The notes under the pieces were generated by a model, which did not search any database, had not been told where the DNA came from, and saw only the letters and a list, made by a program, of their open reading frames with translations. This document shows, in pieces, positions 1 through 64,000 of a DNA stretch of 64,000 bases. How positions within the stretch are numbered: position 1 is the stretch's first letter; every line of letters begins with the position of its first letter. The stretch lies in assembly GCA_016201435.1 (NCBI GenBank), contig JACQCT010000015.1, positions 1-64,000 on the forward strand, in the 5' to 3' direction. The stretch is from Nitrososphaerota archaeon. GTDB lineage: Archaea; Thermoproteota; Nitrososphaeria; Nitrososphaerales; Nitrosopumilaceae. Both the position numbers and the translations under genes were made by a program.

Positions 1-2369
1 CAGCAACAAACAAACTCAAAGTAGACGAAAGAATAAAAAATATTAAAAATTCTCTTCACGATGCAAAACTTTCACTTTCAAAAACAGAACAAGAAAGAAG
101 TGATGTTGCAAATAAAATACAACAAAATTCAACAACAATCAAGTCAATATTAGAACAAAAAGAAAAACTACTAAATCTTGAACAGAAATTAAAAATAATT
201 CGTGCTGGACACGAAGCCACCATAAAAGAATTAAAATCAAGACTGGCAAACATGTCTGAAAGAAAAGCAAAAATTGAAAAAGATGTTGAGGATACGACAT
301 TAATTTTAGAAAAAGCAAGTAAAGCAGCTGCTCAATATGAAGCAAAAATTAGAGTTGTCAAAGAAGTCATGCATGAGGATTATTCTATCGCAAAGCTCAA
401 AGAAGATTCTAAAAGACTGGGAATACTAGGCCTTGTTTATGAGATGCTCTCATGGGACAAACAATTTGAAAGACCAATACTTGCAGTAGGCTCTGATTGG
501 TTAAAGGCGCTTGTTGTAAATGACTTTGCTACTTTGCTTGGTCTTGCTGAATTTGCACAAGAAAAGAAACTTCCGAAAATACGTATTATACCACTAGATG
601 CCATTCCTAATTCAAAAATTTCTTTACCACAAGAACAAGGAATAGTTGGAGTGTTGTCTGATTACATAAAATGTGACGAAAAACTTATCGCTCTAAAGAA
701 TTTTATTTTTGGAAATATCATTCTAGTAAATTCAAACGAATCAGCATACATTTTATCCAAAAAAGGATTTAGAGCAGTAACTGTTGATGGACAATTCTTT
801 GAGGCAGATGCAAATGCTATAGTAGTTGATATTCACTCAAAAATTTCTAATCTCACCAAAATTATTCTTCTAAGTACATCTGTTGACGGTTTAGTTCAAT
901 CTCTAGATCTTTTGAAAAAATTCATTCAAAACAAAAAGACTCAGCTTAAAAAAATTGAAAGAATAACAAAAAGTCTAGACAATAGATATAATGCTTCTGA
1001 TACAGGGCTTGCAAATGTTGATTTGAGCTTTACAGATGCTAAAGCGAAACTAAAATCCATCTCGTCATCAGAAGAACAACTCATATCCAGAATTTCACAA
1101 CTTAAAAGACATGAAGAAAGTCTAAAAACGAACGCGGCAAAACTCGAATCTTACATTGCTTCTTTGGAAGAACGAGTTTTGATGACACAAGAAAACTATG
1201 CTGAGGAAGAACAGGCACGAATCGCATCTGCACTTACAGCATTGAATGAAAAAAAATCTGCCCTTCTGAGCACTGTGAACTCTATATCTACCCAATTCCG
1301 AGAACAAACATCTCAGCTTACCTTATTAACAAACGAGGAGGCTGGACTTAAATCAAATACGCGATTACTTTCTCAGGAACAATCCACACTTAATCACGAA
1401 AAATATGATCTTGAAGTAGAGTCACGATCACTTGCAAAAGAAAAGGAAAAAGTAGATCTCATATTGGTATCGTTAAGGGAGAAAGAACAACAGCTAATAT
1501 TGACTTCTGGAACGTCGGTTTCTGCACTCAAAGAATATGATGCAAAGCTAAAGGATTTGTATGATGGTGAAAAGGCAGTTACGAAGGAAATTAATAATTT
1601 TGAAAGGCAATCCGACTCTCTTTTACGTGATATCCGAGATCTTACTGAAAATGAAGTCAAGATACACGATACGCTTTCCTCATTTGGATACCAAGAAATC
1701 TTGGAAACTTTTGATGTAGATCAAATATTTGCAGCACTAGACTCAGAAAGAAAGACATTAAGTGGCTCTCTTAACACAAAATCTCCAGAGCAATACTTAG
1801 AGATTTCAGACGGTTATCGTTCCATGTCAACTCGTAAAAATGAACTTGAAGAGGAACGAAACTCTATAGTACAATTCATTGAAGAAGTTGATAAAAACAA
1901 GAGACAAACATTTTTGGAATCATATGACAAAGTAGACAAAGATATTCGCGAAGTTTTTCATAAAATGACAGGAGGAAACGCTTGGCTTGAAATACAAAAT
2001 GAAGATGACATATTTGCATCCGGACTGTCATTTCTCGTACAGTTCCCTGACAAGCAAAAAAGAGAATCTACATCAATTAGTGGTGGTGAAAAAACACTTG
2101 CAGCAATAACATTTCTTTTAGCATTACAGACATTAAAGCCATCGCCGTTTTATCTGCTTGATGAAGTAGATGCTCATCTTGATGCACTAAACACAGAACG
2201 ACTTGCAAAAATACTTGAAGAACGCGCTAAAGTAAGCCAGATGATTATGGTTTCATTAAAGGATTCTACTGTACAAAAAGCAAGTCTGATTTATGGTGTA
2301 TTCTCAAAGAATGGTGCTTCACAAGTAGTTTCGCACAAGATTTCAAATGTGCAACAAGTCGCCAATTAA
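1..2369 (+). CDS. smc: Chromosome segregation protein SMC, 3' part (5' end outside window)
   Basis: SMC ATPase that dimerises through a hinge and organises the chromosome. The reading frame is open from position 3, so the N-terminal Walker A domain lies before the window. Visible in order are coiled coil, a hinge of about 170 residues (GILGLVYEML onward, around bases 425-850), a long Glu/Lys/Leu/Ser-rich return coiled coil, and the C-terminal ATPase half with signature SISGGEKTLAA and Walker B FYLLDEVDAHLD followed by the D-loop. The first in-frame ATG (252) is internal and is not the true start. The stop overlaps the stop of the convergent ABC gene by 4 bases. An scpA/scpB neighbour is not visible here. 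Confidence 0.93.
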   Translation, partial: ATNKLKVDERIKNIKNSLHDAKLSLSKTEQERSDVANKIQQNSTTIKSILEQKEKLLNLEQKLKIIRAGHEATIKELKSRLANMSERKAKIEKDVEDTTLILEKASKAAAQYEAKIRVVKEVMHEDYSIAKLKEDSKRLGILGLVYEMLSWDKQFERPILAVGSDWLKALVVNDFATLLGLAEFAQEKKLPKIRIIPLDAIPNSKISLPQEQGIVGVLSDYIKCDEKLIALKNFIFGNIILVNSNESAYILSKKGFRAVTVDGQFFEADANAIVVDIHSKISNLTKIILLSTSVDGLVQSLDLLKKFIQNKKTQLKKIERITKSLDNRYNASDTGLANVDLSFTDAKAKLKSISSSEEQLISRISQLKRHEESLKTNAAKLESYIASLEERVLMTQENYAEEEQARIASALTALNEKKSALLSTVNSISTQFREQTSQLTLLTNEEAGLKSNTRLLSQEQSTLNHEKYDLEVESRSLAKEKEKVDLILVSLREKEQQLILTSGTSVSALKEYDAKLKDLYDGEKAVTKEINNFERQSDSLLRDIRDLTENEVKIHDTLSSFGYQEILETFDVDQIFAALDSERKTLSGSLNTKSPEQYLEISDGYRSMSTRKNELEEERNSIVQFIEEVDKNKRQTFLESYDKVDKDIREVFHKMTGGNAWLEIQNEDDIFASGLSFLVQFPDKQKRESTSISGGEKTLAAITFLLALQTLKPSPFYLLDEVDAHLDALNTERLAKILEERAKVSQMIMVSLKDSTVQKASLIYGVFSKNGASQVVSHKISNVQQVAN

Positions 2370-3331
2370 TTTATTTTTACAAAACATGCAGCAAGTCTAT
2401 CTTTCTCTACTTGTTCAAGAGGAGGTTCTTCTTTGCATTTTTCAATAGCATAAGGACATCTTGAACGAAATCGACAACCTTGATAGACATCAATATCTGA
2501 AGGTTCGTTGATTCTGATCTTTTTATCCTGATAAAGATTGTCTGGATTGGGTTCTGATATGGCATCTATGAGCGCCTGTGTATATGGGTGTCTTGGATGA
2601 GAAAGTACATCATTAATTGGACCTATTTCTACAATTTTCCCAAGGTACATGATAGCAATTCTTTGTCCTAGATAGCGCGCGGTGGACAAATCATGTGTGA
2701 TGTAAATATAGGATATTTCGCGTTTTTCTTGAAGTTCTCTCATTAGCTCTAGAATTTCAGCTCTTACAGAAACATCTAGCATTGATACTGGTTCGTCTGC
2801 AATGATTACCTTTGGCTTTGTAACTAACGCTCTTGCAAGAACTATTCTTTGTCTTTGACCGCCAGAAAGCATATGTGGATATTTTTCATAAATTGTTTCA
2901 GCAGGTTCAAGTCTAACTTCACGAAGTACATCTATTACCATTTTTTTTCTTTCTGCCATGGTTCCTATTTTATGAATTTGCAATGGTTCCATTATAATAT
3001 CAGAAACCTTCATCCTGGGGTTTATAGCTGCATAAGGATCCTGGTATATTATCTGACACTGCATTCTAAGCTTGTCTAGATTTCTACTTTCTCTGGTAAC
3101 TTCCACACCGTCAAAAAAGACGGTGCCAGAATCTGGTTCTGTTGCTCTAAGGATTAATCTGGACGTAGTAGTTTTACCTGATCCTGATTCTCCTGCTAAA
3201 ACGAGTACTTCGCCTTTTTTTAATGAAAAGGATATTCCATCAACCGCCCTGACTATTTTTGAAGAAGAAAAAATCCCTTTATTTGCAAAGTACTTGGTTA
3301 GGTTTTGTACTGAAAGAATCTCTTCCAACAT
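2366..3331 (-). CDS. Oligopeptide/dipeptide ABC transporter ATP-binding protein (DppF/OppF type)
   Basis: Cytoplasmic ATPase subunit of a peptide-type importer, 321 residues. Walker A is GESGSGKTT (about residues 47-55), the signature is LSGGQRQR, Walker B is VIIADEP with the following H-loop ITHD. The C-terminus carries the oligopeptide-family extension with the Cys pair GCRFRSRCPYAIEKC. The second ATPase of such transporters is encoded at 4395-5354 on the same strand, but a repeat protein on the other strand lies between them. No permease or substrate-binding protein is in the window, so the substrate (peptide, nickel or other) cannot be told. Confidence 0.9.
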   Translation of the reverse strand: MLEEILSVQNLTKYFANKGIFSSSKIVRAVDGISFSLKKGEVLVLAGESGSGKTTTSRLILRATEPDSGTVFFDGVEVTRESRNLDKLRMQCQIIYQDPYAAINPRMKVSDIIMEPLQIHKIGTMAERKKMVIDVLREVRLEPAETIYEKYPHMLSGGQRQRIVLARALVTKPKVIIADEPVSMLDVSVRAEILELMRELQEKREISYIYITHDLSTARYLGQRIAIMYLGKIVEIGPINDVLSHPRHPYTQALIDAISEPNPDNLYQDKKIRINEPSDIDVYQGCRFRSRCPYAIEKCKEEPPLEQVEKDRLAACFVKIN

Positions 3332-3411
3332 AGTACTAAGAAATTCGAATTATATCAAGCGATCATTATCGTAAAATCCTAGGTATCGCAAGGTTTTAAA
3401 ACCCATGAAAT

Positions 3412-4341
3412 ATGATAGAATTCGTGCAAAAAAAGATAGTAGCCGGTTTAATGATTATTGTAATGTTCGGTTTTAGTGGACAATACCTTGTTAATTTGGC
3501 ATCAGCTGATGATAGCCAAAGCACCATTCAACAGAATGCAGCTATTTCTGCTGCAAGAGCATTACTGAAATATTCTCATACCCATGCCTTGCCATTAGAT
3601 CAAGGTACTAAATATGCTGGATCTACAAATACTCCAACTGATGAAACTGTAAGACTCGACAGAAATGTCAACATTGCAAATGGTCACGTATACGCAGCTG
3701 CAAAGGGCATGACAATCTTTAGTGAGATTCATGTTTTGGGCTTGGACAAATTTTCTACAGGATATGCAGGTCTAACAAATACTCCTACTGATGAGACAGT
3801 GCATATTGATAGAAATACTCAGATGGCATTGGCAAGGGCACAAATGGACAAAAATAATTACAAAATAGCACTAGCATTAGCAAGTTTGAGTCCACACTAT
3901 GTTGGCATAAATCAAGTTTCAACAACTGATGAGACTGCACGAGACAGAAACGTATTGATTGCACAAGGAATAGCAACATTGGAGCAACAAAATGCTGATT
4001 TGGCTGCACAATTGGCAAGTTTGACTACAAACTATGCTGGTTCAACAAGTGTTTCAACTGATGAAAATGGACGAGACAGACAAGCATATATTGAAAAAAC
4101 TCTGGCAGATTCTGAAGCAAGAGCAATAGCATTACTTGATGAAATGAATGTAGTATCTGGACAACACTATGTTGGATTGGATAATACACAAACAACTGAT
4201 AGTAATGGAAGAGACAGAAATGTATTGATTGCACAAGGAATGGATGCAGTAAATCAAAAATTAGTAGGCTGTTATGATGCGGATCATCCAAGAACATGTA
4301 ATATAACTACTGGTGCAAACTACGCACAATACACACCATAA
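3412..4341 (+). CDS. Secreted protein with five 45-50 residue tandem repeats
   Basis: 309 residues, no recognised family. An N-terminal hydrophobic segment (residues 9-30) ending ASA-DD looks like a signal peptide. The mature part holds five copies of a unit beginning Y-[AV]-G at residues 68, 118, 163, 208 and 253, so the last four are spaced exactly 45 residues apart. The core reads roughly YxGxxxxxTDExxRDRN, rich in Asp, Thr and Arg, and is joined by Ala/Leu/Gln-rich stretches likely to be helical. Two Cys occur only near the C-terminus (CYDADHPRTC). The gene lies between two ABC ATPase genes on the other strand. A surface-layer or calcium-binding role is speculation. Confidence 0.8.
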   Translation: MIEFVQKKIVAGLMIIVMFGFSGQYLVNLASADDSQSTIQQNAAISAARALLKYSHTHALPLDQGTKYAGSTNTPTDETVRLDRNVNIANGHVYAAAKGMTIFSEIHVLGLDKFSTGYAGLTNTPTDETVHIDRNTQMALARAQMDKNNYKIALALASLSPHYVGINQVSTTDETARDRNVLIAQGIATLEQQNADLAAQLASLTTNYAGSTSVSTDENGRDRQAYIEKTLADSEARAIALLDEMNVVSGQHYVGLDNTQTTDSNGRDRNVLIAQGMDAVNQKLVGCYDADHPRTCNITTGANYAQYTP

Positions 4342-4394
4342 ATATTTTAAAAAATAATTTAATATTTTAAATAATTTAAAACGATGTCTTATCG

Positions 4395-5354
4395 TTAGAG
4401 TTTGTTAAAAATTGGAAATTGTTCATAAAGCCAGCACAAAACATATCCTGAATCTGTTTTTATTTTAGGGGGTTCCTTTATGCATTTTTCCATTGCATGC
4501 GGACATCTTTCATAGAATCTGCATCCTTGAGAGGGATTTATCAAACTAGGAGGATTTCCCATGATGAATTTTGGTTTCTTATTTTCTTTCAATGATGGTA
4601 TGGATTCAAGGAGACCTTGTGTGTACGGATGCTTTGGATTCTTGTAAATTTCAGACGAATTACCAAACTCAACTATTTTACCACCATACATGACTCCAGT
4701 TTTTTCAGCAATTTCAGATATTATTGACAAGTCATGCGTGATTAACATAATGCTCATTCCATCTTTTTTTAGTTTTTTTAGTAGACTGATAATCTGTGCT
4801 TGTACAAGCACATCTAACGCAGTTGTTGGTTCGTCAGCAATTACAAATTTTGGATTTAAAAGAAGCGCCATTGCAATAATGATCCTTTGTTTCATGCCTC
4901 CACTAAGCTCATGGGGAAATTTTTTTAATACTGAACTATTGAGACCAACAGAGATTAGAGTTTCAGAAGCTTTCGCACCAAAGTCACCTGTATAATTATG
5001 CTGTTTTAAAATTTCATATAATTGCTGTTCTATTGTAAACACGGGATCTAGTGAATTCATGGCTCCTTGAAAGATCATGGAGATTTCCTTCCATCTGTAT
5101 TTTTTTGTAAATTCTGATTCTGGTATTTTAATTATGGATTTGCCTTCCAATAATATGTCCCCTGAAACTACTTTGCCGCCTTGAAGTGATCTCATTATGG
5201 AAAGCCCAAGGGTGCTCTTTCCACACGCACTTTCGCCAGCAATTCCGACAGATTCGCCCTTTTCTAAAAAAAAACTTACATCATCTACTGCATGAACAAT
5301 ACCTGTTTGTGTCTTGTATTGTGTTTTAAGATCAGTTACAGAAATGTAATGCAT
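4395..5354 (-). CDS. Oligopeptide/dipeptide ABC transporter ATP-binding protein (DppD/OppD type)
   Basis: 319-residue ATPase subunit of a peptide-type ABC importer. Walker A is GESACGKST, the signature LSGGMKQR, Walker B FVIADEP and the H-loop ITHD. The C-terminal oligopeptide extension has GCRFYERCPHAMEKC. It complements the DppF-type subunit at 2366-3331. In this family the two ATPases work as a heterodimer on two permeases. Here the pair is split by an oppositely oriented repeat-protein gene and the permease genes are absent from the window. Confidence 0.9.
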   Translation of the reverse strand: MHYISVTDLKTQYKTQTGIVHAVDDVSFFLEKGESVGIAGESACGKSTLGLSIMRSLQGGKVVSGDILLEGKSIIKIPESEFTKKYRWKEISMIFQGAMNSLDPVFTIEQQLYEILKQHNYTGDFGAKASETLISVGLNSSVLKKFPHELSGGMKQRIIIAMALLLNPKFVIADEPTTALDVLVQAQIISLLKKLKKDGMSIMLITHDLSIISEIAEKTGVMYGGKIVEFGNSSEIYKNPKHPYTQGLLESIPSLKENKKPKFIMGNPPSLINPSQGCRFYERCPHAMEKCIKEPPKIKTDSGYVLCWLYEQFPIFNKL

Positions 5355-5439
5355 CGATCATTTTAGATCATTGAACTAAATGTGGGTTTTGGAAGAAGGG
5401 GTTATATTCTAGTTTTAGTAAGTTAAAAAACCGATTTAC

Positions 5440-5949
5440 TTGAGAACGCCAATTTGTACTTTTGATGCCATGAATGGTATTCTTTGCCCACAATGTGAGT
5501 CAAAACTAGATTCAGGGAAATTAACTAAAGCCGACGTGGAAGCAGCAATCAAACTGGTCCATCTTTCACAAAAAATACCACAAATTGAAAAATTTACTCT
5601 TAACTCATGTCAGGAATCAACTGGCAACTATATTTTGTATTTAACCAGTTCAGACATTATGACCGTAAGGCAAAGCCGAGATCTTTATAGATTGCTACAA
5701 GGCGAATTTCCAGGAAAAATATGGCTTGTAGAAGAAAGTGCATCTGATAAGAAATTCATTGAAGACTTGTTCTTTCCAATTAAGATACTAGCTATTAATC
5801 GTGTTTGGGCTCCAGGTGGCATTCAAAAAACTAAAGTGATTGTATCTGGAAAAAGAACACCTAGATTTCCAATTGATACAGATAAGGTAGTCTCCATAGT
5901 CAACGACCTACGCGGAATTGAGATTACGGTAGAGTTTGAGAGAAAATAA
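5440..5949 (+). CDS. NusA-like archaeal KH-domain protein with N-terminal zinc site
   Basis: 169 residues from a TTG start; an ATG at 5470 would remove the first Cys and is less likely. The N-terminus has C-x9-CPQC, a likely zinc knuckle (Cys6, 16 and 19). The rest alternates alpha and beta in KH-like fashion, with a C-terminal ...APGGIQKTKVIVSGKR segment resembling the archaeal NusA-like transcription elongation proteins. It sits 9 bases before aspartyl-tRNA synthetase and is probably cotranscribed with it. RNA binding is inferred from the fold resemblance; no function is proven. Confidence 0.65.
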   Translation: MRTPICTFDAMNGILCPQCESKLDSGKLTKADVEAAIKLVHLSQKIPQIEKFTLNSCQESTGNYILYLTSSDIMTVRQSRDLYRLLQGEFPGKIWLVEESASDKKFIEDLFFPIKILAINRVWAPGGIQKTKVIVSGKRTPRFPIDTDKVVSIVNDLRGIEITVEFERK

Positions 5950-5958
5950 GGTAATCTC

Positions 5959-7248
5959 ATGGATTTCAAAAGAACTCATTACATTGGCCACCTTGACTCT
6001 TCGATGATAGGAAAAAAAGTGATAGTTGGAGGTTGGATAGAGGACATAAGAGAGCTTGGCAAGCTTACATTCTTGACTTTACGAGATGTTACGGGTGTTG
6101 CACAAATCGTTCTTGTGGGAAACGAAGCATTAGAACAAGCCAAGGGATTGAATAAGCAAAGCATAGTTAGGATAAATGGTACAGTTCAACAATCAAAAGC
6201 TAGAGATTTTCCATTTGAAATTAAATCTGAAAAAATTGACATCTTGACATTAGCTATACATCCATTGCCAATAGATCCTATTGGAAGGTTAGAGAGTAAT
6301 ATTGACAACCGATTAAACGCAAGAGCACTTGATCTTCGTAATCAAAAAACGGCATCTATTTTTAAATTAAGACATCACGTACTTGCTTCAATTAGAAAAA
6401 CACTTACAGAAAATCATTTCATTGAAGTAAATACTCCGAAAATAATTGGTAGTGCAAGTGAAGGCGGAGCAAATCTTTTCTCACTCAAATATTTTGAAAA
6501 GCAAGCATATCTTGCTCAAAGTCCACAACTTTACAAGGAACAACTTACAATAGGGCTAGAACGCGTTTTTGAAATTGCGTCGTATTATAGAGCTGAAAAG
6601 TCTCATACAGTAAGACACCTTACAGAATTTACTAGCGTGGATATAGAAGCCGCATTTATGGATTATTCTGATGTGATGGATGTTTTAGAGCTGGTTGTAG
6701 CTAATGTGTTTGATTATACTGAAAAAAATTGCGCCTCAGAACAAAAGATGCTTGGCATAGAAATCAAAAAACCTTCTACCCCATTTGAACGCCTAACATA
6801 CAAAAAAGCAATTGAAGAATTATCACGTGATGGAATAAAACTTGAAATTGGAGATGATTTACAGGATTTGCATCTACGTACGTTGGGAGAAAGGCATCCT
6901 GGTTTTTATTTTTTAATTGATTGGCCCATGAAGCTAAAGCCCTTTTACATTCATGAGAAAGATGATGACCCTACTTTGTCTCGCTCATTTGATCTCCAGT
7001 ACGGGTATCTTGAACTCTCTTCAGGCGGTACAAGATTGCATGATCCAAAAAAACTAAAGTCAAGGCTTGTGGAACAAGGACTCAATCCTGACCAATTTGC
7101 AGACCACCTTAGAGCATTTGACTGGGGCATGCCGCCTCATTCAGGTTGGGGGCTGGGCCTTGATAGATTGATGTCTGTTCTGACAAAAATAGATAATGTC
7201 AGAGAAGTTGTCTTGTATCCGCGTGACCCAGAAAGACTTTCTCCATAA
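5959..7248 (+). CDS. aspS: Aspartyl-tRNA synthetase 1 (archaeal type, probably discriminating)
   Basis: 429-residue class IIb enzyme that charges tRNA-Asp. The N-terminal OB anticodon-binding domain (GGWIEDIRELG) is followed by the catalytic core with the LAQSPQLYKEQL segment, motif 2 around FEIASYYRAEKSHTVRHLTEF, and motif 3 GLGLDRLMSVL. In archaeal AspRS the residue two after the conserved Trp and a residue in the KAx..GFEI segment decide tRNA-Asn rejection (Trp26/Lys85 in Thermococcus, His/Pro in the non-discriminating enzyme). Here they are Glu28 and Arg82, and the basic residue points to a discriminating enzyme. A second AspRS sits beside gatCAB at 48583. Confidence 0.92.
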   Translation: MDFKRTHYIGHLDSSMIGKKVIVGGWIEDIRELGKLTFLTLRDVTGVAQIVLVGNEALEQAKGLNKQSIVRINGTVQQSKARDFPFEIKSEKIDILTLAIHPLPIDPIGRLESNIDNRLNARALDLRNQKTASIFKLRHHVLASIRKTLTENHFIEVNTPKIIGSASEGGANLFSLKYFEKQAYLAQSPQLYKEQLTIGLERVFEIASYYRAEKSHTVRHLTEFTSVDIEAAFMDYSDVMDVLELVVANVFDYTEKNCASEQKMLGIEIKKPSTPFERLTYKKAIEELSRDGIKLEIGDDLQDLHLRTLGERHPGFYFLIDWPMKLKPFYIHEKDDDPTLSRSFDLQYGYLELSSGGTRLHDPKKLKSRLVEQGLNPDQFADHLRAFDWGMPPHSGWGLGLDRLMSVLTKIDNVREVVLYPRDPERLSP

Positions 7249-7281
7249 AAAGATAAATCTTATTCTGATGAAAATATCCTA

Positions 7282-7623
7282 GTGCAACAGTGTGATTTCT
7301 GCGGCTCTGAATTTGGAGACCGGAGGTGTTACTTTTGTGAAAAACGTTGTTGCACATCATGCATGACAGATGATAGGACAAGATGCAAACGTTGTTTCAT
7401 AACAAAAAGAAAACTTGGTTGGAAAATTTTCAAAAGAAACAAGATCCTTCTTGGATTTATTGCATTTGTATGGGCGTATACCGTATTTCCAATACCTTTG
7501 ATTCCTGGAATTGATCCAACATTTTATTGGATCTCGTTTGGTACCGCCATTCTGATTATGATTCCAGTATGTCTTGCAATGTTTTTTTGGTCACTAGAAC
7601 CACCGAAATCAGACCTTAAGTAA
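7282..7623 (+). CDS. Small zinc-finger membrane protein
   Basis: 113 residues from a GTG start. The N-terminal 40 residues hold four CxxC-like pairs (CDFC, CYFCEKRCC, CTSC, CKRC) able to bind two zinc ions, in a treble-clef or B-box-like spacing. Two hydrophobic segments follow (about residues 55-72 and 83-104), so the zinc domain is probably cytoplasmic and membrane-tethered. It overlaps the 3' end of the convergent leuB by 8 bases. No family recognised beyond the general zinc-finger plus two-helix architecture. Confidence 0.75.
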   Translation: MQQCDFCGSEFGDRRCYFCEKRCCTSCMTDDRTRCKRCFITKRKLGWKIFKRNKILLGFIAFVWAYTVFPIPLIPGIDPTFYWISFGTAILIMIPVCLAMFFWSLEPPKSDLK

Positions 7624-8632
7624 TATTTGAAATTACGTGCTCTGTAAATTCACTAGTTGTAATGTTGCCACCAATGTCTTTGGTCTTTATTCCATTTTGT
7701 ACGACGCCATATACAGCTGATTCTATTTTTTTTGCTACCTCAAAACATTTTTGATCATTGTTTTTCATTCCAAGCCATTCAAACATCATTTTTGCAGAAA
7801 GAATGAAAGAGGAAGGATTTGCCGCCTGTTTTCCAGCAATGTCAAATGCCGCTCCATGAACTGGCTCGAATAACGCAAAATCATCTCCTATGTTTGCGGC
7901 AGGAGCCATACCTAAACCTCCAACAACCTGAGCTGCCTCGTCAGATAAAATGTCGCCAAACAAGTTGGTCGTAACAATTACATCAAATGTTTCTGGCTGT
8001 CTGATTAGATTCATGGCACATGCATCTACATACATCTGGTCAAAGTGTATGTCCTGAAAGCCTTTTGCAACTTCGTTACAAGATCTTGCAAAAAGACCAT
8101 CTGTTTTTCTCATGACGTTGGATTTGTGAACACATGTAACCTTTCTTTTCTGGTTTCTCTGGGTTGCCATTAAAAATGCATATTTTGCTATACGTCTTGA
8201 TGCGTTTTCTGAAATTATGCGTAAAGCGACGGCTGCATTTCCAAGATCAAATTCCATGCCAGTGTAAAGATCCTCAGTGTTTTCCCTAACTATGACCAAG
8301 TCTATGTTATTTTTTAATGCAGGCATGTTAGGGTATGACTTTGCAGGCCTGATGTTTGCATAGAGATTTAACATTCTTCTTAAGACTATGATTACATCAG
8401 CGGCACTTTCACCTACTGGAGCTTTCAAACATGCATTTGATTTTTTGATAGATTCTAAAGTTGATTCAGGTAATGCTTTTCCTGTTTTTTTTAATGCGTT
8501 GTCACCAGCTTCAAGTTTCTCTATTTTTATTTTTAAATCAAGTCTGTCATTTACTGCTTCTAAAACTTTGATCATAGATTCCGAAATCTCTGGTCCTATG
8601 CCATCTCCTGTTATGAGAGCAATTTGATACAT
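7616..8632 (-). CDS. leuB: 3-isopropylmalate dehydrogenase (isocitrate/isopropylmalate dehydrogenase family)
   Basis: 338-residue NAD(P)-dependent beta-decarboxylating dehydrogenase. It opens with IALITGDGIGPEI, has the substrate loop RENTEDLYTG and the metal-binding Asp segment TNLFGDILSDEAAQVVGGLG, then the nucleotide loop EPVHGAAFDIAGKQAANP. It starts directly after leuA with no gap, as the last gene of ilvB-ilvN-leuA-leuB, so the leucine-pathway role is favoured. Isocitrate or homoisocitrate dehydrogenase is the family alternative that sequence alone does not exclude. Confidence 0.85.
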   Translation of the reverse strand: MYQIALITGDGIGPEISESMIKVLEAVNDRLDLKIKIEKLEAGDNALKKTGKALPESTLESIKKSNACLKAPVGESAADVIIVLRRMLNLYANIRPAKSYPNMPALKNNIDLVIVRENTEDLYTGMEFDLGNAAVALRIISENASRRIAKYAFLMATQRNQKRKVTCVHKSNVMRKTDGLFARSCNEVAKGFQDIHFDQMYVDACAMNLIRQPETFDVIVTTNLFGDILSDEAAQVVGGLGMAPAANIGDDFALFEPVHGAAFDIAGKQAANPSSFILSAKMMFEWLGMKNNDQKCFEVAKKIESAVYGVVQNGIKTKDIGGNITTSEFTEHVISNIT

Positions 8633-10150
8633 TTATGTTCCCAAATTTTTCTGCTTTAGAATCTTCTTAAGCATTATTCTGTTTATACCATCGATCATAG
8701 CTTGTACACTAGTAATTACAATGTCTTCTCCTACTGATTTTGCTGATGCAAGATTGCCATATGCATCTTCTACCTTTATTGTAACTTCACAAAGTGCATC
8801 AGAACCACCAGCTATGGAATCTAACTTGTAATCTTTAATTCGTACTTTGGCTATCTCGCCAGTTATTTTTTGAATTGCATTTATTGATGCATCTACTGGA
8901 CCAACACCATAATCAGTTCCGATAAAGTCTTTTCCTTCTATGTTTAATTTGACAAATGCATATGGCATGTTGCCCATGCCAGTTGATACAGAAAATCCAG
9001 TAAGATGTACTACTCTCTTTAGGCCTTGAGTTTGCATTACTTCTCCTGTTATTGAAAGCAATTCGACGTCAGTAACATGTTTTCCTTGGTCTCCGAGTTT
9101 TTTTACTCTCTCTAAAATTTCATGAGTCTGATCCCTTGTTGGTTGAATTCCATATTCTTCAAGCATTGCAGAAACCCCATGAGCTCCTGCATGTTTTCCT
9201 ACTTGGAACCATCTTGTTCTGCCTACAAGTTCAGGACTAATTGGCTCGTAGGTCAATGGATTACTCAAAACTCCATGGGTGTGTATTCCAGATTCATGTC
9301 CAAAGGCATTTTCACCAACTATGGCTTTGTTTGGCTGTACATGAATTCCTACTACACTGGAAACATACCTTGAAGTCTCATAGAGAAGTTTTGTGTTAAT
9401 GTTTGTCTCATATTTTTTATCAAACTGTAAGCATTGAAGCGCCATTACAAGTTCCTCAAGAGACGCATTGCCTGCCCGTTCTCCTATTCCGTTTATTGTA
9501 ACATGAGCACATTGTGCACCTGCTTGAATTGCAGAAATTGAATTTGCAACTGCAAGACCAAAATCATTGTGACAATGTACACTAATTGGTAGATGTGATG
9601 CTTCGATTGCATCTTTAGTTATCTCTGCAATGTACCCTGGTGTGGAATATCCTACTGTATCTGGTATGTCTATTCTATCTGCACCGGCATTTGCAACTTC
9701 TTTGAAAACTTTTCTAAGAAATTCTCTATCGGTTCTTGTTGCATCTTCTGCAGAGAATTCTACTTGCAAACCAAGAGATTTTCCATATTCTACAGCTTCG
9801 ATTGCTTTTGTTAATACTTGATCTCGTGTTAGTTTTAGTTTGTACTTGAGATGTATGTCTGATGTTGCGATAAATGTGTGGATGTATTTGAGGCCTGCTG
9901 CAACTGCGGCATCTATATCTTTTTTATCGGTTCTTGCTAAACCACAAATTTCTGCACGAAAATTTGCATTACATATCAACTTGATGCCTTGCATTTCTCC
10001 ATCAGAAATTACTGGAAATCCAGCTTCTATGGCATCAACACCAAGTGCGTCTATCTTTTCTGCAATGCCTAGTTTCTGTTCCGGTGTTAGAGCTACTCCA
10101 GGTGTTTGTTCACCATCTCTTAGTGTTGTATCAAAAATTCTAATCTTCAT
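8633..10150 (-). CDS. leuA: 2-isopropylmalate synthase (or citramalate synthase)
   Basis: Condenses acetyl-CoA with 2-ketoisovalerate at the start of leucine synthesis. I choose the ATG at 10150 (505 residues, MKIRIFDTTLRDGEQTPG) over the longer frame from 10192, because the family starts right at this DTTLRDGEQ motif and the overlap with ilvN falls to 11 bases. The TIM barrel has the metal-site HCHNDFG and NGIGERAGNAS. The C-terminal 130 residues form the LeuA allosteric domain, with GGSDALCEV, so feedback control by the end product is likely. Citramalate synthase has the same architecture and remains possible. Confidence 0.88.
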   Translation of the reverse strand: MKIRIFDTTLRDGEQTPGVALTPEQKLGIAEKIDALGVDAIEAGFPVISDGEMQGIKLICNANFRAEICGLARTDKKDIDAAVAAGLKYIHTFIATSDIHLKYKLKLTRDQVLTKAIEAVEYGKSLGLQVEFSAEDATRTDREFLRKVFKEVANAGADRIDIPDTVGYSTPGYIAEITKDAIEASHLPISVHCHNDFGLAVANSISAIQAGAQCAHVTINGIGERAGNASLEELVMALQCLQFDKKYETNINTKLLYETSRYVSSVVGIHVQPNKAIVGENAFGHESGIHTHGVLSNPLTYEPISPELVGRTRWFQVGKHAGAHGVSAMLEEYGIQPTRDQTHEILERVKKLGDQGKHVTDVELLSITGEVMQTQGLKRVVHLTGFSVSTGMGNMPYAFVKLNIEGKDFIGTDYGVGPVDASINAIQKITGEIAKVRIKDYKLDSIAGGSDALCEVTIKVEDAYGNLASAKSVGEDIVITSVQAMIDGINRIMLKKILKQKNLGT

Positions 10151-10631
10151 TGACGCCGCCTCTTGGAAGTGCACATATGCCTGTTCTAGCAATCTCTAAA
10201 ATTCCGTATCCTCGCACTAGATCCTCAAATGCATTAATTCTGTCTGGTGTGGCAGTTATTTCTACTATGATTGACGTCTTTCTCACATCATGAACCTGAC
10301 ATTTGAAAGCATTTGCAAGGTTCATTATTTCCATACTGTCTGACGGCTTGGTTACTTTGATCTTCATGAGTACTAGTTCTCTATATACGCTCATCTTCTC
10401 TTCTAAGCGTTTTACCTCAACAGTGTCGATCAATTTGTCAAGCTGTTTTATTATTTGATTGAGTTGTTTTTCGTCAGCAGATGTGGTAATTGTCATTCTG
10501 GAGAATTCTGGGTTTTCAGTTATACCTACTGAGATGCTATCTATGTTGTAGTTTCTTGATCTGAAAAGATTTGTCACTTTAAACAAGACTCCTGGTTTGT
10601 TCTCTACTAGTACGGAAATTATGGACCACAT
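10140..10631 (-). CDS. ilvN: Acetolactate synthase small (regulatory) subunit
   Basis: 163 residues: an N-terminal ACT domain (IISVLVENKPGVLFKVTNLF, SRNYNIDSISVG) and the C-terminal ALS_ss domain. It binds branched-chain amino acids and activates the catalytic subunit IlvB. It starts 8 bases after ilvB and its stop overlaps leuA, so the three are translated from one message. The length is the usual one for the family. Confidence 0.92.
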   Translation of the reverse strand: MWSIISVLVENKPGVLFKVTNLFRSRNYNIDSISVGITENPEFSRMTITTSADEKQLNQIIKQLDKLIDTVEVKRLEEKMSVYRELVLMKIKVTKPSDSMEIMNLANAFKCQVHDVRKTSIIVEITATPDRINAFEDLVRGYGILEIARTGICALPRGGVNED

Positions 10632-10639
10632 GGGAATTC

Positions 10640-12328
10640 CTATGATGGTAGGATCATGTCCTTGAGTGGCGTACCTGGTGCTACAAATGGTAAAACGTCT
10701 TCCTGTGGGTCTATTGGTATGTCGATTACAGTTGCAACGTCGCTTTTGAGTGCAGTTTGAACAGCTTTGCCAACCTCATCAATGGATTCTGCTCTTATGC
10801 CTTGAGCTCCGTATGATTCTGCTAGTTTAACATAGTCTGGACAGTTTTTAAGATCAATTCCGATCATTCTTCTATCGTAGAATGTTCTTTGCCACTGTGC
10901 CACCATTCCAAGTGAAAAGTTGTTCATCAACAAAACAATGACAGGCAAATTATCTAAAACTGATACTGCAAGTGAATTTTCTGTCATGTTGAAACTACCT
11001 TCTCCTGCAATATCTAATACTGGAACACTTGGCTTTGCTGCCTTTGCACCAATTGCAGCTGGAAATCCCCAACCCATAGTGCCAAGACCTGTTGAACTAA
11101 AGAAAGTACCAGGTTGTATGACATCAAAAAATAATGAAGCCCACATCTGATGTTGACCTACTTCTGTAGTTACAATTGATTGATGAGGAAGCACCTCTCT
11201 TAACTTGCGTAAAATTTTAGCTGCACCAAGTGGATGTGGATGAAGCTTTAAATTTTCTCTATAATAATCTCTGGTCTCATTTACTTTCTTTAACCAAGGA
11301 TTGTCGTCACCACGCTTGATTGCTTTTTGAACTAACATCTTTACCATTATTCTTAATGATGCCTTGATGTCTCCGACTACGGCAACAGTTGTTGTTTGGT
11401 TTTTACCAATCTCTGCTGGGTCCACATCCATATGTATGATTTTTAATCTCTTTTCAAATTCTTCAAATGTTCCAACTGATCTATCTGAAAATCTAGAACC
11501 TGCAGCAAGAACACAGTCTGCCTCTACCATCATTTTGTTTGCTTCGGCATGTCCATGCATTCCTATCGGACCAAGTGATAATGGATGGTTTTCTGGAAAT
11601 GATCCTTTTCCTTTAAAAGTAGTCACTACTGGAATCATGAGAAGTTCTGCTATTGATTGTAATTCTGCAAAGGCGCCAGAAATTATTACTCCGCCACCTG
11701 CAAGAATGATTGGTCTTTCAGCAGAAAGAAGCATGTCTATAGCACGTTCAATTTCTCTAATATCTGGGTCTACCCACGGGTGATACCCTCTGACTTTAAC
11801 CTCGTTTGGAAAATGCATTTCAGCTTCATTTTGCTGTACATCTTTTGGAATATCTATTAAAACAGGACCTGGTCTTCCTGTTGATGAAATGTAAAATGCT
11901 TTTTTTACCACTGTTGGAATTTCAGCGGCATCCATTGGCTGAAAAGCATATTTGACAATTGGATTTGTAATTCCAATAATGTCACTTTCTTGAAATGCAT
12001 CTTTACCTATCATCTTTGATGGAACTTGTCCAGTAATTGCAATCATTGGAGATGAATCAGCTTGTGCTGTTGCGATTCCAGTTACGATGTTTGTTGCACC
12101 TGGACCTGAAGTTGCAAAACAGACTCCTGGTCTTCTACTTACTCTGCCAAATCCATCTGCCATGTGTGACGCAGATTGCTCATGTCTTACCAATATGTGG
12201 CGAATGTTGCTTTTGTATAACTCGTCGTAGATTGGCAAGTTTGCGCCTCCGGGTAGCCCGAAGGCTAGCTCCACGCCCTCCTTCTCAAGGGCAACCATTA
12301 ATGATCTAGCACCTGACATTTTTTCCAT
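10640..12328 (-). CDS. ilvB: Acetolactate synthase large subunit
   Basis: 562-residue thiamine-diphosphate enzyme that makes acetolactate and acetohydroxybutyrate for Val/Leu and Ile. The N-terminus has GLPGGANLPIYDEL, the catalytic Glu in RHEQSASHMADG, a central FAD/nucleotide domain, and a C-terminal ThDP domain. The ThDP/Mg motif, usually GDG-x(20-25)-NN, reads GEG at residues 442-444 with the distal NN intact, a conservative Asp-to-Glu change. First gene of the ilvB-ilvN-leuA-leuB operon. A 6-base inverted repeat lies 22 bases before the start (12350-12365). Confidence 0.92.
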   Translation of the reverse strand: MEKMSGARSLMVALEKEGVELAFGLPGGANLPIYDELYKSNIRHILVRHEQSASHMADGFGRVSRRPGVCFATSGPGATNIVTGIATAQADSSPMIAITGQVPSKMIGKDAFQESDIIGITNPIVKYAFQPMDAAEIPTVVKKAFYISSTGRPGPVLIDIPKDVQQNEAEMHFPNEVKVRGYHPWVDPDIREIERAIDMLLSAERPIILAGGGVIISGAFAELQSIAELLMIPVVTTFKGKGSFPENHPLSLGPIGMHGHAEANKMMVEADCVLAAGSRFSDRSVGTFEEFEKRLKIIHMDVDPAEIGKNQTTTVAVVGDIKASLRIMVKMLVQKAIKRGDDNPWLKKVNETRDYYRENLKLHPHPLGAAKILRKLREVLPHQSIVTTEVGQHQMWASLFFDVIQPGTFFSSTGLGTMGWGFPAAIGAKAAKPSVPVLDIAGEGSFNMTENSLAVSVLDNLPVIVLLMNNFSLGMVAQWQRTFYDRRMIGIDLKNCPDYVKLAESYGAQGIRAESIDEVGKAVQTALKSDVATVIDIPIDPQEDVLPFVAPGTPLKDMILPS

Positions 12329-12349
12329 AATTTTTTCACCAGAAACTAA

Positions 12350-12365
12350 GCTGTATTCTTACAGC
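12350..12365. promoter_or_regulatory. Inverted repeat upstream of ilvB
   Basis: GCTGTA-ttct-TACAGC, a perfect 6-base inverted repeat in the leader or promoter zone of the branched-chain operon. It could be an operator of an Lrp-type or other regulator. There is only one copy and no experimental support. Confidence 0.3.
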
Positions 12366-12504
12366 ATAAGGTCGACTAGCAACATAATACTAGAAATGCT
12401 CGCCGATCCTCCTAACTTCATTTCAGTCTACAGAATTTCAACAAGAATAATTTATAAATATTGCTAGAAAAATCGCCTAAATTTATTAAAAACAGCCTAG
12501 ATAC

Positions 12505-13014
12505 ATGATAATTATTTCAGTATGCACTCACTCTCACGTGACAAAAAATAATGGTTTTGGCATGGTTTTCAAAAAACTTAAACGAGAAGCTTCTCAAGCA
12601 AGGTTGATTTTGTCTGACAGAGAAGAAATACTGGAAATAATAACGATTTTTTTTGATGCTGGAAAAACAAAAAACCTTGCACCACTTGCTGCAATACAAC
12701 TAAACGATACGCGATTTTCGAGCTATAGTGATGTGCCACCATTTGACCTCAAAGATTATGCAACTACAATTGCATTACAAGAATTAAGGTTTGTTAGCAT
12801 ATCTGATTATGAATATGAAATGATAGATCCTAGGATCGATCTTTTCGAAAATAGCGCTGTCGTTACATTTCAATTAAGGCAGACAGGAATGATAGTTGAT
12901 AACTATAGTTTCAGAGGACAACATATTTCTATGTTAAGTAGAGCAACTTTTGTTTTGATAAAATCAACTAAATGGAAAATAGTACACGTGCATCTTTCTA
13001 AAATATCAGACTAG
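12505..13014 (+). CDS. NTF2/SnoaL-like hypothetical protein
   Basis: 169 residues by the longest start. An ATG at 12562 (MVFKKLKREASQA) would give 150 residues and may be the true start. Helices in the first half (DREEILEIITIFFDAGKTKN) followed by strands ending in ATFVLIKSTKWKIVHVHLSK match the pattern of SnoaL-like/NTF2-fold domains, which use a cone-shaped pocket for ligand binding or catalysis. The family assignment is by pattern only. It is convergent with the LsrF-like aldolase gene, overlapping it by 4 bases. Confidence 0.65.
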   Translation: MIIISVCTHSHVTKNNGFGMVFKKLKREASQARLILSDREEILEIITIFFDAGKTKNLAPLAAIQLNDTRFSSYSDVPPFDLKDYATTIALQELRFVSISDYEYEMIDPRIDLFENSAVVTFQLRQTGMIVDNYSFRGQHISMLSRATFVLIKSTKWKIVHVHLSKISD

Positions 13015-13907
13015 TTTGATTTTGTCTTTTTTGATTTTGTAGATTTTGTTTTAGTTTTTGGCTGGGCGGCAATTGTTTCAAATGTAGGTTTTGGGGCTTT
13101 TTCAATTTCTTTATTTTTGATAAATATTTCGTGTGCTTCTTTGACAGTAACACGCTGATGTACCAGTGCACGAACTGCCTTTATCATTGGAACTGGATAA
13201 TCTGATTGCCAAATGTTTCTTCCCATGTCAACTCCTACTGCACCTGCATGCAGTGCATCAAAAGTTAATTGTAATGCATCAAGTTCAGAATCTAGCTTTG
13301 GCCCACCTGCTATTATTACAGGTACGGGGCAACTGTTTACTACTTTTTCAAAGTTTTCACAATAATATGTTTTAACAACATGTGCACCAAACTCTGCTGC
13401 GATTCTACACGACAATGCAAGATATCTCGCATCACGCTTTTCAAGCTCTTTTCCAACTGCAGTAACTGCAAGAACAGGTATGCCATACTCTTCACCCTCA
13501 TCTACGAGTTTTCCTAGATTTACAAGTGATTCATGTTCGTATGGTGCTCCTACAAAGATTGATAATGCAAGCGCTGATGCGTTAAGTCTTATTGCCTCTT
13601 TTACGGAAGTGGTTATCTTTTCATTTGAGAGATCTTTTCCTATGATGCTAGAACCTCCTGATACTCTAAGGACTACAGGAATAGGATATTTCTCATCAAC
13701 CGAAGTTCTCAAAATACCGCGTGTTAACATGAGAGAGTCTGCATAAGGTAACAACGGCTGGATTGTTTTACGTGGTATCTCAAGATGTTCTGTTGGGCCT
13801 AAGAAATAACCATGGTCTACTGCTAGCATAACTCCGCGACCGCTATGTGGTCTGATTATGCGTGCAAGTCTGTTTTTTAATCCCCAATCCATGTCATAGT
13901 GTTCCAA
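13011..13907 (-). CDS. LsrF/DhnA-like class I aldolase family protein
   Basis: 298-residue TIM-barrel enzyme of the DeoC/FbaB superfamily. Motifs MLAVDHGYFLGPTEHL, LMLTRGILR, VKTYYCENF (candidate Schiff-base Lys), VIIAGGPK and GVDMGRNIWQSDYPVPMI align strongly with bacterial LsrF (3-hydroxy-5-phosphonooxypentane-2,4-dione thiolase) and archaeal ADH synthase/FbaB relatives. The last 30 residues are Lys/Thr/Ser-rich and probably disordered. It follows a Zn-dependent alcohol dehydrogenase by 7 bases, so the two are likely to act in one pathway. The substrate is unknown, and no lsr genes are nearby to support an autoinducer role. Confidence 0.8.
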   Translation of the reverse strand: MEHYDMDWGLKNRLARIIRPHSGRGVMLAVDHGYFLGPTEHLEIPRKTIQPLLPYADSLMLTRGILRTSVDEKYPIPVVLRVSGGSSIIGKDLSNEKITTSVKEAIRLNASALALSIFVGAPYEHESLVNLGKLVDEGEEYGIPVLAVTAVGKELEKRDARYLALSCRIAAEFGAHVVKTYYCENFEKVVNSCPVPVIIAGGPKLDSELDALQLTFDALHAGAVGVDMGRNIWQSDYPVPMIKAVRALVHQRVTVKEAHEIFIKNKEIEKAPKPTFETIAAQPKTKTKSTKSKKTKSN

Positions 13908-13914
13908 AAAAACC

Positions 13915-14958
13915 TTAGTTAAGCGTTTCTGAATTTGTTATAATTATTTTCATAGCGTCATTTCCTTGGTGTGCGTACTCTAACGCCTTCTTTGACTCGC
14001 TAAGATCAAATCTATGCGTTATCAGCTTTTTTACTTGTACGCTATTATCCTGAATTAATTTGAATGCTGTCATGGTATCAGTTTCTGACGCTGCATAGCT
14101 TGGAATGATTGTTATTTCCTTAGAATAGACTTTGCTGATATCAAGTTGAAGTTTAGCATCTTTGGACGGGACGCCAAACAAAACTATGGTTCCTCCTTTT
14201 CTTACAAACTCTATGGCCTGAGTTATGGCACTAAGGCTACCTGTGGCAACAATTATTATGTCTACTCCTCTGTTTTGTGTCTTTGAAAGGATTTTTTCAT
14301 GGGCTTTGGAATCTGTTGATTTTATAGATTCAGTTATTTGAAATTTTTTTGCAAAATCTAATCTGAAATCATTTACATCAAAACAAAAAATTTCATTTAA
14401 CCCGTAAACTTTGCTTAGCATTACATGCATCATTCCAGTAGGGCCTGCGCCAAAAATTGCAACTGAATCGCCCTTTTTTATTTTAATTTTATTCCATGCT
14501 CTTATACAACATGCAAGTGGTTCGATCATCGCAGCTTCGTCAAAACTCATGACATCTGGTATTTTTATGACTCCGCCATGAGATACATTCCACTCAGGTA
14601 CAACAAATTCTTCAGCAAGACCACACGGAAGAAGATTTGTTTCAGAATATTTCTGGCACATGGTTTCATTTCCATGTAAACAAAAATGACACGAATAACA
14701 CGGTACATGGTGGTGAACGAATACTCTGTCACCTTTTTTGAGATCTTTGACATTCTCTCCTACCTGTACAATTGTTCCTGATGGTTCATGTCCAAGTCTC
14801 ATTGAGGGTTGACTGTATTGTCCGTAGATTTTCTCTAAATCTGAGCCACAGACGCCACATGCGTGCATCCTGACTGATATTTCGCCGTTTTTTACGGCTG
14901 GGTTTTCTATGGTTCTAATCTCCACGTCGGCTGGACCTTTTACGTATGCTGCTTTCAT
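13915..14958 (-). CDS. Zinc-dependent medium-chain alcohol dehydrogenase
   Basis: 347-residue MDR enzyme of the sorbitol/threonine dehydrogenase branch. The GroES-like catalytic domain has the catalytic zinc ligands in HACGVCGSD and GHEPSG, and the structural zinc lobe CYSCHFCLHGNETMC (four Cys). The Rossmann domain has VAIFGAGPTGMMH (about residues 170-180), with FCFDVND ending in an acidic residue, which suggests NAD rather than NADP. It is paired with the LsrF-like aldolase downstream. The substrate cannot be deduced. Confidence 0.85.
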   Translation of the reverse strand: MKAAYVKGPADVEIRTIENPAVKNGEISVRMHACGVCGSDLEKIYGQYSQPSMRLGHEPSGTIVQVGENVKDLKKGDRVFVHHHVPCYSCHFCLHGNETMCQKYSETNLLPCGLAEEFVVPEWNVSHGGVIKIPDVMSFDEAAMIEPLACCIRAWNKIKIKKGDSVAIFGAGPTGMMHVMLSKVYGLNEIFCFDVNDFRLDFAKKFQITESIKSTDSKAHEKILSKTQNRGVDIIIVATGSLSAITQAIEFVRKGGTIVLFGVPSKDAKLQLDISKVYSKEITIIPSYAASETDTMTAFKLIQDNSVQVKKLITHRFDLSESKKALEYAHQGNDAMKIIITNSETLN

Positions 14959-15092
14959 GTTATGTTTCTAAAACATCATGTCTTAATTTTTGTTTGTACT
15001 ACCTGACTTTCAAAAAGTCTTTTCATATTTAGATCATTCAGTTATGGCGTTTTGTATTCCACAAACTATTCCAAAATAGTATTAAACCAGAT

Positions 15093-15566
15093 ATGAAAAC
15101 GATATTCATGCAAGAGGGAGATGTGGCACCAGACTTTGAACTACAGGCTAATGATGGCAGTATGGCAAAACTTAGTTATTTTAAAGGCAAAAAAAATATA
15201 GTTTTATGTTTTTACCCTAAAAACCACCTATTTGCATGTCCTTCAAAAAAAGTCTTCAAAATGGCTCAAACTATAGTAGCCGCATATACTGAGATTGTGG
15301 CTATGGATGCTGTATTGCTTGCTATATCTGTGGATACAGTTGAAGATCAAAAGAAATTCGTTGAAGGATATGAGATTCCTTATTTACATTTGAGTGATCC
15401 AAAAAAAGAAACTTGTAAAACTTATGCTGGTCTCAATCTGGCTGGTTTGGCCAAACGTTCTACCTTTGTCATAGATAAAGAAGGAAAAATTGCAAAAATT
15501 TTTAGAGACATTGAGGTTGAATCTCATGGTAATGATATTATTGAATCTCTAAAATCATTGAAATAA
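15093..15566 (+). CDS. Peroxiredoxin-like protein (BCP/AhpC-TSA family) with altered active site
   Basis: 157-residue thioredoxin-fold protein: VAPDFELQANDGSMAKLSYFKGK, LCFYPKNHLFACP, LAISVDTVEDQKKF, LHLSDPKKETCKTY and a C-terminal STFVIDKEGKIAKIF. The peroxidatic Cys is present (Cys49), but the family motif PxxxTxxC reads P42-K-N-H-L46-F-A-C49, so the Thr that orients the peroxide is Leu. A second Cys (CKTY) could act as resolving Cys. It may be a peroxiredoxin of changed activity or a redox/thiol protein. Confidence 0.85.
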   Translation: MKTIFMQEGDVAPDFELQANDGSMAKLSYFKGKKNIVLCFYPKNHLFACPSKKVFKMAQTIVAAYTEIVAMDAVLLAISVDTVEDQKKFVEGYEIPYLHLSDPKKETCKTYAGLNLAGLAKRSTFVIDKEGKIAKIFRDIEVESHGNDIIESLKSLK

Positions 15567-15618
15567 TTTTTAACATATCATCCATAAATATTTAAAGATC
15601 AGTAAATAGAAATGAACC

Positions 15619-16170
15619 GTGCTAGACTTAGTTGCAAAAAAATTATTCCTTACCAGAGGTAAGGGAATCCACGAAGATAAACTAACAAGTTTTGAATATG
15701 CACTACGAGATGCTGGCATTTCTGGCACGAACCTAGTTTTAATATCTAGTATTTTCCCTCCGGGTGCAAAGTTAATCCCTCGTGTAGAGGGATTAAAATT
15801 AATTCGTCCAGGCAGCGTTCAATTTGTAATTTATTCTAGACAACAAAGTAACGAGCCACATCGATTGATGGCTGCGTCTGTTGGAATTGCTGAACCTGCT
15901 GATAAAACCAAATATGGTTATCTATCAGAATATGAATCGTTTGGAGAAACAGAAAAGGAAGCTGGAGATTATGCTGAGGATATTGCCGCACAAATGCTTG
16001 CATCTTCACTTGGAGTGAAATTTGATATTGATAAAAGTTGGGACGAAAAAAGAAAACAATGGAAAATTTCAGGAGAAATTTACAAAACAAGAAATATTAC
16101 ACAAAGCGCTATTGGAGATCCAAAAGGACGCTGGACTACCGTTTTTGCAGCGGCAGTTTTAATTCTATAA
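15619..16170 (+). CDS. pdaD: Pyruvoyl-dependent arginine decarboxylase
   Basis: 183 residues from a GTG start. It converts arginine to agmatine, the first step of archaeal polyamine synthesis. The self-cleavage site is NLVLISSIFPPGA: cleavage between Ser43 and Ser44 would make the pyruvoyl group on the alpha chain. The C-terminal catalytic region YGYLSEYESFGETEKEAG contains the conserved Glu residues. Length and motifs fit the PvlArgDC family. It abuts the next gene (minus strand) end to end. Confidence 0.92.
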   Translation: MLDLVAKKLFLTRGKGIHEDKLTSFEYALRDAGISGTNLVLISSIFPPGAKLIPRVEGLKLIRPGSVQFVIYSRQQSNEPHRLMAASVGIAEPADKTKYGYLSEYESFGETEKEAGDYAEDIAAQMLASSLGVKFDIDKSWDEKRKQWKISGEIYKTRNITQSAIGDPKGRWTTVFAAAVLIL

Positions 16171-17370
16171 CTATCTCTTTCTAAGAAATATGTAAATTGC
16201 AACGCCTGCTGCTGCAACAATCCCAATTAAGACATATGGTGAATAGTCTACATTCGTCGGTTTGGCCGGTGGTGGAGTATACGCAGGTGGTTGAACTGGG
16301 TTTTCAATTCCCGTTGTTCCATTTCCTATAGTTAATGTTAGATCGTTTTTACTGGCAGATACAGTTGTTCCAAAAAGATAGACGCCTGTTATTTGGCTAC
16401 CAGAACTTGGATCAAATAACCATCCTGCTTTTGTAAGATCTGATGGAATCTTCTGTCCGTTTTTTTCTTGAGTTGGAACAAGATCTCCTCCATGGTCAGT
16501 AATTGTTATTGGCTGATTTGATAATAGTGTGACTTGAAGAATTGAATTTAGCGGGAAAAACCCAGCATTAAAGTAACTTGATCTATCAAGATTATCTACT
16601 CCAAAAAGATCCAGAGGACTAATTGTAGTTATGGTACTTTTAATTGGAAAACGTTCGGATACTTGGAGTTGATACATTGATACACCGGTTCTTGGTATTA
16701 TGGTAAAAGTTACAGATGAATTAGAGTTGCTTGACATTTTTTTTGCAGCATCCAAAAATCCACCTGCATCTTTTATTTGTGGAGGTAGTAATATTGAAGT
16801 AAAACCATCAAACAAATAATCTGATTTAGAACTTGACATTGTGTATACTATGGAAATTGTCCTGTTCCCTGAAACTGCACCAGATGTACCTAATGCATTA
16901 CTAAATTCTCCTTTTGGATTTATGTATACATTGTTAAATTCGGAATTCAAGTGAAACGCACTGTTAATGTTATCTATCAGACTATCTCCTATTGCCTTAG
17001 ACTGTGTCTGAATTTTTGTAATGTTGTATGATTCTACTAGTGATGGATCATCTATAGTTACCAAAACACATGAATCATATTTTGGAACTCCTAAAACACA
17101 ATTCTGTGCATTTGTTATTGTAACAGATGTAATATTAGCGGTATTTCGTATTTTTTGATCAAGTTCTGCAGGGACGCGCATTTCTAGTGGACTGGTAGAT
17201 TCAAGTCCTATGAATACAGTTGTTTGATTTTGAAATTTTTGATCAACTAGAACTTGTGCAGCCTCATGAAATGATGCAAGTAGAGGTTGCTGTGCATACA
17301 CATTAAAAACATTGAAAACTAAAATTGAAAAAACAAGAGAAAAAATAATTATATATTTCAATAAATGCAC
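16171..17370 (-). CDS. Membrane-anchored extracellular protein, unknown function
   Basis: 399 residues with an N-terminal signal peptide (residues 5-26, ending VYAQQ), a long beta-rich Ser/Thr/Asn-rich ectodomain, a Pro-rich spacer (PVQPPAYTPPPAKPTN) and a C-terminal transmembrane helix followed by LRKR. That is a type I topology anchored on the cell surface. Two Cys in NCVLGVPKYDSCV could form a disulfide. No family recognised. Confidence 0.75.
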   Translation of the reverse strand: MHLLKYIIIFSLVFSILVFNVFNVYAQQPLLASFHEAAQVLVDQKFQNQTTVFIGLESTSPLEMRVPAELDQKIRNTANITSVTITNAQNCVLGVPKYDSCVLVTIDDPSLVESYNITKIQTQSKAIGDSLIDNINSAFHLNSEFNNVYINPKGEFSNALGTSGAVSGNRTISIVYTMSSSKSDYLFDGFTSILLPPQIKDAGGFLDAAKKMSSNSNSSVTFTIIPRTGVSMYQLQVSERFPIKSTITTISPLDLFGVDNLDRSSYFNAGFFPLNSILQVTLLSNQPITITDHGGDLVPTQEKNGQKIPSDLTKAGWLFDPSSGSQITGVYLFGTTVSASKNDLTLTIGNGTTGIENPVQPPAYTPPPAKPTNVDYSPYVLIGIVAAAGVAIYIFLRKR

Positions 17371-17393
17371 GTTTTTAGATCGAACTATTAAGT

Positions 17394-17645
17394 CTACTCT
17401 TGCAATTTTTCAATTTTGATTGCAAACCGCTGAAATGGTTCTTCTAAATAATGATCCTTGCATACAAGGATGGTTTCCTTTGGATCAGGCCCGCAGTCAT
17501 AAGTAATCAAATATACTGGATCTTTATTGCAACACCTTGGATATTTCACTTGGCCTTGGTATGTGAAATAAAATAAAATAGTTTTAGTTAAGCGATCAGG
17601 ATTCCAATGGTTTAAATGGTAATTTATGCTTAATCTTGTTGACAT
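17394..17645 (-). CDS. Small Cys/His protein, probable zinc binder
   Basis: 83 residues from the ATG at 17645; the true start may be further in, since only the second half looks domain-like. The conserved-looking part is YPRCCNKDPVYLITYDCG then LVCKDHYLEEPFQRF, giving a CC...C...CxxH pattern similar to the small thaumarchaeal zinc proteins elsewhere in this window (20466, 32433). Function unknown. Confidence 0.55.
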   Translation of the reverse strand: MSTRLSINYHLNHWNPDRLTKTILFYFTYQGQVKYPRCCNKDPVYLITYDCGPDPKETILVCKDHYLEEPFQRFAIKIEKLQE

Positions 17646-17668
17646 CGGTTCAAACCGCAGGGGAACAT

Positions 17669-17700
17669 GCCTAGCAGCTGGGGGCGCTTGGCTGCTAGGC
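17669..17700. other. GC-rich perfect hairpin between pepF and the downstream gene
   Basis: A 10-base perfect inverted repeat, GCCTAGCAGC / GCTGCTAGGC, around a 12-base loop TGGGGGCGCTTG, in the 59 bases between the pepF stop and the next minus-strand start. It stands out sharply in AT-rich surroundings. On the minus strand it is followed by a second short GC-rich element with CGGTTTGAACCG. It could be a processing or termination structure or a small RNA domain. Confidence 0.5.
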
Positions 17701-17704
17701 GATT

Positions 17705-19477
17705 TTAATTATCTAATTTTGAGAGCCTATTGACTTGATTTTTGATATATTCAAAACCATCTTGCCAGAATTTTTGTGATGAAATATCTATACCATGTTC
17801 TTTTAGCAGGATTTCTGGTTTCTTTGATCCTCCCGCAGAAAGAATTTTGATATAAGTAGGCGCAAAGGATTTGCCTTCTTTTTTATATCTCTGGAAAAAT
17901 GATAATGCCAACAGATTTCCAAATGAATATGCATAGCAGTAAAACGGAGAGTGATAAAAGTGTGGAATGCAACTCCACTCTACACCAAAATTATTTGTCA
18001 TATCAATTGAATTAGCAAATTGTTCTTTGAGAGTTTTCATGTATTCGTTTGAAATATCTTCTACAGTTGCACCTTCACCAATTTTTTTATGTGCGGCAAT
18101 TTCAAATAATGTGAAAAAAGCTTGTCTTGATATAGTTGAATAAAGATCATCAATGTGTTCTGTTAGTATTGATTTTTTCTCTTCATTAGAAACTTTGTTT
18201 AGAATTTCATCAAACAATAACATCTCTGAAAATGTTGATGCGGTTTCTGCTAGCGGTAATGGTGCTTCTGCCACAAAAATTGATTTGTCTGATGCGGCAA
18301 TACTGTGTATGGCATGACCCAATTCATGAGCTAATGTAAACACATCATTTGATTTACCTTTGAAATTTACAAGAACGTATGGTGTTATCTTTGGTGATAT
18401 GGTACTGCAAAATGCCCCGCTTCTTTTTCCTGGTCTGATAGAAGAATCAACATGATTTTGTACAAAGACTTTTTTTGCATATTCTGATAACGTTGGACTA
18501 AAACCATTTAGTGTCTGTAATACCATCTTGACTGCCTGATCATACTTGTATGACTTTTGTTTTACCTTTAATGTTGGGGCATAGATGTCATAGCGTCGAA
18601 GTTTTTTCATTCCGAGCATTTTTGCTTTTAGCGTAAAGAATTTTTGAAATATCGGTGCATTATACTTGCAAACTGAAAGAAGAGAATCAACTATCTTGTC
18701 ATCTGTGTCATTAGCAATGTTTCTGACAGATATTGGGGATGCATATCCTCTAATCTCGACGCTCTCATCTTTCCAGTTTTGTACCAGATTTTGATATATC
18801 TCGCCAAGAACCCCTTTTTGTTTGTCATATTGAGATAAGAGTGCTTTGTACGCAACTTCTCTTGTTCTGGATTTGGGGTTTCTAACAAGTACTCCAAGCT
18901 CTTCCCGGTTGTATTTTTTCAATTTTCCATCGATTTTTACTACATACTGAAATGCGTTTGTGATTTTATCATAGATCTTGACTAGTGCAGTACTGCCGGT
19001 GACATCTAGAGTATTGATTATTTTTTCTTCAGATTCTGAAAGTGAATATTTAGCTAATAGTCTTTTGAATCTTAAAAATTCTGATAATTCTCCTGATGAT
19101 TTCATTAACCGGTATGCATTTTTTTGATCTAATTGCTTTTTCCACCATTGATCGAAATACAAAGTACGATTTTCAATCTGAGATCCAAGTTTTGTCATTC
19201 TAGTTAATAATGATGTGGCTTCATCTGATTGAGTGTCTGCAGAATATCCTAAAGAGGCATATCCGCTAACTTTGCTAAACTTTTCAGATATCTCTTCGAG
19301 GGAATTGAGTAGATGTGCAAACTTTTGAGTGGAGATGTTTGGTTTAAGATAATTTTTCTTTTTTTCAAAATTTCTTACTTTGGCTTCAATCTCTTCAAGC
19401 TGTTTTCTAAATGCGACACCTTTTGGATCGGTTACAAGCTCGGTCAAATTCCACTGTTCCTGTTTAAATGAAGTCAT
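17705..19477 (-). CDS. pepF: Oligoendopeptidase F-type M3 metallopeptidase
   Basis: 590-residue cytoplasmic zinc endopeptidase of family M3B that cleaves medium-size peptides. The zinc site is H384-E-L-G-H388, followed by the helix with the third ligand Glu (LAETASTFSEMLLFDE). The C-terminal HSPFYCYAYSFGNLLALSFF matches the family's substrate-binding helix. The N-terminal 200 residues form the lid. Length is normal. The gene stands alone. Confidence 0.92.
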   Translation of the reverse strand: MTSFKQEQWNLTELVTDPKGVAFRKQLEEIEAKVRNFEKKKNYLKPNISTQKFAHLLNSLEEISEKFSKVSGYASLGYSADTQSDEATSLLTRMTKLGSQIENRTLYFDQWWKKQLDQKNAYRLMKSSGELSEFLRFKRLLAKYSLSESEEKIINTLDVTGSTALVKIYDKITNAFQYVVKIDGKLKKYNREELGVLVRNPKSRTREVAYKALLSQYDKQKGVLGEIYQNLVQNWKDESVEIRGYASPISVRNIANDTDDKIVDSLLSVCKYNAPIFQKFFTLKAKMLGMKKLRRYDIYAPTLKVKQKSYKYDQAVKMVLQTLNGFSPTLSEYAKKVFVQNHVDSSIRPGKRSGAFCSTISPKITPYVLVNFKGKSNDVFTLAHELGHAIHSIAASDKSIFVAEAPLPLAETASTFSEMLLFDEILNKVSNEEKKSILTEHIDDLYSTISRQAFFTLFEIAAHKKIGEGATVEDISNEYMKTLKEQFANSIDMTNNFGVEWSCIPHFYHSPFYCYAYSFGNLLALSFFQRYKKEGKSFAPTYIKILSAGGSKKPEILLKEHGIDISSQKFWQDGFEYIKNQVNRLSKLDN

Positions 19478-19640
19478 TTTATTTCGAAAGGTTTGTTGGC
19501 ATTAAAATACTCTGTGACAATTTTGTAATCTGCATATAAAAACATGAAAATTAAGAACTATTCTGTTTGATGTATCTGATAAATTGGAAAGTACGAAAGC
19601 TACGCGGATTTTATATAGAAAAAAGTGATTTAGTGAAAGT

Positions 19641-19763
19641 ATGAGTATGACAGCATGGAAATGTTACAGGTGCAATTTGACATTTAAACAGGAAACTCAT
19701 GCAATCATACACAAAGATATTTCAAGACATTCGACGCGACAAATTGAGTTAGTTACAGCCTAG
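19641..19763 (+). CDS. C2H2-type zinc-finger microprotein
   Basis: 40 residues (start ATG 19641; an internal ATG at 19647 is also possible). CYRC at residues 8-11 followed by H20-x3-H24 gives C-x2-C-x8-H-x3-H, plus the aromatic/Leu core of a classical zinc finger and a basic tail (HSTRQIELVTA). Such one-finger proteins are frequent in Thaumarchaeota; I infer nucleic-acid or protein binding. It ends 5 bases before the convergent gene. Confidence 0.6.
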   Translation: MSMTAWKCYRCNLTFKQETHAIIHKDISRHSTRQIELVTA

Positions 19764-19768
19764 TGGTT

Positions 19769-20368
19769 TCATTGGCTATTAGGTTCGAACATCAATTTTT
19801 CTTTCATCATTGCATCCTGACTTAATGCCCATCCTCTTTTAACAAGTTCATTTGCAGTAGACGAGCTTACGCAAGCTGGTAAGTTATTGATTGTTTTCAA
19901 AACTAATTGAAAATCTGTCTTACAGCTTACGTCAAGAGCCCCAATTCCAACATTCATTTGTTTTATTGGAGACGCATGTAGCATTTTTACCATAACACAT
20001 GTGTCGAGGCCAGATAGACACATTTTACTGTCTGACACCATCCTTGTTCCATTTGGGTCATAGATGGATGATATTCCTGATGTCATATTTTGAAATGTGT
20101 TATTTTCACTGGTAGTATTCTGAGACATTGGCATTTCTGTTACTGCAGAAACTATGGCCGTAGCATTTTGGGTTTTTGTGTTATTTGATAGTGGTGGATA
20201 GACTTCACCTGCGGCACAAACATGATCCCCACATATCTTTTGACAGGGGTTTGATGTGGTACAATGTTGAGCATTTGTGGAAGCTATTTCTGCAGATGCT
20301 GTCATTATGCCATTAACTAGAAAACCAGTAGTCAAAGTCAGGATCAGTAATAATTGAATTAATTTCAT
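19769..20368 (-). CDS. Secreted Cys-rich protein, unknown function
   Basis: 199 residues with a signal peptide (residues 1-26, ending TASA). A short Cys cluster follows (HCTTSNPCQKICGDHVCAAGE), then an Asn/Thr-rich linker with many N-x-S/T sites. The C-terminal part has LKTINNLPACVSSSTANELVKRGWA, a motif I associate with many thaumarchaeal exported proteins. It could bind a metal through the N-terminal Cys/His cluster; that is inference. Confidence 0.7.
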   Translation of the reverse strand: MKLIQLLLILTLTTGFLVNGIMTASAEIASTNAQHCTTSNPCQKICGDHVCAAGEVYPPLSNNTKTQNATAIVSAVTEMPMSQNTTSENNTFQNMTSGISSIYDPNGTRMVSDSKMCLSGLDTCVMVKMLHASPIKQMNVGIGALDVSCKTDFQLVLKTINNLPACVSSSTANELVKRGWALSQDAMMKEKLMFEPNSQ

Positions 20369-20465
20369 AATGCAATACTATGTAAATACTTTAGATAAAC
20401 CTTAGCCTAATACTAAAAATTGGATAAAGATTACAAAGATTTTTCAGAAGCATATTTCAATAAGA

Positions 20466-20678
20466 CTAGAACCTGTCATATCTGGCTCTTTCTACATCTC
20501 TATCTTCTTTCGTTGCTTTTTTCCATTCCTTGTAATGCTCTTTACACAAGACTGTTTTTTTTGAGCTAGCAGAAATACTTAGACCAGTTCCTTCTACTTT
20601 TGCTGTAGTCAATGAACGAATTCCGTCCTTATCGCAACCAATAACACTGCACTTGGCACCCTTTGCAATAATGCCCAT
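20466..20678 (-). CDS. Small zinc-binding protein
   Basis: 70 residues. CSVIGCDKDG followed by LCKEHYKEWK gives C-x4-C ... C-x2-H, a four-ligand zinc site, with a highly charged basic/acidic C-terminus (ATKEDRDVERARYDRF). The same C..C..CxxH plan is found at 17394 and 32433. Function unknown. Confidence 0.7.
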   Translation of the reverse strand: MGIIAKGAKCSVIGCDKDGIRSLTTAKVEGTGLSISASSKKTVLCKEHYKEWKKATKEDRDVERARYDRF

Positions 20679-20746
20679 GCCTCATGTTGTATTCAATATT
20701 ATATATACTTGCAAAAATTACACTTTTGATTTTATATTCAGAAAGA

Positions 20747-21106
20747 TTAGATTCTATCAGATATTTCTACACTTTTCTTATATGCATCAATAAACTCTTG
20801 AGCAAACTTGTTTGCATTTCTTTCTGAGCCGCGGTGGACTCCAAGCTTTGATCGTATATGGTGATAATATTCGTGCAAAACCACAAAAGGATTGAAGAAG
20901 ATGTCAGAATTTAGCGCATAAATTTTTCTTTCTTTTGGAATATAAAGTGCATAAACAGTTCTTCTTTTTCCTTTTATGGTTCCAACAACTATTTGTGGAG
21001 GGGTAACATGATAAAACTCACTCAGTTTTTCTAATGCTTTCTCAGTTTGTTTTTCAAGAATCATTCTAACGATTTGCGTTTTTGTTATATAGTCTAACTC
21101 AACCAT
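20747..21106 (-). CDS. Small zincin-like metallopeptidase-fold protein
   Basis: 119 residues. The helix FVVLHEYYHHIRSKLG carries HExxHH, the zinc-binding signature of zincins, followed by a likely third ligand region RGSERNANKFAQEF (Glu). It is much shorter than secreted peptidases and has no signal peptide, so it is intracellular. It may be an active minimal peptidase or a metal-binding regulator. Confidence 0.7.
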   Translation of the reverse strand: MVELDYITKTQIVRMILEKQTEKALEKLSEFYHVTPPQIVVGTIKGKRRTVYALYIPKERKIYALNSDIFFNPFVVLHEYYHHIRSKLGVHRGSERNANKFAQEFIDAYKKSVEISDRI

Positions 21107-21244
21107 TGTTTGATCTACCTAGTAATTCTAACAACCTTGCCTTTAACTCTCCCGTGGTAATATGGTACGAAAATAATTCATCTACGCAGATCGTGATTGA
21201 TTTGTTTATAATGGTATAAATTATTGACAAATTGTTGATATCCG

Positions 21245-21817
21245 ATGCTTAACAATTTCAGAGAAAGTCTAAAGCCCACTCTGCAAAAAATTGGGACTAT
21301 ATTTGCATCAACAGGCCTGCCTGCAAATTTTTGGACTGTAATAGGTCTTGTATTTGCATTTGCGTCAGCTGTAATCTATGCGCTACACTTTGAATATTCT
21401 TTTGTAATTGGAGGAATATTGCTCTTGGTTTCAGGATTTTTTGATATTGTTGATGGACAGGTTGCACGAGTTACACAAAAGACATCAAAAAAAGGTGCCT
21501 TTTTGGATTCTGTATTTGACAAGATTGCGGAAGTAGCGATATTTCTTGGAATATTGATTGGTGGATATTCTGAAGGATATGTAGTTCTATTAGCAATTAC
21601 ACTATCGCTTCTTGTAAGTTATACAAGAGCAAGAGCTGAGTCACTTGGAGTACAGCTTCAGGGAATTGGAATTGGGGAAAGAGCAGAGCGATTATTAGTA
21701 ATTGCTATTGTTGGAATTGCAGGATTCCTAAATTATGCTGTAATAATTGTTGTAGTTATAGCTGGAATAACTTTTATTCAAAGAATAATTGCAACGGCTA
21801 GAAACATTAAAGATTGA
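21245..21817 (+). CDS. CDP-alcohol phosphatidyltransferase, probable archaetidylinositol-phosphate synthase
   Basis: 190-residue integral membrane enzyme with about five or six helices. The CDP-OH-P catalytic motif is complete: D67-x2-D70-G71-x2-A74-R75-x8-G84-x3-D88-x3-D92. In archaea this size class joins CDP-archaeol to inositol 1-phosphate, giving archaetidylinositol phosphate. A PfkB-family kinase that could supply the inositol phosphate lies 0.5 kb downstream. The lipid acceptor is inferred from the family, not shown by the sequence. Confidence 0.85.
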   Translation: MLNNFRESLKPTLQKIGTIFASTGLPANFWTVIGLVFAFASAVIYALHFEYSFVIGGILLLVSGFFDIVDGQVARVTQKTSKKGAFLDSVFDKIAEVAIFLGILIGGYSEGYVVLLAITLSLLVSYTRARAESLGVQLQGIGIGERAERLLVIAIVGIAGFLNYAVIIVVVIAGITFIQRIIATARNIKD

Positions 21818-22105
21818 TTATCGCAATCTGCCTGTGTTTCTTCTAGAGTCTGCAGATCTAATCTTTAGTATGCCAAAATGAATTGCACATGAAATACAAT
21901 ACCATTTTAATACTGTCGGAGATGCAATGTATGCTCCCTGAGCTCTTAGCTCTTTTGCGAGTGTATGTTCAACCAGATTTAATCTAGATGTGACCTTTTT
22001 TGCCTTGTCTCGTGGAACTGTAGCACCACAGTTTGTACACTGGATACGCCCAGAGGATCCCTTTCCTCCCTTTTGTCGTCCACGACTAGCTCGCTTTAAC
22101 GGCAT
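21818..22105 (-). CDS. rps26e: 30S ribosomal protein S26e
   Basis: 95 residues. Zinc-ribbon Cys pairs CTNC (residues 23-26) and CISC sit inside the S26e pattern (basic N-terminus, VPRDKAKK, AKELRAQGAYIAS, WYCISCAIHFGILKIRS). S26e is shared by eukaryotes and TACK archaea and missing from Euryarchaeota, so it helps place the organism. It abuts the previous gene end to end. Confidence 0.93.
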   Translation of the reverse strand: MPLKRASRGRQKGGKGSSGRIQCTNCGATVPRDKAKKVTSRLNLVEHTLAKELRAQGAYIASPTVLKWYCISCAIHFGILKIRSADSRRNTGRLR

Positions 22106-22209
22106 GATTATCCTCTGACTTGCCTCTTTATATCTTGTTATAAAATAAAAAATTTTAAATTATAAACTCATGCCCAAAATTTAACAAATTTAAGTCAGTG
22201 TGTTTCTTA

Positions 22210-22326
22210 ATGAATTATGCGTGGCCTATGCCTGTTTGTATGTTGTCAAATGTTGAACTGACCGTGGAGAAAGGTCAGATACTGTGTACCATATGCTTAG
22301 TGAAGAAAAGATCGAAAAAAGACTAA
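22210..22326 (+). CDS. Possible 38-residue leader ORF with a CxxC motif
   Basis: Open frame MNYAWPMPVCML...ILCTICLVKKRSKKD upstream of the PfkB kinase. A TTTAAG box lies about 18 bases before its ATG. It overlaps the longer alternative starts of the kinase in another frame, so if it is real the kinase must start at 22353. Codon evidence is too thin to decide. Confidence 0.25.
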   Translation: MNYAWPMPVCMLSNVELTVEKGQILCTICLVKKRSKKD

Positions 22327-22352
22327 ATGGGTACTACTTATCCAAGAAACAG

Positions 22353-23228
22353 ATGAAGATTGGAATATTTTCACATTGTACTATTGATGAAATTTCTAGA
22401 GTGGGTACAGTAGTTGAAACTGCTGGTGGGCCAGCTTGTTATTGCGGATTGACTGCTAGGGCCGTAAAATTCGATGTAGAATTTCACACAAAAGTAGGAC
22501 CTGATTTTGGGTTTCGTGAATACTTGGAAAAAAATAAGATTTTCATTCCGCAAAATGCACTCTCACAAAATCCTACTACAAGATTTTTACTAGAGATTTC
22601 TGGGACTGATAGGAATCTGTATTTGAAAACAAAGTGTGATGAAATAGAATATGAAAAATCAGATGCAGATGGCTGTATAGTCAGTCCTGTATTTGATGAG
22701 ATATCTGAAGAAACACTTGATAAAATAAAAGAAAATTCTGAATTTACATTGCTTGATCCACAGGGTTTTCTGAGAAGAGCAGATGAAAAAAATAAGATAT
22801 TTCTTGAACGAACCAGCCTTGATCTTTCAAAAATATCTGCAATCAAAGTAGACCCCGAAGAAGCCTTTTCTCTCACAGGTCTGACAGAAACTAGTGCGAT
22901 GCTGGCACTACAAAAAAAAGGAGCAAAATACATCCTATACACAAACAAGCGTGAAATTACACTGCTTGCACGAGATAGGTTATACTACTTGACAATTCCA
23001 AACATCGAAGTTGGAGATACAACCGGAGTAGGAGATATTTTTTGTGCTACTTTTGCATGTACGTTTCTAAAGGAAAAAGATGTTTTATGGGCAATTTGTT
23101 TTGCGGTAGGCTCGGCACAAGCAGCACTGGAAACAAAAGAAACAGGACTTTCTAAGATTCCGTATCAAGGTGATATTGAAAAAAATGCCGCATACCTGTA
23201 CAACCAAGTGAAATTCAAGCACATCTAG
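22353..23228 (+). CDS. PfkB-family sugar kinase, possibly inositol kinase
   Basis: A 291-residue ribokinase-fold kinase from ATG 22353 (MKIGIFSHCTIDEI). The frame continues to a GTG at 22284, but the family begins right at this beta strand. It has the GGPACYCGL substrate motif, LLDPQGFLRR, and the C-terminal catalytic GDTTGVGDIFCATFA with the general-base Asp. GGPAxY and DxQGFxR resemble the Thermococcus myo-inositol 3-kinase, which fits the neighbouring archaetidylinositol-phosphate synthase. The exact substrate is not certain. Confidence 0.8.
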   Translation: MKIGIFSHCTIDEISRVGTVVETAGGPACYCGLTARAVKFDVEFHTKVGPDFGFREYLEKNKIFIPQNALSQNPTTRFLLEISGTDRNLYLKTKCDEIEYEKSDADGCIVSPVFDEISEETLDKIKENSEFTLLDPQGFLRRADEKNKIFLERTSLDLSKISAIKVDPEEAFSLTGLTETSAMLALQKKGAKYILYTNKREITLLARDRLYYLTIPNIEVGDTTGVGDIFCATFACTFLKEKDVLWAICFAVGSAQAALETKETGLSKIPYQGDIEKNAAYLYNQVKFKHI

Positions 23229-23259
23229 GCTTTTATTGCACAAAAACTGAAATCACATC

Positions 23260-24252
23260 ATGCGAGTAGCGATATTTAGTCAGGATCAAGAAAGAACTGT
23301 AAAATCAGTAAAACTATCGCTTGAAAGTCATGGCATAGAATCATTTCTACTAGGCAACAAACAACTTTCCAAAGATGTTGATTATGTGGTAGTTACTGGT
23401 GGTGACAGGGGCGTTAGGAATTACTTTCATCATGATTTGAATACTACTGTTCCAGTACTTGGCATAAATGAATTTGAATCAAGTGGTTATCTTGCTCAAC
23501 TTGATTTAAAAGAATTTCCTACATTTCTAAATAGATTAAAAAAAGCAGATTTTACAATCGAACACGTTACACGTCTTGGTGTAAAAATTGATGGTAAAAG
23601 TGTTTATCCTGTATTAAATGACGTTGCAATATTTTCATCAAAGAGTGCAACTCTGGTTGAACATGTACTAAGAATAAACGGTGAAGAAGTTTGGCATGAC
23701 AGCAGCGACGGTGTTATTATAACAACACCGATTGGTTCGTCTGCATATTCAATGTCTGCAGGTGGGCCAGCGATATTTCAAGATTCCAAAGTTTTTGGAA
23801 TTGTTTCAGTAAACTCGTTAGATATAACAAGAAGACCACTAATCGTATCTGATGACAGTATTATTGAGATTGATGACATTTCATCTAGCCTTAGATGTGA
23901 AGTAGTCATGGATGGAAAGGACCGTTTTAAAGTTGACCAGATGGTTGCATGCACTAAATTTCCAATACCTGCAAATATAATCCGGATGAAGAAGGATTCT
24001 ACTACTGTATCTGCATTAACAAGGAAGGTAAAGCTTGCCGATGATCTTCTAAACATGCCGCCTAGCTCAAAACTCTTGTTAAAGACACTAGAGTATGAGG
24101 GTTCATTGTCCCAAAAAGAATTAGCGGCAAAAACACTTCTCCCAGATAGGACAGTAAGGCTTGCCTTGCGTCATCTACTTGACAAAGGCTATGTCAAAAG
24201 AAGAGTCTCTTTACGAGATACACGACAAAGAATCTACGAAATTCCAAAATAA
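23260..24252 (+). CDS. nadK: NAD kinase with C-terminal winged-helix domain
   Basis: 330 residues. The kinase core (1-265) has SSDGVIITTPIGSSAYSMSAGGPAI and VNSLDITRRPLIVSDDS, typical of ATP/polyphosphate NAD kinases. The GGDGT motif reads G47-G48-D49-R50-G51. Residues about 266-330 form a separate winged helix (SQKELAAKTLLPDRTVRLALRHLLDKGYVKRR), as in MarR/TrmB-like regulators. It may be a bifunctional sensor-regulator. It follows the PfkB kinase by 31 bases. Confidence 0.85.
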   Translation: MRVAIFSQDQERTVKSVKLSLESHGIESFLLGNKQLSKDVDYVVVTGGDRGVRNYFHHDLNTTVPVLGINEFESSGYLAQLDLKEFPTFLNRLKKADFTIEHVTRLGVKIDGKSVYPVLNDVAIFSSKSATLVEHVLRINGEEVWHDSSDGVIITTPIGSSAYSMSAGGPAIFQDSKVFGIVSVNSLDITRRPLIVSDDSIIEIDDISSSLRCEVVMDGKDRFKVDQMVACTKFPIPANIIRMKKDSTTVSALTRKVKLADDLLNMPPSSKLLLKTLEYEGSLSQKELAAKTLLPDRTVRLALRHLLDKGYVKRRVSLRDTRQRIYEIPK

Positions 24253-25863
24253 TTATGCGTGAGCTGCAGCATTTACAAAGGCTTCAAACGATGACTCTGG
24301 AAATCCCGGTCTACTGTTAAATTCTGGGTGGAATTGTACACCTAGATAGAATCTATGTGTGGGAATTTCAAGTATCTCCATTCGTTTTTTGTTATCACTA
24401 TATCCTGAAAAAATCATTCCTTTGTTGGTAAATGCATCAAGATATTTTTGATTGAATTCGTATCTATGTCTGTGTCTTTTGAGAATTGTGTTTGATTTGT
24501 AAAGTTTGAACGCTAGAGTATTGTCTTCCACTTTGATTTCGTTTGAACCAAGTCTCAGTGAACCACCCTTGTTTTCAATTGTCTTTTGTTCTGGCAAAAG
24601 ATCAATAACTGGATTTTCAGTATTTGGAGAAATTTCAGTAGAATTTGCATTAGACAATCCACAAACATAGCGACCAAAAGCTACCGCTGCAAGCTGGAAT
24701 CCAAAACAGATTCCAAGATATGGTATGTTTTTCTCTCTTGCATAGTTTGCAGTCTTTATGATTCCTTCAGAACCTCTATCGCCAAAACCTCCTGGTACTA
24801 GTATGCCTTGGTATGATGAAAGCTTGTCAATGTTTCCGTTTAATTCTTCAGAATCAATCCAGTCTATCATAACATTTTTTCCAATTTTTGCACCAGCGTG
24901 CTTGAGTGCTTGGTTTACACTAACATAACTATCTGCAAGTTTTACATATTTTCCAACCATTGCTATTTTTATAGTTTGATTTATGACTGCAAAAGAATTT
25001 ACAATTGAATTCCACTTGTCCCAGTTTGCCGAAGTGTTTACCAAGCCAACTTTGCCAAATTTCTTGAAAATAATATCAATAATTCCTTGATCATACAGCA
25101 TCTGTGGAACTGTCAAAATAGAGTCTGCGTCATGACATGAAAATACATCTTTAACAGATACGTTTGAGAAAAGTGATATCTTTTTCTTTGCTGCCATTTC
25201 TAGCTGGTGTGTGCATCTTACTGCTAGTAGATCTGGCTGGATACCAATTCTGCGCAGTTCTTGTACACTGTGTTGAGTAGGCTTTGTCTTTTGTTCTCCT
25301 ACGACATCAAGTGATGGTGCAAGTGTAACATGTACAAAAATGATATTTTCTGGACCTTCCTCTAATCTCATCTGTCTTAATGCTTCCAAAAAGGGAAGGC
25401 TCTCAATGTCTCCTACGGTGCCGCCGCACTCTACTACCAGTACATCCAAATCTTCGTTTTTTGCAATATTTCTAATTCTATCTTTTATGGCATCGGTAAC
25501 ATGGGGTATTATTTGGACACATGCACCAAGATATTCGCCTTTTCTCTCTGCCTCTATTACACTAGAATAAATTTGAGCTGTAGTTATGTTATGAGATTTT
25601 GGTATGTTTTGATTAAGAAATCTTTCATAGTTTCCAATATCCATATCGCATTCGCCTCCGTCTTCTGTCACAAAGACTTCGCCATGCGCAATAGGATTCA
25701 TGGTTCCTGCATCATAGTTTAGATAGGGATCAATTTTTACACACGAAACTTTTTGATTTGAAAGCTGCAGTAATTTTGCGATCGAAGATGAGACTACTCC
25801 CTTTCCAAGGCCAGACATAACTCCTCCTGTTACAAAAATATACTTTACAGATTCTGCCTGCAT
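24253..25863 (-). CDS. pyrG: CTP synthase
   Basis: Converts UTP to CTP using glutamine. I choose ATG 25863 ([22 protein letters not shown]), 536 residues; the frame extends to 25878. The N-terminal synthetase has the P-loop and [15 protein letters not shown]. The C-terminal class I glutaminase has nucleophile Cys in GICFGFQLA and His/Glu in GVQFHPEF. Complete and of normal length. It is convergent with nadK and adjoins it without a gap. Confidence 0.95.
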
Positions 25864-25965
25864 ATCTATGAATAACAAATGCTCTTTTTATTCCTTGTCT
25901 TAATTATTTATGTAAAATTAATAAAAAATCTGAAAGATCAGGTTGATACTGTAATACTCAGACTC

Positions 25966-26085
25966 TCACAGGTCTGAATCCCAGCAACAGCATTCATCCA
26001 ACGTGCAGTTAGGACATAATTTTGCTGACTTGCTAATCTTGCATTCTTCAGGAAAACAATTGCAATCAGCACATTTCATTTTCAT
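25966..26085 (-). CDS. Cys-rich microprotein (9 Cys in 39 residues)
   Basis: ATG 26083-26085 to TGA 25966-25968. The sequence pattern is MKMKCADCNCFPEEC then LCPNCTLDECCC, giving Cys at 5, 8, 10, 15, 24, 27, 32, 33 and 34. Such density suggests a metallothionein-like or double-zinc/iron-sulfur-binding peptide. It fills the otherwise empty 230-base gap before pyrG. No family recognised. Confidence 0.55.
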   Translation of the reverse strand: MKMKCADCNCFPEECKISKSAKLCPNCTLDECCCWDSDL

Positions 26086-26108
26086 TATAAAACTGTAATA
26101 AAAGAAAG

Positions 26109-26507
26109 TTATGGGACTATTCCTGATTTTGCGGAAGATCTTTTCACTATTTGAGTAACTACTGTTCCAAGGGCTACAACAAAAGCAATAATGCCAGTAG
26201 CAACTCCTAATCCTATTCCCTTGCCAAATCCTTTAATCTGAAATTTCTTGGTAGTAATTATTGCACCGAATGCTACGCCTATTGCCATACTTGTAAGAAA
26301 GTGTGCTGTAATTCCTGGACCTAATGCATTTTCATAGGACTGACCGGTGATGAGACCCATTATGATAGCAAAACAATTTGCTCCCATCCCTATCTGCGTC
26401 ATTATTATGCTCATTACTCCATACATGAATGCTCCGCCCGCGATTCCGCCTACTATTCCTGCTCCCAGTGCGACTTTCTTTGAGTATTGAATAGATTCCA
26501 TCGTCAT
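26109..26507 (-). CDS. Conserved-type membrane protein, unknown function
   Basis: 132 residues from ATG 26507. A TATTTAA box lies 25 bases before this codon, which favours it over the longer frame to 26561. Three or four Gly/Ala-rich hydrophobic segments (ALGAGIVGGIAGGAFMYGV, CFAIIMGLITG, AIGVAFGAIIT, IGLGVATGIIAFVVALG) make a small polytopic membrane protein. No charged catalytic motif is visible. Confidence 0.7.
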   Translation of the reverse strand: MTMESIQYSKKVALGAGIVGGIAGGAFMYGVMSIIMTQIGMGANCFAIIMGLITGQSYENALGPGITAHFLTSMAIGVAFGAIITTKKFQIKGFGKGIGLGVATGIIAFVVALGTVVTQIVKRSSAKSGIVP

Positions 26508-26571
26508 AGTTCTCTGGCTTCGCAAAGCAATGTTAAATAGATTGTTCCAAATTAGTTCCAAATCATATTCC

Positions 26572-27378
26572 TTATTGTGAAATTGTTGCTGCTTTTAGAC
26601 TTCTTGTAAATTTAGCAATCTCTGACTCGATCTTTTTTGGAGGCGTTTTTTCAATCAATCTTAAAAATGCACTTCCAACTATTACTGCGTCTGCACCTTT
26701 TTGAATAAAGAATTTGGTTTGTTGGGGGGTACTCACACCAAAACCTACTCCCATTGGAATTTTTCCGTTAACTAGTTTTTTTGTGTTTTTGATTGCGTCT
26801 ATTGTATATTGATGAATTTTTTGTTGCTTGCCAGTTGTGCCAAACACTGAAACAAGATACAAAAATCCAGATGACGCTGAAACGATTTTCTTAATTCTTT
26901 TAGACGATGTATTTGGTGATATTAAGAAAATAGCGTCAACTTTGTTTTTACGTATGGCCTTTAGATATTCTCCGGCTTCTTCTACTGCCATGTCAGGCAG
27001 TATAAATCCATCAATTCCTGCCTTTTTTACAAGTGCAATAAATTTCTCATAGCCTTGCTTATAAAGTAGATTTGTGTATGTCATCAAGACTAGAGGTAGA
27101 TCTGTCTCTTTTCTTATTTTTTTGACCAGATTAAGAAACTTTGAAAAATTGATTCCTTTTTGTAATGCTATATAGCTTGCATTTTGAATCACAGGTCCAT
27201 CTGCAAGAGGATCTGAAAAAGGTAATCCAAGCTCAATTATGTCAGCTCCACCTTTTACTAAACCTCGTATAGCAGATAGTGTATCATTTTCACTAGGATA
27301 TCCAGCTACTACATATGCGATTAGTGCTTTTTGATTTTTGGATTTTAATTCCAAAAATTTATTTTTTATTTTTGACAT
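26572..27378 (-). CDS. trpA: Tryptophan synthase alpha subunit
   Basis: 268-residue TIM-barrel enzyme that cleaves indole-3-glycerol phosphate. The catalytic Glu lies in [19 protein letters not shown], the second acidic residue in [12 protein letters not shown], and the phosphate-binding loops are GVGFGVST and AVIVGSAFL. It is the last gene of trpE-G-D-C-B-A and starts inside the end of trpB (20-base overlap). Confidence 0.95.
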
Positions 27379-28561
27379 TTTGATTCAGATAGTTCTCTAC
27401 TACTTCAACATCTTTATCTCCACGGCCAGATAAAGTAATAACGATAGAATCACTTTTGGAAAATTTCTTTGCAATTTTTATAGCATATGCAACAGCATGA
27501 GATGACTCTAGTGCAGGTATGATTCCTTCATATTTTGCAAGCATTAAAAATGCGTCAATTGCATTTTGGTCACTAACACTATCGTATTTCACACGTTTAC
27601 TGTCTTTCAAGTATGAGTGTTCTGGACCCACACCCGGATAATCTAATCCAGCTGCAATGCTATGTGTATCAAGAATTTGTCCTTCACTGTCTTGTAAAAG
27701 ATATGTCAACATTCCATGTAGCACTCCTTTTGATCCTGCCATTAGTGTTGCAGAATGATGATCTGTATCAATTCCTTCTCCACCGGCCTCAATACCAAAC
27801 ATCTCAGTATCTGTATCTGTTAACGGATAAAATGTTCCGATAGCATTAGAGCCTCCACCGACACATGCAATAACAACCTCTGGCGTTTTCTTTTCAATTT
27901 CTTTCATCTGTGATTTGATTTCATTTCCAATCACTGATTGGAAATCCCTGACCATGACTGGATATGGGTGTGGACCTACTGCTGAGCCAAGGAGATAGTA
28001 AGTGGTTTCTACATTTGTGATCCAGTCTCTGATTGCTTCGTTTATTGCATCTTTTAGTGTCTGGGTTCCTTCCATTACTGAATGAACAGAAGAACCAAGA
28101 AGTTTCATTCTAAAAACATTTAGCTTTTGGCGTTGAGTGTCTTTATATCCCATGTATACTTCGGATGGCAAACCAAGTGTAGCGCAAGCCATTGCTGTTG
28201 CAACTCCGTGTTGTCCAGCTCCTGTTTCCGCGATGATTCTTTTCTTTTTCATTTTTTTTGCAAGAAGGGCTTGACCTAATGTGTTATTGATTTTGTGTGC
28301 TCCTCCATGCAAAAGATCTTCTCTTTTTAGATATATCTTGGCACCACCAATTTTTTCTGTCAGATTTTGTGCAAAATATAATGGAGTTGGTCTACCAGCA
28401 TATTCGCGTAAATAATAGTCTAATTCTTTTTTGAATTCTTTATTATTTTTAAATTTCAAGTAAGCTTCTTCTAATTCTTCTACTGCAGGAACTAGTGTCT
28501 CTGGAATGTATCTGCCTCCAAACTCGCCAAATTTCCCACCCTTTGGATATCTTATTTTCAT
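27359..28561 (-). CDS. trpB: Tryptophan synthase beta subunit
   Basis: 400-residue PLP enzyme (TrpB1 type) that joins indole and serine. The Schiff-base Lys is in [11 protein letters not shown], the indole-channel segment is [13 protein letters not shown], and the phosphate-binding loop is [10 protein letters not shown]. It overlaps trpC by 4 bases and trpA by 20, as expected for a translationally coupled alpha-beta pair. Confidence 0.95.
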
Positions 28562-29331
28562 ATTGATGACACCAATTTTTCCACATGTCCCTTGATATCT
28601 CTACTCTTCATTATGCTACTTCCTACTAGAAATGCATCTGCACCACATTTGTGAAGAAATTTGATATCTTTTGGATCTTCTATTCCGCTTTCAGAGAAAA
28701 TTATGCGTCTTTCTTTTCTATCCTTGAGTATTTCTTTTGTTGTGTTAAGATCAATTTCTAGTGTATCTAAATTACGATTATTTATTCCAAGCATATCAGC
28801 ATTTGTTCGTACTGATCTAACAAATTCCTCTTTTGTATGAGCCTCTAAAAGTACCGCCATGTTTTTTTTGTGAGCATAGGCAATAAATTCATCAACATCA
28901 CCAGCAAATTTTTTATCAAAAATTGATTGTATAAGTAATACACAGTCGGCGCCTATTTTTTCAGCCGCGTCTATCTGTTTTTTATCGATGACAATATCCT
29001 TCATTAAAAGAGGTATACTGACATGTCGACGAATTTTTTGGAAATACTCAGGTGAACCATTAAAAAGATGTGGTTGTGTAAGTATGGATAACCCAATTGC
29101 GCCGCCTTTAACCATTAATTTTGCAATCTTCACAGGATCTGAAACACTGCGAATGTTTCCAAGAGATGGAGAAGAAAATTTTATCTCGGTAATTAGTGAG
29201 ACGTGTTTATTTTTTCTAATGTTATCAATTATGTTACTTTTTGATCTTGGTAATTTTTTTGATATTTTGTAAATTCCTTCATCTATTGCTTTCTGTGAAT
29301 TATTTGCAAGTTCTTGTAACATGTCCTTCAT
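28558..29331 (-). CDS. trpC: Indole-3-glycerol phosphate synthase
   Basis: 257-residue TIM-barrel enzyme, fourth in the tryptophan operon. [14 protein letters not shown] has the catalytic Lys; [37 protein letters not shown] and [12 protein letters not shown] give the remaining active-site residues. It is a stand-alone TrpC, not fused to TrpF. Four-base overlaps on both sides indicate translational coupling. Confidence 0.94.
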
Positions 29332-30374
29332 GATTTTTCAAACTCCTCGACTTTTTCTATATTGCCGCAAAAACGAATAAAATTTCTAAATGCATCATAT
29401 GATTTGCCACTTTTTATAGAATCCCGCGCCATTGGTATGGCATCATGAAAATCATCGGCGATACCTGCAATTATCAAACCTGCAGCGGCATTTAATGCGG
29501 TAACTTCGATCATTGATTTATTTGCAGTTCCTCTCAAGACAGAGATAAACGACTTAATGGCATCATCTCTTGATGAAATTTGAATGTCTCCTATAGCTCC
29601 TTTTGCTAATCCAAAATCTGTAGGGTTTAAAACTCTAATGTTGATTTTGCCATTTTTGAGATGACAAATTTGATTTTTTGATGTGGTGGATAGCTCATCA
29701 AGACCATCATGTGATAATACTGTCATTACATTTTCTGCATTGCGTGACTTTAGTAATAATACTATTCTTTCAAGATAGTCTGCAGAAAATACCCCGACTA
29801 GCTGGTTCTTTACTCCTGCTGGATTACTTAATGGTCCAAGTAAATTAAATGCAGTTCTTGTCCCAAGAATTTTTCTTGCTTCTGCAATGTTTTTCATTGC
29901 TGGATGAAATTTCTGTGCAAACATAAATCCTATTCCGCATTTTTCTATAATCTCAGTCACCCTTTCTGGTGGCATATCTAGATCGTACCCAAAATATTCA
30001 AAAATATCTGCGCTACCATGAATTCCAGAAACTGATCTGTTTCCGTGTTTTGCTACTGTGCCGCCTGCACCATTTATTACAAATGCCGCTGTTGTGGAAA
30101 CATTGAATGTTTTCATTTTATCGCCACCGGTACCGCATACGTCAATTATTCTACCAGATCTTTTTGGGTTGATATGAATAGCATATTGCTGCATTTTGTC
30201 TAGCATTGACAAAAGTTCTTCATCTGACTCGCCTTTGTCAGTCAAATTTCTTAAAAAATTGGCTGCTTCTTGAGAAGGAATTTGTCCCTTTAGTAACTCA
30301 TCCATGACTTGACTCATTTCATCATATCCGAGATCCTGGTACAGTGAAAGTTTGTTTGTTAGTTTTGTAATCAT
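29328..30374 (-). CDS. trpD: Anthranilate phosphoribosyltransferase
   Basis: 348 residues. The PRPP-binding DVCGTGGDKMKTFNVST and KHGNRSVSGIHGSADI motifs, the anthranilate site GFMFAQKFHPAM and the GPLSNPAGV loop are all present. It transfers the phosphoribosyl group to anthranilate. It overlaps trpC and trpG by 4 bases each. Confidence 0.95.
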   Translation of the reverse strand: MITKLTNKLSLYQDLGYDEMSQVMDELLKGQIPSQEAANFLRNLTDKGESDEELLSMLDKMQQYAIHINPKRSGRIIDVCGTGGDKMKTFNVSTTAAFVINGAGGTVAKHGNRSVSGIHGSADIFEYFGYDLDMPPERVTEIIEKCGIGFMFAQKFHPAMKNIAEARKILGTRTAFNLLGPLSNPAGVKNQLVGVFSADYLERIVLLLKSRNAENVMTVLSHDGLDELSTTSKNQICHLKNGKINIRVLNPTDFGLAKGAIGDIQISSRDDAIKSFISVLRGTANKSMIEVTALNAAAGLIIAGIADDFHDAIPMARDSIKSGKSYDAFRNFIRFCGNIEKVEEFEKS

Positions 30375-30958
30375 TTTTTTATCAACTTTATGAAATTGGC
30401 TAGAATTTTTTTCCCCTCCACAGTCATTACTGACTCTGGATGAAACTGAACTCCTTCGATGAGGTATTTTTTATGACTTACTGCCATTATCTCCTTATCA
30501 TCCTGTGCAACCGCGGTTACTTTGAGCACATCTGGGATCTCTGTCTTGTCCCCTACTAGTGAATGGTATCTTGTAGCTTTAAACGGATTTTGAACTCCGT
30601 CAAATAATGGCGATTTGTAATGTTCAATTGGACTTGTCTTTCCATGTCTAACATTACCTGCGTTTACAACCTTTCCTCCAAACGCATGAATGATTCCCTG
30701 ATGACCTAGACAGACTCCTAGAATTGGTGTGGTTGGACCTAGTTCGGTTATTACCTTATTACATATTCCAAAGTATTTTTCATCTTCTGGTGTTCCCGGT
30801 CCTGGGGATATCACTATTGCATCATAATTTTGTTGTTTGATCTCATCAAGCGTTATTTTGTCATTTCTGATTACATCTGACGTGACATCAAGCTCTCCGA
30901 GAAGCTGTGCAATATTGTAAACAAACGAATCATAGTTGTCAATTATTAAAAATTTCAT
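30371..30958 (-). CDS. trpG: Anthranilate synthase glutaminase subunit
   Basis: 195-residue class I glutamine amidotransferase. The oxyanion loop is ISPGPGTPED, nucleophile Cys in LGVCLGHQ, and His/Glu in GVQFHPESVMT. It supplies ammonia to TrpE, whose gene overlaps it by 4 bases. The same fold serves 4-amino-4-deoxychorismate synthase, but the operon fixes the role here. Confidence 0.94.
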   Translation of the reverse strand: MKFLIIDNYDSFVYNIAQLLGELDVTSDVIRNDKITLDEIKQQNYDAIVISPGPGTPEDEKYFGICNKVITELGPTTPILGVCLGHQGIIHAFGGKVVNAGNVRHGKTSPIEHYKSPLFDGVQNPFKATRYHSLVGDKTEIPDVLKVTAVAQDDKEIMAVSHKKYLIEGVQFHPESVMTVEGKKILANFIKLIKK

Positions 30959-32310
30959 TTTGATGCCTCCTTTAGTGCATTAAGCATTGCATTTGCTTTG
31001 TGTTGAGTCTCTAACCATTCATTTTCAGCTTTTGAATCTGATACTATACCAGCTCCTGTTTGAATAAATCCATTTTTTCCATCAAAAAATATGGTTCTGA
31101 TTGCAATGGCAAAATCACAGCAACCATTAAAAGAAAAATATCCAACTGCTCCTGCATATGATCCCCGTTCATCAGGTTCTAATTCGTCAATGATTTCCAT
31201 TGCACGAATTTTTGGTGCCCCCGAAACAGTTCCTGCGGGAAACACAGCTTTCATTGCATCAAAAATACTATGTTTTTGATCCAAGCTTCCAACAACATGA
31301 GTAACCATGTGTTGTACATGACTGAATTTTTTGATAGCCATAAGATCTTTTACACGTACGGAACCATACTTACAAACACGCCCGATATCATTTCGACCAA
31401 GATCTACTAGCATTGTATGCTCGGCTAGTTCTTTCTCATCGTTTAGCATTTCTTTTTTCATTAATTCATTTTTTCCTTCATCTTCAGTTATTGGTCTAGT
31501 GCCAGCAATAGGGAATGTCTCAACAATTCTTCCAGTTATCCTAAGTAGCATTTCAGGACTAGAACCAATAATAGTTCTGTTACCCATTTTCATATGATAA
31601 AGATACGGTGACGGATTTATCTGTCTAAGTGATTTGTATACTTTGAGCAAATCGCCTTCTGCAGAAAATTTGAATTTTCTAGAAAGCACTACTTGGAAGA
31701 TGTCACCGTCATGTATGTATTTTTTTGCCTTGTCAACCATCTTTTCAAATTGTTGCTTATCTAGGTTTTCTGAAATTTCTGATAATGAAAACTTTTCAAA
31801 CTCTGTCTCAGAAAATGTTACACTATCAATTCTATTTTTGTCATAATAAAAATAAAATGATTTTTTTTCCTTAATATCAAACAAGATTCCATCTGTGTAA
31901 ATTCCAAATTCCATTAGTGGCACGTCTTCTTTTTTATGAGAATCTGGAATCTTTTCCCATAATCTGATTGCATCATAATTTATTATTCCAACTGCTCCTC
32001 CTAGATAACGATATTTTTGATCAGGAATTTCATGAAGGAGTTTTTTTATTTCTGATAGCGGATCGTTTGTTATAATTGTTCTTGTATTTCCATTTTTGTC
32101 ACGTAGTACTATTCTGTCTGCATATCCTTTGATTACAATTGAAGGATCAAATCCCATAATCGAGGTTTCTGCCAATTCTTCAGGTCCAGTTAAGGATTCA
32201 AACAAAAAGGAATAGTGATAGTTTCTTGAAATTTTGTTATATAGTTCAAATTGGGAGCCAGTATATTCTAGGGGTACTATACTAAGTTTTGAATGCCCAA
32301 ATGCGGTCAC
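30955..32310 (-). CDS. trpE: Anthranilate synthase component I
   Basis: Chorismate-using catalytic subunit. I place the start at GTG 32310 (451 residues) instead of the longest frame from 32454. A TTTTAAATA box at 32337-32345 lies about 26 bases before this GTG, as in leaderless archaeal genes. The extra N-terminal 48 residues look non-homologous and overlap a divergent small gene. Chorismate-binding motifs are PSPYLYHMKMGNRTIIGSSPEM, PIAGTRPITEDE, VDLGRNDIGRVC, FPAGTVSGAPKIRAMEII and FIQTGAGIVSDS. First gene of the operon. Confidence 0.9.
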   Translation of the reverse strand: MTAFGHSKLSIVPLEYTGSQFELYNKISRNYHYSFLFESLTGPEELAETSIMGFDPSIVIKGYADRIVLRDKNGNTRTIITNDPLSEIKKLLHEIPDQKYRYLGGAVGIINYDAIRLWEKIPDSHKKEDVPLMEFGIYTDGILFDIKEKKSFYFYYDKNRIDSVTFSETEFEKFSLSEISENLDKQQFEKMVDKAKKYIHDGDIFQVVLSRKFKFSAEGDLLKVYKSLRQINPSPYLYHMKMGNRTIIGSSPEMLLRITGRIVETFPIAGTRPITEDEGKNELMKKEMLNDEKELAEHTMLVDLGRNDIGRVCKYGSVRVKDLMAIKKFSHVQHMVTHVVGSLDQKHSIFDAMKAVFPAGTVSGAPKIRAMEIIDELEPDERGSYAGAVGYFSFNGCCDFAIAIRTIFFDGKNGFIQTGAGIVSDSKAENEWLETQHKANAMLNALKEASK

Positions 32311-32336
32311 CCATATAGAAAGTCCTGTTCTAACTC

Positions 32337-32345
32337 TATTTAAAA
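32337..32345 (-). promoter_or_regulatory. TATA box of the trp operon
   Basis: TTTTAAATA on the minus strand, 26 bases before GTG 32310. It fixes the trpE start and implies a leaderless transcript with little room for attenuation. The corresponding box of the divergent small gene is at 32404-32410. Confidence 0.6.
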
Positions 32346-32403
32346 TTAAGCAACTAGTTTGGAAGCAGTCGAATCTTAGGAAATTACTGTATAGTACGGT
32401 ACC

Positions 32404-32410
32404 TTTATAT
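32404..32410 (+). promoter_or_regulatory. TATA box of the small zinc protein gene
   Basis: TTTATAT, 22 bases before ATG 32433, again fitting a leaderless message. Together with the trpE box it forms a divergent promoter pair. Confidence 0.5.
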
Positions 32411-32432
32411 CCGATCTTGACGTAATGATTAC

Positions 32433-32651
32433 ATGTCGCAGATATTGGCTTCAAGACAGAATAGGAACGAAATTTTGTTGTTTCAGGATCTATATTTTGT
32501 TAAAAGAGCATCTGCTCTAAAAACGGTTGTCAAAGAAGCATCTTGTAGTATCTGTGAGAAAAGACTAGAAGATGGAGTAGCAATAACCGCAAAAACAATT
32601 AGGGAAAAAACTAGATTTTTCTGCCAATATCACCTTCCAGTAGATTTTTAA
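32433..32651 (+). CDS. Small zinc-binding protein
   Basis: 72 residues. CSICEKRLEDG (C-x2-C) and FFCQYHLPVDF (C-x2-H) make a four-ligand zinc site with about 24 residues between the pairs. The N-terminus is basic and hydrophobic. Divergent from trpE. It resembles in plan the small proteins at 17394 and 20466. Function unknown. Confidence 0.7.
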   Translation: MSQILASRQNRNEILLFQDLYFVKRASALKTVVKEASCSICEKRLEDGVAITAKTIREKTRFFCQYHLPVDF

Positions 32652-32667
32652 ATTTTAAAAAATTAAT

Positions 32668-34344
32668 TTATCTTAGCGGACTAGTAATAGCGCCTTCGGA
32701 TGCCGAACCTACAAGTGATGCATATTTTGCTAATGCGCCGGTTTCATAATTTGGCTTTCTAGGTTTCCATTCCTTACGTCTTTGAGCAAGTTCATTTTCA
32801 GATACTATCATATCCAAAGTATTTTTTTCAATATTGATTATGATTTCATCCCCTTCTTTTACTAGAGCAATGTTTCCACCAACAGCTGCTTCTGGAGAAA
32901 CATGACCTATCATAAGACCCCGTGTGGCACCAGAGAATCTTCCGTCTGTTATTAAACAAACTTTTTCTCCCAGTTTTTGTCCTACAAGTGCAGCAGTGAC
33001 TCCAAGCATTTCTCTCATACCTGGTCCTCCTTTAGGACCCTCGTATCTTATTATTACAACATCGTTTTCTTTTATCTCTCTTTTTGAAATGGCGTCAAAT
33101 GCATCTTCTTCTCTATCAAAAACTTTGGCATTGCCTCGAAATTCTGTGGCATGTACTCCGGCTACTTTTACAACTGCACCATCTGGTGCAAGTGAACCTC
33201 TGAGAATTTCCAGTGTTCCAGTTTCATGAATTGGAGATTCAATTGGCTTGAGTACTTTTTGATTAGTATCAAATGAAAGTGCAATTGAATTTAGATTTTG
33301 TTTGAGAGTTTTACCAGTTGCAGTCATAACATCTTCATTTAAAAGATTTTTCTTAGCCAAACTCTTCATTAAAATTGGAATTCCCCCAATCTTGTCTAAA
33401 TCTAACATTACATAAAATCCTCCAGGTCTCATGTCTGCAATATGCGGCGTCTTTTTTCTAATTCTCTCAAAATCTTCTAGCGTTAGTCGTACTCCAATCT
33501 CATGAGATAAAGCTAAAAGATGAAGAACGGCATTAGTAGAGCCACCTATTGCATTTGCAACTGTAATTGCATTCTCAAATGCCTCAAATGTAAAAATATC
33601 TTTGGGCCTTATGCCGTTTTCTAAAAGATTTAGAACTGCCCTACCACTATCGTATACCATTTTTTCTCTTCGTGGGTCTTCAGCCGGAGGAGATGCGCTA
33701 CCAGGTAACGCAATTCCAATCGCTTCACTAATTGATGCCATGGTGTTTGCAGTATACATGCCACCACAAGAACCTGCATTTGGGCATGCTACGTTTTCAA
33801 GATTTTTCAAAGCTTCAAGAGTTAATTGGCCTGCTTCATAGGAACCAACGGCCTCGTAAACATCCTGTACTGTGACTTGCTTTCCCTCATAAATTCCTGG
33901 CATAATGGTGCCGCCATAAACAAAAACTGATGGAAGATTCAGTCTTGCCATTCCCATCATAGTACCTGGTAAACTTTTATCACAACCTGCTATTCCAACT
34001 AATCCATCATATTGGTGAGCTCTTATCATTATCTCAATTGAATCTGCGATTATTTCTCTACTGACTAGAGACGCTTTCATACCTTCATGACCCATTGCAA
34101 TGCCATCACTTACTGCAATTGTTGCAAATTCTCTTGGGGTGCCACCAGAATCGCTTACTCCCTCCTTTGCTTTTTGAGCTAATCTTCCAAGATGTATGTT
34201 ACAAGGAGTAGCTTCATTTCCAGTGTGAGATATTCCGATGAAGGGTTTTCCAAGATCCTCGTCTTTTAATCCCATTGCCTTGTACATAGCCCTGTGAGGG
34301 GCTCTGGACGGTCCTACCACTACATTTCTACTAGATATTTCCAT
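32668..34344 (-). CDS. ilvD: Dihydroxy-acid dehydratase
   Basis: 558-residue iron-sulfur enzyme making the 2-keto acids of Val/Leu and Ile. Cluster Cys residues lie in [20 protein letters not shown] and [16 protein letters not shown]. The C-terminal domain has [15 protein letters not shown] and [21 protein letters not shown]. Full length. It is transcribed alone, 20 kb from ilvB, and its partner ilvC (ketol-acid reductoisomerase) is not in the window. Confidence 0.95.
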
Positions 34345-34612
34345 TTTGAATACAGATGGGAGAAAACTGGCATAATTTTAGCATATCAGTATGAATCGAT
34401 ATATGATAATTCCTATGATCTTAAAAGATCTAAAAACATAACAGTCATTATTTAAAAATTATACTTTTATTAAAAACCAAATGTTGAGGTAATGATCTAT
34501 GGATCAAAACCCGTGCGAATTGGACTAGAATAAAGTATTGATTAAAAATGTAAGACAAAAGTCATAGTAGGAATTATGCATAATTTTTTTATAATAGTAT
34601 TCTAGGTTAGAT

Positions 34613-34688
34613 TAGACGAGAACGAGCATTCTGATAAAGAAACGCTTTATCTCTGTACACCAACCCCGTCTGAGATTGTTCTCGTCTA
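34613..34688 (+). ncRNA. Predicted structured small RNA
   Basis: It lies in the 369-base gap between ilvD and a membrane protein, where I see no coding frame. An 11-base perfect terminal helix TAGACGAGAAC / GTTCTCGTCTA (13 bases with a G-T pair) encloses a second hairpin GATAAAG-aaacg-CTTTATC and two CTGA tetramers. A TTTATAAT box at 34588-34595 puts a predicted transcript start at about the 5' edge of the helix. Box C/D-like elements are incomplete, so the class is unknown. The rest of the gap (34345-34587) is plain AT-rich sequence. Confidence 0.45.
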
Positions 34689-34713
34689 TTATTGTCTTAA
34701 TTGGAGATGCCTA

Positions 34714-35208
34714 CTACGCAGTTGATTTATTTGAAGATTTCCACCTCACTCGTTTACGGGAAATTAACAATAATGGTATCATGGTTATATCTGCAGCAAT
34801 GGTCAATGATGATATTGCATAATTTGTTTGCGTAGTAATAAGGGCAGCCGAGAAATTATTTGCAAAATTCAAATACAAAGTAAAGGCTGAGGGAAAGACG
34901 ATAAGAGTCAAAAATATAGCAGCAAGGGAGATCCAAAACCCGCCCTTGTGTAACAGAAATAACTTGACTGAACCTATTATTGAGAGTAGAGACCAGACTA
35001 GTAATATGCCAATCATTGGAACAAGATAGACTCCAGTAAATTCCACCTTAGTATCTACAACGGGTAATGTTGTGCCCCACATTTGATAGATATCTATTGC
35101 TAGTAAAATTACAATTGCCTTAGAGACTAGCAGATACACACCTACAATTCTGATAAACAGATATGGTCTAAACCACTTAGGGTCTTGCTTATGACACCCT
35201 GATTCCAT
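34714..35208 (-). CDS. Four-helix membrane protein, unknown function
   Basis: 164 residues with four hydrophobic segments (about 20-42, 58-82, 92-115 and 127-148), a basic C-terminus (SRKRVRWKSSNKSTA), and an N-terminal MESGCHKQDPKWFRPY. No recognisable domain. It stands alone between two long intergenic regions. The 276-base gap that follows (35209-35484) shows nothing beyond promoter-like AT stretches. Confidence 0.65.
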   Translation of the reverse strand: MESGCHKQDPKWFRPYLFIRIVGVYLLVSKAIVILLAIDIYQMWGTTLPVVDTKVEFTGVYLVPMIGILLVWSLLSIIGSVKLFLLHKGGFWISLAAIFLTLIVFPSAFTLYLNFANNFSAALITTQTNYAISSLTIAADITMIPLLLISRKRVRWKSSNKSTA

Positions 35209-35484
35209 ATTTTATGATTTGATTTGATGACTAATACAGTGAGTATGTTCTATTCTGGTACAAACTTGCTGTCATTGATATTGATTGCAAATCTGTAGTC
35301 ATTGAAACATTTTACAGGATCTGTCAAGCGAATAATTACCTATACGTATTTGTAATTGGCAAAGGCACAATTTATTAGATTATGAGGTGTTATGCATCGA
35401 AAGACAATTGCATTGTTTTAGCTTTATATTGAAAAGTATCAATTCTACGCGCTTTTAATAATTATGTAAGTAGAAAAACAGTCT

Positions 35485-36684
35485 ATGAAGATTAGCTTGA
35501 TAAAGATATTCTCAATTTTATTTGTATCTTCATTGATTTCATCGGTAATTTTGCCGGCATATGCTGAAGTCACATCCATTCAAACTAATGCTGCATTTTA
35601 CAAAGGAGGAAACCAGATTCATTTTTCTGGTACAACTGCACCAGGTGATTCACCATACGTTACAGTTGTAATCTATGATCCTAACAATAAATTTGTGCTT
35701 TTATCGTCTGGGATTGCAGATAGTAATAATGCATATCAAATCATAGTTGATACTAGCACTCAAAGTAATCAACCAAAGTTCTCACTCAAGGGAATTTACA
35801 ATGCCACTGCATTCATTATGAACCAGGCTGCTGGCAAAACCATATCTTTTGTTTTCTCACCAGATGGCTCGCCAATCATTCCGCTTTCCCCAACTAACCT
35901 AAAAGCAATTCCTTATTCTTCCACAGAAATTGATCTTAGCTGGTCAGCCCCTACAATGAATGGAGGCTCGTCAATAACAGGATATCAAATTGAAAGAGAT
36001 GGTGGAAATGGGTTTAATGTAATTAAAAACAGTGCAACGATAACATATTCAGATACCGGATTAATTCCAAGTAAACAATACTCCTATAGAGTCTCGGCAA
36101 TAAACTCTGCAGGTACAAGTAATCCATCTAATGTGGTATACGCTACAACAACATCTGTACCAGTACAAACTATCCCACAGAATTCATCTGTGACATCAAC
36201 ACAAAATAATACTGGAACTACACAAACCACTAATGCTCAAGCAATTTATGAGGAAATTCAAAAAAGAATTGAAAATGCAAAACGATTACAACAGTTAATG
36301 CAAGCAAAATCTAAGGCAATCTCATTGAATGAAAATATGAATCTTGTAGTTTCTATTGGTAATCCTTCTACATCTAATATGGGAACAATATTTGAAAATA
36401 AATCATTATCAGTTGATTTTAATAATATTCTGTATCCTCTGATTGCTTTAGCTGGCGCGGGTGTAATTGTTGCAGTTCTCTATACAAAGAAAAATAAACT
36501 TTGGTTTAATTCTGATTTCAAACCAATAAATGAACAGATAGACGATTCCATGAAATATGTAGAAAAAGCTGATGATTTTGTAGAAGAAGATTATTCACTT
36601 ATGATTCTAAAAAATAGACTTGCCAAAGGAGAAATAACAATTGAAGAATTTAACAGACTAAAAGATGCTCTTAAAGAACCCTAG
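35485..36684 (+). CDS. Surface protein with fibronectin type III domain, TM helix and C-terminal SHOCT-like tail
   Basis: 399 residues. A signal peptide (1-27, ending AYA), a beta domain of about 100 residues, one FN3 domain (about 133-222; PLSPTNLKAIPYSSTEIDLSWS ... YSYRVSAINSAGTSNPS), a Thr/Gln-rich linker, a short helix, a TM segment (about 315-335) and a cytoplasmic tail ending LKNRLAKGEITIEEFNRLKDAL, which is a SHOCT module. The extracellular part probably binds surface ligands while the tail mediates oligomerisation. The combination is typical of archaeal membrane proteins of unknown role. Confidence 0.75.
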   Translation: MKISLIKIFSILFVSSLISSVILPAYAEVTSIQTNAAFYKGGNQIHFSGTTAPGDSPYVTVVIYDPNNKFVLLSSGIADSNNAYQIIVDTSTQSNQPKFSLKGIYNATAFIMNQAAGKTISFVFSPDGSPIIPLSPTNLKAIPYSSTEIDLSWSAPTMNGGSSITGYQIERDGGNGFNVIKNSATITYSDTGLIPSKQYSYRVSAINSAGTSNPSNVVYATTTSVPVQTIPQNSSVTSTQNNTGTTQTTNAQAIYEEIQKRIENAKRLQQLMQAKSKAISLNENMNLVVSIGNPSTSNMGTIFENKSLSVDFNNILYPLIALAGAGVIVAVLYTKKNKLWFNSDFKPINEQIDDSMKYVEKADDFVEEDYSLMILKNRLAKGEITIEEFNRLKDALKEP

Positions 36685-37283
36685 ATAATTAATTTGAAGG
36701 AATCAACTCTTGCTAGTTGATCATTTATCTGGATCTGATTTTCATTGCCGTATGTAATTAAAATTCTGTCATTATCTTTGAACACATAATTAAGTATGTT
36801 TGGTACTTGTTGGTGATTGATGTAAAACTTTAGAGTATATTTGTCATCACTACAAAACTGTCTCTTGTCTGGGAAAATGAAACATTTGTCAGTTAACCCT
36901 ATGTGAAGTGACTGAAACAAATAACCCATAGTCACATTTGCTGCAAGCATGTGAACAGTTTCACCATTGTCTTTCTGAAATGATATGTAAGGACTTTTTA
37001 TCTGATAAGCTGGAGTAGAATAATCAAAAATCTGACCATAAATCATTGTTAGCAATCCTGCATGAATATGAATTCCTCCAATAGGACCTGCTCCAGGCGG
37101 AACACCAGTTGGAGTTACAGTAGTAGATAACACATAGAAATTATAACTTGAAATTGCAAGAACTGCTATAATTCCACCAAAGACGCCAAGAGCTATTAAT
37201 TTGTACTTCATTTTTTGTTTCTGATGTTTTTCAACGTAACTCTCGCGTTCCTTTACTCGCTCTTCTCGATCTTTTTTGCCCAT
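36681..37283 (-). CDS. Membrane-anchored His-motif extracellular protein (paralogue 1)
   Basis: 200 residues: a basic charged N-terminus, one TM helix (about 28-50), a Pro/Gly-rich linker and an exported domain beginning GGIHIHAGLLTMIYG. It shares the order H-x-H, a central His segment (VHMLAANVTMGYLFQSLHIG), and a C-terminal beta part DRILITYGNE with the divergently encoded protein at 37437. CFIFPDKRQFC could be a disulfide. Metal binding by the His residues is inferred. It overlaps the preceding convergent gene by 4 bases. Confidence 0.65.
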   Translation of the reverse strand: MGKKDREERVKERESYVEKHQKQKMKYKLIALGVFGGIIAVLAISSYNFYVLSTTVTPTGVPPGAGPIGGIHIHAGLLTMIYGQIFDYSTPAYQIKSPYISFQKDNGETVHMLAANVTMGYLFQSLHIGLTDKCFIFPDKRQFCSDDKYTLKFYINHQQVPNILNYVFKDNDRILITYGNENQIQINDQLARVDSFKLII

Positions 37284-37436
37284 TAATTGATCAAAGTCAA
37301 ATTTTTACCCTAAATAACAGTATCTAGTAACGACCTTTCTCTGTATTTTCATTGAACCTGTAAAACTGGTACCCAAACTTTATGCATAAAAATTTCGATT
37401 GAATTAATAAGTTGAGAAATGGAATATGGCTAGACA

Positions 37437-38009
37437 ATGGGCAAAAACAAAGATGCAGGTTTTGATAAAAAACATAATGATGAAAAACGACCAAGAAAGA
37501 CTAGAAATAAGATAATTGCAATCGCCATAATTGCGGCTATTGTGGCAACATTGGTAGTTGCATTATCAAAATTAGATAACACCAAGGCAGATAATACTGT
37601 CCTTATAGATGGAATTGAATGTGATACTACTGAATACGTTACTTTTCATGTGCATGCTCACCTTGACATCTTTGTTGATAGTCATCCATTAACCGTTCCT
37701 GCATTTATTGGAATAGAAAACAATAATCACTGTCTGTATTGGTTACACACCCATTCTACAGATGGTGTAATACACATCGAGTCTCCAAAAGAAAGAGGAT
37801 TCACACTAGGCCAATTCTTTGACATTTGGCAGTCTACTAGTAAAGGAATGCCTCCAAATGATCAGGATCCAATAATCTATGTAAATGGAAAAGTTGTAAC
37901 TACAAGCTTGAAAGATACCCCACTATATGCTCATGATGAAATTACACTAGTGTATGGCAATCCTCCAATTAACATGCCATCATTTTATCAATTTCCTGAA
38001 GGCGAATAA
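37437..38009 (+). CDS. Membrane-anchored His-motif extracellular protein (paralogue 2)
   Basis: 190 residues: a basic N-terminus, TM helix (about 25-44), and an exported domain with FHVHAHLDIFVD, CLYWLHTHSTDGVIHIESP and a C-terminal DEITLVYGN. Seven His in two clusters plus Cys pairs suggest a copper- or zinc-binding extracytoplasmic domain. The shared plan with the 36681-37283 product and the divergent arrangement indicate a duplication. Confidence 0.7.
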   Translation: MGKNKDAGFDKKHNDEKRPRKTRNKIIAIAIIAAIVATLVVALSKLDNTKADNTVLIDGIECDTTEYVTFHVHAHLDIFVDSHPLTVPAFIGIENNNHCLYWLHTHSTDGVIHIESPKERGFTLGQFFDIWQSTSKGMPPNDQDPIIYVNGKVVTTSLKDTPLYAHDEITLVYGNPPINMPSFYQFPEGE

Positions 38010-38112
38010 AACCCAATTTCTAATTGATTACATGTATCAATTGTTTTAGTAATACTCTTTGATGCGATGTTAATTTATAACACATAAAGAAATTTTATTA
38101 TTAGATAGAGTT

Positions 38113-38931
38113 GTGAAATTGGAAACGCGGCTAGAAAAACTTCAATCACAAAAATACCTTTTAATTTCTTTAGTTGCTACTGGTCTTGCATTTCTAATTG
38201 CTGAATCAATTGGGAAAGAAACAGCAGACTTGTTTACAAATCTGATTTTTGTACCAGTGCCTGCTTCTGTATTGGTTCTATCTGGAATTTTAACAAAAAG
38301 AAATGGTTTGACTGGAAGTCATGGAAAAGCATGGATAATTTTTACCATATTTGCTGCACTTTGGTTTGTAGCAGAACAGGTATGGTTAGTTAATGAACTA
38401 GTTTACAAGGAAAAACCATTTCCGTCTAGTGCGGATTTTTTCTATTTGTCAGGATATCCGTTTTATTTTATATTTTCATTACTATATCTACATCCGTTCA
38501 AAAATATGATATCAAAAAAAATGATACTAATTGCATCAATGATTGCTGTTGCAATTCTGATTCCGAATTTATATATGACACTTGACAACAATTCTGATGA
38601 AACAGAATTTGCAATTATTTTGGGTGCAATTTATCCAATAGCAGACGCAATTGTTCTAATTCCATCTATGATTGGTGTAACATTATTCTTTAGGGGAAAG
38701 GTAAACTTTTTGTGGTCGTTGTTATTGATCGGAATGCTAGTTGAAGTCGTTGCTGATACTGCGTTTCAATATTTTTCATTAGACGATTCATATTATACTG
38801 GGCACCCCGTAGATATTCTATTTTTGTGGTCATACCTATTGTTTTCATTTGGACTATATGATCATATCAAGATCTTCAAAAAGTCTCATGATAAAAAAAA
38901 TACTTTTGATAATAAAGAAAGTCTTCAATGA
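38113..38931 (+). CDS. Polytopic membrane protein resembling a sensor input domain
   Basis: 272 residues from GTG, with about eight hydrophobic segments. The motif PSSADFFYLSGYPFYFIFSLLYL resembles the seven- or eight-helix membrane input region of certain histidine kinases and diguanylate cyclases, but there is no output domain: the chain ends in a short charged tail. A stand-alone receptor-like membrane protein is the best description. Confidence 0.65.
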   Translation: MKLETRLEKLQSQKYLLISLVATGLAFLIAESIGKETADLFTNLIFVPVPASVLVLSGILTKRNGLTGSHGKAWIIFTIFAALWFVAEQVWLVNELVYKEKPFPSSADFFYLSGYPFYFIFSLLYLHPFKNMISKKMILIASMIAVAILIPNLYMTLDNNSDETEFAIILGAIYPIADAIVLIPSMIGVTLFFRGKVNFLWSLLLIGMLVEVVADTAFQYFSLDDSYYTGHPVDILFLWSYLLFSFGLYDHIKIFKKSHDKKNTFDNKESLQ

Positions 38932-38979
38932 GTAGTTTCTATTATTTTAACTAGTATTACATAATCATTTTTGCATTAA

Positions 38980-38987
38980 TTTAAATA
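38980..38987 (+). promoter_or_regulatory. TATA box of the HIT gene
   Basis: TTTAAATA, 22 bases before the GTG at 39010. It supports that codon over the upstream TTG at 39001 as the start of a leaderless message. Confidence 0.5.
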
Positions 38988-39009
38988 AAATGACAAAACC
39001 TTGTATTCT

Positions 39010-39426
39010 GTGAATTGTCTTTTTTGTGATATTGTTGCAGGAAAAGTAAAGGCTCATTTTGTTTATGATGATAAGACTCATGTCGCTATAATGGATAAAT
39101 ATCCAATACAAAGAGGTCATACACTTGTCATGCCAAGAGATCATCATGAAAGAATTACCGATATGAATGCAGAGAATGTTTCTTTATTATTTTCAAAGAT
39201 TCCTGTCATTGCACGCGCAATATTGGAGGTTACCGAAGCTGATGGATTTAACATAGCACAAAATAACGGAAAAGCTGCAAATCAGATAATCCCACACGTT
39301 CATGTGCACATAGTGCCCAGATATTCTAGCACTGGTACAACATGGACAAAAAGAATGATTCCAAAAGACAATGATCTAGAAAATCTAGCAACAAAAATAA
39401 GAAAACATGTAGAATTAATTCAATAA
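39010..39426 (+). CDS. HIT-family nucleotide hydrolase
   Basis: 138 residues from GTG 39010 (reads MNCLFCDIVAGKVKA); a TTG nine bases earlier is the alternative. The N-terminal CLFC pair with DHHERI is often a zinc site in HINT-type proteins, and the catalytic histidine triad is HVHVHIVPR near the C-terminus. It probably hydrolyses nucleoside phosphoramidates or dinucleoside polyphosphates. Stand-alone gene. Confidence 0.9.
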   Translation: MNCLFCDIVAGKVKAHFVYDDKTHVAIMDKYPIQRGHTLVMPRDHHERITDMNAENVSLLFSKIPVIARAILEVTEADGFNIAQNNGKAANQIIPHVHVHIVPRYSSTGTTWTKRMIPKDNDLENLATKIRKHVELIQ

Positions 39427-39483
39427 TCTTTTCCCTCTGAATTTACAAAATGATGTTACGATAAGACTGATCTTGTAATAAAG

Positions 39484-39882
39484 CTAAATCTTGGCTAAAT
39501 TGATGCATTCATGTATTATTTTATGTTCAATTTTATTATTCTGGGTTTTGCTTACCCCATATGTTGTTTTTATTAGGTTTTTTACCAATTCAATATCGTT
39601 TTCAAATAACTTTTCATATGGATCTTCACCCACAAATCTTGCAAAAGAACCTACTGCTTCTTGTTTTGGAAGATTCACATCATCATAAATAATGAAATAT
39701 TCTACAGATATTTTTGCAGAATTTTTATCTTTTTTATACTGAGATTTTTGTATGTGTACAGGCAGTTTTCCTTCAATATCTGTTAATATGATCAAAGGAT
39801 CATATCTGCCACCTATGTAATAAGCAGAATCTGTTGTTGTAAAATCAAATCTAACCTTGCACTTTGTTAGCATGTATTGCAA
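39484..39882 (-). CDS. Hypothetical protein
   Basis: 132 residues, no family recognised. An alpha/beta pattern, soluble, with a strand-rich first half (VRFDFTTTDSAYYIGGRYDPLIILTD) and a helical C-terminus (YEKLFENDIELVKNLIKTTYG). It lies 25 bases downstream of the thioredoxin gene on the same strand and may be cotranscribed with it. Confidence 0.65.
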   Translation of the reverse strand: MQYMLTKCKVRFDFTTTDSAYYIGGRYDPLIILTDIEGKLPVHIQKSQYKKDKNSAKISVEYFIIYDDVNLPKQEAVGSFARFVGEDPYEKLFENDIELVKNLIKTTYGVSKTQNNKIEHKIIHECINLAKI

Positions 39883-39907
39883 GTGTGTACGTTCAATAAA
39901 AATGGTC

Positions 39908-40225
39908 TTAAAGTTCCTTTACTATGGATTCCATGTCTGCCCGTGTCAAACCAACGTGCTTTTTAGCATCTCTTCTTGCAATGATTTTTCCATCTTGAAA
40001 GGCGATCATTGTGGGCACTGCCTGTATGTTGAATCTGTCCCATAGTGGATTCTCATCTTCATTTACTAATGTGGCCTTTTTCTGTGCCGTGTCTGAATTA
40101 ATTTCTTCAAAAGTCGGTTTAAAATTTGTACAATAAGGACACCAATCAGCATAAAAGAGTACCAATGTTTTTTTTCCGTTGCTTAGGATATTGGAATCAA
40201 ATTCTTCAGGTAATACATGTTCCAT
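39908..40225 (-). CDS. Thioredoxin-family protein
   Basis: 105 residues. The active site is FYADWCPYCTNF (WCPYC rather than WCGPC), the cis-Pro in AVPTMIAFQDGKII. No signal peptide, so it is cytoplasmic. The Pro-Tyr dipeptide between the Cys residues suggests a redox potential closer to glutaredoxins. It follows the aRF1 gene on the same strand after 78 bases. Confidence 0.88.
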   Translation of the reverse strand: MEHVLPEEFDSNILSNGKKTLVLFYADWCPYCTNFKPTFEEINSDTAQKKATLVNEDENPLWDRFNIQAVPTMIAFQDGKIIARRDAKKHVGLTRADMESIVKEL

Positions 40226-40303
40226 AGTGTGGGTTGATTTTATAAAATATTTAGAGCTACCGAATTGATTTTTTATTACAAAAATCCCATGCTACATATC
40301 GAG

Positions 40304-41578
40304 TTACTGATTTGGGTTGTATCTCAAAAATGCCCCTACTTTTCCAATACTGGATAACATTGCACCATACTCAGTTGAACCTGATATCACTTCGAGTTTT
40401 GCTCCAGTTTCGCCAGCAACTAATTCTAGATAGTCTACGATATCATGTTCGACAGATTCTGAATCCATGCTCTTACAATTGGGACATGGCGAGCTTAAAA
40501 GTTCCTGAGTTCTTTGTATGAGTTTGGGCCGCTCCAAAATCTCGGTTTGTACATTTTGGCATCTTCTACATGTGACATCAAGTTTTCGTAGATTGGTATC
40601 ATCAGTGATAAGTATCATACTCACGACATTTCTTTTTAAAAGATCAATGATATCCTTCAATCCATATATTGCAAGCCCTCTTCGAAAATTAATTTCTTGG
40701 AAGAGTTTTTCAACAAGTTTTTTCTCTTCTACCATTCTATAATCTGATAATACTTCTTGTGCTCTGGCAAATGCTTCGCGAACCCCTTCTGAACCAGCAT
40801 ATGATGCATCAAGGACTGCTATGATGTTGTTTTGTAGACGATATTCGAGATATTCTTCTCTTATGAAGGTCTCTTTTGTAGGACCTGGTCCTGATATTAT
40901 TAGTCCCTTTACTGGGTAAATGTCAATAAAATATTCTCTTGTTGTATCTGCAACTCGGTTATAATATGAGTTAAGCTCCATTTCCCGTAATCTTTCAAAT
41001 CTTCTTGCTGATTGACCACCTTGTCTATGTTTGCCTGCTACTCCAGATGATGTTTCTGATAATACCTCAAGCTTGTCACCATGTAACAAACCCCACCCTG
41101 CATCTTTTGCATCAATTGCCAAAAACCCAATCATGTTGTCATCTTTTAACATGTCCTTCATCAATTCAACATGAAAATGATCATCACATCTGTAAAGAAA
41201 TGTCTGCAGTTCTTTTGGCGGCTCTATTTCGTAAAGTTTGATTACTTCACTACCAATTGGACCTCCTCCTTCTGCAGGAAGTGCACCACAAAAAACAACA
41301 AGGCCATTATCAGGAGGTTTTTTGTATAACTTTAATCTCTGTATGACACGTGAAAGTGCATCAACAACATGAGTCCTTGTAAGATCAGATTTGATGTTGT
41401 CTGCGGTTCCTTGTTCTTCGCGTAATCCGTTTATCACTTCATGTAATGCTTTCTTTGGTGGTATGTATAATGAAATAAGTTCTGTTCCACGACCTGATTT
41501 ATCCGAAAGTTCTTCTAACGTTTTTCGTAATTTATACATCTTTACAGAGTCTTGTTTTTGAATTGTAGGTTTGCCCAT
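40304..41578 (-). CDS. prf1: Peptide chain release factor aRF1
   Basis: 424 residues. It terminates translation at all three stop codons. Domain 1 has the stop-codon-reading NIKS (TADNIKSDLTRTHV), domain 2 the catalytic GGQ (GKHRQGGQSARRFERL), and domain 3 the L7Ae-like fold with a zinc-type Cys quartet (CRRC, CPNC). Archaeal/eukaryotic type, complete. Confidence 0.96.
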   Translation of the reverse strand: MGKPTIQKQDSVKMYKLRKTLEELSDKSGRGTELISLYIPPKKALHEVINGLREEQGTADNIKSDLTRTHVVDALSRVIQRLKLYKKPPDNGLVVFCGALPAEGGGPIGSEVIKLYEIEPPKELQTFLYRCDDHFHVELMKDMLKDDNMIGFLAIDAKDAGWGLLHGDKLEVLSETSSGVAGKHRQGGQSARRFERLREMELNSYYNRVADTTREYFIDIYPVKGLIISGPGPTKETFIREEYLEYRLQNNIIAVLDASYAGSEGVREAFARAQEVLSDYRMVEEKKLVEKLFQEINFRRGLAIYGLKDIIDLLKRNVVSMILITDDTNLRKLDVTCRRCQNVQTEILERPKLIQRTQELLSSPCPNCKSMDSESVEHDIVDYLELVAGETGAKLEVISGSTEYGAMLSSIGKVGAFLRYNPNQ

Positions 41579-41614
41579 TAAATGACCTCTTAAGATTATG
41601 AATATTAAGTTTGG

Positions 41615-42256
41615 TTAGAATGAATCTAGAACTTGCTTAAACACAGAAAATGGTTGAGCCCCTATAATTTTAGTTCCATTCTTACTATCAAAAATCAAAA
41701 ATGATGGTGTTGCATTGATCCCAATCCGCTCTCCAAATTTTTGATTATTCAAAACTTTTTGCTCGTATTTTTTATCGTCAAGGCACTTGTCAAACTGAGT
41801 TGTGTCTATGCCTACAGTATTGGCAAATTGATCTAATGAGTTTCTATTTACCCAGCCGGTTTTTTCTCCTGCCCAATTTTTGTATAATTCGTTATGATAT
41901 TCCCAATACCTGCCTTGGTCATCTGCACAATACGATGCTTCTGCAGCTAGAATGGAATCTGGGCCATTGAGAGGAAAGTCACGAAATACAAAATTGACTT
42001 TTCCAGTATCAACATATTCTTTGATAAGTGAATCTTTGCTATTTTTATAAAATGCATGACAATAAGTGCATTGATAATCACCCCATTCTACTATAGTAAT
42101 TGGAGCATCTGGGTTTCCCAATATTGGTGAACCATTTTGCATTAGTGTCTGTGAAGTAACTTTGGCATCATCCTGATTTTGATGCGGATAAAGTATGTAA
42201 GATAATACTACAATTGTAATGATTGCCGGTATTGCAATCATATAGTATCTATTCAT
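41615..42256 (-). CDS. Membrane-anchored DsbA-like thiol oxidoreductase
   Basis: 213 residues from ATG 42256 (MNRYYMIAIPAIITIVV); the frame extends to 42295 but a TTAATATT box lies about 24 bases before this ATG. An N-terminal TM helix anchors a DsbA/thioredoxin-4 domain outside the membrane. The active site is WGDYQCTYCHAFY (CTYC), cis-Pro in NATPSFLIF. RDFPL and SYCADDQGRYWEYHNELYKN match the helical insertion. It likely forms or isomerises disulfides in exported proteins. Confidence 0.88.
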   Translation of the reverse strand: MNRYYMIAIPAIITIVVLSYILYPHQNQDDAKVTSQTLMQNGSPILGNPDAPITIVEWGDYQCTYCHAFYKNSKDSLIKEYVDTGKVNFVFRDFPLNGPDSILAAEASYCADDQGRYWEYHNELYKNWAGEKTGWVNRNSLDQFANTVGIDTTQFDKCLDDKKYEQKVLNNQKFGERIGINATPSFLIFDSKNGTKIIGAQPFSVFKQVLDSF

Positions 42257-42413
42257 AATTGTGTTGCATTTTAAATTGAATATTAAGATTGTCAAATCTT
42301 GTGTTTTTCAAAATTTTTAATGATGTCTTAAGATTTTTAAAATTGAGATAAACGCTTGTCAAATTCTATCTCTAATTGGCAATTACTTTATATTTTTATC
42401 AGATAGATTATGA

Positions 42414-42932
42414 CTAGTCTTCTCCAAGCTCTTTATCGACTTTATCTTGAAGCGATTTGTATTTTGTAAATCTGTGGTTCCATTTGGAAAAGAAACGATA
42501 TTCCTTTACTGCAATAAATAACAATATTCCAGCAAATATGATAGAAATTGCGATAAAAATACTGGTTCCTAAAAATATGAATCCTATTCTAGGGGAATGT
42601 GGTGGAACGGGCATGTCCTGTATGACAGTGCCATTTTGTGTTAGTATTTGGTAATGCATTCCTTGCATTGGCATGAATGCAGAGTTTTCTCCAACTTCGC
42701 CTTGTAGGTGCCTAATGTTATAAGTTGGATGTCCAAGTAACACGCCTCCTAATACCAGCGCAACAGGTGCAAAAAAAAGCGCCGATGCAATAAATATTAA
42801 AAATAAACGTCTTGAACTATTAGTATGTACTAGAAGATCATCTAGAATTCTAAACAAGTTTTCTAATTCTTTTTTATCATCTTTGGTTTCTTTCAAATCT
42901 TTATTATCTGGGTTTGTTTCTGGTTCTGACAT
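42414..42932 (-). CDS. Two-helix membrane protein, unknown function
   Basis: 172 residues from ATG 42932 (MSEPETNPDNKD); the frame extends to 42959. An acidic N-terminal region, TM1 (about 46-70), an extracytoplasmic Met/His-containing loop (FMPMQGMHYQILTQ), TM2 (about 115-140), and a basic C-terminal tail. The loop's Met and His could bind copper, which is speculative. It lies 11-40 bases from the winged-helix gene upstream on the same strand, so the two may be coexpressed. Confidence 0.65.
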   Translation of the reverse strand: MSEPETNPDNKDLKETKDDKKELENLFRILDDLLVHTNSSRRLFLIFIASALFFAPVALVLGGVLLGHPTYNIRHLQGEVGENSAFMPMQGMHYQILTQNGTVIQDMPVPPHSPRIGFIFLGTSIFIAISIIFAGILLFIAVKEYRFFSKWNHRFTKYKSLQDKVDKELGED

Positions 42933-42970
42933 TTTGAAATCACTTGTAAATATACACATAAAATGCTTCG

Positions 42971-43276
42971 CTAACTTTGTTCCTCATCTTTTTTCTCCTT
43001 TCGTGGAAACATATCTTCATAAGGTTCTAAAACTAGCTTACAAAATTCTCTTCCTTTTTGAGTTACAGCATATTTTATCATCTTTTTACTCCCCCACGCC
43101 TGTTCTGTTTTTTTTATAAATCCTTTTTTTTCCAAACTGTCAAGTATGTCTTTATGTTTCATTAGGTTTAGACCACAATAGCTTAATAGTGATGTTTGAT
43201 TCATCTCGCCATGTTCTGTTAATTTCAATATGATGTCCTTTCTTATGTAGATTCTATCTCTATACTCATGTGACAA
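42971..43276 (-). CDS. Winged-helix transcriptional regulator
   Basis: 101 residues. A short N-terminus, helix-turn-helix (NQTSLLSYCGLNLMKHKDILDSLEKKGFIKK), a beta wing (KMIKYAVTQKGREF), and an acidic/basic tail (FPRKEKKDEEQS). The architecture matches the many small PadR/ArsR-like winged-helix proteins of Thaumarchaeota. There is no separate sensor domain, so the signal may be protein partners or Cys29. Confidence 0.8.
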   Translation of the reverse strand: MSHEYRDRIYIRKDIILKLTEHGEMNQTSLLSYCGLNLMKHKDILDSLEKKGFIKKTEQAWGSKKMIKYAVTQKGREFCKLVLEPYEDMFPRKEKKDEEQS

Positions 43277-43359
43277 GAATATCGTTTTGTTGGACGTTAA
43301 ATCATGTATTAAATTTATATGAATTTTTTGGTGTTAAGTTGTGAGTTTGAAACATTACG

Positions 43360-44082
43360 TTAGGTTCTTGTTGTAACTACATCTGGCTGAAATTTTTGCC
43401 AAAGCAAACCAAGTATTATCGCATTAACAATCCAATACAACGTCATAGTACTCAGAGATGCCATTCTGAAACCGTTTACCAGATCTAATGGAGCTGTAAT
43501 TTTATCTGGGTTTTGTGGCATCAATAGGAAAACCACGATCATGTAAACCGCGTATCCTATAGGCATGAGAAATTTTCTATTTTGTAATCTACTGTATAAT
43601 TTTACAAAACCAAGTGCGCCAAGACCAGATAATGCTATAAGCGCAATATAGATTGAACTTCTAAACGCTATTGTCTCTGGGTCGCCTACAGTTGGCGGAT
43701 TAGAAGGATATTTCAAAAATGGAATGAAAAATAATGTAAACCACATTATTCCTGAAAGAACTAGAGCCTTTGTGATATTGTGTTTACTTGGGAGTTTATT
43801 TCTTGAATATGCAAATACTATACCAAATAACGCTCCTGTGGAAAGCCCTAGAATTCCACCAGATATTATAGAGCCTTCTTTTTGCCACACTCTATACTTT
43901 CCAAACTCTTCCAAAAATTGTGATGTGTCATGTATTTCACCAGAAGCAAATCTATTTTGATTTTCTATTCCAATAGCATTATCAAGGTATGGCTCTACTA
44001 CAACTAAATTAATAAGACCATGAATTAGTCCTGCAGAAAAACCTGAGACTAGAACAACAGCAAGAAAAAGAAAGGTTTTCAT
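43360..44082 (-). CDS. cbtA: Cobalt transporter subunit CbtA
   Basis: 240 residues with five or more TM helices. The N-terminal GFSAGLIHGLINLVVVEPYLDNAIGIE and the central GGILGLSTGALFGIVFAYSR match the CbtA family, predicted cobalt permeases associated with cobalamin metabolism. It follows cbtB by 9 bases on the same strand, so they form one unit. The substrate is inferred from the family. The cobalamin adenosyltransferase at 58528 gives a plausible metabolic user. Confidence 0.85.
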   Translation of the reverse strand: MKTFLFLAVVLVSGFSAGLIHGLINLVVVEPYLDNAIGIENQNRFASGEIHDTSQFLEEFGKYRVWQKEGSIISGGILGLSTGALFGIVFAYSRNKLPSKHNITKALVLSGIMWFTLFFIPFLKYPSNPPTVGDPETIAFRSSIYIALIALSGLGALGFVKLYSRLQNRKFLMPIGYAVYMIVVFLLMPQNPDKITAPLDLVNGFRMASLSTMTLYWIVNAIILGLLWQKFQPDVVTTRT

Positions 44083-44091
44083 TAAAAACCA

Positions 44092-44310
44092 CTAGTGACA
44101 TGGAAAACCTGATGCGTGTCTCATGTCATGTGAGAACTCGTGAAGATACATATCGCCGTATGCATTTGGGCCTTCAACTAAACTAAAAAGTTGACCTTGA
44201 TCGAATCCAATGCCAAAAAAGCCTACGCCAAACAATACCAAGAGAATTCCCACTGCTAATTTTGGAACTCCATGACTTGATTTTGTTAGTTGTTGCAAAA
44301 TGTTTGTCAT
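44092..44310 (-). CDS. cbtB: Cobalt transporter subunit CbtB
   Basis: 72 residues: one TM helix (about 17-37) and the diagnostic His-rich C-terminus MYLHEFSHDMRHASGFPCH, which probably captures cobalt outside the membrane for CbtA. First gene of cbtB-cbtA. A palindrome, TTGGAT-n5-ATCCAA, lies just upstream of its TATA-like box. Confidence 0.87.
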   Translation of the reverse strand: MTNILQQLTKSSHGVPKLAVGILLVLFGVGFFGIGFDQGQLFSLVEGPNAYGDMYLHEFSHDMRHASGFPCH

Positions 44311-44344
44311 TTTCTATTTTAGAAATTGGATTGTATTTAAGCGA

Positions 44345-44361
44345 TTGGATGGTTTATCCAA
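44345..44361. promoter_or_regulatory. Palindrome in the cbtB / regulator divergent promoter region
   Basis: TTGGATGGTTTATCCAA, a 6-base perfect inverted repeat with a 5-base spacer. It sits just upstream of the TTAAATA box (44334-44340) of cbtB and about 60 bases before the divergent regulator's ATG. It is a candidate operator of the adjacent DUF4443-type regulator. Confidence 0.45.
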
Positions 44362-44421
44362 CTCATACTTTTTTAAAATTAATTTAAATACAAATAGCGA
44401 TCTAAACAGGATTGAAAACAA

Positions 44422-45060
44422 ATGCATCAAGTTCTACGATTGCTCTCTAAAGTGGCAGAAAGATATGCCCCTAGTAGATTGTTGAGCTTTGATTCAGTTC
44501 ATGTGCTCAAAACAATGCAATTAATGGAAGATAAGAAAAGAATAAGCCGATCATTATTGATACGTGAACTTGGTCTTGGGGAGGGTTCCGTAAAGACACT
44601 TGTAAAACATATGAAAATGTCAGGCTTGGTAGAAAATTCGAATGCCGGAATGTGGTCCACCAATAAAGGAAAAGCAGTGTATGCAAAATTACACGGTGCA
44701 ATTCCAAATGAGATGGATATTTTCAAATGCAGTATCGCATTAGGGAAATTCAACTATGCGGTGTTGGTAAAGAATATTGCCTATAACATTGGAAGTGGCA
44801 TTGAACAACGAGATGCAGCTATAAAGATTGGTGCTGTAGGTGCGACCACTCTGATATTTAAAAATGGCAGACTTCTGATGCCAGGTACACGTGAAGATTT
44901 ATTGAGAAATAATCCAAAAATACATTCATTGATAATAAAGAAATTAGAGCCTAAAGACAACGACGTGATAATAATAGGAAGTTCTGAAAACAAGAGAACT
45001 GCTGAACTGGCTGCCAAAAGTGCAGCACTGCATACAATTGCAAATCATGAAAAGCACTAA
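44422..45060 (+). CDS. Winged-helix regulator with DUF4443-type C-terminal domain
   Basis: 212 residues. N-terminal winged helix (ISRSLLIRELGLGEGSVKTLVKHMKMSGLVE) and a C-terminal alpha/beta domain (NYAVLVKNIAYNIGSGIEQRDAAIKIGAVGATTLIFKNGRLLMPG ... DNDVIIIGSSENKRTAELAA) of the type called DUF4443 in archaea. Divergent from cbtB-cbtA, so a metal- or cobamide-responsive regulator of that operon is the natural hypothesis. TATA box TTTAAATA near 44383. Confidence 0.75.
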   Translation: MHQVLRLLSKVAERYAPSRLLSFDSVHVLKTMQLMEDKKRISRSLLIRELGLGEGSVKTLVKHMKMSGLVENSNAGMWSTNKGKAVYAKLHGAIPNEMDIFKCSIALGKFNYAVLVKNIAYNIGSGIEQRDAAIKIGAVGATTLIFKNGRLLMPGTREDLLRNNPKIHSLIIKKLEPKDNDVIIIGSSENKRTAELAAKSAALHTIANHEKH

Positions 45061-45083
45061 AGCATACTAAAGTTACTCAAACT

Positions 45084-45425
45084 TTAACTATTTTGATCAT
45101 TTGGAGTCAGAATAATTGTTGGTTCTGGTTTTTTAATGCTTACTTCTGCTTTACTTATTCTGCTTTTGTAAATTTTGAATTTTTTTCCGTTGTCTGATAG
45201 TCTCCATTTATCAACTTTAACAAGGGCTATGTCTTCAAGATCTGAAATCTTTTTGTAAACTGAACTAAGAGGAATTCGATGTGTTTCAGATAACTCCATT
45301 GCAGTTTTTCCTTGTTTGATTATGGAAAACAAAATCACTCTTGATTGTGCATCAGCTAGAGCTTCAATGACTTTTTGATTTACATCATATTTTTTTAACT
45401 GCGAAAGTGAATGTCTTCTTCTCAA
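45084..45425 (-). CDS. ArsR/TrmB-like winged-helix regulator beside the ZIP gene
   Basis: 113 residues from a TTG start. The HTH (GKTAMELSETHRIPLSSVYKKISDLEDIALVKV) is followed by a short wing and a Lys/Pro-rich C-terminus. It has no Cys or His sensor motif. It is divergent from a ZIP transporter; its own promoter contains a near-perfect DtxR-type box between TATA box and start, so it is probably under metal control itself. Confidence 0.78.
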   Translation of the reverse strand: MRRRHSLSQLKKYDVNQKVIEALADAQSRVILFSIIKQGKTAMELSETHRIPLSSVYKKISDLEDIALVKVDKWRLSDNGKKFKIYKSRISKAEVSIKKPEPTIILTPNDQNS

Positions 45426-45436
45426 TATTTTTTCAA

Positions 45437-45450
45437 TTAGGATAGCCTAA
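45437..45450. promoter_or_regulatory. DtxR/IdeR-like box in the winged-helix gene promoter
   Basis: TTAGGATAGCCTAA, with the following C matching the bacterial DtxR/IdeR consensus TTAGGTTAGCCTAAC at 14 of 15 positions. It lies directly after the minus-strand TATA box (45452-45460) and before the TTG start at 45425, a repressor position. Confidence 0.6.
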
Positions 45451-45470
45451 CTATTTAAATGACGTGTAAA

Positions 45471-45492
45471 TCATTCTAAGATTTTAGAATGA
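45471..45492. promoter_or_regulatory. 9-base inverted repeat midway between the divergent promoters
   Basis: TCATTCTAA-GATT-TTAGAATGA, a perfect 9-base inverted repeat centred between the two TATA boxes. Its sequence differs from the DtxR-like boxes on either side, so a second regulator, perhaps the adjacent winged-helix protein, may bind here. Confidence 0.5.
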
Positions 45493-45511
45493 GTTTCTCG
45501 TTTAAATAAAG

Positions 45512-45525
45512 TTAGCTTGTCCTAA
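45512..45525. promoter_or_regulatory. DtxR/IdeR-like box in the ZIP transporter promoter
   Basis: TTAGCTTGTCCTAA; on the minus strand TTAGGACAAGCTAAC matches the DtxR consensus at 11 of 15 positions. It begins 3 bases after the TATA box TTTAAATA (45501-45508) and precedes the GTG start at 45547, mirroring the site on the other side. Confidence 0.5.
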
Positions 45526-45546
45526 TTGGTGATAAAGTGATGATTA

Positions 45547-46395
45547 GTGATTGATTATTGGCAACTCATATTGTTAGGTTCTATAGCTGGATTTACAATT
45601 TTTCTAGGCCTACCAATAGCTACTCTTCAGAATCTTAGTGCTAAAAAGAAAGGATTTCTTAATGCATTTGCGCTGGGAATTTTGGTATTTCTTATCATTG
45701 ATGTTTTTAGTCATGCATGGGAATCAGCAGAGAGTTCTGCAAATGTGGCATTTCAAGGAAAATCTTCCTGGTCTGACGCAGCACTGAATCTTTTTGCAAT
45801 GTTTGGTGGTGTTGCAATTGGTCTTTTAGGATTGGTGTTATATGAAACAAAAATGCTAAAAAAATCTTTTCCGCAGATTCTTTCTTTAGAAAACCTGAAA
45901 GTAGGTGACGATCATCTGCATCAATTATTCCATGAAGCAAATGCATACAAACTTGCTATGATGATTGCAATAGGAATAGGTGCACACAACTTCAGCGAAG
46001 GGTTGGCTATAGGTCAATCATATATTGCAGGAGAGATAGGTTTGGCAATACTTTTGATAATTGGATTTGGTGCTCATAATACCACTGAAGGTTTTGGAAT
46101 AGCTGGACCTTTGACTGGTCTTGTTAACAAACCAAAAATTCGTTTCATAATTTTGGCAGGTTTGATTGGCGGAGGACCGACATTTATTGGTACGCTATTG
46201 GGAAGCTTGTGGGATTCTCCATTTGCATACATATTGTTCTTATCAATTGCTGGCGGTGCATTGATCTATGTCTCAATGTTGATGTACAATTCGGGCAGAA
46301 AACAGACTACAAATGCTATCATGATGACTGGTATATTTTTTGGACTGTGTGCTGGTTTTCTAACTGATTTGATAATTGCTCTTAGTGGTGCATAA
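45547..46395 (+). CDS. ZIP-family metal transporter
   Basis: 282 residues from GTG with about eight TM helices. The binuclear metal site is formed by GIGAHNFSEGLAIG and GFGAHNTTEGFGIAG (HNxxEG twice), diagnostic of ZIP importers of Zn, Fe or Mn. A His-containing loop (DDHLHQLFHEAN) lies in the middle. The DtxR-like operator in its promoter favours iron or manganese control. Some ZIP homologues work as exporters, so direction is inferred. Confidence 0.88.
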   Translation: MIDYWQLILLGSIAGFTIFLGLPIATLQNLSAKKKGFLNAFALGILVFLIIDVFSHAWESAESSANVAFQGKSSWSDAALNLFAMFGGVAIGLLGLVLYETKMLKKSFPQILSLENLKVGDDHLHQLFHEANAYKLAMMIAIGIGAHNFSEGLAIGQSYIAGEIGLAILLIIGFGAHNTTEGFGIAGPLTGLVNKPKIRFIILAGLIGGGPTFIGTLLGSLWDSPFAYILFLSIAGGALIYVSMLMYNSGRKQTTNAIMMTGIFFGLCAGFLTDLIIALSGA

Positions 46396-46400
46396 AACAC

Positions 46401-47426
46401 TCAAGTAGTGATTTTTGCAAGCTGGTTTTCCTTTTTAGCTATCTTGATTTCTCGAGATATTCTTCTTCCCATGCTCATTGGTTCGTCGTAAAGAAATATA
46501 GAATAAGGTGACCCATCTACATACAGATTGGTACCTGCAACTATTCGCGCAGAGAACTCAAACGTGGTAAATTTTCCATTATCATCATATACTCCTTCTA
46601 AACAAAATGGACCATTCATTCCAGGAGCAGCCAACCTTTTTGCAGCGTCAACAAAACGTTCGCCCATAGAATAGACTTCGTCAAGAAGTGATTCTCTTAA
46701 GACAATTGGACTATTTCCAATTACATTAAAGGATGGAATTAAATCGACGTCAATTTGTTGTGGTGCTGGAATTCTTCCAAGGCCATCAATATCTGATTCA
46801 TATCTTCTGTCTACGCCAAAAAATTCCAATTCTCCAGTCAATGGTGAATAAAAGTATTGAAGATATGCTGATACTCCAAATGCATATTCTTGTAGATACA
46901 GATCATTGTCTCCTTTGATGATGCCTTGTGCAATTAACTTATCACGTTTTTTGCTATAGTCTTTTTCACTTGTGGTCAGAAAATACCCTTTACCTCCTGC
47001 GGCTCCATGTCTTTTTGCAATCACTAGCATGTTGATATCTTTTGGACTTGGGATTGTCTTGGGAACATTGAGATTTGATTCAATCATTAGTTTTTCTTTC
47101 ATTTTTCTATCTGATTCCCATCTGAGGATCCATTTGTTGCCAAAAACTGGAATTTTAATTGATTCTATTTGCGATGAATCCATTTGAGAAATAAGTGTGC
47201 CATGTGGAATTATTATTGCATCCTCATCTTTTAAAATTGAAGAGCACTTTTGCTCTGATAATTCTAAAAATGAATCAACCAGTATCAATTTGTCTATGAA
47301 TTTGAATCTACGATAAAGTTTCTCGCGTTTTTTTTCACATACAAGTATGGTCTTAAACCCTTCATCTTTTGCTCCCTTTAAGACCTGTAATGCACAATGA
47401 GAACCAAGAGTGGCTATTGATGTCAT
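46401..47426 (-). CDS. purP: FAICAR synthetase PurP
   Basis: 341-residue ATP-grasp ligase that formylates AICAR with formate and ATP, the archaeal replacement for folate-dependent PurH. IATLGSHCALQVLKGAKDEGF opens the chain; VIAKRHGAAGGKGYFL is the ATP-grasp loop; DLYLQEYAFGVSAYLQYFYSP, FFGVDRRYESDIDG and GMNGPFCLEGVYDDNGKFTTFEFSARIVAGTNLY hold the substrate and metal residues. Complete. A marker of archaeal purine synthesis. Confidence 0.94.
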   Translation of the reverse strand: MTSIATLGSHCALQVLKGAKDEGFKTILVCEKKREKLYRRFKFIDKLILVDSFLELSEQKCSSILKDEDAIIIPHGTLISQMDSSQIESIKIPVFGNKWILRWESDRKMKEKLMIESNLNVPKTIPSPKDINMLVIAKRHGAAGGKGYFLTTSEKDYSKKRDKLIAQGIIKGDNDLYLQEYAFGVSAYLQYFYSPLTGELEFFGVDRRYESDIDGLGRIPAPQQIDVDLIPSFNVIGNSPIVLRESLLDEVYSMGERFVDAAKRLAAPGMNGPFCLEGVYDDNGKFTTFEFSARIVAGTNLYVDGSPYSIFLYDEPMSMGRRISREIKIAKKENQLAKITT

Positions 47427-47452
47427 CGATAATTTTCCTTGTAGATGGCTCT

Positions 47453-47668
47453 TTATGAAAGTTCCATGTGGGAATTTGAAATGAAAGAAAACACATCATC
47501 AATTAAATCCATTGATAATTCAGACTTTGAACTTTCAGGAATAGTTTTAAGAATAAAATCTATGACTGATTGGTTTTGGGGAAGAGTGTCTTCTTGTAAT
47601 TTTTGTGAATACAAGGTAATAGCATTTGATATTGATATGATGATCTTTTCTTTGTTAGTAAGTGTCAA
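47453..47668 (-). CDS. Small helical hypothetical protein upstream of purP
   Basis: 71 residues from TTG, predicted all-helical (NAITLYSQKL ... SELSMDLIDDVFSFISN), no recognised family. It lies 26 bases before purP on the same strand and could be its operon partner. The opposite strand is also open (47445-47681), but its product looks less protein-like. Confidence 0.45.
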   Translation of the reverse strand: MTLTNKEKIIISISNAITLYSQKLQEDTLPQNQSVIDFILKTIPESSKSELSMDLIDDVFSFISNSHMELS

Positions 47669-47788
47669 TAGTATCGCATAATCTTGTTAATTAATAGAGG
47701 TTTTGAAGTGATGTGAAATCTATTTCCATAATTGGTAACATTCGAATTTTAATGAAAAAGTCCATATATTCTTCTTTTTAGATACTAA

Positions 47789-48310
47789 TTGAATAGCGAT
47801 TTGGACAAATTGGTTTATGGAAATAATAAAATGATAACCATACGAGACAAATCAATAATTTCTTTAATTCTTCATTCCTATGCTGATGATAACAAGAAAA
47901 AGATTCTAAATATTGCTGTAAATAAACCGCGCATAATTTTAGATATCATAGATGCCTGTAAACTACCACAAACATCTTCTTATCGAAAAATTAATTCACT
48001 TATCAAAAATGGCATGTTAATTCCATATGGTGAGGTACCAAGAAAATATGGAAAAATTGTAATAAAATATGTTTCATTATTTGAGAATCTAGAAATTAAT
48101 ATTGTGAAAAATGATATTAGTATTAATGCTAAATTCAGCGAGTATGCACGTCATGCTATTTTTCATATGATGCGTGAGAAAATTGTAGGCATTAAAAAAC
48201 AAAATGTTTCAAATTCAAAAAGTCATCCAACAGTTGAGACAGTACCCATATCCATACCATCTAATTCTATGATTCAGTTTCTTCTAAAAGAAGAAATAAT
48301 CAAAGTTTAA
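47789..48310 (+). CDS. Winged-helix/HTH regulator
   Basis: 173 residues from TTG; an ATG at 47831 (MITIRDKSI) gives 159 and is equally possible. The HTH is KPRIILDIIDACKLPQTSSYRKINSLIKNGMLIPYG with a following beta wing (KIVIKYVSLFENLEINIVKND). The C-terminus is Ser/Pro-rich. It resembles the thaumarchaeal ArsR-like regulator at 45084. A small hairpin AGTTGACAACT followed by six T at 48349-48354 may terminate it. Confidence 0.7.
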   Translation: MNSDLDKLVYGNNKMITIRDKSIISLILHSYADDNKKKILNIAVNKPRIILDIIDACKLPQTSSYRKINSLIKNGMLIPYGEVPRKYGKIVIKYVSLFENLEINIVKNDISINAKFSEYARHAIFHMMREKIVGIKKQNVSNSKSHPTVETVPISIPSNSMIQFLLKEEIIKV

Positions 48311-48336
48311 GATCATAGGGTTTCTGTCACAAAAAA

Positions 48337-48354
48337 AGTTGACAACTCTTTTTT
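48337..48354 (+). terminator. Hairpin plus T-run after the HTH gene
   Basis: AGTT-GAC-AACT then C and TTTTTT, 27 bases beyond the stop at 48310. Archaeal termination mainly needs the T-run; the hairpin is small. Confidence 0.4.
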
Positions 48355-48394
48355 AATCTGAATCAAGATATATTGGCATACCAGACACAGGTAC

Positions 48395-48440
48395 GTGGTT
48401 TAACTTGCTGAGAGGAACTCTCGACAAGAACCACTTTTTT
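48395..48440 (+). ncRNA. Predicted small hairpin RNA
   Basis: Nested perfect helices GTGGTT/AACCAC, CTTG/CAAG and GAGAG/CTCTC around a GAA loop, with a one-sided TAA bulge, end in TTTTTT (48435-48440). A GATATATT box at 48367-48374 lies about 25 bases before the 5' edge. This looks like a short independently transcribed RNA rather than a terminator of the gene 85 bases upstream, which has its own T-run. The 272-base gap holds no coding frame. Confidence 0.42.
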
Positions 48441-48582
48441 CCCCTTTAATGTAAACATCTGGTTAATTCAAAACTTCAGGAATGATATCCAAAACATAAA
48501 TTAATGAATTATTTTTGTTAGTGTTAATAATTCCTAACGATACATAAATTAACACTAAGTAGAACAGATTTGATGAAAAGGT

Positions 48583-49896
48583 TTGACAGACAACAATCTT
48601 GGAACTTGGCGCAGATCGAAGTATTCCAACGAGATTGATCCTTCTTTAGATGGAGAAGAGGTAATCGTTATGGGCTGGGTGTCTAGTGTGAGAGACCACG
48701 GGAACCTTACTTTTATGATGATTACTGACAAAAATGGAGATATCCAGATTACTGCTAAGAAAGGTGATTCTAGAGAAGAATTACGGCAAGAAATTGTAAA
48801 ACTAAAAGAACAATCAAGTATTGCCATAAAAGGAATAATTAAACCTTCAAACAAGGCGCCGCATGGAGTAGAGATTCGTCCTCTTGAGATGAAAATTTTT
48901 TCTCAGGCAGAAAAAATTGCACCATTTACATCACAAGCAAAAACTGTTGCCAACATTGATACCAGATTAGAAATACGAGCAGTAGATCTTAGAAGAAGTA
49001 TCTTACAACATGTTTTCAAGGCACGAAGTTTAGTTTTAAAATCCATTCGAGATTATCTTTATGAAAAAGAGTTTATTGAAGTAAATACTCCAAAAATGAT
49101 TGCTACAGCCACTGAAGGCGGTGCTGCACTGTTTCCGATATTTTACTATAACAAAGAAGCATTTCTTGCTCAAAGCCCACAACTTTACAAAGAACAACTA
49201 ACAATGAGCTTTGAGAAAGTTTTTGAAATTGCTCCTATCTTTAGAGCTGAACCATCTAGAACAAACAGGCATCTTTCTGAGGCCATTTCAATAGATCTAG
49301 AAGAAGCATTTGCAGATTACAACGATATTATGAAACACATTGAAAATATAATAAAGCGGGTAGTTTTGACAGTACAAAATTATAATGAAAAATCAAATTC
49401 CGATGTTAAATTTCAAATTCCTGAAATTTCTAATTCTATCCCACAGTACACCTATTCTGAGCTAATAGAAAAGATGCAAAAAGCCGGAATAACTACCGAA
49501 TGGGGAGACGATCTATATGCCTCTAATCTGAAAAAACTTAACATTACAGGATTTTATTTCATAAAGGATTGGCCATTGGGCCCAAAGCCGTTTTATGTAA
49601 AAGCAAAAGCAGATGACTCTAAAATATCTGAATCATTTGATTTTATGTATGGTGATTTGGAGCTCTCATCTGGTAGTACCAGAATTGAAAAAAGATCTGA
49701 TCTTGAGGAAAGAATGAAAAACAAAGGGTTCAAACTGGACCCATTTGACTACCATCTTAGAGTATTTGATTATGGCGTTCCGCCTCATGCAGGATGTGGA
49801 ATTGGTCTTGAAAGATTAATGATGGCACTGACAGGAACAGAAAACATTAGAGATGTAACATTTTATCCAAGAGACGTGGATAGACTCACACCGTAG
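48583..49896 (+). CDS. Aspartyl-tRNA synthetase 2, probably the tRNA-Asn-mischarging partner of GatCAB
   Basis: 437 residues from TTG, class IIb. The OB domain begins GWVSSVRDHGNLTF; the catalytic part has AQSPQLYKEQL, PIFRAEPSRTNRHLSEAISIDLE and motif 3 GIGLERLMMAL. The tRNA-selectivity segment reads KAP93-HGVEI, with the Pro found in non-discriminating archaeal AspRS; the other key position is Ser34. The gene is followed after 8 bases by gatC-gatA-gatB, so it very likely forms Asp-tRNA-Asn for amidation. An AsnRS derived from this lineage is the alternative, but GatCAB beside it argues against that. Confidence 0.88.
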   Translation: MTDNNLGTWRRSKYSNEIDPSLDGEEVIVMGWVSSVRDHGNLTFMMITDKNGDIQITAKKGDSREELRQEIVKLKEQSSIAIKGIIKPSNKAPHGVEIRPLEMKIFSQAEKIAPFTSQAKTVANIDTRLEIRAVDLRRSILQHVFKARSLVLKSIRDYLYEKEFIEVNTPKMIATATEGGAALFPIFYYNKEAFLAQSPQLYKEQLTMSFEKVFEIAPIFRAEPSRTNRHLSEAISIDLEEAFADYNDIMKHIENIIKRVVLTVQNYNEKSNSDVKFQIPEISNSIPQYTYSELIEKMQKAGITTEWGDDLYASNLKKLNITGFYFIKDWPLGPKPFYVKAKADDSKISESFDFMYGDLELSSGSTRIEKRSDLEERMKNKGFKLDPFDYHLRVFDYGVPPHAGCGIGLERLMMALTGTENIRDVTFYPRDVDRLTP

Positions 49897-49904
49897 GGAA
49901 AATA

Positions 49905-50171
49905 ATGGTAGATAAAAAAGAAATAGCACACCTTAGCGATTTAGTAAAAATAGAGATTAAAGATCCTCAAAAATTTATTTTACAAGTAGAACAAATTTTG
50001 AATTATTTTGAACGCTTGGACAAAGTGGAGATTACTACTGAGGATTTGCTCAGACAAGAATTAACTCTTGATGATTTACGTGAAGACAAATTTGTTCCAT
50101 ATGAGGAAAATCTAATTGAAAAATTGAAAAAAACTAAAGAAAATTTTGTTAGGGCTCCAAAGATGGTTTAA
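49905..50171 (+). CDS. gatC: Asp-tRNA(Asn) amidotransferase subunit C
   Basis: 88 residues. EIAHLSDLVKIEIKD ... QILNYFERLDKVEITTED ... LREDKF is the GatC pattern. It wraps around GatA and stabilises the GatA-GatB complex. Eight bases after AspRS 2 and one base before gatA. Confidence 0.92.
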   Translation: MVDKKEIAHLSDLVKIEIKDPQKFILQVEQILNYFERLDKVEITTEDLLRQELTLDDLREDKFVPYEENLIEKLKKTKENFVRAPKMV

Positions 50172-50172
50172 G

Positions 50173-51618
50173 ATGAGCCTTGCAATATCAATATCTCAAT
50201 ACATACAAAAATTACGAGATGGAACGTTATCTTCTGAGGAGTTTGTTGCAAAAACACTAGAAAGAATAAACAAGGTAGAAAAGAACATTCACGCGTTTAT
50301 ATCTATAAATGAAAATGCAATAGAACAAGCAAAACAGATAGATAAAAAAATCAAGGCAAAAGAAAAAGTTGGATCATGTTTTGGCATGCCAATTTCGGTT
50401 AAAGATAATATTTGTACAAAAGGTATGAAAACTACCTGTGCATCAAAAATGCTTGAAGATTTTATTGCGCCATATGATGCTACTGTTGTTTCAAAATTAA
50501 AATCAGAAGACGCCATAATTATTGGTAAGGCGAATTTAGATGAATTTGCCATGGGCTCAACAACAGAATATAGCTGTTTTGGTCCTAGCCGAAACCCATG
50601 GAATACTGATTATGTGCCAGGTGGGTCGTCTGGCGGGAGCGGAGTTTCTGTGAGTGCCCTTGAATGTATTGCGTCACTTGGTTCTGATACTGGAGGTTCT
50701 GTGAGAAGTCCGGCTAGTTTTTGTTCCGTAGTTGGCCTAAAGCCAACATATGGACTGATTAGCAGATTTGGTCTTGTCTCATTTGCAAACAGCATAGAGC
50801 AGATAGGTCCACTTGCACGAACTGTGGAAGATGTTGCGTTTATTTTGAATATTATTGCAGGGCGAGATTCACATGATAACACTACAATTGAAAACGGAAC
50901 ACCTGATTATACTAAGGACATAGACATAGGTGTATCAGGTAAAAAAATTGGAATAATTTCAGAGATGGTTGGTGAAGGAGTAGACAAAGACGTCCAATCT
51001 GCGACAAAACACGCCATATCAACATTTGAAAAACTTGGTGCGCAGTGTATTCCGATTTCACTTGATTCAGCACAGCATTCTGTTGCTGCATATTACACTC
51101 TGGCATCTGCAGAAGCAAGCAGTAACCTTGCACGATTTGATAATATAAGATACGGATTTGATTTTAGTGTAGAAGGATACGAGTATAATTCATACATTTC
51201 TAAAGTTCGAAGCAATTTTGGACCTGAAGTCACAAGAAGGATGTTGCTTGGAACATTTGTGCTTTCAGCTGGGTATTACGGGAAATATTATCAAAAAGCA
51301 CAAAAAGTTAGAAGCTTAATTAAATCGCAACTTACTGAATCCTTTAAGAAAGTAGATCTTCTTTTAGCTCCAACAATGCCAATTTTGCCATTTAAGATTG
51401 GCGAAAAAATTGATGATCCATTAAAGATTTACTTGCTTGATATTAATACAATAATTGCAAATCTTTCTGGAATTCCTGCCATCTCTGTTCCATTTGCTAT
51501 TGCAAATGGTTTGCCTATAGGAATACAACTCTTTGCAAACTCGCTTCAAGAGAGGCAGCTATTGCAATCTGCCCATGCATTACAGAAAACAACAAACCTT
51601 CCTGAGGTGCCAATTTGA
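50173..51618 (+). CDS. gatA: Asp-tRNA(Asn) amidotransferase subunit A
   Basis: 481 residues from ATG 50173, one base after the gatC stop; the longer frame from 50146 only reads through gatC's end. Amidase-signature glutaminase: catalytic Lys in GMPISVKDNIC, the Ser-rich loop PGGSSGGSGVSVSA, and the acyl-enzyme Ser in SDTGGSVRSPASFC. It releases ammonia from glutamine for GatB. The stop overlaps the gatB start (TTGA). Confidence 0.95.
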   Translation: MSLAISISQYIQKLRDGTLSSEEFVAKTLERINKVEKNIHAFISINENAIEQAKQIDKKIKAKEKVGSCFGMPISVKDNICTKGMKTTCASKMLEDFIAPYDATVVSKLKSEDAIIIGKANLDEFAMGSTTEYSCFGPSRNPWNTDYVPGGSSGGSGVSVSALECIASLGSDTGGSVRSPASFCSVVGLKPTYGLISRFGLVSFANSIEQIGPLARTVEDVAFILNIIAGRDSHDNTTIENGTPDYTKDIDIGVSGKKIGIISEMVGEGVDKDVQSATKHAISTFEKLGAQCIPISLDSAQHSVAAYYTLASAEASSNLARFDNIRYGFDFSVEGYEYNSYISKVRSNFGPEVTRRMLLGTFVLSAGYYGKYYQKAQKVRSLIKSQLTESFKKVDLLLAPTMPILPFKIGEKIDDPLKIYLLDINTIIANLSGIPAISVPFAIANGLPIGIQLFANSLQERQLLQSAHALQKTTNLPEVPI

Positions 51619-53024
51619 CAAAGATAGGATTAGAGATTCACTGTCAGCTTACAAAACTTGAAAGTAAACTATTCTGTTCTTGCAAGGCCGACTATAGGAG
51701 TTTTGAACCAAACTCCAACATTTGTCCTGTATGCATGGGATTGCCAGGCTCGCTGCCAATTTTGAATAAAAAAGCTGTTGAAAAAGCAGCCATGCTGTCT
51801 ATCGCACTAGGGTGCAAAATACCCCAAAAGATTGGGTTTTTCAGAAAAAATTATTTCTATCCTGATCTTCCAAAAAATTTCCAAATTACACAGTATAACG
51901 CATATGGTCCAACAAGCATTGGTTATGATGGAATAATTATGATTGAAGACAAGGAAATTAAAATCAGAAGAATACAGCTAGAAGAAGACCCTGGTAGACT
52001 AGTGTATAGCGGCAGTTCAGAAAAAACACAGATTACTTTGGTTGATTACAACAGGGCTGGAACTCCACTTGTTGAAATGATAACTGAACCTGACTTTGAA
52101 AATCCAAAACAAGTTAGAATCTTTTTAAACATTTTAGCTGATTTAGTAGAGAACCTTGGCGTGGCAGATCCATCTCTAGAGGGTGCCTTTAGAGTTGATG
52201 GCAACATTTCGATTGATAAAGGAAACAGGGTGGAAATTAAAAATGTGGGCTCGTTTCGTGATATAGAAAAGGCGCTTCACTTTGAGATAACAAGACAGCA
52301 AAGTTTGGCAGAAAGAGGAATACAAATTCCTGCTGAAACAAGACACTGGGATGAGGCAAGAAAAATTACTGTCTCAGCTAGATCAAAAGAAGAAGAGCAA
52401 GATTATCGTTATTTTCCAGAAGAAGATATTCCAAGAATAATAATTGAAAAATCGTTACTTGACAACTTGAAAAAAACAATGCCCGAAAGTATCATGTCAA
52501 AAAAGGAGAGATACATAAACAAATATGGAATTCCAACTCAAGTTGCTGAAGTCCTGTCTTCTGACAAATTTTATTCCGATTTATTTGAACAATCTCATAC
52601 GGAAAAAAATGCTAAAGAAATTGCAAATCTTATAACTACAGATCTCAAAGGCTTTGCTGATACTAAAGAACAACGAGAACAACTCAAACTCACACCAAAA
52701 CATCTGTCCGATTTGGCAGATGCCGTATTGAACAACAAAATTACGAGAGCTTCTGGAAAAACTGCTTTACAAGAAATATTAAAGACGGGAAAACCTATTT
52801 CAGAAATAATTTCTAACCTAGACTTGGGTAATGTTGGCGATGAATCATCACTAATAAAAGCAATAGATGAAGTTTTTACTGAAGAACAAAAAGCGGTGTC
52901 TGAAGCAAAACAAAACCCTGATACAATTAACTATCTTGTGGGCAAAGTGATGAGAAAAACAAAAGGCAAGGCCAATCCTTCTCTTACCCTTGATATGATT
53001 AGGAAAAAACTAGGTTCCCAATAA
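51615..53024 (+). CDS. gatB: Asp/Glu-tRNA amidotransferase subunit B
   Basis: 469 residues from TTG overlapping the gatA stop. KIGLEIHCQL, a zinc site C-S-C ... C-x2-C (FCSCKADYRSF, NICPVCMGLPGSLP), the kinase-like EEDPGRLVY and NRAGTPLVEMITEPD, then the C-terminal YqeY-like tRNA-binding domain (VGKVMRKTKGKANP). It phosphorylates and amidates Asp on tRNA-Asn. Archaea use GatDE for Gln, so the Asn role is favoured. Confidence 0.95.
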   Translation: MTKIGLEIHCQLTKLESKLFCSCKADYRSFEPNSNICPVCMGLPGSLPILNKKAVEKAAMLSIALGCKIPQKIGFFRKNYFYPDLPKNFQITQYNAYGPTSIGYDGIIMIEDKEIKIRRIQLEEDPGRLVYSGSSEKTQITLVDYNRAGTPLVEMITEPDFENPKQVRIFLNILADLVENLGVADPSLEGAFRVDGNISIDKGNRVEIKNVGSFRDIEKALHFEITRQQSLAERGIQIPAETRHWDEARKITVSARSKEEEQDYRYFPEEDIPRIIIEKSLLDNLKKTMPESIMSKKERYINKYGIPTQVAEVLSSDKFYSDLFEQSHTEKNAKEIANLITTDLKGFADTKEQREQLKLTPKHLSDLADAVLNNKITRASGKTALQEILKTGKPISEIISNLDLGNVGDESSLIKAIDEVFTEEQKAVSEAKQNPDTINYLVGKVMRKTKGKANPSLTLDMIRKKLGSQ

Positions 53025-53078
53025 TGCATTTTTTAAATACATGCATGGAAATTTATTCTTCTTTGTTGGGAATTAATT

Positions 53079-53387
53079 GTGGAACAGGATAGAGGCATTT
53101 GCAAAGGCGTTTGTAAAGAGTATAAGGTTAGAAAACCAAGAGATGGAACAAGTCGTTATTTATCAGGCCAAGTACGATGCCAGATTTGTGGAATTTTTAT
53201 CACAAGGCAAGGATGTCATGATAGAGACAAAAATCCTGTAACTGATGACACTGTAGATCTATACTGTAACTGCTGTAACTGTATGGTAAGATCAAAGCCA
53301 AGAAACAAACCAGGAATGAAATCTATTAAAAAAACACCACAAGAAGAATACAATGAACTAAAGAAAATCAATCAAAATACAAACTAG
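53079..53387 (+). CDS. Multi-Cys zinc-finger protein
   Basis: 102 residues from GTG. CKGVCKEY, VRCQICGIF, GCHDRD and LYCNCCNCMVRSKPR give nine Cys and one His, enough for two zinc ions. The basic RSKPRNKPGMK tail suggests nucleic acid contact. This plan recurs in several thaumarchaeal proteins, but no function is known to me. Confidence 0.7.
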   Translation: MEQDRGICKGVCKEYKVRKPRDGTSRYLSGQVRCQICGIFITRQGCHDRDKNPVTDDTVDLYCNCCNCMVRSKPRNKPGMKSIKKTPQEEYNELKKINQNTN

Positions 53388-53442
53388 AAGTATATTACTG
53401 AATATGTAACATGTCAGATTACAATAGTTCAATAGATAAATC

Positions 53443-53844
53443 ATGAAAAATAATGATATCCTTAAAATAAAACTAGATGATATAGTTTGTATGCAAGGTT
53501 CAAGTGCGTTAGATAGATATGATTTAAAAAAAGCTCATCAAGCTCTAAAAATGCTTCTTATTGATAGAAGTAACGAATTTCGTGTTTTTGCTAAAGGTAT
53601 AGGATATCCAACTAATACTAAAGACTGGGAATTAATAGTGCTGAATTTTTGCCTTGATTTTGTAGATTGTTTCAATACGTGGTCTGATGAGGCTCCGCCT
53701 GATCATAATCAAATTCACAAATGTATGACACAGATGAGACAGATAGCTAGAGGTAAATCAAACATGACTGAAGTTACGCATCTTCAAAATATCGCATACC
53801 TACTAGCAGAAGATTTCAAGTCAATTTATAAAAGAATGGAATAA
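53443..53844 (+). CDS. Hypothetical helical protein
   Basis: 133 residues, predicted mostly helical, soluble, with Cys at 16, 69, 76 and 94 (CLDFVDCFN). No family recognised. It has its own intergenic region and ends shortly before the convergent SDR gene. Confidence 0.6.
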   Translation: MKNNDILKIKLDDIVCMQGSSALDRYDLKKAHQALKMLLIDRSNEFRVFAKGIGYPTNTKDWELIVLNFCLDFVDCFNTWSDEAPPDHNQIHKCMTQMRQIARGKSNMTEVTHLQNIAYLLAEDFKSIYKRME

Positions 53845-53882
53845 AAATCAAGTAACAAGAAACACTTTATTTTTTGTTTTAA

Positions 53883-54647
53883 TCATCCTTCAGAAGCAGA
53901 TTTTCCACCGTCTACATTTAAGATGATTCCAGAAACCCAACTTGCTTCATCTGATGCCAAGTAAACTGCGGCATTTGCAACATCTATAGGTTCTCCTATC
54001 CTGTTTAATGGCTGCTTGTCATCAAGGACTTTTCGTGTTTCTGGATAGTCAAGATATGACTTTATCATTCCGGCATTAATGATCCCGGGGTTTATACAAT
54101 TACAACGAATGTTTTTTCTTGCATATTCTATTGCTATGCCTTTTGTAAACATGTTAATTGCTGCCTTGGTTGTGCAGTACACAGTCAAGTGCACTTTTGG
54201 GATTGCACGCTCGCTTGATATTGAACCAATGTTAATAATTGATCCACTCTTATTTTCTAGCATTTTAATTAAGACTGATTTTGTAATTCTAAAAGTTCCG
54301 TAGAGATTTGTGTTTATCAAAGCTGACCAATCTGACTCGGGCATTTCATGAAAATGTATTGGGTCGTTGATAAGACCAGCACTGTTTACAAGTATGTCTA
54401 ATTTTCCATAATGATCAGAAATTTGTTCCACTGTCTGTAACACCTGTGCCTCATTTGTGAGATCACATGGAATTCCAACTGTTTTTGTTGCATAGTTTTT
54501 TATTGTTTTTCTTGCTTTCTCAAGTTTGTCAAAATTTCTGCCTAATAAAACAACATTTGCGCCTTCCTCAACAAATCTTTTTGAAATTTCTAATCCTATG
54601 TCACTTGATGCACCTGTAACTATTGCCACTTTATCTTTTAATCTCAT
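53883..54647 (-). CDS. Short-chain dehydrogenase/reductase (FabG-like)
   Basis: 254 residues. The Rossmann motif is [11 protein letters not shown] (the middle Gly of TGxxxGxG is Asp), followed by NSAGLI (NxAG), catalytic Ser in INIGSISSE, Tyr and Lys in YCTTKAA, and a C-terminal [23 protein letters not shown] after the second strand has an Arg, which hints at NADPH. A 3-oxoacyl-type or alcohol substrate is possible but unproven. Confidence 0.85.
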
Positions 54648-54774
54648 AACATGATAAAGAAATAATCATATATGAACATTAAATCTACTCATCATCTTAC
54701 GATCCATAACTACACTCACTTGTCATATCAAATCTAGTACACCTGCTTATTAAGAAAAATATGATGTCTTTTTC

Positions 54775-54933
54775 ATGGAACAAAGATTAACATGCGCAAA
54801 TCATTCCAACGAAGTAGTTCTTGATCAAATAGGATGGAATAGTTTCAACTGTCCAAGATGTGGTAGCGATTACTCCCTTGGAAGAAAAGTAATAGTACTG
54901 GATCCCACGCCTATGAAACAACATAGCCGTTGA
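54775..54933 (+). CDS. Zinc-ribbon microprotein
   Basis: 52 residues, MEQRLTCANHSNEV ... NCPRCGSDYSLGRKVIV. Cys7/His10 plus Cys26/Cys29 make a zinc ribbon; the C-terminus is basic. No hit to a named family from memory. It occupies the gap between the SDR and the ornithine cyclodeaminase genes, with a plausible AT-rich promoter upstream. Confidence 0.55.
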   Translation: MEQRLTCANHSNEVVLDQIGWNSFNCPRCGSDYSLGRKVIVLDPTPMKQHSR

Positions 54934-54998
54934 TTATTTGCTTTATAAGATTTTGTAGTCATATTATGATATGCGGTAGAAATTAACTGAACATAAAT

Positions 54999-56228
54999 TT
55001 ACTTGATTAGTTTCTGAATCTCTTGTGTTACAAGAGGCAAGAATGCGCCAACATCAGAGACTATGCCTAGAGCTTGCCATGTTCCGCGGTCCATCAGTTT
55101 GGTTACTGTTGGCTGATTGATGTCAACTACTATCACTTTTACTTCGGCAGGTAACATGTTGCCAGTTGCAATGGAATGAAGCATAGTTGATATCATTATT
55201 ACCATTTTTGCATCCTTGAGTATCTCCTTGTATTTTTTTTGTGCAACTGTCATGTCTGTTATGACATCAGGAAGCGGTCCATCGTCTCGCAATGAACCTG
55301 CCAATACAAATGGAATTTTTCTTTTAACACATTCGTACATTATTCCTTTCGCAAGTGTCTTATTTGCCACCATTTTTGGTATACTGCCTGCTTTGAAAAC
55401 TGAATTTATTGCCTGCATGTGATTTCTATGTCCTCTTACTGCCAAAGTGCCATTTTGAACATTCATTCCAAGCGAAGTTCCTAGTGTGGAATATTCTATA
55501 TCATGTACTGCAAGTGCGTTTCCTGCAAGTACTGCATCAATAAATCCTAATCTTATCAGTATTGCAATTGAATCTGACGCTCCAGTGTGTACAATTGCGG
55601 GACCGCCCACTAGAACAATTTTGCCTTTTTCATTTTTTGTCTTATAGATATCATGAGCAACTTTTCTTGCAATGTGCTGTGTTGGACGCTCACTTGAGCT
55701 ACTGCTTCCCATAAACTGGAAAAGATTGACTCCTTCTCTTGGTCTTTCAGGAGGGGTGATCCTTATTCCTCTTTCTCCTACAATTATCGTGTCGCCTTTT
55801 TTAATTTCACGAATAGGAGAACACCAAGCTCGATTTCCCTTAACTACAATGCATTTGTCCATCATCATATTTTCCACCTTTATCCATTTTCCTTTGTAGA
55901 AAACATCAGTACGATTATTTGTCGTACTGTAAAAATCATCAGGCATTACCATATCTCTTGGTGCAGGTTGCAGTTTGATTTCCTGCTGTATCTTTGAAGT
56001 GGCACCTGCACGGTATACTGATTCTAAAATTTCATCAAGATGTTTTTGTGATTTGCCCTGAACTAGGAGCTTTGCATAGCTCTCATCCTTTTTTCTTTTT
56101 CCTACTCGAAATTCCTGTACTTGGAATTCTCCATCCAAGTCCATTATGACATCGAATATTTTTGTAAGTATCATTGAATCTATGAGATGGCCTTTGACCT
56201 CTATCTCATGTTCAAATTTCTTTGCCAT
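54999..56228 (-). CDS. Archaeal-type ornithine cyclodeaminase (LOR/SDH-domain protein)
   Basis: 409 residues of the family once called TIGR00300. The N-terminal LOR/SDH domain (FEHEIEVKGHLIDSMILTKIFDVI) and a C-terminal nucleotide-binding part (GKIVLVGGPAIVHTGASDSIAILI, VLAGNALAVHDIEYSTLGTSLG) match archaeal ornithine cyclodeaminases, which make proline from ornithine without the bacterial Mu-crystallin fold. A role in proline supply is inferred. Single gene. Confidence 0.85.
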   Translation of the reverse strand: MAKKFEHEIEVKGHLIDSMILTKIFDVIMDLDGEFQVQEFRVGKRKKDESYAKLLVQGKSQKHLDEILESVYRAGATSKIQQEIKLQPAPRDMVMPDDFYSTTNNRTDVFYKGKWIKVENMMMDKCIVVKGNRAWCSPIREIKKGDTIIVGERGIRITPPERPREGVNLFQFMGSSSSSERPTQHIARKVAHDIYKTKNEKGKIVLVGGPAIVHTGASDSIAILIRLGFIDAVLAGNALAVHDIEYSTLGTSLGMNVQNGTLAVRGHRNHMQAINSVFKAGSIPKMVANKTLAKGIMYECVKRKIPFVLAGSLRDDGPLPDVITDMTVAQKKYKEILKDAKMVIMISTMLHSIATGNMLPAEVKVIVVDINQPTVTKLMDRGTWQALGIVSDVGAFLPLVTQEIQKLIK

Positions 56229-56326
56229 TCCTAGAATTCAGTAAATGTACTAATTTAATGTTTAATGAATTTAAAATGGATTTAATCTCATCTTGTTTTT
56301 AAATAATGTAACGCGTTTCTATAATC

Positions 56327-57382
56327 ATGAGAACATTATCCGTTGTAGCCATATTCATCATATTCATATTATCTGTCTATAATTATCATCAATCATTTAC
56401 ACTGGTAGAAGGTTTTCAACGAACTGATTTCAAGCTAATCCATAGTCCAACCATATGTGCAGTAGAACCATTACCAGATCCGAACTTTCATTCAATTGGA
56501 AATCGCATGCTTACTCAAACCGAATATGCTGTAATTGATTGGGCTACAAAATTAAATACTTCGTTAGGAACATCTGCAAGCCATACCCCCATATGGAAAA
56601 TATCACTTGTCAAAGTTTTTCTTTGGCAACAAAAAACATTTGATTATTCAAATTGCGATATTATCATTAATTATAAAGAAAAACCTGATGATTCAAAATT
56701 ACAAACTGAGATAGGAGGAATAACACAATATGACTATGAACATCATAAATCTACAATTGAGATTTATTATTTGCAAGTTAATGTGAATGCAATACAAAAT
56801 GAAACTCGTGATGCAAATTACATCTATACCACTACGAACTGGGTGCCATATTATACCGGTTATGCATTAGGTGATGCACAACTTGGAATGATTATACGCC
56901 ATGAAATTGGGCATGCACTAGGGTTAGGTCATTTTTTTTCAGATAATCCGACAGATCTATCAGGATGGATACATGGTGAAGTAAGTCTTCCATCAATTAT
57001 GATTCCGGTTGTTATTGCAATAGGGAATTCACATTTTGATATAACGCCATATGACATATACGAAATCAAATTAATCTATGGTAACAATGGGTTTGGTAAC
57101 TTGTCTGTACAAAACACTACATTAATCCCAGACTGGATTAAAACTAGTGCTGGAGGATGGGCCAAAGGTTCGCTTGCAGATGATGATTTTATTAAAGGAT
57201 TACAATATCTTGTAAAACAAAAAATCATAAATGATACTTCAATAGATTCTACATCGCCTTTTACACAAATTCCATCATGGATAAAAAATAATGCCCGATG
57301 GTGGTCAGACAATCAGATATCTGATGATGAATTTGTAAAAGGGATTCAATATCTGATTCAATATGGTATGATTAAAATCTAA
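56327..57382 (+). CDS. Secreted metzincin-type metalloprotease with two C-terminal repeats
   Basis: 351 residues. A signal peptide or N-terminal anchor (residues 1-20), then a protease domain whose zinc site is H192-E-I-G-H196-ALGLG-H202, the metzincin signature, followed by IMIPV as possible Met-turn. Two 36-residue repeats at about 267 and 315 share IPxWIKxxAxxW..x(I/L)xDDxFxKGxQYLxxxxxI, a module common on thaumarchaeal exported proteins and probably used for surface attachment. Confidence 0.82.
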   Translation: MRTLSVVAIFIIFILSVYNYHQSFTLVEGFQRTDFKLIHSPTICAVEPLPDPNFHSIGNRMLTQTEYAVIDWATKLNTSLGTSASHTPIWKISLVKVFLWQQKTFDYSNCDIIINYKEKPDDSKLQTEIGGITQYDYEHHKSTIEIYYLQVNVNAIQNETRDANYIYTTTNWVPYYTGYALGDAQLGMIIRHEIGHALGLGHFFSDNPTDLSGWIHGEVSLPSIMIPVVIAIGNSHFDITPYDIYEIKLIYGNNGFGNLSVQNTTLIPDWIKTSAGGWAKGSLADDDFIKGLQYLVKQKIINDTSIDSTSPFTQIPSWIKNNARWWSDNQISDDEFVKGIQYLIQYGMIKI

Positions 57383-57440
57383 ATTTTATTTAATTTGATT
57401 AGGTATTGTTAATTTGGTGTGCCAATTTTTTGATTTTATA

Positions 57441-57788
57441 TCATACTGGAAGTGATACTTGACCTTTGAATTCTTGAAGATTGTCTGCTTGCAACATTTT
57501 CACTATTGCATCTTTACGTTCAGTATCTAGCCCTCTTGCAATGGCTTTTGAAATACCATTTTTATCACATAAAACAACCATGTATCCACTTACATCTGTT
57601 AACACATATCCTCCACCGTCATTTAGAACGGCGTACAAGTTTTCCTCACCAACAGGTTCCCAGACATTTGTTTTGTTGTCTTTTAATGCAAGAGCAGGCA
57701 TTGCAGTACCATTTGCATATTTGTTTAGATGTTCTCTTGCTTCTTTGACACGCTTCTCGCCAATCTTGAGAGCTACAAAATACTGCAT
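57441..57788 (-). CDS. Hypothetical alpha/beta protein
   Basis: 115 residues, no family recognised. Strand-rich centre (VWEPVGEENLYAVLNDGGGYVLTDVSGYMVVLCDKNG) between helices; possibly a small ligand-binding or dimerisation fold. Twenty-one bases downstream of the HD-domain gene on the same strand, so probably in one operon with it. Confidence 0.65.
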   Translation of the reverse strand: MQYFVALKIGEKRVKEAREHLNKYANGTAMPALALKDNKTNVWEPVGEENLYAVLNDGGGYVLTDVSGYMVVLCDKNGISKAIARGLDTERKDAIVKMLQADNLQEFKGQVSLPV

Positions 57789-57809
57789 ACAAGTTGTACT
57801 GATGTTTTG

Positions 57810-58340
57810 TTATTTATAGGATATCTCGTCTAAAATTTCTAGAATTTCTTTACTCTTTATGTCCTTTTTTGCAGATTCAAAAAATAACGCAAGTTTGTCT
57901 TTTGGATGTCCTTCTGCATTATATTTTAAAGATTGTATTGCCATTTCTAGACGATCAATTTCATGCATCAATAATGATTCTTTGGAAGTTCCATCTTGGA
58001 ATTCGCTCCATATTTTTTCATATTCAATTGAAATTTCTGATGGAAGTCTTGAAAGAATTTCATTCATCGTTTGATTTTCAATTTCTTTTTTATCGTTTTT
58101 AGAAATTTCTTCTGGTGTGAAATCTCCAGTAATGGATTCTGAAAGATCATGTAGTAGTGCCATCTTTAGCATTCTTTCAGTATCGAGTTTTTTTAAATCA
58201 GAAAAAACCATCGTCATAACAGCCACACTAAATGAATGGTCAGCTACTGATTCAGGATGTGCTATGCCGATTTTTTCCTTCCATCCCTTGCGGGGAGTTT
58301 TTTTTAACTCTGATACGATATAAAAAAAATCAAATAACAT
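57810..58340 (-). CDS. HD-domain phosphohydrolase (YfbR/HDDC2-like)
   Basis: 176 residues. His in VADHSFSVAVM, HD in MALLHDLSESITGDFTP, and the distal Asp in HEIDRLEMAIQSLKY give the complete H...HD...D metal site. Size and motifs fit the YfbR/HDDC2 group, known for 5'-deoxynucleotidase activity. The substrate here is inferred. Confidence 0.85.
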   Translation of the reverse strand: MLFDFFYIVSELKKTPRKGWKEKIGIAHPESVADHSFSVAVMTMVFSDLKKLDTERMLKMALLHDLSESITGDFTPEEISKNDKKEIENQTMNEILSRLPSEISIEYEKIWSEFQDGTSKESLLMHEIDRLEMAIQSLKYNAEGHPKDKLALFFESAKKDIKSKEILEILDEISYK

Positions 58341-58527
58341 TAAAATTCCTTTTTATTGTTATGCGCTAAATTTTTTGATTTAATTGCATGTTTATCATTT
58401 AGGTTATTCTTGCAAATTAAATGTAATTTATCATGAATATGTAGTGAATTTGACATGTTCTAACCGAACTATTTGTACTATTAAATAATTCGAACAAGAT
58501 AAAAGCGTCTAAACTACCAATCAATTA

Positions 58528-59067
58528 TTGGTAAAAATCTATACAAAAACTGGTGATGATGGTTCTACAGGTCTCATAGGAGGCAATCGTATACGAAAAT
58601 CTAGTCCTAGAATAATCGCATATGGCACAGTAGATGAATTGAACTCGTCACTTGGAATTGCACTCTCCTTAAAACTAGATACTGACATTGCAAATTTATT
58701 GACAAAAATTCAAAATGATTTGTTTGTAGTTGGTGCAGACTTGGCTAATCCAGATTTAAAAAATACTACAAACAGAATTACAGATGACATGGTACAGTTT
58801 CTTGAACATAGTATAGATAATCTAGAAAAGGAATTGAGTCCAATTTCTTATTTCATATTGCCTGGAGGAGACCAAATCGCATCACAAGTACACATGGCCC
58901 GTGCAATATCGCGTAGAGCAGAAACTAGCATTGTATATTTGGCAGAAATTGAAGAAATAAACAAGACATGCAAGATTTACATAAACAGATTAGCAGACTT
59001 GCTTTTTATTATAGCCCGTGTTATCAATAAAAGAAAAACGATTAATGACATTGCCTGGAAAAAATAA
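58528..59067 (+). CDS. Cob(I)alamin adenosyltransferase (PduO type)
   Basis: 179 residues from TTG. KIYTKTGDDGSTGLIGGNRIRKSSPRI is the ATP-binding N-terminus, YGTVDELNSSLG and RAISRRAETSIV the active-site helices, with the C-terminal YINRLADLLFIIAR. It makes adenosylcobalamin from cob(I)alamin and ATP. It fits an organism that makes and uses B12; the cobalt transporter at 43-44 kb belongs to the same theme. Confidence 0.92.
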   Translation: MVKIYTKTGDDGSTGLIGGNRIRKSSPRIIAYGTVDELNSSLGIALSLKLDTDIANLLTKIQNDLFVVGADLANPDLKNTTNRITDDMVQFLEHSIDNLEKELSPISYFILPGGDQIASQVHMARAISRRAETSIVYLAEIEEINKTCKIYINRLADLLFIIARVINKRKTINDIAWKK

Positions 59068-59107
59068 AGACACACTTTAATTCCCCAAGAATTGGATATT
59101 TCGATGT

Positions 59108-59181
59108 GCCGCCGTAGCTCAGCCCGGGAGAGCACTCGGCTGAAGACCGAGCTGTCGCGCGTTCAAGTCCCGCCGGCGGCA
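59108..59181 (+). tRNA. tRNA-Phe (GAA)
   Basis: Acceptor GCCGCCG pairs with CGGCGGC (7 bases), D-arm GCTC...GAGC, anticodon stem CTCGG/CCGAG with loop CTGAAGA (anticodon GAA), T-loop TTCAAGT, discriminator A. The CCA is not encoded. The T-stem has one C-C mismatch (GCGCG/CCCGC). No intron at the usual position. Confidence 0.93.
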
Positions 59182-59271
59182 CTACTGTAATTTTATTAAT
59201 TAGATCATCTGATCTACGAACAATCTTGAGACAAGTTTAATAATATGGTCTCCAATTTTGGTTAATCGTAA

Positions 59272-59496
59272 TTGGCAAAAGATAAGAAAAAAGAGACAAA
59301 GAAAAAAAGATCTAGTGAAAAAAAGAAAAAGGCACCAGCAAAAGCTAAGCCAAAACTAAAACAAGATTTGGTTTCTAGTGATGATGCAGGAATTATCGTA
59401 GTAGAAGACGATACAAATATGGACAAGGAAGCTGAGCTTGAGGCACGTAAAGCGTATCTTGAAGAAGCACGTTCTCAAGAAGCTTCAGAAGATTAA
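59272..59496 (+). CDS. Lys-rich charged small protein
   Basis: 74 residues from TTG. The first 32 residues are almost half Lys (KDKKKETKKKRSSEKKKK), the second half is acidic (VVEDDTNMDKEAELEARKAYLEEARSQ). Probably disordered then helical. A nucleic-acid- or ribosome-associated role is plausible for the basic tail but unproven. Confidence 0.6.
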   Translation: MAKDKKKETKKKRSSEKKKKAPAKAKPKLKQDLVSSDDAGIIVVEDDTNMDKEAELEARKAYLEEARSQEASED

Positions 59497-59592
59497 TTCT
59501 AGCATCTGCTTATTTTTAATGCATACATCATCATTGTATGAAAATCGTTTTAAAAGATCATACTTATCCATACGTGAATCATAATACCATTA

Positions 59593-59832
59593 ATGCGTGC
59601 GCTTTGTCTAATTGCTGTTAAACCAGGTAAGGTAGATAATGTAATACTGACACTTCGAAAAATTCGCAAGGTAGTACGAGAAATAATGATTGTAACAGGT
59701 AGAGCTGATATTGCTGTAGTCCTTCAAGGAACAATTGATGAAATCAATAATATTGTAATAGATTTTAAGAAGATTAGAGAAATTGTAACTACTGAAACTC
59801 TAATTGAGGTGGAGGTAAATTTGGGATGGTAA
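59593..59832 (+). CDS. Stand-alone Lrp/AsnC ligand-binding (RAM) protein 1
   Basis: 79 residues forming only the alpha-beta RAM domain (ALCLIAVKPGKVDNVILTLRKI ... MIVTGRADIAVVLQGTIDEI ... TTETLIEVEV), with no DNA-binding helix-turn-helix. Such domains form amino-acid-binding oligomers. Its stop overlaps the start of the next RAM gene by 7 bases. Confidence 0.82.
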   Translation: MRALCLIAVKPGKVDNVILTLRKIRKVVREIMIVTGRADIAVVLQGTIDEINNIVIDFKKIREIVTTETLIEVEVNLGW

Positions 59833-60044
59833 AAGCAGTAGTACTGGTAAAATCCCCAAAAAAACTTATTGCTGCAAGATTGCGAATGGTAAAATCAGTA
59901 TATGATTCGTTTCCAGTAAGTGGTCAATTTGACGCAGTGGCTTTAATCGATGTTAAATCATTGTCACAGATAAAAGATGTTACCTCCGAAATTCAAAACA
60001 TCAAAGGGGTAGAAAGAACGGAAACAATGGTTCAAGTAATATAG
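59826..60044 (+). CDS. Stand-alone Lrp/AsnC ligand-binding (RAM) protein 2
   Basis: 72 residues, second RAM domain without HTH (VVLVKSPKKLIAARLRMVKSVYDSFPVSGQFDAVALIDV ... GVERTETMVQVI). Overlap with the previous gene suggests translational coupling and perhaps hetero-oligomers that sense amino acids. Partner DNA-binding proteins are not visible nearby. Confidence 0.8.
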   Translation: MVKAVVLVKSPKKLIAARLRMVKSVYDSFPVSGQFDAVALIDVKSLSQIKDVTSEIQNIKGVERTETMVQVI

Positions 60045-60081
60045 CATAAGGGTTTTTAACAAAGTATATTCAAACTTCATT

Positions 60082-60492
60082 ATGAACATAAAGCATCTTG
60101 GTAGCGTAATAATTGCAGTATCAAACTTGGGAAAATCTGTAAAATTTTACAATGAAATAATAGGCATGCCAATTAAAAACAAAAGAGAAAACTGGGTAGA
60201 ACTTGGAAAGCAAGGGGCTTCAGTTATTTTACATCCAGCTACCACTAAAATAAACACAGGTACATCTATTGAGAATGGCATTGTAATTGGTCTCGTTGTT
60301 GGTGATATCCAATCAGCCATTCAAGAACTAAAATCACAAAACGTTACAATATACAGAGACATTGAATCTCACAAGGCAGGTACAAACGCAATAGTTTTGG
60401 ATCCTGATAAATACATGATATCTTTGTTTGAGCCTGTTCCGCCAGATAGTGCAAAACAAGCACGCGGATTCCACGGTTTTGCTCCACTCTAG
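60082..60492 (+). CDS. Glyoxalase/VOC-superfamily protein
   Basis: 136 residues with the paired beta-alpha-beta-beta-beta modules of VOC proteins (VIIAVSNLGKSVKFYNEIIGMPI ... IVIGLVVGDIQSAIQELKSQNV ... IVLDPDKYMISLFEP). The usual first metal His is not at its normal place, while the C-terminal Glu (FEP) is kept. Metal use and substrate are uncertain. Confidence 0.85.
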   Translation: MNIKHLGSVIIAVSNLGKSVKFYNEIIGMPIKNKRENWVELGKQGASVILHPATTKINTGTSIENGIVIGLVVGDIQSAIQELKSQNVTIYRDIESHKAGTNAIVLDPDKYMISLFEPVPPDSAKQARGFHGFAPL

Positions 60493-60881
60493 ATTATTTT
60501 TTTGATTTTACTAATTATTTTATCTAACAAATTTAGGGGGACATTCATATCTACTGAAATATAATAAATCCCTTCTTTTCTTTGAAATGCAACCAAAGTA
60601 ACTTTATCATGTTTAAAAATTGCACAATCCATACTACCTATTGCATTATCATTTGAGCGCCGCATTGTTAATAGAGTTGAAATTAGAAAAAATTCGTTTC
60701 TAGCTGGTTCTGATTTCAAATGTATCTTGGTGCCAGGTCTTATTATTCCAGTCAGGGTTCTTCCATACTCATTGATTAATCCTACATATCTTACCGATTT
60801 TGATGATAGGAGAATTTTTTGGCATTTTTTTCTATAAATAGAAATATCTTCTTGCCATTTCTCGGCTGGAGTTTTTACCAT
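60489..60881 (-). CDS. Hypothetical protein
   Basis: 130 residues, alpha/beta, with a basic N-terminal helix (AEKWQEDISIYRKKCQKILLSS) and a strand-helix C-terminus (DKVTLVAFQRKEGIYYISVDMNVPLNLLDKIISKI). The strand-helix arrangement recalls roadblock/longin-like small domains, but I cannot confirm it. It overlaps the VOC gene tail to tail. Confidence 0.65.
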   Translation of the reverse strand: MVKTPAEKWQEDISIYRKKCQKILLSSKSVRYVGLINEYGRTLTGIIRPGTKIHLKSEPARNEFFLISTLLTMRRSNDNAIGSMDCAIFKHDKVTLVAFQRKEGIYYISVDMNVPLNLLDKIISKIKKII

Positions 60882-60917
60882 ATTCAGGATAACTTTACAG
60901 GCTTTATAAAGATGGAT

Positions 60918-61286
60918 TTATTTCTGTTTTTGTTTTTCCAAGTCTTTTTTTAATACGGCGTTTTCTTTTTTTAGTTGCTCGTTTTCGACTTGAAGTGCAT
61001 TAATAGAATTTACTCCTTTATGCATAGGGTGTGATGGACCAAATTGGTTTGGTGCTAAATCAAAAAGCCCAGCTGCATATTGTTGGAACATTGTGTAAAA
61101 ATCCGATAATCTTTCAAGCATTAGTGAATTGTCTCGAATTATGTTGTCTTTCAGCTTACCGGTCATAGTTATGCCACGAGGATGATTTGCCATTGGAGGT
61201 AAACGTGGAAATGCAAATGGACTATTTACCATGTTTTGATATTGATTGTAAAACTCTAACATTTTTTTTGTATCCATATTCCACAT
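60918..61286 (-). CDS. Coiled-coil hypothetical protein
   Basis: 122 residues (an ATG three codons in, at 61277, is an alternative start). A helical, Met/Phe/Pro-rich N-terminal part and a C-terminal coiled coil (ALQVENEQLKKENAVLKKDLEKQK). A phasin- or PhaE-like role could be imagined from size and layout, but no diagnostic motif supports it. Confidence 0.6.
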   Translation of the reverse strand: MWNMDTKKMLEFYNQYQNMVNSPFAFPRLPPMANHPRGITMTGKLKDNIIRDNSLMLERLSDFYTMFQQYAAGLFDLAPNQFGPSHPMHKGVNSINALQVENEQLKKENAVLKKDLEKQKQK

Positions 61287-61355
61287 ATGTTTATGAGGTT
61301 TTTTGCCCCTTATTTCACCTTTACGTGTTAAAAATTAGGCATCATACATAAAACA

Positions 61356-61399
61356 GGTTGTCAACCGGCGATCATTTTTTATCAAGATCAGCTGATCGC
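61356..61399. repeat. Cluster of overlapping palindromes in a divergent promoter region
   Basis: GGTTGTCAACC (61356-61366), GCGATCA ... TGATCGC (61368-61374 / 61393-61399), and the perfect 12-base palindrome GATCAGCTGATC (61386-61397). They lie between the minus-strand coiled-coil gene and a small plus-strand zinc protein; binding sites or a foldable leader are possible. Confidence 0.45.
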
Positions 61400-61435
61400 T
61401 GATCCTTATAGAAGCCACAGATCTCATTTGATAAA

Positions 61436-61585
61436 ATGACAAAAACAATATCTATGTGTTGTATAAAATGTAAAAAAAATATACTTTCAACTGATTTGTA
61501 CAAAATTGTAATGTACGTTGTTGGTGAAAAGTTTACCGATCATCATTATGAGCACATTGAATGCCCTGATAATTTTACAATTTAA
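61436..61585 (+). CDS. Cys/His microprotein
   Basis: 49 residues, MTKTISMCCIKCKKNI ... DHHYEHIECPDNF. CCxxC, three His and a last Cys make a likely zinc site. It overlaps the cyclase gene's stop by 4 bases on the other strand. Function unknown. Confidence 0.5.
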   Translation: MTKTISMCCIKCKKNILSTDLYKIVMYVVGEKFTDHHYEHIECPDNFTI

Positions 61586-62376
61586 TCAACTAGAGCATAA
61601 ACACGATAAAGTTTTCCAGTCTCTCTGTCATGATAAGTCCACTGATTTCCATACCACTCGACTTCTTTGAATGATTGTTTTAACGAAGGATGTAATTTTT
61701 CATAAACATCTTCTCCTATTAAGATCTGATTTGGTCTGGCAAGAGCTGTTATCTTTGCGGTAATACTCATTGCAGGTCCAAGTATGTCTACATGTGATCT
61801 TGTCTGGTCTGATCCGTATCTTACTATGGTGTTTTCTCCATAATCCATGCCAATTTTCACGCGAAGTTCTGGGTAATCATATTCACTAAGGATTGGATTT
61901 ATTCCTCTTTCTATTACATCGATCATAGTTCTTGCACAGTTGACAGCACTATCAGCTATTAAAAGCGGGCTATCTTCTGTAACAAAATATCCTATTACCG
62001 CATCTCCTACATATTTTAGAACATACCCTTCATGATGTTTTATAACATATCCCATCTCTTGAGAAAAGGAACTTAGGATAATTCCTAACTTTTCTGTAGG
62101 TAATTGTAATGTCATCTCTGTAGACCCAACTAGATCGACAAAGACTACAATCATAGGTAACTTCATGTCTACATGTGAGCGCAAAAATTGATCCGACGCA
62201 TCTATGGTATAATCATACTCGTAACCTTTCTTAAGGGAACTCCATACTCTTTTTTGGGTTTGCTTGATTAGTGATTCGGTATCTAATGTGCCTTCTTTAC
62301 TTGCCCCTAGCATCATGTCTATTATGTTATTAGTAGACATTGGGTCAGATTTTGCTTCAGAAGAGTCTTTACTCAA
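61582..62376 (-). CDS. Class III adenylate/guanylate cyclase-domain protein
   Basis: 264 residues. The cyclase homology domain begins about residue 73: VVFVDLVGSTEMTLQLP has the first metal Asp, VLKYVGDAVIGYF the base-selecting Lys and second metal Asp, and VKIGMDYGENTIVRYG the dimer arm. No transmembrane or sensor domain precedes it. Its upstream neighbour on the same strand, 14 bases away, is a zinc-ribbon microprotein. Nucleotide choice (ATP or GTP) is not settled. Confidence 0.88.
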   Translation of the reverse strand: MSKDSSEAKSDPMSTNNIIDMMLGASKEGTLDTESLIKQTQKRVWSSLKKGYEYDYTIDASDQFLRSHVDMKLPMIVVFVDLVGSTEMTLQLPTEKLGIILSSFSQEMGYVIKHHEGYVLKYVGDAVIGYFVTEDSPLLIADSAVNCARTMIDVIERGINPILSEYDYPELRVKIGMDYGENTIVRYGSDQTRSHVDILGPAMSITAKITALARPNQILIGEDVYEKLHPSLKQSFKEVEWYGNQWTYHDRETGKLYRVYALVD

Positions 62377-62390
62377 GATGTTTGTCTCCT

Positions 62391-62522
62391 TTATTCAAGG
62401 GGAAAATTCACTCCGCACACTGGGCATTGACCACGTTCGCCTTTGTATTTGATATCAAAATACTGAACAATCTCTACATTACAATTCCAACAAATTATCT
62501 TCTTAAAAGACGCCTTAGGCAT
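62391..62522 (-). CDS. Zinc-ribbon microprotein upstream of the cyclase
   Basis: 43 residues, MPKASFKKIICWNCNVEIVQYFDIKYKGERGQCPVCGVNFPLE shown here in parts: ICWNC (Cys11, Cys14) and CPVC (Cys34, Cys37) form a zinc ribbon. It ends 14 bases before the cyclase ATG on the same strand, so the two are probably one operon, and it might act as its regulator or partner. Confidence 0.6.
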   Translation of the reverse strand: MPKASFKKIICWNCNVEIVQYFDIKYKGERGQCPVCGVNFPLE

Positions 62523-62611
62523 AGTTTGATATGTAAATTTTATACTATTTGGTATAAAAACAAACGGAATTTCTTCATATCAAATTTAAGTGAGACTAGG
62601 AAGGAAAAACC

Positions 62612-63451
62612 ATGCAAATCCCAGCAAAGTCCCAAGACGAATTTATTAAATCAATGACAGAAAAAAGCCAGAAAATAAGGTCGTTATTTTTGGAACATAT
62701 TGTTACACTGACAAAAAATGTAGATGTAAAAGTTATGCTAGGGGATGGTACTGTTTCTGAACAGCGTACTTTCGATCCTGCGTTAGTTAGACAGTTTTAT
62801 GGTGAACTATTAAAAAAATTACCAGTTTGGAAGACACAGGGTCTCTCAACTTCAAATGAAAAAGATCTAAGACGTGTCTTTATTAGATTTGAAGCAAGAG
62901 AGGGGAATTATCTTTTGACAGGATATCTCTCTTTACAATATCACGCATTATTATTTTACAAATTAAACCATAGGGTCATTGACGTACAAAAGGAACTTGC
63001 AGATATAACTGACAAGATAAATGAACTTGAAACCAATCTTGCACCAAAAGGAGATCAGATGATTCAAGAAAAATTAAAAGAATTAGGCTATGAAACAGTA
63101 GATCAGCAAAAACTCTTTGAAATTTTATTCCAAAACGACAATCTTGCCAAAGAAATGATTGAGCAGGTCTATTCTAATACGGATGAAAATTTTGCTCAAT
63201 TGACAAAAAGACGTTCAGATCTGTTCAATGAGCTTGATAACATGCTAATTGAGATTTATCACACTGTTCCAGTGATGATTGATGAGATGAAAATGATAGG
63301 AGCAGAAGAGGGATGTCTGTGCCAATTTGATCTTGAGCATTTAAAGAACGAAACCAAAGAAGGAAATTTTGATCCAGTAAGAATTTCTCCAAAAATAAAA
63401 GAAAAATTATTGGAAAAAATGGATGAAGTATTTAGTGTAATGAAAAATTAA
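62612..63451 (+). CDS. Coiled-coil protein divergent from the cyclase operon
   Basis: 279 residues. An alpha/beta N-terminal part (LGDGTVSEQRTFDPALVRQFYGELLKKLPVWKTQGLS ... VFIRFEAREGNYLLTGYLSLQYH) and a long helical coiled-coil region (VIDVQKELADITDKINELETNL ...), then helices with EGCLCQFDLEHL. No recognised family. Divergent from the zinc ribbon-cyclase pair, so coregulation is possible. Confidence 0.7.
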   Translation: MQIPAKSQDEFIKSMTEKSQKIRSLFLEHIVTLTKNVDVKVMLGDGTVSEQRTFDPALVRQFYGELLKKLPVWKTQGLSTSNEKDLRRVFIRFEAREGNYLLTGYLSLQYHALLFYKLNHRVIDVQKELADITDKINELETNLAPKGDQMIQEKLKELGYETVDQQKLFEILFQNDNLAKEMIEQVYSNTDENFAQLTKRRSDLFNELDNMLIEIYHTVPVMIDEMKMIGAEEGCLCQFDLEHLKNETKEGNFDPVRISPKIKEKLLEKMDEVFSVMKN

Positions 63452-63494
63452 AAATTGTTTATATTCTAGTTCTTTTTTATAATTTAATAATTTA

Positions 63495-63564
63495 GTCAAG
63501 GGGTCTATGGAACTGGATGCAAGGCACCATCATATGGGGAGTTGATGCCGCGCGACCCCTCGAC
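63495..63564 (+). ncRNA. Predicted structured small RNA before ilvA
   Basis: A closing helix GTC-A-AGGGGTC / GACCCCT-C-GAC (10 pairs, one A-C mismatch) encloses an inner hairpin GG-cac-CATCA / TGATG-CC, GC-rich against AT-rich flanks. A TTTATAAT box at 63476-63483 or a TTTATATT box near 63459 could drive it. It has no T-arm, so it is not a tRNA. It is either an independent RNA or a leader element of threonine dehydratase. The rest of the 296-base gap is AT-rich without a coding frame. Confidence 0.45.
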
Positions 63565-63747
63565 ACAGATCTATGATCCCTACAAAATAGTATTTAGCCT
63601 TTTCCTGATCGATGTAAATTTTATTCAAACAAGACATCTTTATGTATTTTTTATGCCAATTTTTCATTAAAATCAAAAATACATGCGCTCTTTAGCGAAC
63701 AACGTTTGGCAAGAAACCAAATATACAGTAAGAGATCTGATGAATTT

Positions 63748-64000
63748 GTGAATCTTACTTTTGATGATATAATAAAATCGCGAAAAATCCAGGGCAGCGT
63801 TATACGTAAAACTCCAATGGAGATGTCTGCAACATTTAGCCAGATTACAGGCTCTCAAGTTTATCTAAAATCAGAATGCCTACAAAAAACGGGCTCATTT
63901 AAGGTGAGAGGTGCGTATGCAAAAATTGCTACTTTATCAAAAGACGAAAAGAAAAAAGGAGTAATTGCCGCATCTGCAGGAAATCATGCACAAGGAGTTG
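63748..64000 (+). CDS. ilvA: Threonine dehydratase, 5' part (runs off the window)
   Basis: 84 codons visible from GTG 63748; TTG 63706 is an in-frame alternative. [22 protein letters not shown] is the family N-terminus, [16 protein letters not shown] has the PLP Lys (SFK), and [10 protein letters not shown] the phosphate-binding region. It makes 2-oxobutyrate for isoleucine, the missing entry to the ilv genes upstream in the window. Serine/threonine dehydratase of catabolic type is not excluded. Confidence 0.9.

Follow-up and report, generated by a model that had tools for sequence, protein, structure and literature searches.

The window analysed here, a stretch of 64,000 nucleotides from a Nitrososphaerota archaeon, carries near its left end a 309-aa ORF at 3412-4341 on the forward strand, which the ORF list of the window contains just as the initial annotation described it. 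The source genome encodes an amoA of archaeal type, indicating that the organism is an ammonia-oxidising archaeon. The ORF, hereafter the repeat gene, was reported to lie between two ABC importer ATPase genes, and domain matches confirmed that both neighbors are of the Opp/Dpp type, with the repeat gene on the strand opposite to both. Features of the locus are collected in Table 1.

Table 1. Features of the repeat-gene locus, in window coordinates
Feature	Position	Strand	Remarks
smc-like gene (3' part), conserved neighbor	3..2369	+	ORF; order kept in relatives
oppF-type ABC ATPase gene	2366..3331	-	divergent from repeat gene; PF00005 2.3e-32, PF08352 1.9e-19
Half-site GCGATCA	3359..3365	+	conserved upstream element
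ATCGCAAGGTTTTAAAA: second half-site ATCGC, BRE-like stretch, TATA-like box	3385..3401	+	15-mer conservation
Repeat-protein gene	3424..4341	+	GTG 3424 as probable true start (305 aa); ATG 3412 of the initial annotation (309 aa)
Signal peptide	3424..3507	+	cleavage expected after ASA, before DD
Unit 1	3613..3762	+	residues 68-117, 50 aa
Unit 2	3763..3897	+	residues 118-162, 45 aa
Unit 3	3898..4032	+	residues 163-207, 45 aa; swaps sequence with unit 5
Unit 4	4033..4167	+	residues 208-252, 45 aa
Unit 5 and C-terminal tail	4168..4338	+	residues 253-309
oppD-type ABC ATPase gene	4395..5354	-	convergent with repeat gene; PF00005 2.8e-24, PF08352 3.3e-22

Translation probably starts at GTG 3424 and not at ATG 3412. 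The center of the TATA-like box (3397.5) lies 26.5 nt before the GTG as against 14.5 nt before the ATG and, judged by the usual archaeal TATA-to-start distance, this spacing makes leaderless initiation at GTG 3424 likely. A GTG also stands at the homologous place in aligned relatives of both genera that carry the gene, and it is the start codon position in the second genus. A rough count over the window's remaining genes showed only slight TATA enrichment at the matching distance. Within the genus the repeat gene has a dN/dS of 0.16-0.44, showing that it is under purifying selection and encodes a real, selected protein, which in its mature form is acidic (pI 4.6-5.9).

Export of the repeat protein is well supported by inspection of its sequence, which begins with a putative signal peptide of the Sec type that closes with a conserved A|DD. 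Among 25 relatives, also compared by inspection, the hydrophobic N terminus is conserved, A32 is invariant and D33 and D34 are nearly so. The only strong hydropathy peak falls on the signal peptide; in the mature part, hydropathy over 19 residues peaks at 1.1. The description of the protein as an exported surface protein thus held for export, but the sequence offers no membrane or wall anchor to go with the surface part: it has no lipobox cysteine, no sorting motif and no further membrane segment, at the C terminus or elsewhere. A surface location is plausible and, with no anchor visible, the protein could also be fully secreted. N-glycosylation sites are not enriched in the repeat proteins, and in those of the window's genus they fall below expectation.

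The mature protein contains the five units beginning with Y[AV]G that had been proposed (Y68, Y118, Y163, Y208 and Y253), followed by a C-terminal tail that holds two Cys in the window's genus. The accompanying claim of a strict 45-residue period did not survive, since the units are spaced by 50, 45, 45 and 45 residues and the strongest self-offset is 90 residues. This offset scored 0.115 per residue, compared with a peak of -0.018 among 500 shuffles, and the offset of 45 scored -0.035, below that shuffle maximum. The closest unit pairs in the window protein are 3-5 and 1-2; in a relative from the second genus (L007) they are 2-5 and 1-4, and the strongest period in that genus is consequently 137-150. 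A profile made solely from units of the window's genus reached up to 43.8 bits on the second-genus proteins (shuffles ≤2.5) and mostly matched four or five units per protein, with units 1 and 4 scoring low, showing that the repeat is real beyond chance. Members of the family normally have five units, and in some relatives unit 4 carries insertions. TRF detected no tandem array at the DNA level, indicating that the units are old.

Each unit consists of a conserved loop of ~18 residues, [YW]xGL...T[DN][ES]..(D)RN, followed by a long helix of ~20-37 residues that is placed by structure models. Across the 25 relatives every one of the five loops has an invariant Thr, those of units 2, 3 and 5 also have an invariant Arg, and the aromatic residue leading the loop is nearly always Tyr or Trp. 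An AlphaFold2 model of the mature full-length protein (3-row alignment; pLDDT 35.5, pTM 0.28) predicted helices at mature residues 2-24, 46-82, 101-125, 146-175, 190-212 and 236-241. Prediction of two consecutive units, which the initial annotation had put forward as a check, likewise returned two long helices, in a model that was itself weak (6 rows, pLDDT 64.8). Both models, too weak to support a fold search, nevertheless put a long helix behind every loop, and a helix-loop fold is the arrangement they suggest. Helix 3 alone shows clear amphipathic periodicity, with 4 of 200 shuffles as high, and helix 4 is suggestive (21 of 200); a description of the protein as having clear amphipathic helices throughout was dropped in favor of helix 3 and perhaps helix 4.

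Units 3 and 5 exchange sequence. In two genes, the 66-nt cores of these two units are 94-95% identical at the DNA level within the gene; between genomes, a given unit averages 74-80% identity. This pattern points to intragenic recombination or gene conversion. A relative in the window's genus (G234, L062:5737-6396, minus strand) encodes a 219-aa version in an open frame with three units, two units being missing in frame, which could instead be an assembly collapse.

Adhesins commonly show repeats and unit exchange. Together with the T-D-E and D-R-N motifs at many loop positions, these traits would fit an adhesin, or a metal-binding protein of the cell surface, in which calcium is bound by acidic loops. 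The initial annotation had indeed singled out the Asp-rich core for a calcium-binding test. The conservation pattern, read from the sequences, gives this idea no support: the invariant or near-invariant loop residues are the aromatic, Thr and Arg, while the usually acidic residues after the Thr and before the Arg are replaced in several units by Asn, Ser, Thr or Gly. The protein also matches no EF-hand or other calcium-binding family and has no cell-wall or membrane anchor, and we regard an adhesive or calcium-binding role as quite unlikely.

No known repeat family accommodates the unit, in agreement with the earlier impression that it was new. The window protein had no Pfam or NCBIfam match above the curated cut-offs. 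The best E values among the 25 relatives were 0.0071 for Pfam and 5e-4 for NCBIfam, each in one member only, and a profile of the 25 members matched no PDB chain at E 1. Confident placement of the unit in a known repeat family was the outcome that the initial annotation said would overturn its claim, and the profile searches left the claim standing. As far as sequence comparison reaches, then, the repeat family is absent from the Pfam, NCBIfam and PDB catalogues. In general build the protein resembles helical tandem-repeat proteins, a class that includes TPR, spectrin-type and similar proteins, in which short repeats likewise contain helices joined by conserved loops. What sets it apart is a ~45-residue unit that pairs a single long helix with a [YW]xGL..T[DN]E..RN loop, and no Pfam profile of such a family matches it.

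The phage family PHROG_25153, to which no function is assigned, gave weak matches to 5 of the 25 relatives (best E 0.00022), whereas the window protein had no PHROG match at E 0.1. A tblastn search with one relative against 50,697 phage records returned nothing, and a scan of viral contigs found no relative. The PHROG_25153 matches are probably a composition effect, and a virus or phage origin was rejected, the phage records and viral contigs having yielded no relative.

Two further exported proteins bear some likeness to the repeat family. One is a 166-aa protein (G209, L078:1325-1825, minus strand) with a signal peptide and two diverged units whose loops read YGNLNYTTAGQSTKDRN and YEQFNYTSTNES. 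It matches the unit profile at E 2.2e-5 and is likely a diverged paralogue, differing from the repeat protein in having two units only, in lying at another locus and in occurring in one genome only. The other is a highly charged 157-aa protein (G022, L077:1413-1886, minus strand) with ~45-residue repeats of its own (AHEKTAHEMEAY..., SHEKTVRELKPY...); its build is similar, and it is not clearly related to the repeat family.

The family profile found the repeat protein in all five genomes of the window's genus and in 32 of the 37 genomes of a second genus (g16), as a rule in one copy, with a protein identity of ~30% between the two genera. In a 300-genome sample of the class there was nothing confident outside these two genera; a match in genus g10 (E 5e-5) was not counted, being weak and confined to the half with the signal peptide in a protein of different architecture. 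The second genus, which comprises many species and includes a closed genome of 1.81 Mb, is probably Nitrosotalea. A Nitrosotalea-specific core of 103 gene families has been described, many of them without homologues and most of them expressed (PMC5767755), and the repeat gene may be among these families. A search of the literature, which covered sources other than the supplementary tables of that core-genome paper, found the protein named nowhere.

The order oppF-repeat gene-oppD is kept in 28 of 31 loci, with smc beyond oppF wherever the flank reaches it; in the remaining three loci a contig end cuts the arrangement or oppF has moved. Two close genera, g10 and g19, have oppF and oppD ~50-60 bp apart with no gene between them, and in the other genera examined there was no oppF beside oppD within the stretch read. 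An OppD tree resolved no order among g1, g10 with g19, g16 and the rest. These data are compatible with a single origin of the repeat gene without establishing it.

A second version of the smc-oppF-repeat-oppD locus is present in the same assembly on contig C15 (G000:C15:80001-100000, L059), where the proteins are 87-94% identical to those of window positions 1-5400. The contamination estimate of the assembly is 8.86%, and this locus most likely belongs to a second strain. A paralogous origin was rejected on the basis of this estimate and of the duplication of the whole locus, smc included.

Upstream of the repeat gene, at 3358-3400, lies an element of the form [AG]GCGATCA-N18/19-ATCGCAA-RG-TTTTAAA that is kept across both genera. 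The 15-mer TCGCAARGTTTTAAA within it recurs exactly upstream of the repeat gene in 27 of 31 homologous loci from the two genera, and it is the sole such site in the window even when 3 mismatches are allowed; the whole-element pattern matches 27/31 loci as well, with spacers of 17-19. When 250 genomes were searched with GCGATCA-N17..20-ATCGC, the pattern was found 30-40 bp upstream of the repeat gene in 29 of 37 carriers (25 of 32 carrying g16 genomes and 4 of 5 in the window's genus), and this match was nearly always the only one in that genome. The two half-sites are inverted, and in the window's genus the left one sits beside a TATA-like stretch facing oppF. This left half-site probably serves the repeat gene itself, since it persists in the roughly half of g16 in which 170-240 bp or more separate oppF from the repeat gene. 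Because the site is so specific, it could be used to fish out the regulator.

The source genome holds one other match to this pattern apart from repeat-gene promoters, a perfect inverted repeat GCGATCA-N18-TGATCGC at 61368-61399, between an ORF at 60918-61286 (minus strand) and a small ORF starting at 61436 (plus strand). It was rejected as a further member of a regulon, the pattern search having found no counterpart in the other genomes of the genus.

The position of the repeat gene raises the idea that its product is an accessory part of an Opp-type peptide importer, delivering peptides outside the membrane or tuning the transporter, and kept with the ATPase genes for co-regulation. Retention of the gene in the oppF-oppD interval in two genera is consistent with this, as is the divergent promoter region that it shares with oppF in the window's genus and in part of the other. 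The distribution of the parts argues against it. The importer's SBP_bac_5 protein and both permeases (BPD_transp_1) are encoded together at another locus, on contig C61, so that location alone does not make the repeat protein a transport component, nor is it the importer's binding protein. It has no SBP_bac_5 or permease domain. Of the family's 250 genomes, 234 have an OppD-type match, as against 37 with confidence (37-38) for the repeat protein, which is missing from most genera that have OppD. In addition, the gene runs opposite to both ATPase genes, the close genera with adjacent oppF and oppD do without it, and the upstream element stays with the repeat gene where oppF is distant. An importer accessory is therefore an unlikely identity for the repeat protein.

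The dedicated, nearly gene-specific element could also mark a stress or chaperone-like extracytoplasmic protein of soil archaea, induced through that element by, for example, low pH or envelope stress. Confinement to two genera, one of them probably the acidophilic Nitrosotalea, would suit such a protein, but within the window's genus one genome is of lake origin (PowLak16), at odds with a purely acid-soil role. A stress function seems improbable to us.

We instead favor, at roughly even odds, a soluble, helical and modular envelope protein that is lineage-specific, exported by Sec and engaged in structural or binding work. A conserved promoter of its own would drive the gene divergently from oppF, the mRNA probably being leaderless, and the product would lose its signal peptide on Sec export. 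The mature protein would then comprise an N-terminal helix followed by the five loop-plus-helix units and would most likely reside under the S-layer or be held by it. Its repeated loops would offer five similar contact sites, so that the protein could serve the envelope as a modular spacer or a scaffold for binding, and the units would swap sequence by recombination inside the gene. The repeat, the export signal, the distribution of the family, its fixed synteny, purifying selection, unit exchange and the conserved promoter element are observed, and the helix-loop fold (from low-confidence models), the location outside the membrane and the scaffold or binding role are inferred.

More tentatively, and with somewhat less than even confidence, these features may be drawn together as a modular, recombining component of the envelope built on a new loop-helix repeat fold. 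It would be restricted to two genera of ammonia-oxidising archaea, be driven by a nearly gene-specific regulatory site and have been inserted in an ancestor between the two ATPase genes of a peptide importer. The envelope of ammonia-oxidising archaea is the layer through which ammonia and metals enter, and little is known of its content. A conserved, exported repeat protein with a promoter element of its own, carried by nearly every member of two genera and by no other genus, is a lineage marker and a testable candidate for a lineage-specific part of this envelope.

Elsewhere in the window, two other exported proteins were observed. An exported matrixin/M66-like metalloprotease (HEIGHALGLGH) is encoded at 56327-57382 on the plus strand and carries at its C terminus two W-rich repeats of ~48 residues, PxWIKxxAxWWxxGxIxDxEFxxGIQYL, for which Pfam gave no match. 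The second, at 35485-36684 on the plus strand, combines a fibronectin type III domain with a C-terminal membrane segment and a SHOCT-like end.
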